A stretch of DNA of 21,737 bases from a virus. The DNA lies in the IMG/VR virus record IMGVR_UViG_3300020401_000112, positions 1 through 21,737 of that record; one strand, written 5' to 3'. Of the stretch, positions 1 through 21,737 are shown piece after piece. Both the position numbers and the translations under genes were made by a program. The notes under the pieces are model-generated. The model saw only the letters and a list, made by a program, of their open reading frames with translations, ran no database searches and was not told where the DNA came from. How positions within the stretch are numbered: position 1 is the first letter of the stretch; each line of letters begins with the position of its first letter.

Positions 1-78
1 ATTTATATCATTAGCCCAATCAAGACCCTCTTGAATTGCTTCTAAGGTAGTGATTTCTCTTTGTATTTTACTTTTCAT
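1..78 (-). CDS. Hypothetical protein, N-terminal part only
   Basis: The first 26 codons of a leftward gene run off the left edge. It begins MKSKIQREITTLEAIQEGLD and looks helical and charged. The start at 76-78 is chosen because an ATGGAGTTC leader puts GGAG seven bases upstream. The same leader precedes the 145-aa gene at 1065. It is the fourth gene of the leftward small-gene set. Product unknown. Confidence 0.6.
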   Translation of the reverse strand, partial: MKSKIQREITTLEAIQEGLDWANDIN

Positions 79-114
79 TATGAACTCCATTTTTTATTAT
101 TATTATGATTTACC

Positions 115-163
115 AAGTAAATCTTGTAAGGCAGAAACCATGTCTGCCTTAATAGGTTTACTT
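115..163 (-). promoter_or_regulatory. Intercistronic stem-loop between two small genes
   Basis: Arms TAAGGCAGA (127-135) and TCTGCCTTA (143-151) pair perfectly over 9 bp around a 7-nt loop. After a symmetric 5x5 internal loop, AAGTAAA (115-121) pairs with TTTACTT (157-163). The outer arm touches the stop codon of the 108-aa gene (162-164). No T-tract follows on either strand, so an RNA processing or stability element, or an operator, fits better than a terminator. Function is inferred from structure only. Confidence 0.4.
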
Positions 164-488
164 AGATTTGAAAATGTCCGTGATTACTCAATTCAAATAC
201 ATATGTTCCATTTCCATATTGCTTCTGAAAATTTGTCCAAAAGAATACGACAAAATATTTACCCGATTGTTTGTCTTCAACAACTGTATAAGCTGGATAA
301 AAATCTGTATCATATTTTCTTTTAATTAATTTTTGAACTTTTTGTGCTTGTCTATCAGCGTTCCAAAAATTTTTATAGAATTTTTTGTGGTATAAATCAG
401 TTAGCTTTTCTTTGCCCCACCAATTTTGACATCTATCCAAAACTTTTTCGTATAAAACATTTTCATTATTTATGAATGTATTCGCCAT
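162..488 (-). CDS. Hypothetical small phage protein (108 aa)
   Basis: A 108-aa protein, soluble and rich in aromatic and basic residues (for example the WWGKEKL and FYKNFWNADRQAQK stretches), with no signal peptide or membrane segment. The C-terminal half looks like beta strands (YTVVEDKQSGKYFVVFFW). Its ATG overlaps the stop of the 46-aa gene in a TAATG, so the two are probably translationally coupled. I do not recognise the family. The gene belongs to the short leftward cluster that is separate from the late operon. Confidence 0.65.
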   Translation of the reverse strand: MANTFINNENVLYEKVLDRCQNWWGKEKLTDLYHKKFYKNFWNADRQAQKVQKLIKRKYDTDFYPAYTVVEDKQSGKYFVVFFWTNFQKQYGNGTYVFELSNHGHFQI

Positions 489-628
489 TAGATACTCCCA
501 TTATTATTAATAAATTGTTGTGCTTCTTTTTTAGTTCTGAAAATATCCAAAACTTTACCATTTAGAGATACAGCCCATTTACAAGCTGTACCCCAATTTT
601 CAGTTTTATATATTTGGTAATTGTTCAT
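488..628 (-). CDS. Hypothetical 46-aa protein, DUF2188-like pattern
   Basis: A 46-codon gene, MNNYQIYKTENWGTACKWAV then LNGKVLDIFRTKKEAQQFI. The layout (tryptophan-containing strand, a GK turn, a strand, then a KTKKEA-type helix) resembles the small alpha/beta DUF2188-type domains common in phages; this is pattern resemblance only. Its start overlaps the upstream stop in a TAATG and its stop overlaps the next start in another TAATG. That tight coupling on both sides is the main evidence that it is real. Confidence 0.6.
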   Translation of the reverse strand: MNNYQIYKTENWGTACKWAVSLNGKVLDIFRTKKEAQQFINNNGSI

Positions 629-1065
629 TAAATACTACCCATTCTGATTGTATGTGCATGACCATTTTCAAATGCTTCCATACCTCTATCAATAGAAACA
701 TTTTTCATCTTCTTAGCTTTAGATGGTTTCACACAATTAACAGAAACAGAACCATCAGCCCAATGATGAATTCTATCAATTTCTTTATCAATAGCTATCG
801 GAACACATTTGATTGGTTCGCCAATATTTCGATATTGAACACCATCACAATCCATACCAGTTTCAACCAAACAAGTATAACCATACTCAGTATTCATTCT
901 AAAGTGATTATATCTTTCTTGTTTCAAAGCTAATTTATCTTTTCTTAAAAATCTTGGAAAAAATCTAAGATACCCCTTAAAAGCTACCCTAAAATCTTCA
1001 TCATCTTTGATAAGGTCAAAATAACCATTAATTGCTTTTCTTTCTATTTCTCTTTTATTTTGCAT
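628..1065 (-). CDS. Hypothetical phage protein (145 aa)
   Basis: A 145-aa soluble protein. The N-terminal half is helical and strongly basic (KREIERKAINGYFDLIKDDE, then FFPRFLRKDKLALKQERY). The C-terminal half carries two cysteines and several histidines (HHWADGSVSVNC, ENGHAHTIRMG). No family recognised. The start is supported by GGAG seven bases before ATG in an ATGGAGTTC leader. It is the first gene of the leftward small-gene operon, divergent from the VRR-NUC gene, and its stop couples to the 46-aa gene by TAATG. Confidence 0.7.
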   Translation of the reverse strand: MQNKREIERKAINGYFDLIKDDEDFRVAFKGYLRFFPRFLRKDKLALKQERYNHFRMNTEYGYTCLVETGMDCDGVQYRNIGEPIKCVPIAIDKEIDRIHHWADGSVSVNCVKPSKAKKMKNVSIDRGMEAFENGHAHTIRMGSI

Positions 1066-1290
1066 TTAGAACTCCATTATTATTTTATTATTATCGGCAT
1101 CATTGCCCGTAAAACCTAGCTTAAATCCTAGGTTTTTATATGTCAAGCACAGAATTAATTATTGTGTATTTTTTATATTTATTTATTATAAAAGTGAGCA
1201 TTACCCCTTGGTAATAATTTCCTCCTCACAGGGGTTTGTCCTCTCTTTTTGTTAAGAACTCCAATTTTTTAACAAAACATAGGGGGTAAT
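1066..1290. promoter_or_regulatory. Divergent control region with operator-like palindromes
   Basis: No protein-coding gene is seen here. For leftward transcription there is a TTGACA hexamer (complement of 1141-1146), directly abutting a palindrome with arms AAAACCTAG (1111-1119) and CTAGGTTTT (1128-1136). The matching -10 (TAAGCT) is poor and lies inside the palindrome, as expected for a repressor-controlled promoter. For rightward transcription, TTGTGT (1162-1167) and TATTAT (1184-1189) are 16 bases apart. A second small palindrome, ATTACC-CCTT-GGTAAT, is at 1200-1215. Promoter assignment is inference. Confidence 0.4.
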
Positions 1291-1308
1291 ATGTTATTAT
1301 CCCCTATG
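1278..1308 (+). promoter_or_regulatory. Hairpin over the ribosome-binding site and start of the VRR-NUC gene
   Basis: Left arm CATAGGGGGTAATA (1278-1291) and right arm TATTATCCCCTATG (1295-1308) form a 14-bp stem with one G-U pair and the three-base loop TGT. The AGGGGG ribosome-binding site (1281-1286) and the A of the start codon lie in the stem; the T and G lie in the loop. As RNA it would block initiation. As DNA it is a near-perfect palindrome that could also bind a repressor. Confidence 0.6.
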
Positions 1309-1668
1309 ACCTTAGAAAACGACTTACAAATTGCTGTAAATGAATATCTGAACTATTTATCGAAAAGCTATAGATTCCGCCATTTTCATGTACCTAATGA
1401 AGGAAATAGACCTGTTTCCTATAAAGTAAAACTTAAAAAAATGGGGTTAAAAGCTGGTTGCCCCGATATAATTATCGAATATCCTCAAGGCAAAATTTTA
1501 TATATTGAATTGAAAACAAAAAAAGGGCGGTTGTCTGATTCTCAAAAATTGTGGGCTATACAATCAAAAGCTATGGGAACACCCCACTATATAGTGCAAG
1601 GGGAAATCACCGAATGTTTAGACGAAATCAAAAGTATTATTCAAAAAAACATTCCAGCGGGGTGTTAA
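1291..1668 (+). CDS. VRR-NUC domain nuclease
   Basis: A 125-aa single-domain PD-(D/E)xK nuclease of the VRR-NUC type. Visible family motifs are HVPNEGNRP (33-41), GCPDIII (56-62) with D59, and ILYIELKTKKGRLSDSQK (69-86) with E73, K75 and Q85. These supply the metal-binding and catalytic residues. Phage stand-alone VRR-NUC proteins are thought to cut branched or junction DNA during replication or packaging; that role is from the family, not the sequence. ATG at 1291 follows AGGGGG at good spacing; a second ATG at 1306 lacks a ribosome-binding site. It is the only clear rightward gene, convergent with the late operon and divergent from the small left genes. Confidence 0.88.
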   Translation: MLLSPMTLENDLQIAVNEYLNYLSKSYRFRHFHVPNEGNRPVSYKVKLKKMGLKAGCPDIIIEYPQGKILYIELKTKKGRLSDSQKLWAIQSKAMGTPHYIVQGEITECLDEIKSIIQKNIPAGC

Positions 1669-1679
1669 ATTTTCCGTGT

Positions 1680-1796
1680 ATGATTAGACCTTACGAAGCC
1701 TTAAAACCCGCTGACGGGCTTTATATGACGATTTATTTCGCCTTTTTGACCTCTTTTTTCTGTTTATCGGTCTTTTATCAATTAATTCGGAAATAG
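1680..1796 (+). CDS. Possible 38-aa single-TM peptide downstream of VRR-NUC
   Basis: An ORF of 38 codons starting MIRPYEALKPADGLYMT. It has a hydrophobic segment at about residues 16-35 (IYFAFLTSFFCLSVFY) and a basic tail (IRK). It would be co-transcribed with the nuclease, 11 bases after its stop. Against it: no good ribosome-binding site precedes the ATG, and the ORF contains the hairpin that I read as the late-operon terminator on the other strand. Treat as a candidate only. Confidence 0.25.
   Translation: MIRPYEALKPADGLYMTIYFAFLTSFFCLSVFYQLIRK
1703..1722 (-). terminator. Rho-independent terminator of the leftward late operon
   Basis: Read on the minus strand, AAAGCCCG-TCAG-CGGGTTTT makes an 8-bp stem with one G-U pair, a 4-nt loop and a T-run in and just after the 3' arm. 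On the plus strand the same site has an A-C mismatch, so it is directional. It lies about 95 bases past the last late gene, between the convergent late operon and VRR-NUC gene. Confidence 0.6.
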
Positions 1797-1817
1797 TTGC
1801 TGTAGTTGTGAAACCAC

Positions 1818-2000
1818 TCATTTTCCAACTTTCCGCATTGCTCGAACATGGGCTTGTGCGAATGTTCTACCCTTTTCCAAATCTTCCGCCATTTGTTTCA
1901 TATGTTTAAGACTATGATGTCTTGCATGGCGGTTCATGGTCTTTTGTTGTCTTGATGTAAGATTTTTTGTAAATCTTTTAATCGAAGCTACTTTGACCAA
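1818..2000 (-). CDS. Small basic histidine-rich protein (60 aa)
   Basis: A 60-aa very basic protein: SIKRFTKNLTSRQQKTMNRH, then ARHHSLKHMKQMAEDLEKG, then RTFAQAHVRAMRKVGK. Two helices are likely, with a GRTF-AH-AMRKVGK ending that I associate with small hypothetical proteins of marine phages. The start appears to be TTG (1998-2000), immediately after the stop of the 31-aa gene; an internal ATG at residue 22 would cut off half the protein. It is the last gene before the terminator. Nucleic-acid binding is plausible from charge, but unproven. Confidence 0.6.
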   Translation of the reverse strand: MVKVASIKRFTKNLTSRQQKTMNRHARHHSLKHMKQMAEDLEKGRTFAQAHVRAMRKVGK

Positions 2001-2096
2001 TTACTTCTTCTTTCGCATCTTCATTTTATTTTTTTTCTTCTTACCCTTTTTTTTCATTCCCTTTGAGTGAGAACCTTTTCCTGTATGATAAGGCAT
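2001..2096 (-). CDS. Lysine-rich microprotein (31 aa)
   Basis: A 31-codon gene, MPYHTGKGSHSKGMKKKGKK followed by more lysines and three further basic residues before the stop. Nearly every residue after position 14 is Lys, Arg, Met or Gly. ATG at 2094-2096 overlaps the stop of the 33-aa gene by one base (TAATG), and AAAGGA lies about eight bases upstream. Tiny MPYH-type lysine-rich proteins recur in marine phages; their role is unknown. DNA or RNA binding, or packaging in the virion, is a guess from charge. Confidence 0.55.
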   Translation of the reverse strand: MPYHTGKGSHSKGMKKKGKKKKNKMKMRKKK

Positions 2097-2197
2097 TATT
2101 TTTTTCCTTTCTTTTTCTTATTACCTTTTTTCTGACTTTTTAAAATCGCCATTTGTAAGCCTTTAGGTAATTTTTTTTGTTTTTTAGTTAGTGCCAT
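2096..2197 (-). CDS. Lysine-rich microprotein (33 aa)
   Basis: A 33-codon gene, MALTKKQKKLPKGLQMAILK then SQKKGNKKKKGKK. A short amphipathic helix (LPKGLQMAILKS) sits between two lysine clusters. The ribosome-binding site AGAGG is well spaced before ATG 2195-2197 and overlaps the end of the 37-aa gene. The stop overlaps the next start in TAATG. It is one of three consecutive very basic small proteins at the operon end. The KKQKKLP-type start is common in small marine-phage proteins of unknown function. Confidence 0.55.
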   Translation of the reverse strand: MALTKKQKKLPKGLQMAILKSQKKGNKKKKGKK

Positions 2198-2206
2198 ATT
2201 TACCTC

Positions 2207-2320
2207 TTAATGTAATACAGTTGAATGTATTACAATTAGGATAGCACAAAAAATTAAAATCTGAACCCATGTTTTTAATTGTTCAAAAGTTTCCCAAATA
2301 TTTTTTAATTTTTCTAACAT
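2207..2320 (-). CDS. Small single-TM peptide (37 aa)
   Basis: A 37-aa peptide, MLEKLKNIWETFEQLKTWVQ then a hydrophobic stretch ILIFCAILIVIHSTVL. An amphipathic N-terminal helix precedes one membrane segment (about 18-35). An upstream in-frame ATG at 2437 would overlap the zinc-ribbon gene heavily. ATG 2318-2320 is preferred because GGGAG lies about seven bases before it (GAAGGGAGATTGGAATG). It follows holin and zinc-ribbon genes, so an accessory lysis or holin-modulating role is possible. No family recognised. Confidence 0.55.
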   Translation of the reverse strand: MLEKLKNIWETFEQLKTWVQILIFCAILIVIHSTVLH

Positions 2321-2348
2321 TCCAATCTCCCTTCTTTGAGTGTGTATT

Positions 2349-2534
2349 CTAAGATGTCTGAATAAATCCATCATCAGTTTTTTCTTTTGGAACACATACT
2401 TGGTGTAATGTTTTACATATTTTACATTGATAAACATTTACAAACCAGTTGTTCATTTTAGTTTCTAATTCTAAACACTTTTCGTTATGTAAAACTATGG
2501 AATTTTTTTGGTAGCAATTCATGCAAACCATCAT
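2349..2534 (-). CDS. Small zinc-ribbon protein (61 aa)
   Basis: A 61-aa protein with two CxxC knuckles, CMNC (4-7) and CKIC (37-40), about 30 residues apart, plus two further cysteines. This is the spacing of a four-cysteine zinc ribbon. The start overlaps the holin stop (ATG at 2532-2534; TGA at 2531-2533), with a second ATG at 2529-2531 as an alternative. No strong ribosome-binding site is visible, so translation is probably coupled to the holin. The function of a zinc ribbon inside a lysis cassette is not clear. Confidence 0.6.
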   Translation of the reverse strand: MMVCMNCYQKNSIVLHNEKCLELETKMNNWFVNVYQCKICKTLHQVCVPKEKTDDGFIQTS

Positions 2535-2908
2535 TTTTTTGTGTCCGTTTTTTTTGTTTTATCATATGACCGCATACCAGCAATTCCCAGCATACCAAAC
2601 AAAAGTGGCATCATAACCGACATATCAGCTTGTGGTATAATTATACCAAAACCAGCTAATATTGGTGAAATCATATAATTTATCATTAAAGACAAACCGC
2701 AAATCCAGCCAATTAAAGGTCGCCATGAACTTTGAAACCAATTACCTTTTGCTTCCTCTTGATTTACCTTTATTTGTTCTAATGCTAGTTGCTGGGCGTG
2801 TTTTTCTGCCATTGTAGCAATTTCATGTGCTAGTTTATTTTTTGTGTCTTTGTCCTCGATAAATTTACCTAATAACTTTGAAGCTACAGGTAATAAACTA
2901 GCTATCAT
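2531..2908 (-). CDS. Three-TM holin, gene-transfer-agent type
   Basis: A 125-aa membrane protein. The N-terminal helical part (1-55) is charged, ending EQIKVNQEEAKGNWF. It is followed by SSWRPLIGWICGLSL (60-74) and about three membrane segments (roughly 64-80, 82-92, 97-111) and a lysine-rich cytoplasmic tail. The helix followed by W-RP-IGW before the first segment is the signature I associate with the holin family with three TMs used for gene-transfer-agent release. It would form holes in the inner membrane for the lysozyme encoded just upstream; the two genes overlap by ATGA, which supports the pairing. Confidence 0.8.
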   Translation of the reverse strand: MIASLLPVASKLLGKFIEDKDTKNKLAHEIATMAEKHAQQLALEQIKVNQEEAKGNWFQSSWRPLIGWICGLSLMINYMISPILAGFGIIIPQADMSVMMPLLFGMLGIAGMRSYDKTKKTDTKK

Positions 2909-3339
2909 ATGCTTTTTTCCATTTTCTCGATAAGCCTATTCCATCTATTTGTAGTTTGATTATAGGCTCGGCTGTCTTTCATTTCTAAAATAGCTGTTGC
3001 AATATCATTATTTTGTAAGGCTTGTTTGAATTTCTTAAATTGATTTAGTTTTGGTAAACCTAGTTGAAATGACATATGAATGACACATTCCCTTACATTG
3101 TCATCAATATCCATACCTTCGCAAAAAGTATTGGCATCATCAATCGCAACATCTAAATCTTTTTGAAATAATTCAACTGCTCTTTCGTGTGTAATAGGTT
3201 TCATAAGTTCTTTTTTTTCGTGGTCACGAATTAAATGTCCAGCCGATATTGTCCAATATCCTAAATGGTCTTGATAAGGCTCAAGCAATAACCCGCCTTC
3301 TTCACGAATTATATCTTCCTGTAAAGTTACTAAATCCAT
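2905..3339 (-). CDS. T4-type lysozyme endolysin (glycoside hydrolase 24)
   Basis: A 144-aa muramidase that hydrolyses the MurNAc-GlcNAc bond of peptidoglycan. The catalytic triad of the T4 lysozyme family is intact: E14 in REEGG, D24 in YQDHLG, T30 in GYWTISAGHL. The C-terminal YNQTTNRW motif also matches. The length is slightly shorter than T4 lysozyme (164 aa). The start at 3339 is chosen over an upstream ATG at 3399 because GAGGA sits five bases before it. The first 10 nt overlap the coiled-coil/TM gene and the stop overlaps the holin start (ATGA). No signal peptide or SAR segment is evident, so export needs the holin. Confidence 0.88.
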   Translation of the reverse strand: MDLVTLQEDIIREEGGLLLEPYQDHLGYWTISAGHLIRDHEKKELMKPITHERAVELFQKDLDVAIDDANTFCEGMDIDDNVRECVIHMSFQLGLPKLNQFKKFKQALQNNDIATAILEMKDSRAYNQTTNRWNRLIEKMEKSI

Positions 3340-3524
3340 TCTATCCTCGATAATACAAATGCTATAAACTGTGTGCCAACCATAAAACCTATAGCCCATA
3401 AAACATAGTTCAGTTTCTTTACCTCTTTTTGTAGATGATAGATATGGTTAGTTTCCAAATGTTCTATCTTATTGTAAAGATTGACTAAATGTTCTTTGCT
3501 TGTTTTTGGTTCTAGTTTTGCCAT
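3330..3524 (-). CDS. Coiled-coil, C-terminal TM protein (XhlA-like layout)
   Basis: A 64-aa protein. Residues 10-40 form a likely coiled coil (LVNLYNKIEHLETNH then LQKEVKKLN), followed by one membrane segment (about 42-59, VLWAIGFMVGTQFIAFVL) and a short basic end. This layout is like the XhlA/hemolysin-type holin accessory proteins and also some small spanin-like proteins; sequence identity to either cannot be judged here. It overlaps the lysozyme by 10 nt, which favours a lysis role. Confidence 0.55.
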   Translation of the reverse strand: MAKLEPKTSKEHLVNLYNKIEHLETNHIYHLQKEVKKLNYVLWAIGFMVGTQFIAFVLSRIEWI

Positions 3525-3555
3525 GTAAACACCATATAATTTTTTAACCTATATA

Positions 3556-3750
3556 TCAATATAATCTCATGCTTTCATTAACATTTACTAATTTACAATA
3601 ACATTGATAATTTTTTGTTTCATCACCAATTCTAACTTCTTGTTTATGTAAATACTTTTGGAAATATTTACAGTTATGAACATTTGATAAGTGCATACTT
3701 CCCGCTGGAATTCCACTTAAATAACAGGCTAATAAAAACGCTGGTTTCAT
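3556..3750 (-). CDS. Small cysteine-containing protein with hydrophobic N-terminus (64 aa)
   Basis: A 64-aa protein starting MKPAFLLACYLSGIPAG. The N-terminal hydrophobic stretch could be a short signal or anchor. LLAC resembles a lipobox, but only eight residues precede the cysteine, which is unusually short. The remainder, with HNCKYFQKYL, NYQCYCKLVNV and a terminal RLY, has three more cysteines and may form disulfides. I associate the NCKYF/CYCKLV pattern with small unnamed marine-phage proteins. It overlaps the 26-aa peptide by ATGA. Function unknown. Confidence 0.55.
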   Translation of the reverse strand: MKPAFLLACYLSGIPAGSMHLSNVHNCKYFQKYLHKQEVRIGDETKNYQCYCKLVNVNESMRLY

Positions 3751-3827
3751 GTTAAGTCTTTGATTTTATTAAATAATATCAAGCCCAACAGCAAACCCAA
3801 AGTTAATGCCATTAAAAACTGTATCAT
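3747..3827 (-). CDS. Tiny single-TM peptide (26 aa)
   Basis: Twenty-six codons: MIQFLMALTLGLLLGLILFN then KIKDLT, i.e. one hydrophobic helix and a short charged tail. Its ATG (3825-3827) overlaps the TGA of the EF-hand gene and its TGA (3747-3749) overlaps the ATG of the 64-aa gene. Both junctions are ATGA, which argues strongly for a real, translationally coupled gene. Likely an inner-membrane peptide; role unknown. Confidence 0.5.
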   Translation of the reverse strand: MIQFLMALTLGLLLGLILFNKIKDLT

Positions 3828-4147
3828 TTTCCGTTCTTACTCATGTAAGCCGATACACCCATGTATGCACCAACAATACCCGCACCCGAAATATAAAAAA
3901 GTGAACTAATCTCTGCTAAAGCATTTACTCTTTCGATAGGTACTATAAACATCGCAACAGTAAAAACACCCATACCGATTAAGGTATATCTTGCCATTCT
4001 AAGTTGTGCTAAATTTTTTCTAAGTTTTGTTTCAGTTTCTTTTATTGCTTTTACATTGCTCAATTCCTCATCTGAAATTATTCCGTCCGAATCGGTATCG
4101 TAATCAGAAAAAACACTATCTTTTTGAAATTTTTTTTGTTTAGCCAA
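3824..4147 (-). CDS. EF-hand two-TM membrane protein (107 aa)
   Basis: A 107-aa protein with one canonical EF-hand loop, DTDSDGIISDEE (17-28; D17, D19, D21, G22, E28), then a charged helix (30-50) and two membrane segments (about 54-70 and 80-101). It would be a calcium-binding inner-membrane protein. Proteins of this layout (SVF-DYDTD-DG-I-DEEL with two TMs) occur in marine phages next to lysis genes; the role is not established. The start is TTG (4145-4147) with AGGGGG eight bases upstream. It overlaps the 23-aa peptide by 8 nt and the 26-aa peptide by ATGA. Confidence 0.7.
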   Translation of the reverse strand: MAKQKKFQKDSVFSDYDTDSDGIISDEELSNVKAIKETETKLRKNLAQLRMARYTLIGMGVFTVAMFIVPIERVNALAEISSLFYISGAGIVGAYMGVSAYMSKNGK

Positions 4148-4211
4148 AGTAAAAACCCCCTAAAAAACTTAAAGACCATATGCCTAATGTTAAAAATATA
4201 AAATTTATCAT
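4140..4211 (-). CDS. Tiny single-TM peptide (23 aa)
   Basis: Twenty-three codons, MINFIFLTLGIWSLSFLGGF plus YFG, almost entirely hydrophobic. ATG (4209-4211) overlaps the TGA of the 159-aa gene in TGATG. Its last 8 nt overlap the start of the EF-hand gene. Position, hydrophobicity and overlap mirror the 26-aa peptide at 3747-3827. Role unknown. Confidence 0.4.
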   Translation of the reverse strand: MINFIFLTLGIWSLSFLGGFYFG

Positions 4212-4690
4212 CAATTTTTTAGTTTATACAAATATGCCAAAAATACAATAAAACCTATAACTGTGCATACTAATAAAAATATCGCACAATAATTTATCAG
4301 CTTGTCACGTTGCATAATTTTTTTATGCTCGAACTCTTGTTTGTTTCGTCTGATGGTTGCTTCTTCTTTGATGAAGTCTTGCCAACCCGCTTCCCCGTAT
4401 GACATCATTATCATATTTTTTAATTCTTGCCTTTGTTTTTGAAGTTTTTTCTTTGCCATAAAACTGTCTATGGCAACTTGCTCAACATTCCCTTTATTAA
4501 ATATAGATTGAATTAATGTTGGGTTTTTTGCCCTTTTTTCAAAGTTCTCAATATCACTTGTATTACTCATGAATGTTGAAACTTGGCTGGACATTTCAGA
4601 GATATCTTTCCCTAATGCTACGCCCTGTTTAAGGTAATTAAAGGCTTTAGAAGCCCCTGTAAGTAGTAATCCGATGGTTGCTGGGTCGAT
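4211..4690 (-). CDS. Tail-anchored membrane protein with non-standard start (159 aa)
   Basis: The first ATG in this frame (4594) truncates the protein. Upstream of it the frame stays open for 32 codons encoding IDPATIGLLLTGASKAFNYL and on to GKDISEM. That is the N-terminus expected of a marine-phage family beginning M-IDP-. An AAAGGAG ribosome-binding site lies six bases before ATC 4688-4690 and three before GTT 4691-4693; TGA 4694-4696 closes the frame. No ATG, GTG or TTG is available. The rest is helical and charged (KNPTLIQSIF, MAKKKLQKQRQELKN) with one C-terminal membrane segment (about 134-154). It may initiate at AUC, arise by +1 shift from the 35-aa ORF, or reflect a base error. Confidence 0.6.
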   Translation of the reverse strand: MDPATIGLLLTGASKAFNYLKQGVALGKDISEMSSQVSTFMSNTSDIENFEKRAKNPTLIQSIFNKGNVEQVAIDSFMAKKKLQKQRQELKNMIMMSYGEAGWQDFIKEEATIRRNKQEFEHKKIMQRDKLINYCAIFLLVCTVIGFIVFLAYLYKLKN

Positions 4691-4754
4691 AACTCACTCC
4701 TTTAGTCTGCGTATCTATCTGTGATTTAACTTCTGTTACTGATGGTTTAGGCAT
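4647..4754 (-). CDS. Possible 35-aa protein overlapping the 159-aa gene
   Basis: A 35-codon ORF, MPKPSVTEVKSQIDTQTKGV then SYRPSNHRITTYRGF, ends inside the 159-aa gene in another frame. Its start resembles the M-KPSV-EVK beginning of small helical marine-phage proteins that sit between fibre and lysis genes, but here it is short. No ribosome-binding site is evident. The sequence TATAAT (complement of 4765-4770) lies just upstream without a -35. It may be a real small gene or a leader feeding the downstream frame. Confidence 0.35.
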   Translation of the reverse strand: MPKPSVTEVKSQIDTQTKGVSYRPSNHRITTYRGF

Positions 4755-4777
4755 ATAATCTAATATTATACCCCACA

Positions 4778-5308
4778 CTAGGCTTTTATCTCTTGTGCCA
4801 TGATAAAGCTAACACCTCTCTCGTGTGAGTTATTATCGGTATCAGAAACTGTTCTATTTATATATAAAATTCCAGTTCCACTTGTAGGATAATATCCATC
4901 AAATGCTAAACTATATGTTATTTGTGAAGTCGTATTATGTCCACTATCAAAATAAATACAATCTACTACCTCGGGTGTTGAAGCGGCATTTTGGTCGGTA
5001 TAGGCATCAACAGGAGTCGCAATTCCTGTACGTCTACTACCAGCTGTATCTGCTTTTAATGCCGTGCTATCTCTTAAAAAATAAAACATAGTATTTGCAG
5101 TCCAATAACTTGCACTATACTCACAAAACAAAGTAGATTGTATTTTAATAATAGAGTTACTAAAAGAAGGAGTTATGTTTACTGCTAAACCAGTTACTGT
5201 TGTTTGAGTATTTGCACTAATGCCTGTTACTTGACTTGCTGTAGTAACTTGTGTGTATTGTGTTTGTAAAATACTACCACTTGGGAAATTTAATTTTGTT
5301 AATGGCAT
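4778..5308 (-). CDS. Putative tail-fibre tip or appendage protein (176 aa)
   Basis: A 176-aa beta-rich, Thr/Ser/Asn-rich protein that starts MPLTKLNFPSGSILQTQYT and ends with a HERGVSFIMAQEIKA segment. The start (PSGSILQ) and the end (RG-SFI-A-EI) are typical of distal fibre or receptor-binding domains in T4-like and other marine phages. It is the last appendage gene before the lysis region. Role in host binding is inferred from position and composition; no catalytic motif is seen. Confidence 0.6.
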   Translation of the reverse strand: MPLTKLNFPSGSILQTQYTQVTTASQVTGISANTQTTVTGLAVNITPSFSNSIIKIQSTLFCEYSASYWTANTMFYFLRDSTALKADTAGSRRTGIATPVDAYTDQNAASTPEVVDCIYFDSGHNTTSQITYSLAFDGYYPTSGTGILYINRTVSDTDNNSHERGVSFIMAQEIKA

Positions 5309-5311
5309 AAT

Positions 5312-5527
5312 CTACCCACCTATTAATGCTTTAATTTCATCATCTGTTAAACCTAATTTTTTTAGTTTGGTTGTTGCAGATGTTTTTTTTGTTTCTTTAT
5401 CTTCTAATTTTTTTCTTGATTCTGCTGTAAGTTTTTTATTTTCTTCTGCATCTTTCTCTCTTTCAGATATTTCATTAGAAGTTAATTTTATTAACTTATC
5501 ATTTACCATTTTAAATTTATCAGCCAT
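5312..5527 (-). CDS. Small charged coiled-coil protein, fibre-associated (71 aa)
   Basis: A 71-aa protein of mostly Lys and Glu: NEISEREKDAEENKKL and on through a long helix, ending KKLGLTDDEIKALIGG. The LGLT-DEI-AL ending and a -KL(T)-EI-ERE- start are seen in small helical proteins encoded beside fibre genes in many phages, sometimes called fibre assembly or chaperone proteins. Its ATG overlaps the stop of the 361-aa fibre gene (TAATG). The assembly role is an inference from this coupling. Confidence 0.55.
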   Translation of the reverse strand: MADKFKMVNDKLIKLTSNEISEREKDAEENKKLTAESRKKLEDKETKKTSATTKLKKLGLTDDEIKALIGG

Positions 5528-6612
5528 TATACAATTCCATATAATTTAAGAGTTGAGCCACTTGTTATATTACCACTATCAAAATATAATCTAATACCAT
5601 TCACAACATCTCCAGCATTTGCTGGTATTAAATGTGTACTAAAATGATTAGCAAATGGTGCTCCAGTTGTATATCCTATTGTTGCTTGCCCCATTAATGT
5701 CCAAGGTAAATTTGTATTATTTACATTGTGCATATGAAAATGACCACTAATACCCTCTCCCGAAGCATTACCAATGTTACTTACATTAAATTTTCCAGTA
5801 GGATTTGCATTACTCCCCTCATAACTTGAACTTCCCATTCCCCCAATTTCAAATCCATAGATATGACCAGTTTGTCTTGTTCCACCAACAAAAACTTGTA
5901 CTCTAAAATCTTCGTTATCAACTGAATCTTTAAAAGAAAAAATACAAAAATAATCATCATAAGTAGAATTTATATAAGTTGAATCTATATCATAATATGC
6001 AACAGCACTTCCTAAAGTTACATCAAGTAATTGTACTAAACCACCACCATCACCAAAAGATAATTGACCAACGCCAGTTGTTCCCGAACCTGTAACTGAA
6101 TCAACTTTTAAAAATTTACCAGCGGTTACATTCCCAGTTGGAAATTTAAGTGTATACGATTGATTTGCTGAATGTGCTGGTGATTGTAATTTAATACCAT
6201 GACTATTTTGTTCACAATTTAATTGTAAAGCCCCAGCGGTTGTTCCGTCACCTTTTATTTGTAACCCAGCATTTGAAGATGTGGTTGTAAAATTAGTTTT
6301 TGCATTAGTAACTGTATTATCACTTGGCGTTCCGATATCCAGCACATTACCTAATACCATAATAAAATCTATACTATCTGATGAAGATAATGTGCCACTA
6401 GAAGGCAGAAAAGTTATTGTTGAACCCGAAACACTAAAAGCTGTGTTTGGGGCTTGTATAACGCCATTTAAGCTAACAATCATATGATTAGCTGATTCGG
6501 GTGTAAATGCTACACCACCATTTAATAGATTATAAGTGTTTGTATTTGAAGCTGTTATTGCATCTAAAACTACATAATTGCCCTGTTGTGGTGATTTACC
6601 TATATATGCCAT
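5527..6612 (-). CDS. Tail fibre protein (361 aa)
   Basis: A 361-aa protein that starts MAYIGKSPQQGNYVVLDAIT, the widespread M-YIGK-P beginning of marine-phage fibre or appendage proteins. It continues with a beta-rich region containing MIVSLNGVIQAP and GSTITFLPSSGTLSSSDSID, a repetitive Thr/Ser/Asn shaft (about 115-185), and a compact C-terminal domain (about 195-361) likely to form the trimeric or receptor-facing end. It sits within five appendage genes downstream of the J-like hub. Tail location is strong by context; the receptor role is inferred. Confidence 0.75.
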   Translation of the reverse strand: MAYIGKSPQQGNYVVLDAITASNTNTYNLLNGGVAFTPESANHMIVSLNGVIQAPNTAFSVSGSTITFLPSSGTLSSSDSIDFIMVLGNVLDIGTPSDNTVTNAKTNFTTTSSNAGLQIKGDGTTAGALQLNCEQNSHGIKLQSPAHSANQSYTLKFPTGNVTAGKFLKVDSVTGSGTTGVGQLSFGDGGGLVQLLDVTLGSAVAYYDIDSTYINSTYDDYFCIFSFKDSVDNEDFRVQVFVGGTRQTGHIYGFEIGGMGSSSYEGSNANPTGKFNVSNIGNASGEGISGHFHMHNVNNTNLPWTLMGQATIGYTTGAPFANHFSTHLIPANAGDVVNGIRLYFDSGNITSGSTLKLYGIV

Positions 6613-6620
6613 AAATTATC

Positions 6621-6917
6621 CTAAATATCGGGTTGTGCTTCTCTAAATGATTTAAATGCTTTCTTTACAGAATCAGTCCATATAGCTTTGGCTACTGCTT
6701 GGACTCTTGAATCTTCACTACTTATATCAGTATCAGTATGTGTCCATTTATCATTAGAATAATCTTTTACACTTTTACATGGCTGTATAAAATGTCTATG
6801 TGAAGTTCTTGATATTTCTACACCATCTTCTTTCACGACAGTATCAGTTTTAATTTGTATATCCCATTGATTAACAACTTCAATTTTAACTACTTCTGTT
6901 TCTTTTGTTATTGCCAT
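6621..6917 (-). CDS. Small tail-appendage associated protein (98 aa)
   Basis: A 98-aa soluble protein beginning AITKETEVVKIEVVNQWDIQ, with a beta-rich first half (TDTVVKEDGVEISRTSHRHF) and a helical end (SRVQAVAKAIWTDSVKKAF). The pattern AITKETE-KIEVV, KEDG-EISR and AIWT--VKKA recurs in small hypothetical proteins located among fibre genes of marine phages. It is packed between two fibre genes with only a few bases either side. Function unknown; a structural role at the tail tip is likely from context. Confidence 0.6.
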   Translation of the reverse strand: MAITKETEVVKIEVVNQWDIQIKTDTVVKEDGVEISRTSHRHFIQPCKSVKDYSNDKWTHTDTDISSEDSRVQAVAKAIWTDSVKKAFKSFREAQPDI

Positions 6918-6926
6918 ATTTAATCC

Positions 6927-7637
6927 TTATGCTGTTTTATAAAAAATAGTTCCCGATATATTTAAACTATCACCACTCACCAAACTCTCTGGAAATCCAT
7001 CAATATTACCTCTACGATTTCTTATAAACTTTGCTCTATTGTCTCCTCCTTTTGCTCTTAAAGTACAATATTCAAAAGATGAAGAGTAATCTACATTTTG
7101 CAAATGACCTAGAGAACAGCCAAAATAAGTTGTAACCCCACTTGGTAAAGAAAAAGGTAAACTTCCTACACCAACAGTACTGCCATTTGATGAACTAGGA
7201 AAAGTTCCAGAAAAATAAAAACTTGCCCAAACATAACCACCTATTTTTACATAATTACCCTCTACTACTGAAGCTGAAGCTGTACTTGAATCACCATGTA
7301 CTGTAGGTGTCCATGTACCCTCCTCATAATCGTCAAATAAATTTGAAGCAGTTGCCGAATTTACCCCTAAATAAATACCATAACTTGCATTACTTGGTAA
7401 AAGATTACCCGAACTTTCTGACCAATTATCTAAACCACCACCTACTAAACTTGCATCTATTCTTTTTAAAACTCCACCATCACTAATTAAAAATTCATCT
7501 GTATCAGCGGGTGTAGATGTAAGAGCATCAAATCCACTAATTGCCGTATCACCTATATGTGTATTATTAATAATATCAGTTGCAATATCTGATGATGTTA
7601 ATGGAACTGTTGCTGGTTGTACTCCTATAAATCCCAT
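6927..7637 (-). CDS. Tail fibre protein (236 aa)
   Basis: A 236-aa protein starting MGFIGVQPATVPLTSSDI, a short N-terminal motif shared with many fibre proteins and similar to the M-YIGK-P start of the 361-aa fibre. A helical or shaft region includes PADTDEFLISDGGVLKRID. A C-terminal domain opens with LFDDYEEGTWTPTVHG, a recurring motif of phage fibre heads, followed by alternating strands (GNYVKIGGYVWASFYFSG). An AGGTG ribosome-binding site lies five bases before the ATG. It probably contributes a separate fibre or side appendage. Confidence 0.75.
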   Translation of the reverse strand: MGFIGVQPATVPLTSSDIATDIINNTHIGDTAISGFDALTSTPADTDEFLISDGGVLKRIDASLVGGGLDNWSESSGNLLPSNASYGIYLGVNSATASNLFDDYEEGTWTPTVHGDSSTASASVVEGNYVKIGGYVWASFYFSGTFPSSSNGSTVGVGSLPFSLPSGVTTYFGCSLGHLQNVDYSSSFEYCTLRAKGGDNRAKFIRNRRGNIDGFPESLVSGDSLNISGTIFYKTA

Positions 7638-7644
7638 ATTACAC

Positions 7645-7995
7645 CTATGTAATCTCTAAAATACTTAATGTAGCATCAATTTTTCCCGCTACACTACAAT
7701 CAATTTTCAAAACATCTGTTGCTTGAACAACAACTTTACCACCAGTTAAAAGTTCTAATGTTGAGCCAACTGGTATTGAAACATCTTTTGCTAATAAAAC
7801 TGTTTCGTTTGTTTCTGTGTCTGATGTATCTGAAACAAGTTGGACATCAACTGTAACTGTCGCTGTGTGAATATTACAAAGTAACAACCCAATTACAACT
7901 GTTGTTGTTGAACTGGGTACTGTGTAAAGGGTTAGCGGTGTTCCCGCACTTGCGGGCATTGCCCCATTTGTTTTAACTTTAAATGTATTTGCCAT
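7645..7995 (-). CDS. Small beta-sandwich tail-tip protein (116 aa)
   Basis: A 116-aa, nearly all-beta protein rich in Thr and Val (TPLTLYTVPSSTTTVVIGLL, CNIHTATVTVDVQLVSDTS, VLLAKDVSIPVGSTLELL). The pattern of a YTVP loop, a CNIH/C-N strand and an IPVGSTLEL strand is common in small proteins next to fibre genes of marine phages. Those are probably decoration or appendage domains. Closely packed between the 104-aa and 236-aa appendage genes. No enzyme motif. Confidence 0.65.
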   Translation of the reverse strand: MANTFKVKTNGAMPASAGTPLTLYTVPSSTTTVVIGLLLCNIHTATVTVDVQLVSDTSDTETNETVLLAKDVSIPVGSTLELLTGGKVVVQATDVLKIDCSVAGKIDATLSILEIT

Positions 7996-8004
7996 TTATC
8001 CCCC

Positions 8005-8319
8005 TTATCCAAGTGCTATTGCTAAAGGTAGTGCATTTGGGTCTGTTTCCGAAATTGTTCCCGTAACCGACATATTACTTGAAATTGCATTACTACTTAT
8101 ATTAATTTGAAATAATTCAACATTATCTGAACCATCATTTATCTTAACTTTTAAAACTCCGCTTGTGCCATTATCAACCCATATAGTGCCTGTAGTTACC
8201 GAACTAGGGGCAGAACTTCCTATATGCGAACTATTAAGAGCAGATAAAATATTGTTAAGTTCAGTTCTAAAACTGCTGAAGCCTTGATTGGCTAAACTTA
8301 CATCTGATACTTGTGCCAT
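8005..8319 (-). CDS. Small fibre/baseplate-associated protein (104 aa)
   Basis: A 104-aa protein with a helical N-terminus (NQGFSSFRTELNNILSALNS), then HIGSSAPSSVTTGTIWVDN and a strand-rich end. The phrase ALNSSH-GSSAPS--GTIW-D followed by LK---DG---- is a widespread N-terminal fibre module in marine phages, usually attached to long fibres; here it is nearly free-standing. It immediately follows the J-like hub. A role joining appendages to the hub is inferred. Confidence 0.6.
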   Translation of the reverse strand: MAQVSDVSLANQGFSSFRTELNNILSALNSSHIGSSAPSSVTTGTIWVDNGTSGVLKVKINDGSDNVELFQINISSNAISSNMSVTGTISETDPNALPLAIALG

Positions 8320-8339
8320 AATATTTTTATACCTTTTTT

Positions 8340-11300
8340 TTAACTACTTTGCAAACCATAACCTTTAGCAATATAATCAAAAGTTCTATCAACAGCCCCG
8401 CCACTTGAGTTTGCAAAAGCTATTGTAAAGCCATTTACTGTTTTAGAACTTATTGTAAAAACATCTCCAGTTGCCATGTTTTGTGCAGAAATACCTACTG
8501 CTGGAACTGCGTAAAATGGGTTCGTATATGTAATTGTTTTTGTTCCGCTTGAAGTTTGCAAATCATTCTCCGCAAAAGTTCTTTCTTCCATGTTCAATTT
8601 TATATCAATTTGTTTTACATTGCTAGAAGTTTGATTATCGTCATTTGTTAATTTTAATCTAAATTTAGCAAATTTAAATTTAAATGTTGCTGATTGACTT
8701 ATGTCACCGAAGTTTGTGCAATCTGCTAATGATGTTGTTGATGTTGCAATTTGTACCCTATGAAAAGCATGAATTTGTTCTGTACCATCAAAAGGGGCTT
8801 TTGCTGAATCAAAAAACAATGCACCCCGACCACTATCAAACAAATCATAAGGGTTTTCTGCATCAAGTGTAATACTTGGCTCAACATTCCCGTCATAAAT
8901 TTGCGGTAATGAAAGTGAGTTTATAAAATTATAAAACCCTTTAGAATCTCTATTTGAATCATTAAAATTAGGGTTTGATGTTGTATCTGTTCCACCTAAT
9001 TCAAAATCACCTGTTGGGCTATCAAAATTTCCAACTGTATCGTCAAAATCTGTAACAGTATCAAGGGTTAAAATAGTATCACCCGAAGTATCTACTTTTA
9101 CAGCTAATGGGAAACTTGTGTCCATTTGGTCTAATGCTGTAAATGTATTTGGTATTTCTGAAAAAGTTGATATTTGCTGATATGCTTGAATGCCCGAAAT
9201 GTTGGTTGAAATAATTGTAGCTTCTGCGGAAGTGTTTCCGTTTTTATCTACTGCCTTTATTAGATATGAACCTACTCTTGCGGGTACGATTGCATTATCA
9301 CATTTTCTTCTAGGACATCGAACAAGATTTGTTGAATTTAGCCAGTTTGCACCAGTTGTCACATTTTGATATCTAATTTCATAAAAAGAAATATCTAAAT
9401 CACTATTTGCAGAAGGTGGTGTCCAAGTCAATTTTAAATGGTCTTGTCCATGTAGTTCAACCGCAAAATCTTCAACATTACTAGGAGCATCAACACCACC
9501 GATAATAACCCTTGTCGTAGAAATAAAAGTGCTTTTTGAACCAATAGTATTTACTGCCCTTGCTCTAACTTGGTATGTTGCACCATCAATAACATTAAGA
9601 TGTTGATATTCAAGTATTTTTCCAACTGCTATTTCTCTAAATTCATCGCTTACAGCATTACCGCTTGGGTCTAAAGTTTGTTTGATTTGAACTTCATAAT
9701 TATCGACAAATAAATCCGTTGAAGCACCTATCGTAATTAACAATCTTGTTATAACAATTCCGTCTGCATATTCGACTAATTCATCATCTAAAGTTAAACT
9801 TGCTGGTGGTAATACACTAAAAGGATTGGGTAAAACTGTATCGGGTATTGTTGGCACTTCTTGTTGTGTTCCAAATGTATAAAAACTATCTTGATGTTCT
9901 GAACATTGTAAACTTACTGTATGGTCTGAATTTATAGTCAAACCTTGAACCCTAAATGGCTTTGCGGAAAATGCTGGTGTTGCATGGGTAATATTCACAA
10001 TATCACCGATAGACAAATCAAGGGCTGTAGCGTCTGCTGTGAGGGATATGTCTAAACTTGACCTAGACCGCCTTAAAATGATTTCTGCCATTTCTTGGGC
10101 TTGATATGGGCTTGTAAACATGGAAAAATCAAACCTACCTTCTAAAAGCAACCCGCCATCTGCTGTTTTCATGGTTGCGTGTTGGTCTGCACTTGCCAAA
10201 CCAGTTTCATCTACTGGTGGAAATTGTGCTGTATCTGATTGAAAGTTTTTATCGGGATTTATAAAACTTACGATAACCCTATTATATCTTGAGTTTTTAT
10301 TCTTACTTTGAATACTAATGCCATTAATAATATTATCTTCAGTTAAAGAAATAGAAGCCGAACCGCTTGTTTCTACTAAAATATTATATACACCCGAACT
10401 AAAATCTAAATATGACCTTGAACCCCTAACAAAGTTTTTGACATTATCTATTGCTTTAACCGATGTATCAACAACAGTATGGCTGTCCATCAAATCAATC
10501 TGACTTGCACCGCTGAACGGGGTTATATTTGTATCACAAACATCGGTTGCGGTTTGCCAATCTGCAAAATTACTATCGAAATAGCTGTTAGGTATTCCCA
10601 TACCAAATCTTTCATTTCTTAAATAATCTAATAACTGAAGTATTGGATTATCTGAATATTCCCATGTAGTGCTGTCATCTTTTCTGTGACTACCGCTTCC
10701 GCCTGTAACTGTACTGTCTAAGTTTGGATTATATATTTTTCTTCCTTGAACAATAGCTTGAACAGTTGGTAATGAACCAAATTTATCAGCGTTCCATTCA
10801 AAACGAATTGCTAAATAGGCAAGACCTCTTAATCTGTGGTTGCTTGTCCATGAAGTTAAAGTGGATAAAAGTGTTGAAGCTGTTTGGCTGTCTGTTCCAT
10901 AATGCGGTTCAACAGTAATCAAACTTGAACTATCAAAAAAATTTACATCACTACTTGCAACAGTTCTTTGAACATTGTCTTGTAAATCCCCGCTAAAAGT
11001 TACCTCTTTGTCATTTACAAATATTTTTGTTATATCATTTATTTCGCCTTCACTTAAAACAATAGCCATATAAAGATATTGATTATCTGTTCCCGATGTT
11101 TGCAAAAATACAACATTACCCCCGACTTTTCTTGTTCCGTAAACTATAGGAATATGTGCATTTGCGGTGAATTTATTGACCAAAACACCTTTTGCCTGTT
11201 GTTCTGCAAAATTATCACCAAATTCGGGTATATCGGGCATTGGAACAAGCCAACCGATAACATCTTCAACAACATCAACAACAATTTCGACAACATCTTC

Positions 11301-11348
11301 GATAATATCGACAATGCCATCAATAATATCTCCAACAAATCCGCACAT
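8340..11348 (-). CDS. Central tail hub / host-specificity protein, lambda gpJ-like (1002 aa)
   Basis: The largest gene of the window. A short hydrophobic/acidic heptad-like N-terminus (IIDGIVDIIEDVVEIVVDVV) precedes a hub region (ANAHIPIVYGTRKVGGNVVF, YLYMAIVLSEGEINDI) typical of gpJ-type tip proteins. DISLTADATALDLSIGDIV through PFRVQGLTINSDHTVSLQ (about 430-485) is the attachment-domain signature. One fibronectin type III-like domain follows (about 625-715, LKLTWTPPSANSDLDISFYE), then a fibre-like C-terminus. It would close the tail tube and connect to receptor-binding parts. ATG follows directly on the stop of the GNAT gene; GGAG is about nine bases upstream. Confidence 0.88.
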   Translation of the reverse strand: MCGFVGDIIDGIVDIIEDVVEIVVDVVEDVIGWLVPMPDIPEFGDNFAEQQAKGVLVNKFTANAHIPIVYGTRKVGGNVVFLQTSGTDNQYLYMAIVLSEGEINDITKIFVNDKEVTFSGDLQDNVQRTVASSDVNFFDSSSLITVEPHYGTDSQTASTLLSTLTSWTSNHRLRGLAYLAIRFEWNADKFGSLPTVQAIVQGRKIYNPNLDSTVTGGSGSHRKDDSTTWEYSDNPILQLLDYLRNERFGMGIPNSYFDSNFADWQTATDVCDTNITPFSGASQIDLMDSHTVVDTSVKAIDNVKNFVRGSRSYLDFSSGVYNILVETSGSASISLTEDNIINGISIQSKNKNSRYNRVIVSFINPDKNFQSDTAQFPPVDETGLASADQHATMKTADGGLLLEGRFDFSMFTSPYQAQEMAEIILRRSRSSLDISLTADATALDLSIGDIVNITHATPAFSAKPFRVQGLTINSDHTVSLQCSEHQDSFYTFGTQQEVPTIPDTVLPNPFSVLPPASLTLDDELVEYADGIVITRLLITIGASTDLFVDNYEVQIKQTLDPSGNAVSDEFREIAVGKILEYQHLNVIDGATYQVRARAVNTIGSKSTFISTTRVIIGGVDAPSNVEDFAVELHGQDHLKLTWTPPSANSDLDISFYEIRYQNVTTGANWLNSTNLVRCPRRKCDNAIVPARVGSYLIKAVDKNGNTSAEATIISTNISGIQAYQQISTFSEIPNTFTALDQMDTSFPLAVKVDTSGDTILTLDTVTDFDDTVGNFDSPTGDFELGGTDTTSNPNFNDSNRDSKGFYNFINSLSLPQIYDGNVEPSITLDAENPYDLFDSGRGALFFDSAKAPFDGTEQIHAFHRVQIATSTTSLADCTNFGDISQSATFKFKFAKFRLKLTNDDNQTSSNVKQIDIKLNMEERTFAENDLQTSSGTKTITYTNPFYAVPAVGISAQNMATGDVFTISSKTVNGFTIAFANSSGGAVDRTFDYIAKGYGLQSS

Positions 11349-11792
11349 TTAGAGCAATCTCCAGTTACTACCCATATTTTCAAATCCTAGTTTTTTAAAT
11401 ACTGGGTCTATTTGTAAGCCTGTTGTTACCCCCAAAACAATCGGCAATCCATTTGCAATTTTTTTTACGCTTTCAATCATAGTTTTTACAAGTTTGTAAT
11501 TTCTAAAACTTTTCTTTATGTAAATGACATGAATATTTATCATTTGCCCTTTGCTAAACCAAAATTCTGATTTGTGAAATATACAACAGCCTATAAGGAC
11601 ATTTTTGTCTAAATCTTTTAAAAGAATAATTTTGCCCTTTTGTAATATTGTATTAATAAAAGTTGTGAGTTTACCTTTATCAATATCGGGAAAATTTAGG
11701 TCTACCAAATCAACTTCTTTGAACTCTACCAATAAATCATAAATGTTTTGAAAATCTTTTTTTTCTGCTTGGTATAAATGTACGCTTGTCAT
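11349..11792 (-). CDS. GNAT-fold protein in the tail module, degenerate acetyl-CoA loop (147 aa)
   Basis: A 147-aa protein with a GNAT layout: N-terminal helices (YDLLVEFKEVDL), strands (IILLKDLDKNVLIGCCIFHK), a long strand plus helix (INIHVIYIKKSFRNYKLVKT) and a C-terminal strand ending FKKLGFENMGSNW. The R-x-x-G-x-G/A loop that binds acetyl-CoA reads RNYKLVK, lacking the glycines, so enzymatic activity is doubtful. It lies between the L-like protein (ATGA overlap) and the hub gene. The lambda counterparts gpK (peptidase) and gpI are absent. It could have a structural or modified catalytic role. Confidence 0.65.
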   Translation of the reverse strand: MTSVHLYQAEKKDFQNIYDLLVEFKEVDLVDLNFPDIDKGKLTTFINTILQKGKIILLKDLDKNVLIGCCIFHKSEFWFSKGQMINIHVIYIKKSFRNYKLVKTMIESVKKIANGLPIVLGVTTGLQIDPVFKKLGFENMGSNWRLL

Positions 11793-12355
11793 ACCCTACC
11801 CCATTTAATATCTCTAACTGTAAGGGCAGAAAACTCCATGCCTTTATCGGAACTAAAAAATCTTTGTTGTGAATTATCTGTTGTTGTTCTTCCGCTAGTT
11901 TTGGAAAAATTAGCCCAATGTGAAGTGATTGTTAAAACTACACTTGCTGTTTGTGTCGTATCTGTAATTTTAAACTGGTCAATCGTTCCGTAAAAAAGTA
12001 AAAAAGGATTTGATATTAATGCCATATTTGAATCTAAAAAGCCCCTGTAAATAAAGACATCATCATTAATAATATTCTCATTTAAAACAAGTGATACATA
12101 TGTTTGGTCAACACCCGAAAGACTTAATGACAAACTGTTTTTTGTTGGCTGATTTGTTTCACTAATATTTGTTATTCCTCTTAAATGTCCATTTGCTAAA
12201 TAGGTTCTTGATGAACCCGAAACATTTGAAACTATATTAAAACTTGCATTGGTCAAATAAACAGGTGTGCCAAAACCTAATTCAACTAACATAACAGGTT
12301 CAATATTACCTGTTGCTAGTTCTGTTTTTACTGCACTTGATAGACCTCTAGCCAC
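11789..12355 (-). CDS. Tail-tip protein, DUF2163/lambda gpL-like (188 aa)
   Basis: A 188-aa beta-rich protein. It begins ARGLSSAVKTELATGNIEPV and has the signature PFLLFYGTIDQFKITDT, then SHWANFSKTSGRTTTDNSQQ and RFFSSDKGMEFSALTVRD, ending IKWG. The combination of LF-G-ID, a strand, a terminal Q-R-----DKG-EF and KWG is that of the DUF2163-type tail assembly proteins equivalent to lambda gpL. The start is GTG (12353-12355) overlapping the previous stop (TAGTG). It is expected at the distal tail beneath the hub. It lacks the cysteines of gpL that bind an iron-sulfur cluster. Confidence 0.7.
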   Translation of the reverse strand: MARGLSSAVKTELATGNIEPVMLVELGFGTPVYLTNASFNIVSNVSGSSRTYLANGHLRGITNISETNQPTKNSLSLSLSGVDQTYVSLVLNENIINDDVFIYRGFLDSNMALISNPFLLFYGTIDQFKITDTTQTASVVLTITSHWANFSKTSGRTTTDNSQQRFFSSDKGMEFSALTVRDIKWGRV

Positions 12356-12963
12356 TATAAACTTTCTCGAACATCAAATTCATAAGAAAAAAGTAAATTA
12401 CCATTTTTATCATTTGAATTTGTGTTAAATTCTTGAACATCACTTGTTAAATATACTGTAAATGGCACACTATCATAAGTGACCGCACTATTGTCCGCTA
12501 ATGCTTCCCTTAATGGTGGTTCTATTGTAACTGTTGCAGAATTACTTGAAGAAGTTACATCATCAACAACCATATAAACTTTATCATGTGCAAATTTAAT
12601 AAAATCACCAGCTTTTAATCTACCCGCACCATCACTAGCAAAACCATCTATGGCTATTGTAGTATCTGCAACCGCATGACTTCCATTGACAAGTAATGTG
12701 CCAGTTTCATTTCCTAAAGCATTGAAATAACTGGGAAAAGTAACTGTAAAATTTTCTTTTCTTGACCTTTGTTTCATAATAAAAGCTTGTATCGGGGCAA
12801 AATCTGCCCGTGTCATCGGCTGATATTGTATTGTAAAACTAAAATGCTGACCTTGAATTTGCCTTCTAAAAGTCTTGCCACTATCTGTTTCACTAAACAA
12901 AGTTTTCTGATTACTTTTAAGATTAATCGCTGTAAAATCTGTATTTGGTAATGCACCACTCAT
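12355..12963 (-). CDS. Minor tail / distal tail-tip protein (202 aa)
   Basis: A 202-aa beta-rich protein between tape measure and L-like protein, the slot of lambda gpM or the distal tail protein. Notable stretches: FSETDSGKTFRRQIQGQHFS, FTIQYQPMTRADFAPIQAF and a C-terminal EFNTNSNDKNGNLLFSYEFD. The middle region (about 95-150, GSHAVADTTIAIDGF then GRLKAGDFIKFAHDKVYMVV) looks like an inserted small beta barrel as in many distal tail proteins. Its start overlaps the tape-measure stop by ATGA. Assignment is mainly by order. Confidence 0.65.
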   Translation of the reverse strand: MSGALPNTDFTAINLKSNQKTLFSETDSGKTFRRQIQGQHFSFTIQYQPMTRADFAPIQAFIMKQRSRKENFTVTFPSYFNALGNETGTLLVNGSHAVADTTIAIDGFASDGAGRLKAGDFIKFAHDKVYMVVDDVTSSSNSATVTIEPPLREALADNSAVTYDSVPFTVYLTSDVQEFNTNSNDKNGNLLFSYEFDVRESL

Positions 12964-15068
12964 ACTATCGCCACTTTGCCTTTTTCATTAACTGCACTAT
13001 TTATTAAATTTATTATTGTACCCCTACTATTTACCAATAATTCATTAAAACCTCTAGCATCAACAGTATTGATATTAAAATTAACTGTTACGGGCTGACT
13101 TACTGAATTTAATTTGCTGTTTGGTATTACTGTACTTGGGGCATCGGGAACAACCATTTCTGCACCAGCTTCACCAACCATATAAGGCTCACCCTTGTTC
13201 ATTCTACCGCCAAGCCTTCTTCCTTGATATTTTGTTTTGGCAATCGTGGCTATTTGAACAGCACCTAAAGCACCTATTGCAATGGCTAATGGTATATTCG
13301 GCAATGCTTTTGCCACACCCCTAGCGGTTGACATTATAGCTTCTGCCAAATTAAAAGCCTTGTTTAATTTAAATGCTTTTTCATTATGTCTTGCCATTTC
13401 GGCTAATGCTTCCCTTCCAACTTTAACTGCTAAATCAGTTTTTTGTTCACCTGTTAATTTTTCAACATTTATTTCACCAGCCCTACCAGCTTTTAATAAT
13501 TGCATAGTTTGTGACATGACTTGTTTTTGAATTTCTAATTCTTTTCGTGCTGTATCGTGTGCAAGTTGTATTTTTTTATCGGCTCTGATTCTTGCAAGTT
13601 CGGCTTCAAGTTCATCATTTTCCATTATGGCTTTTATTTTGTCATTATGAAGCTGTGTCATAATATCCATTTCAAGTTTTGCCATTTGTTTTACAGCATC
13701 TAATTTTTCTTCATCTATTAATGCTTGGGGCTTTTCACTTGGTAAACTAGCATCAACTCCAAAAGCTGTTCCATCTGTTGGTTTTGATTTTGCATTTTTT
13801 ACTGCTTCAAGTGCTTTTGCTTCCCTCATAATCGCATCTACATAATTTTTTGATTGAGCAATTATTCTAGCTTTACCAGCTTCTTCCATTGCATGAGCAA
13901 TTTCCACGCTTTTTATTTTTTCAATTTGTAATTCAATAAACTTAATTTGATTTTTTAAAGAATTACTTACAACATTTCCGCTTTTTGCTAGTTGTTCTTC
14001 TAATTGTTTTTTTCTTTTTAGAAGTTCATTTAATTTATTTGTTGGCTTTTCTGTTTTTGCAAAAGCGTCATTCATCATTAAAATTGCTGTTGATATACCT
14101 ACAAAAGCACCAATTATTGTAGTTCTTGAAACTTTTGAAAATGATAATAAAGCAACTTTAGCTGTTGTAATTGCTTTTGCTAAATTTAGAAAAGCGGTTG
14201 CAATTTTACCGACTACTATTGCTATACCAAGTGCCTTTAATATTTCAAAGTTATCTTTTATAAATCTTACTGCTTCACCAGCTTTTATAACTGCTGTGGA
14301 TAAACCTTCACCAATAGATTTCGCAATGTCATCAATAGTTTTTTGATTGTCCTCAAGGGCTTTATCTAACGCCCCAAATTCTCTTTTCAATCCTACAAAG
14401 AATTGTTCAGCCACAACTTTTTGAAAGTTAAAAAACTTATCGCCAATCATTGAAAGTCTGCCTTCTAATGTATTGGCTAAATCACTTGTAGCGTTTGCAA
14501 ACCTACCATTTGCACCAAAAACTCTTCTAAATGCTTCGGCTGTTTCTTCTGCTGTAACTGTTGCACCCGCTTTAAATCCAAGTAAATCTCTAACACCTCT
14601 TTCACGAAAAATATCGGCACTAGCCACACCAGCAGAAAAAGACCTTTGAATTTGTTCTGCTGTTGTTCTAAAATCTAAACCAGTAACAGAAGCAACCCTT
14701 CCTGTAATCTGAAGCATTTCTTGTAGTTCTTCTGCATTTTTACTTACTACAGCTAAATTACCCGCCCCTTGTTGAATTTGCTGTAAACTAAAAGGCACTT
14801 TAGAAGCAAACTTAGCCATGACATCAAAAGCCTTTGCACCTTCATCGACACTTCCAAATAAAAATTTTAATCTGATTTGTAAAGATTCAACTTGTTTACC
14901 AACATCAACAAAAGATTTAATTGCAACCCCAGCACCTAATCCTATAAGTGCATTTCGCAAATTAAATACTGCATTTTTCATTTTGTCGACATTCGTTGTC
15001 GCACTTTGCATAGCTTGTCGGGTTTTATCCTTCGCTATGATGTCAATATTTACTTGTTTACTTGCCAT
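12960..15068 (-). CDS. Tape measure protein (702 aa)
   Basis: A 702-aa long helical protein that sets tail length. N-terminal domain (about 1-190) begins KQVNIDIIAKDKTRQAMQSA and includes TGLDFRTTAEQIQRSFSAG. A membrane-like stretch follows (about 275-330), then charged coiled coil (340-530) and a hydrophobic region (about 575-605). The C-terminus has RRLGGRMNKGEPYMVGEAGA, the GE-G-E ending shared with tape measure proteins. Using about 1.5 angstrom per residue, it suggests a tail of roughly 100 nm. It starts directly after the T-frame stop (TAA then ATG) of the chaperone gene. Confidence 0.88.
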   Translation of the reverse strand: MASKQVNIDIIAKDKTRQAMQSATTNVDKMKNAVFNLRNALIGLGAGVAIKSFVDVGKQVESLQIRLKFLFGSVDEGAKAFDVMAKFASKVPFSLQQIQQGAGNLAVVSKNAEELQEMLQITGRVASVTGLDFRTTAEQIQRSFSAGVASADIFRERGVRDLLGFKAGATVTAEETAEAFRRVFGANGRFANATSDLANTLEGRLSMIGDKFFNFQKVVAEQFFVGLKREFGALDKALEDNQKTIDDIAKSIGEGLSTAVIKAGEAVRFIKDNFEILKALGIAIVVGKIATAFLNLAKAITTAKVALLSFSKVSRTTIIGAFVGISTAILMMNDAFAKTEKPTNKLNELLKRKKQLEEQLAKSGNVVSNSLKNQIKFIELQIEKIKSVEIAHAMEEAGKARIIAQSKNYVDAIMREAKALEAVKNAKSKPTDGTAFGVDASLPSEKPQALIDEEKLDAVKQMAKLEMDIMTQLHNDKIKAIMENDELEAELARIRADKKIQLAHDTARKELEIQKQVMSQTMQLLKAGRAGEINVEKLTGEQKTDLAVKVGREALAEMARHNEKAFKLNKAFNLAEAIMSTARGVAKALPNIPLAIAIGALGAVQIATIAKTKYQGRRLGGRMNKGEPYMVGEAGAEMVVPDAPSTVIPNSKLNSVSQPVTVNFNINTVDARGFNELLVNSRGTIINLINSAVNEKGKVAIV

Positions 15069-15592
15069 TTATCTTCTTGCCTGTGCCAATCTCATTTCTC
15101 GTTCTCTTTCTTCGTTTTGAATTTCATAATATGCTATCCACATATAAAATTCACTTACTGGCATTTGCAAGATTTCGGAAACTGTTTTATGTAATCTTTC
15201 GGCTAAACTAAAAATATTGTGAAGTTCATTATCGTTCTTCAGTTTTTTTTATAGTCATCAACATCTGTGTTTCCTGTTCCCATTATTTTTGTAGCAACTT
15301 CTGCAATAATGTTTGTGTCTGCTTTTTTCTTAAAACTTAAAGCATCACTCGCATTGAACATTAATTCACCATCTTTTGTTAAAGCCTTTGTAATTATTAC
15401 ATCAATCAAAACAAGTAAATCAGTATTAGTAGCACCTTTAAACAATTTTTGTTTTTCCATCATGTTAAAAGGTTTGGTATGGATAGCCATATCACCTACC
15501 AGCCCCCATTCGGGAACTTCTATAACTTGTGTTTCTAGGCTATTAAAATGGTCACGAACACCACTAAAATAATCAATCTTGTTATCTGCCAT
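15069..15592 (-). CDS. Tail assembly chaperone fusion gpG-T, made by -1 frameshift (174 aa)
   Basis: If ribosomes slip by -1 at the A-AAA-AAC heptamer at 15242-15248, the G protein (117 aa) is extended by 57 residues in the T frame, from LKNDNELHNIFSLAER through QMPVSEFYMWIAYYEIQNEE to the end QARR. The T segment with MP-SE---W-AYY--- is the conserved pattern of gpT-type domains. Its stop (15069-15071) abuts the tape-measure ATG. In lambda and HK97, G and G-T together help load the tape measure; that role is assumed here. Efficiency of slippage is not known. Confidence 0.75.
15239..15592 (-). CDS. Tail assembly chaperone gpG-like, unshifted form (117 aa)
   Basis: A 117-aa protein ending DDYKKN directly before TGA. 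It carries ETQVIEVPEWGLVGDMAIHT and KPFNMMEKQKLFKG, then helical segments (TKALTKDGELMFNASDAL) typical of tail chaperones. Located between tail tube and tape measure, exactly where G proteins lie. It is the main, unshifted product; the same start also gives the longer G-T form. Confidence 0.78.
   Translation of the reverse strand: MADNKIDYFSGVRDHFNSLETQVIEVPEWGLVGDMAIHTKPFNMMEKQKLFKGATNTDLLVLIDVIITKALTKDGELMFNASDALSFKKKADTNIIAEVATKIMGTGNTDVDDYKKN
15242..15248 (-). other. Slippery site A-AAA-AAC for programmed -1 frameshift
   Basis: Reading codons TAT AAA AAA AAC TGA, the seven bases A-AAA-AAC fit the canonical X-XXY-YYZ form and are part of an eight-A run (15243-15250), followed at once by the zero-frame stop. 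After a -1 shift the frame is open for 57 codons up to the tape-measure start. Confidence 0.75.
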
Positions 15593-15606
15593 GTTTAACT
15601 CTTAAA

Positions 15607-15993
15607 TTAAACTGTGCCGATTGTAAGACCACCCGTGCCTTGAATATTAACAGTTCTAGTTATTACACCATCTAAAGGAACACCAACTGACATTCCAGTT
15701 ACGATACCTGTGCCACTAAATTTTCTATCGCCACTTTCATTGCCTTCGGGCAAAAATGCAAATGTTAATTCAGAACCCTGTACCATTGTTGTCTGACCAG
15801 TATCGGTTTCATCAAAATTCATTTCAATCGTGGCGGTAAATGTACCCCTTCCGACTAAAAAAGATTTCATTGAATTACCTAATGCGGTATCTTCAACAAC
15901 ATCGTGTGTTGTATCAACTGTAAATCCAGTTGCATTGCCAAGTGTCGTTCCACCAATAGTAACAACACCCTCTTTTCCGTGATGTGTAGCCAT
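15607..15993 (-). CDS. Major tail (tube) protein (128 aa)
   Basis: A 128-aa all-beta protein: GKEGVVTIGGTTLGNATGFT, then DTTHDVVEDTALGNSMKSFL and a central FTATIEMNFDETDTGQTT, ending with GVPLDGVITRTVNIQGTGG. The order of strands with an internal DTT--VVEDTALG loop fits the compact tail-tube proteins of siphophages, which stack as rings to form the tail. It lies between the completion genes and the chaperone. GGAG is six bases before ATG, overlapping the end of the 51-aa gene. Confidence 0.78.
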   Translation of the reverse strand: MATHHGKEGVVTIGGTTLGNATGFTVDTTHDVVEDTALGNSMKSFLVGRGTFTATIEMNFDETDTGQTTMVQGSELTFAFLPEGNESGDRKFSGTGIVTGMSVGVPLDGVITRTVNIQGTGGLTIGTV

Positions 15994-15996
15994 GCT

Positions 15997-16152
15997 TTAC
16001 TCCTTTTCTTCTTCTTTTGGTTTTAACATTTTTTCGGATTTCTTTGAAGTATTATTTTGTTCTTTGTACCCAAGACTTTTAAAATGTTCTATGTGGTCTT
16101 GTGAACAACGAATAATCATGTCATCTTTTGACATTGTGATTTGTTTTGCCAT
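15997..16152 (-). CDS. Small charged protein (51 aa)
   Basis: A 51-codon gene, MAKQITMSKDDMIIRCSQDH then HIEHFKSLGYKEQNNT and a Lys/Glu tail (KMLKPKEEEKE). It begins with a TAATG overlap on the stop of the tail-terminator gene, with GGGAG seven bases upstream, and ends four bases before the tail tube. Similar short proteins with an H-E-FKSLGY-ese motif sit at this place in other marine phages; role unknown. Confidence 0.55.
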   Translation of the reverse strand: MAKQITMSKDDMIIRCSQDHIEHFKSLGYKEQNNTSKKSEKMLKPKEEEKE

Positions 16153-16595
16153 TATGCACTCCCTCTTGTAAATTCATATATTACTCTAACAGTTATTCTT
16201 ACCCCGCCATAGGGATAAATTGTTCCTTCGTCTGTTGTTGCTTCAATAATCTGTGTATCAATAGCGTTTCCGTTTCTTGTTACATCATTATCAAGTGTTT
16301 CTTCTATAACTTCAATAATTTGATTTCTAACTGTATCAATATTGCTTGTTGTGCCTTTTCCAAAAGCGACAATCAAAAAATCTAATGTACCCCTGTAAGT
16401 TCCAGCACCCGTATCACCTATGCTTGAAACTTCCCTTGTTTCGTCACCCGATTGCACAAACAATGCTGGGAATTGTGCATCGCTTAATTCTTCGACTTCA
16501 AAAGGTTCTCTTGTAATCTTTTTAAACTCGATAGGGCTTGTAACTGCATCAAGTTTTGTAATTATATCACCAGCTATGTTTTCTCTTTTGCTCAT
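16152..16595 (-). CDS. Tail terminator / tail completion protein (147 aa)
   Basis: A 147-aa alpha/beta protein: MSKRENIAGDIITKLDAV, a strand pair FPALFVQSGDETREV, the central strand YRGTLDFLIVAFGKG, then a helix (NIDTVRNQIIEVIEETL) and ending YPYGGVRITVRVIYEFTRG. This layout fits lambda gpU-type tail terminators that cap the tube and join it to the head. Start overlaps the end of the previous gene (ATGA). Assignment is by fold pattern and order. Confidence 0.6.
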   Translation of the reverse strand: MSKRENIAGDIITKLDAVTSPIEFKKITREPFEVEELSDAQFPALFVQSGDETREVSSIGDTGAGTYRGTLDFLIVAFGKGTTSNIDTVRNQIIEVIEETLDNDVTRNGNAIDTQIIEATTDEGTIYPYGGVRITVRVIYEFTRGSA

Positions 16596-17059
16596 AATCT
16601 CATTTCTTTAAAATAAAACTTTGAAAATTCAGCTTTAATTTTTAATTCTTCTTTATCTCCAATAGAAAAAAATGGTCGTGTAATTTTTCTTCTTCCAACA
16701 CCGAAAGTATCGTGATAAGAAGCTATTTTTGCTCTTTCCATATTTGAAAAAAACAATGTGCTTTTAAATCCTGTTGTTCTGAAATCTAAACTGCGAAACA
16801 TTTTGCCCGTGTCTGTAAGGTCAACAAAACCTGTTTGTCTACCCCGCTTTTTTCGGCTTCTTACAGTACCTTTTGCATATGACCGCATTTGACCACCATC
16901 GGGTAGTTTTCCAGCCTGTGTACGCTTCGTAATCATCATTACAGCCATGTTTGAAACTCTATTAAGTGATTTATTAATAACAGCCCTTTGTTTTTTACCA
17001 ATTCTTTTTAAAAGGTTTGTAACCTCTATTGTGTTAACTTTGGCTTGTGCTTGTATCAT
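16592..17059 (-). CDS. Neck / tail completion protein, HK97 gp10 or Mu gpG-like (155 aa)
   Basis: A 155-aa basic protein: a long helix (NTIEVTNLLKRIGKKQRAVI), a basic loop (KGTVRSRKKRGRQTGFVDLT) and beta strands, including IASYHDTFGVGRRKITRPFF. The sequence LTDTGKMFRSLDF followed by -- ASYH--G and RPFF is characteristic of virion morphogenesis proteins at the head-tail neck. It overlaps both neighbours by ATGA. Confidence 0.65.
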   Translation of the reverse strand: MIQAQAKVNTIEVTNLLKRIGKKQRAVINKSLNRVSNMAVMMITKRTQAGKLPDGGQMRSYAKGTVRSRKKRGRQTGFVDLTDTGKMFRSLDFRTTGFKSTLFFSNMERAKIASYHDTFGVGRRKITRPFFSIGDKEELKIKAEFSKFYFKEMRL

Positions 17060-17532
17060 CTAACTAATCGTAAATGATGAATTGGTTCTTTTTCACTATC
17101 ACTTACAGTCCCGCCACCATCTTCATCATATTCAACACCATCTCGTAAAATAGCATTAAATTCTTCATCGTATCTATCCCGATAAAAATCTATCTGAACT
17201 TGAAATGTGTCTTTTCCTTCGCCTGTGTCGGGGTCACGCCATTTTGTTAATTGTGGATAAACATATTTCCATAATGCCAAATAAACAACTGCCAGTTCAA
17301 ATTGTGCTGGTGTAAGTTTGCTATTTTCCATTTCAACAGATGTTACTTTAGTAATATCCTTGTAACGAACTGTGTGTCTGTATCTTTCCCACCATTCTTC
17401 CCTAATTCGCCTTATAACATCATTTTCAGCAAATTGTATTTGGTCAACAAAAGTTGTAATGCCAAATTCTAAAATATCGGGCTGTATCTTTTGCAGATGT
17501 GTGTTTTGGACACTAAAAACTGTTGAGGACAT
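17056..17532 (-). CDS. Putative head-tail connector protein (158 aa)
   Basis: A 158-aa, mainly helical protein: LQKIQPDILEFGITTFVDQI, IRRIREEWWERYRHTVRYKD, AQFELAVVYLALWKYVYPQL and FQVQIDFYRDRYDEEFNAIL. The helix pattern with -A--YL-LW-Y--P-L and a FY--RY--EF--- end matches marine-phage neck proteins in the HK97 gp6/SPP1 gp15 slot. The acidic tail includes DEDGGGTVSDSEKEP, a possible D-rich loop. Assignment by layout and order. Confidence 0.6.
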   Translation of the reverse strand: MSSTVFSVQNTHLQKIQPDILEFGITTFVDQIQFAENDVIRRIREEWWERYRHTVRYKDITKVTSVEMENSKLTPAQFELAVVYLALWKYVYPQLTKWRDPDTGEGKDTFQVQIDFYRDRYDEEFNAILRDGVEYDEDGGGTVSDSEKEPIHHLRLVR

Positions 17533-17720
17533 TACTTATCCTTTTTAGCTGGTTTTGGGGCTGGTTTTTCCTCAATAATTGTTTGGTCTTTTGGCGGGGC
17601 TTTTGGTTTGCCTTCGTCTAGCTTCCAACCCCTTCTTGTCCATATATCAATATTGTTTTCGTAATCAACTTTAGGTCTTTCGATAACTCTATCGTCTTTT
17701 GTAAGTTTTACCTTATCCAT
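17532..17720 (-). CDS. Small protein after major capsid gene (62 aa)
   Basis: A 62-aa protein: MDKVKLTKDDRVIERPKVDY, then NNIDIWTRRGWKLDEGKP and a Pro/Lys-rich end (EEKPAPKPAKKDK). The W-x-x-RGW motif recurs in small proteins next to marine-phage capsid genes. The Pro/Lys tail could be disordered and bind the capsid or DNA. Start codon is ATG; stop overlaps the next start (TAATG). Lies after the MCP terminator, so probably expressed at a lower level than capsid. Function unknown. Confidence 0.6.
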   Translation of the reverse strand: MDKVKLTKDDRVIERPKVDYENNIDIWTRRGWKLDEGKPKAPPKDQTIIEEKPAPKPAKKDK

Positions 17721-17736
17721 AATCTTTCCCTTAATG

Positions 17737-17758
17737 AAAAGGGGTGGAAAACCACCCC
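17737..17758 (-). terminator. Terminator hairpin after the major capsid gene
   Basis: On the minus strand GGGGTGG-TTTT-CCACCCC (7-bp GC-rich stem, 4-nt loop) is followed by TTTTC. It lies in the 45-base gap between the capsid stop and the 62-aa gene. It is probably a partial terminator that makes capsid mRNA more abundant than the downstream genes; they would need read-through, since no clear promoter is seen after it. Confidence 0.65.
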
Positions 17759-17765
17759 ATAAGTT

Positions 17766-18605
17766 TTAACTTGCAACTGAGTCTGCTGTTAATTTAACAC
17801 CATATGTATCGTGAAGTTCACCGACACCATAAACTGCTGTTGCAACGATTTCGTCTGCTCTTAATGAAGCATCTCTTTGACTTTCAATCTTTAGGTCTTG
17901 CATCATTGCTAAAGCTAAAGCATCTTGGGAAAATACTCCACCAATACTATCGTCTGAACCATCAACAGAAATATTACTTGATTCAAAGATTTGAACACCA
18001 GCAATAGTTCCAACAAAACCACTTCGCATAGCTTCGTTTGATAATTCTGTATCTCTACCAACAAATGTATTTGTCAAAGACTTCTTAACATTAAAAATTT
18101 GTTTTGGGTGAAATACACCATAGTAAGGGGCTGGGGCATTATTTGTTCTAAGTTCTGCACTTGCTTCAAATAAGTCTTGAACTGTAAGTTCTTGACCAGC
18201 ACCACCCGCTTTTTCTGTTGAAAAGCCACTAAATAATGCAGATAAATCACTATCTATCTTTTTCGCAATAGCTTCGCCAAATAATCTTCCAATATCTCCA
18301 GCTACATTTCTTGAAGCTGAATTTCTTGCAAGGTCTGTTAATGTTGTCATAATACCAACTTCTGAAGCTGTTATAGTAACTGATGTTGGATTTACTGCCG
18401 TATTACTCAAATCAGTAGCTTCATTAACTGCTGACGCTGATACTGCTGAATAAATTGGAACTTCAACTGATTTACCACCACCCGCAATAGTGTAGTTTCT
18501 GACAAGGTTTCTCATAATTGATTGCTCATTAGCAATGAACAATGCTTCTGCAACTATCTCGGTGTACAACTCCGAAATGGTTGAACTGGTTGTTTCATTA
18601 GCCAT
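17766..18605 (-). CDS. Major capsid protein (279 aa)
   Basis: A 279-aa protein, HK97-fold by pattern. N-terminal helix (SSTISELYTEIVAEALFIAN), E-loop/strand region with TIAGGGKSVEVPIYSAVSAS and VTITASEVGIMTTLTDLARN, a spine helix (GDIGRLFGEAIAKKIDSDLS), and a P-domain/A-domain end including YYGVFHPKQIFNVKKSLTN and GTIAGVQIFESSNI. The end -ADEIVATAVYGVGELHDTYG is the usual MCP ending with a V--A-YG strand. No large cleaved delta domain is present; the separate scaffold gene upstream fills that role. High expression is suggested by the following terminator. Confidence 0.85.
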   Translation of the reverse strand: MANETTSSTISELYTEIVAEALFIANEQSIMRNLVRNYTIAGGGKSVEVPIYSAVSASAVNEATDLSNTAVNPTSVTITASEVGIMTTLTDLARNSASRNVAGDIGRLFGEAIAKKIDSDLSALFSGFSTEKAGGAGQELTVQDLFEASAELRTNNAPAPYYGVFHPKQIFNVKKSLTNTFVGRDTELSNEAMRSGFVGTIAGVQIFESSNISVDGSDDSIGGVFSQDALALAMMQDLKIESQRDASLRADEIVATAVYGVGELHDTYGVKLTADSVAS

Positions 18606-18632
18606 ATATTACTCCTTAAAAAAATAGCTATA

Positions 18633-19346
18633 TTATTTTAAACTGTTTATCACTCTAGGTTTTGAATCTCTTTCCTTCTTATACTTGCGGTATAAATCTC
18701 GGTGTTCTTTTATGCTAAAGTCATAGTCCTCATAATTAAAGGCTTTTTTGAGTTCTTGCCTGTCCACATTTGACCTTGTGCCACTTCCGCTAGGGGTAGG
18801 TGATACAAAGTGCGGGTTCTGTGTCAAAAACTCTTGAACCAGTTCATCGGTTGTAAAGAGTTCCCCATTATTGTTATATCTTGGTAAACCTTTTGAATCA
18901 AGTATTTCAACATTTCCGCTTTCATTTAATTTGATTTGGTTTTGTAAAAGTGAAACCACTTGGTCGGGGTTTATTGCTCTGCCTTTTGAAGCAGATGATA
19001 ACAATGCTTTATTAATTTTTATATCTCTTAATTGATTTTGTAATTCTTCTTTTTCCCTGTTAAACTCTTGGGTTTTGTTTTTTATGATTTCCTCAAACTC
19101 GCCTTTTTGTATCTTTTGTTTTTCTGCTAATTCTTTTTGTTGTTTTACAGCTAATACAGCTTCATCAAAGTCTTTTACACCCAACCTTTTATTTAATGCA
19201 CTTCTATCCCTTGCCACTCGGTTTGTGACAATCTCTTGCATTTCTGCTTCTGTAAACATTCTTTCTTTTGGCTTTTCTTCAGTAACTTCGGGCTGTGTAA
19301 CCTGTTCCTGTTCTTCTGTTTGTTCTACTTTATTTTCATCTGACAT
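18633..19346 (-). CDS. Scaffolding protein (237 aa)
   Basis: A 237-aa highly charged protein: an acidic, Gln/Glu-rich start (VEQTEEQEQVTQPEVTEEKP), the motif MFTEAEMQEIVTNRVARDRS, long coiled coil (about 65-115), then a region SASKGRAINPDQVVSLLQNQ followed by a FTTDELVQEFLTQNPHFV motif and SGSGTRS. This is the standard layout of a prohead scaffold in tailed phages with a separate MCP. It lies directly before the major capsid gene, with GGAGGAC before its ATG. Confidence 0.82.
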   Translation of the reverse strand: MSDENKVEQTEEQEQVTQPEVTEEKPKERMFTEAEMQEIVTNRVARDRSALNKRLGVKDFDEAVLAVKQQKELAEKQKIQKGEFEEIIKNKTQEFNREKEELQNQLRDIKINKALLSSASKGRAINPDQVVSLLQNQIKLNESGNVEILDSKGLPRYNNNGELFTTDELVQEFLTQNPHFVSPTPSGSGTRSNVDRQELKKAFNYEDYDFSIKEHRDLYRKYKKERDSKPRVINSLK

Positions 19347-19391
19347 TTATGTCCTCCATTTTACTATTTATATCAAATTTATTGAATTTTT

Positions 19392-19592
19392 TCAAATATC
19401 TATGTCTTTTGGCACATTAAATTCTATTTTTTTATTATCAAATATAGCATTTACAATCATTTCTGTTTTTTTATTACCATCAAGAATATATACTGGGGGT
19501 ACTTCCTCACCAAAAACTTCTTCATATAAATCATAAAAACCTTTAGTTGTTGTAATGTTTTGTAACCTTTTTTGTCTTTGTTCTGATGTCAT
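19392..19592 (-). CDS. Small hypothetical protein (66 aa)
   Basis: A 66-aa soluble protein: MTSEQRQKRLQNITTTKGFY, then DLYEEVFGEEVPPVYILDG and strands (KKTEMIVNAIFDNKKIEFNV). No membrane segment and no family recognised. It starts immediately after the MuF-zincin stop with the ribosome-binding site ATGGAG overlapping that gene's end, and precedes the scaffold. It could be a small structural or assembly protein; the position suggests a head-related role only. Confidence 0.55.
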   Translation of the reverse strand: MTSEQRQKRLQNITTTKGFYDLYEEVFGEEVPPVYILDGNKKTEMIVNAIFDNKKIEFNVPKDIDI

Positions 19593-21323
19593 TTATAACT
19601 CCATTTTATCTAGTTCATCTAATCGTTTTTCAAATTCTCTAACAGTATTTGGAACGATACTTTTTGCCAAATCATATGCCTTTTTGTTGTTTCTTATAGC
19701 AAATAAATTTGCAAATATTTCTTTTTGTATTGCACCCCTTCTTCGATAGTAGCTGACACCATGACCATAAACACCATCGAAATCATTTTGAAATGTGCCT
19801 TTTGAAAGAGCATCAACAATATCACTTACGCTATCAAATCCTTCTGACCTTAAATAAGTAATATTTGTTGTTGTTATAACTCTTGTTGGGTCTGATGTTG
19901 AACGAATTTCCTTCTTTTCGGTTAAATATAATTTTTTGTGAAATTTTTCATATTCACCTTTTTCTAAAATTGGTCTGCCTTGAAATGTCCTTCTGACTTT
20001 ATACAATCTTAAATCATCATTGATAGCATTGATAAAATCTTGATTTGATTCTGACCATGCTTCAAACCTTGATTTATTACTTACATAGTCAATATGATGT
20101 CCGTATTCATGCACAATTACTGCATCTTTAAATTCTTTTCTATCTTTACCAAATCTTTTTGCATCTAAATTAGCTGAAAGTGTTCCTGTTGACGCTTGAT
20201 AATATCCATCGTTTTGGTTAATAATTTTTTTTGGTTTATCGAATTTTTGTGCAATTCTTTTTTGTTGATTGTTAAGTTGCGAATTAAAATCATCATCATA
20301 TGCTTTTCTAACATTATCTGAGCCAGTATTAAGTAAAAAAGCTATAGGAACATTTGTAACAGTTGTTCTTGGCGGTGGTGGTGGTGGAACTTCTTCTTCT
20401 GTTGGTAAATCATCAACAGTTTCTTCACCCCATGCTGGGTCTGTTGGCAACCAAGTATGTCTGCATCTATATCCACCCCTTACAATAAAAGGGTCACCAG
20501 TTGATTTACCTTGCCAAGCCCTTGTGTTCCACATTTCTCGAATTTGTTCTTCTGTGAGTGTCCTGTTAAGCATACCCCGACAAAATTCTCTACTATCTCG
20601 AACTAAAGTTCCTGTATAGGTAAAATGAGTAAGCCCAGCTTCTTTTGCTTTTGCAACTGTAAATTGTCCGTGAAACTGCATTACAGAATCGTGGGCTATC
20701 TGACTTGCATATCTTCTTAGATTGTTTCCAGCCCTATCACTTGCATATTGTGTATGTAACTTTCTGACCGCTTCTTCTACCTGTGCTTTTTTTGCATTAT
20801 CAAATTTGTTTTCATTAATAAAATCTACCAGTTCATTTATTTCTGCACTATTTGACGATTTATAAACCCCGTTGATATGTGACCTAATATTGCTGACCAT
20901 ATCTTCAAAAGGTCTACCAGCTATTGTACTTTGGTAAACTTCGTCATTGATTACTTTTAGAAATCTTTCTGCAATGTCCTCAAATCCGCTAAATGATTGA
21001 TATTTAAGGGCATTTATGGTTCTAAGGTCAACTTCTGTAAGACTTTTAAATTTACTTGGAATTGGCATTTCACCAAATCTATCTAATACTTCTTTGGCTA
21101 TCTTGTTATATTCTTGATTTATTATTGTGTCTGCTTCATCTAAAAAACTTTCATCAATAAGTTTTTTTATAGCTGGTCGTAATTGAATAGCTAATCTTTG
21201 TGAAACCAGTTGCCCTTTTGTTGCTCTTGTAACTTCTTTGACAACATCTTCTTCAAGTTTATATAAAACATTTATTATTCTTTCTTCATGCTGGTCGGCT
21301 AGTTTTTCTAAAATTTTTGACAT
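19593..21323 (-). CDS. MuF-like minor head protein fused to a zincin metallopeptidase domain (576 aa)
   Basis: A 576-aa two-part protein. The N-terminal part (about 1-300) is helical, ending in an SPP1 gp7/MuF-type domain: GLTHFTYTGTLVRDSREFCR (about 222-241), AWQGKSTGD and RGGYRCRHTWLPTDPAWG (about 283-300). A linker with six prolines follows (about 311-317). The C-terminal part carries the zinc site HEYGHH (405-410) and a downstream acidic E535 in QKEIFANLF, the layout of a gluzincin-like peptidase. MuF proteins are injected or internal head components; fused enzymatic or toxin domains are known in this family. The domain may act in the host or in virion maturation. All three expected zinc-ligand positions are present. 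Confidence 0.8.
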   Translation of the reverse strand: MSKILEKLADQHEERIINVLYKLEEDVVKEVTRATKGQLVSQRLAIQLRPAIKKLIDESFLDEADTIINQEYNKIAKEVLDRFGEMPIPSKFKSLTEVDLRTINALKYQSFSGFEDIAERFLKVINDEVYQSTIAGRPFEDMVSNIRSHINGVYKSSNSAEINELVDFINENKFDNAKKAQVEEAVRKLHTQYASDRAGNNLRRYASQIAHDSVMQFHGQFTVAKAKEAGLTHFTYTGTLVRDSREFCRGMLNRTLTEEQIREMWNTRAWQGKSTGDPFIVRGGYRCRHTWLPTDPAWGEETVDDLPTEEEVPPPPPPRTTVTNVPIAFLLNTGSDNVRKAYDDDFNSQLNNQQKRIAQKFDKPKKIINQNDGYYQASTGTLSANLDAKRFGKDRKEFKDAVIVHEYGHHIDYVSNKSRFEAWSESNQDFINAINDDLRLYKVRRTFQGRPILEKGEYEKFHKKLYLTEKKEIRSTSDPTRVITTTNITYLRSEGFDSVSDIVDALSKGTFQNDFDGVYGHGVSYYRRRGAIQKEIFANLFAIRNNKKAYDLAKSIVPNTVREFEKRLDELDKMEL

Positions 21324-21326
21324 GAA

Positions 21327-21614
21327 TTATAATGTGGAACTTTTTTTCCATGCCCTTATAGACCAATAGGCGGGTGATAAAGACTTTTGACCTTTAACCT
21401 TTTTTAAAACACCGCCCATTCTAGCCAAAAAAGATTTCTGCCTTGCTGGTATATTCTTTTTAATCGACATACCCCTTGCACCATAAGTAACTTTCTTAAT
21501 CTTGCCTGTTGCCTTATTTCTGACATAAACGCCAAACTTTTTATTTTTAGATTCGTCTGCTGATAATCTAAAAGGTTTATTTAGTTTTACTTCCTTGCCC
21601 CGATACTTCGCCAT
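21327..21614 (-). CDS. Small basic protein with a YWS-type domain (95 aa)
   Basis: A 95-aa basic protein: KEVKLNKPFRLSADESKNKK, then FGVYVRNKATGKIKKVTYGA, IKKNIPARQKSFLARMGG and SLSPAYWSIRAWKKS. The sequence pattern V--GA-GM-IKK--PAR-KSF-AR----- and YWS-RAW matches a small domain found in several phage and plasmid proteins, in some cases attached to head maturation proteins. No established function. It lies just upstream of MuF-zincin with a three-base gap and overlaps the partial zinc-ribbon gene by 38 bases. Confidence 0.6.
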   Translation of the reverse strand: MAKYRGKEVKLNKPFRLSADESKNKKFGVYVRNKATGKIKKVTYGARGMSIKKNIPARQKSFLARMGGVLKKVKGQKSLSPAYWSIRAWKKSSTL

Positions 21615-21735
21615 TTTTTAACCTATCGTTAATAATTGTTTTACAGATTGGACATTTCCAAACCTTTTTAATCACTTCCTTCAAAGCAACCTTGCACCTA
21701 ATACAAAGTTTAACCAAACTTATTTCTTTTTCCTT
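21577..21735 (-). CDS. Partial zinc-ribbon protein at right edge
   Basis: An open frame enters from the right edge and stops at 21577-21579. It carries CIRC (11-14) and CPIC (28-31), two CxxC knuckles 17 residues apart, with KEVIKKVWK between, typical of small zinc ribbons. No ATG is visible in the 52 codons, so the start is outside the window, or TTG at 21715-21717. Its end overlaps the 95-aa gene. Partial; function unknown. Confidence 0.45.
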   Translation of the reverse strand, partial: KEKEISLVKLCIRCKVALKEVIKKVWKCPICKTIINDRLKNGEVSGQGSKTK

Positions 21736-21737
21736 TT

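Follow-up and report, generated by a model that had tools for sequence, protein, structure and literature searches.

The locus and its relatives

The stretch of DNA analysed here, referred to throughout as the window, comprises positions 1 to 21,737 of IMGVR_UViG_3300020401_000112. It is a phage segment in which the minus strand carries nearly all genes. The features needed below are the following, where RBS stands for ribosome-binding site and SD for Shine-Dalgarno sequence:

82-89, minus strand: predicted target 2, RBS motif TGGAGTTC, belonging to a minus-strand gene that starts at 78 and runs off the window
628-1065, minus strand: gene of 145 aa without a family match, the first in the divergent early operon
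1069-1076, minus strand: predicted target 1, RBS motif TGGAGTTC, upstream of the minus-strand gene 628-1065
1162-1189, plus strand: candidate leader promoter, TTGTGT-16-TATTAT, a weak form of the relatives' extended -10 promoter
1247-1277, plus strand: hairpin A, arms 1247-1258 and 1266-1277, loop CTCCAAT at 1259-1265, adjoining hairpin B on its 5' side
1278-1308, plus strand: hairpin B, 14-bp stem with loop TGT, containing the SD AGGGGG, the ATG at 1291 and an alternative ATG at 1306
1291-1668, plus strand: gene of the 125-aa VRR-NUC nuclease, with a PD..ELK motif readable in the sequence; the one clear plus-strand gene of the window

A preliminary description of this DNA had taken the reading frame at 1291-1668 for a VRR-NUC nuclease, and its match to PF08774 (E = 7.7e-8; 32.8 bits against a gathering cut-off of 23.8) places it in that family. 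The second in-frame ATG, at 1306-1308, forms the foot of the right arm of hairpin B, and many relatives start there.

From uncultured marine phages we collected VRR-NUC relatives with 93 distinct leaders, using two protein searches and a DNA pattern scan of viral contigs. The position of the gene is constant in the relatives examined: late and lysis genes lie on one side and a leftward "early" operon on the other, and VRR-NUC is on the strand opposite to both. The labels "early" and "late" were assigned from gene content and position, not from expression. The nearest cultured phages by capsid protein are the Pelagibacter phages HTVC026P, 112P, 202P and 111P (66-71% identity), and the host of the window phage and its relatives is therefore likely to be of SAR11 (Pelagibacter) type. 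VRR-NUC was not found in prokaryote genomes with the patterns used. Scanning IMG/VR for the pattern CTCCAAT..AGGGGGTA recovered contigs mostly without a VRR-NUC gene, and the matches on these are probably due to chance. One 30.3-kb contig, IMGVR_UViG_3300030106_000204 (L015/L133 and L019/L118), has a VRR-NUC gene close to each end; the two differ in hairpin B, one with a short loop and the other with a long insert, so that the contig holds either two copies of the gene or a redundant end with strain variants.

A conserved hairpin encloses the nuclease start

Hairpin B has the sequence CATAGGGGGTAATA-TGT-TATTATCCCCTATG, in which the arms 1278-1291 and 1295-1308 form 13 Watson-Crick pairs and one G.U pair. 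Counting the G.U pair, this is the 14-bp hairpin with a TGT loop that the preliminary description had placed at 1278-1308, and AGGGGG (1281-1286) and the A of the ATG (1291) do lie in the stem as stated there. Because the G.U pair is a G.T mismatch in DNA, the inverted-repeat tool did not list the hairpin. It is nevertheless the lowest-energy 31-mer of the window's plus strand (-18.1 kcal/mol) and the sole hairpin of the window, on both strands, with at least 14 pairs, at least 4 G-C pairs and a loop of 3-8 nt. Sixty dinucleotide shuffles of the window produced two hairpins of this class in total, in line with the earlier judgement that such a fit is unlikely by chance, and the folding check proposed for 1250-1330 gave -23.9 kcal/mol against -10.8 ± 2.8 for shuffled sequence (z = -4.7; 0 of 200 as good). 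Hairpin A, directly upstream at 1247-1277, had been overlooked.

The relatives provide a further test. Covariation had been suggested as a check, and pairing in hairpin B is kept in all 93 distinct leaders, with compensatory changes; no VRR-NUC relative, at 64-99% protein identity, keeps the gene and loses the pairing. (In leaders L218 and L100 our script picked another helix, and the hairpin B pairing is present on reading.) The arms are complementary yet vary between phages: CATAGGGG/CCCCTATG, GTAGGGG/CCCCTAC, TGGGGGT/ACCCCCA, TAGGGGTCTGT/ACAGACCCTTA and CATAGGGAG/CTCCCTATG. Aligning 19 diverse short-loop members gives 95.5% paired cells, with 6 of the 13 pairs changed on both sides, and the pairing falls to 42-56% when the partner is slid.

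Most of the within-stem departures in this alignment are G.U. Among 53 distinct helices, located without favouring G.T, the departures comprise 52 G.T and 13 A.C, and because G.T thus predominates over A.C, the comparison indicates that the selected form of hairpin B is plus-strand RNA. The same asymmetry speaks against the repressor operator that had been offered as an alternative. More broadly, the divergent intergenic region could hold a DNA-level site, such as an operator, a cruciform or a sequence on which the VRR-NUC enzyme acts, as inverted repeats between divergent genes might suggest, and one PHROG match of the VRR-NUC protein does bear the name Holliday junction resolvase. We think this very unlikely: the departures of hairpin B are of the kind that RNA tolerates and that would be mismatches in DNA, with A.C rare, its loop can be as short as 3 or as long as about 63 nt in relatives, and the arms of hairpin A are completely different between phages.

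We also considered hairpin B as an intrinsic terminator. The stem is not followed by a T run on the plus strand. On the minus strand of the window it is followed by TTTTGTT, as expected if it ended leftward late transcription, but most relatives lack the T run, and the minus-strand stem is weaker, with A.C mismatches. The minus-strand terminator was rejected because its T run is not conserved, and we give the idea hardly any credence.

What does persist is the enclosure of the start codon. Although its position and the loop length vary, the VRR-NUC start is always inside hairpin B: the window type, L101 and L125 have it in the loop, most relatives have it where the right arm ends at its foot, and L094 and L135 have it within that arm. 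A stable, covarying stem that pairs the SD, the start codon or both is what characterizes a cis-regulatory SD-sequestering hairpin, and hairpin B has these properties. The compensatory changes, the plus-strand G.U pairs and the constant presence of the start all favour post-transcriptional control of the VRR-NUC start, as first proposed; that proposal was too narrow, however, in that the loop of hairpin A suggests that the leader itself is a regulator.

The longer loops of hairpin B have contents of their own. In many relatives (L118, about 7910-7985; L113, L131, L117, L097) the loop carries a conserved insert of 45-50 nt, CTTCGAGGTACTTAAATAAATCGCAGTATTTATAGGAAGTGAAACAG, which is flanked by hairpin B arms of quite different sequence. 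Another group of relatives has a loop with AAATGGGTGCAATCTCATTA, itself a small hairpin. These inserts look like exchangeable RNA modules.

Promoter and hairpin A

A promoter of the extended -10 type is found on the plus strand in 67 of 91 leaders; the minus strand gives 12 and shuffled sequences 2.8. In the relatives' leaders the conserved plus-strand promoter ends 15-43 nt before CTCCA, which would put hairpin A at the 5' end of the plus-strand RNA or close to it. Transcription starting past the left arm of hairpin B had been named as an observation that would count against control of the nuclease start; instead, the promoter of most relatives lies upstream of both hairpins. The form in the window is weaker, and the strict promoter pattern has no match in the window itself.

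The arms of hairpin A are wholly different between phages (for example TTGTTAA/TTAACAA, ATACAAT/ATTGTAT, GCAC/GTGC and TTACTAT/ATAGTAA), and a single bracket structure on an alignment is unusable, as the bulges shift. We therefore tested the pairing by swapping arms: an arm with its own partner gives -7.8 kcal/mol, compared with -4.1 kcal/mol for swapped partners. The loop core CTCCAA (CUCCAA in RNA) is invariant, and the remainder of the loop varies by phage. Departures within the arms are 11 G.T and 4 A.C, and among 58 distinct arm pairs the plus strand is better in 30 and the minus strand in 24, which makes the strand of hairpin A less certain than that of hairpin B.

Further upstream, at 1200-1245 of the window, a UUCCUCC stretch lies in a possible further hairpin; a loop with UUCCUCC or UUCUCC is seen there in many relatives, though not in all.

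The loop of hairpin A matches the early-gene ribosome-binding sites

Within hairpin A, AGAACTCCA is complementary to TGGAGTTCT, the RBS of the early genes. The window has three copies of TGGAGTTC, always on the minus strand: at 82 and 1069, before the early genes at 78 and 1065, and at 1256, in hairpin A. Across phages the RBS motif of the divergently transcribed early genes is TTGGAG followed by TTC, ATC, CAT, TAT or AAN, and the loop of hairpin A is its complement phage by phage. The three variable letters after TTGGAG define five loop types (TTC, ATC, CAT, TAT and AAC); one further locus is of type TCC and has no left flank for testing.

The agreement between loop and RBS can be quantified in several ways. 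A phage's own type makes up 55, 64, 44 and 55% of its TGGAG-type RBSs and foreign types 0-5%, the exception being TAT RBSs, which reach 18% in CAT phages. For the AAC loop type the RBSs are AAA or AAT and match in two of the three variable letters. The true assignment of loops to RBS types ranks 1 of 120, and in 70 of 78 genomes the triplet most frequent among the RBSs is that of the loop; for ATC (13 genomes) and CAT (9 genomes) the agreement is without exception in either direction. When a phage's own loop is paired with the four early RBSs that fit it best, the mean predicted duplex energy is about -11 to -13 kcal/mol; late genes, which have no loop match, reach about -7 to -8. The own-loop energy is the lowest in its row for four of the five types; TAT genomes bind the CAT loop slightly better.

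Since the phages are related, part of such a match could reflect descent. On the VRR-NUC tree the loop type changes at least 11 times, including between close relatives: in the close pair L114 (TAT) and L120 (TTC), the RBSs of each phage follow its own loop. Well-supported branches give two independent contrasts for TTC and one for each other type, all in the expected direction, and with so few contrasts formal significance on this tree was not reached. Two further observations bear on the question. First genes that are not orthologous bear the type of their own phage, and orthologous genes switch type with the phage; this matching of accessory and orthologous genes argues for a functional match and not mere shared descent.

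The predicted targets include the first gene, or the first two, of the operon; different phages have non-orthologous genes there, in some of them an ArdC-like anti-restriction gene (PF08401). Also predicted are a lipoprotein-like gene, a gene without assigned function and, about 4-5 kb away, a primosomal or DUF1376-like replication gene, named from weak domain matches in the first 60 residues.

Several other elements lie near the predicted targets or in the early operon. A 21-nt inverted repeat (86%) at 115-163 on the minus strand of the window stands directly past the stop of the minus-strand gene 162-488, with an ATG in its loop, a short ORF and an TGGAGTTC RBS nearby. At about 1111-1137, upstream of the first early gene, the stem AAACCTAG..CTAGGTTTTT has T runs on both strands and might act as an attenuator or as a terminator in both directions. 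Where genes of the early operon follow each other closely (L012, L111, L114, L118 and others), their junctions show a second recurrent start context, (A)GGGGGTAAACTAATG. We tried the second RBS class, AGGGGGTAAACTAATG, as a partner of hairpin B; it is common at gene junctions and shows no relation to the type of the B arms, and was rejected.

A model for the leader

We propose, with a probability of roughly 60%, that the 5' leader of VRR-NUC is an antisense RNA that represses several early genes in trans, with hairpin B shutting off translation of VRR-NUC. The sequences directly show the folds of the two hairpins, the strand of B, the covariation of loop and targets, the lack of a match at late genes and the promoter of most relatives; pairing in the cell, repression, its timing and the opening of B are inferred. 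Specifically, a plus-strand RNA starting just upstream of hairpin A would be VRR-NUC mRNA and antisense regulator in one. Hairpin A would present its loop, of which about 9-12 nt are complementary to the early-gene RBSs (TTGGAGNNCA...ATG), and pairing would block ribosome binding, so that several early genes would be lowered together. Hairpin B would bury the SD or start codon of the nuclease, leaving the transcript little translated unless B is opened.

Another explanation is that the leader controls only its own gene. Hairpin B would then lock VRR-NUC translation until a protein, temperature or another RNA opens it, and hairpin A would be a stabiliser or protein site whose likeness to the early RBSs is incidental. 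This explanation would suit the constant inclusion of the VRR-NUC start in B, and the better conservation of pairing in B than in A. It leaves the phage-by-phage match between the A loop and the early RBS type unexplained, however, and we regard it as improbable.

A phage RNA-binding protein could also account for that match. In the manner of RegA in T4, a protein recognizing TTGGAGNNC at the early RBSs could have a further copy, decoy or autoregulatory, in the minus strand of hairpin A, with protein and sites evolving together. Such a protein would explain both the shared motif and its change between phages, and the weakly resolved strand of A would be no obstacle. But no start codon follows the minus-strand copy in hairpin A, plus-strand RNA is where the conserved promoter and hairpin B put hairpin A, and a protein-binding motif would need neither a hairpin around the A copy nor a place on the plus-strand transcript. 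The RBS copies are without a hairpin, and the A copy is always in one, as suits an antisense loop; a loop on a stem in one partner and unstructured copies in the others are what antisense pairing requires. We rate the protein as unlikely, much like control of the leader's own gene only.

Relation to known systems

The nearest system in kind and logic is the c4 antisense RNA of phages P1 and P7, in which complementary stretches, likely in loops, bind around the RBS of ant mRNA and block its translation (PMC12197685). The two are alike in being phage-encoded, in a complement that likely lies in RNA loops and in the RBS region as target, predicted in the case of the leader: the loop of hairpin A is complementary to RBSs of the phage's own presumed target mRNAs. 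They differ in that c4 acts on ant mRNA, whereas one leader loop matches several separate early genes, and in that this loop sits in the 5' leader of the nuclease mRNA beside a start-hiding hairpin. Rfam gave no family match in the window or in 8 relatives, and we therefore suggest that the leader may work like c4 and do not claim membership in the c4 family. The c4 RNA is involved in heteroimmunity between the related phages P1 and P7 (PMC12197685). By analogy, the loop types TTC, ATC, CAT, TAT and AAC might be a recognition code, in which the leader of a resident phage would silence a co-infecting phage's early genes if the two share a type and leave them active if they do not. Among these marine phages, which probably infect SAR11, each loop with its RBS set would then form an immunity or compatibility group whose parts evolve together. 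We offer this as speculation and regard it as unlikely.

In cluster K mycobacteriophages, the SAS/ESAS motif is repeated just before the starts of non-structural genes and contains the SD, and some phages have a single copy on the opposite strand (PMC3203893). The likeness lies in RBS-borne repeats together with one opposite-strand copy, which we found in a hairpin loop in Mycobacterium phage Anaya and several of its relatives. The single opposite-strand SAS of Anaya (L265 about 34865-34890; near record position 59870) occupies the loop of GCGCGG-CCTCCTATCC-CCGCGC, which is kept in YoureAdopted, Validus, Shaobing and Curiosium and, with changes, in Amelie. Sequence and phages are different, however, and VRR-NUC is lacking: the 13-bp GGGATAGGAGCCC that precedes start codons in the SAS regulon is not the marine phage motif, TTGGAGNNCA. 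Moreover, SAS stays constant where the opposite-strand loop does not: of the relatives tested, four (Unicorn, Marshawn, Nibb and Keshu) keep SAS intact beside different opposite-strand loops. We therefore rejected the SAS analogy as general proof and treat the parallel as a lead.

The two halves of the leader also have other known counterparts. Cis-acting SD-sequestering hairpins and RNA thermometers bury the SD and start codon of a downstream gene. Hairpin B likewise buries the SD and start of its own gene, but differs in its stable stem (-18 kcal/mol), its free loop length and its coupling to a second, predicted antisense hairpin. Trans-acting bacterial sRNAs with C-rich loops target SD sequences, RNAIII of Staphylococcus aureus being an example. 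Hairpin A resembles these in its CUCC loop, complementary to the SD regions of several mRNAs, and departs from them in the predicted targeting of the phage itself and in a seed that changes with its targets between phages.

Among the cultured Pelagibacter phages, HTVC026P (L263 about 805-840) has on the minus strand a hairpin GTGTTGGG-TGGTTTTCTCTCTCTACTG-CCCAACAC in the leader of the divergent gp03, with a loop complementary to early RBSs of the form AGGAGAGAGA. This loop at 805, TTTTCTCTCTCTAC, is the best genome-wide and is complementary to 4 of 91 RBS windows; it is of low-complexity sequence. We found no comparable anti-RBS loop in 112P and 202P, and a weak one in 111P.

On strong comparative evidence, we read the leader as a probable variant of phage antisense RNA combined with an SD-hiding leader. 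SAR11 (Pelagibacter) bacteria are among the most abundant in the ocean, and little is known of the timing of gene expression in the phages that probably infect them. Here the seed and several target RBSs appear to have changed together repeatedly, a natural compensatory-mutation experiment that names the targets and makes the proposal directly testable. The leader system also offers a testable idea for the role of the start-associated sequences of mycobacteriophages.
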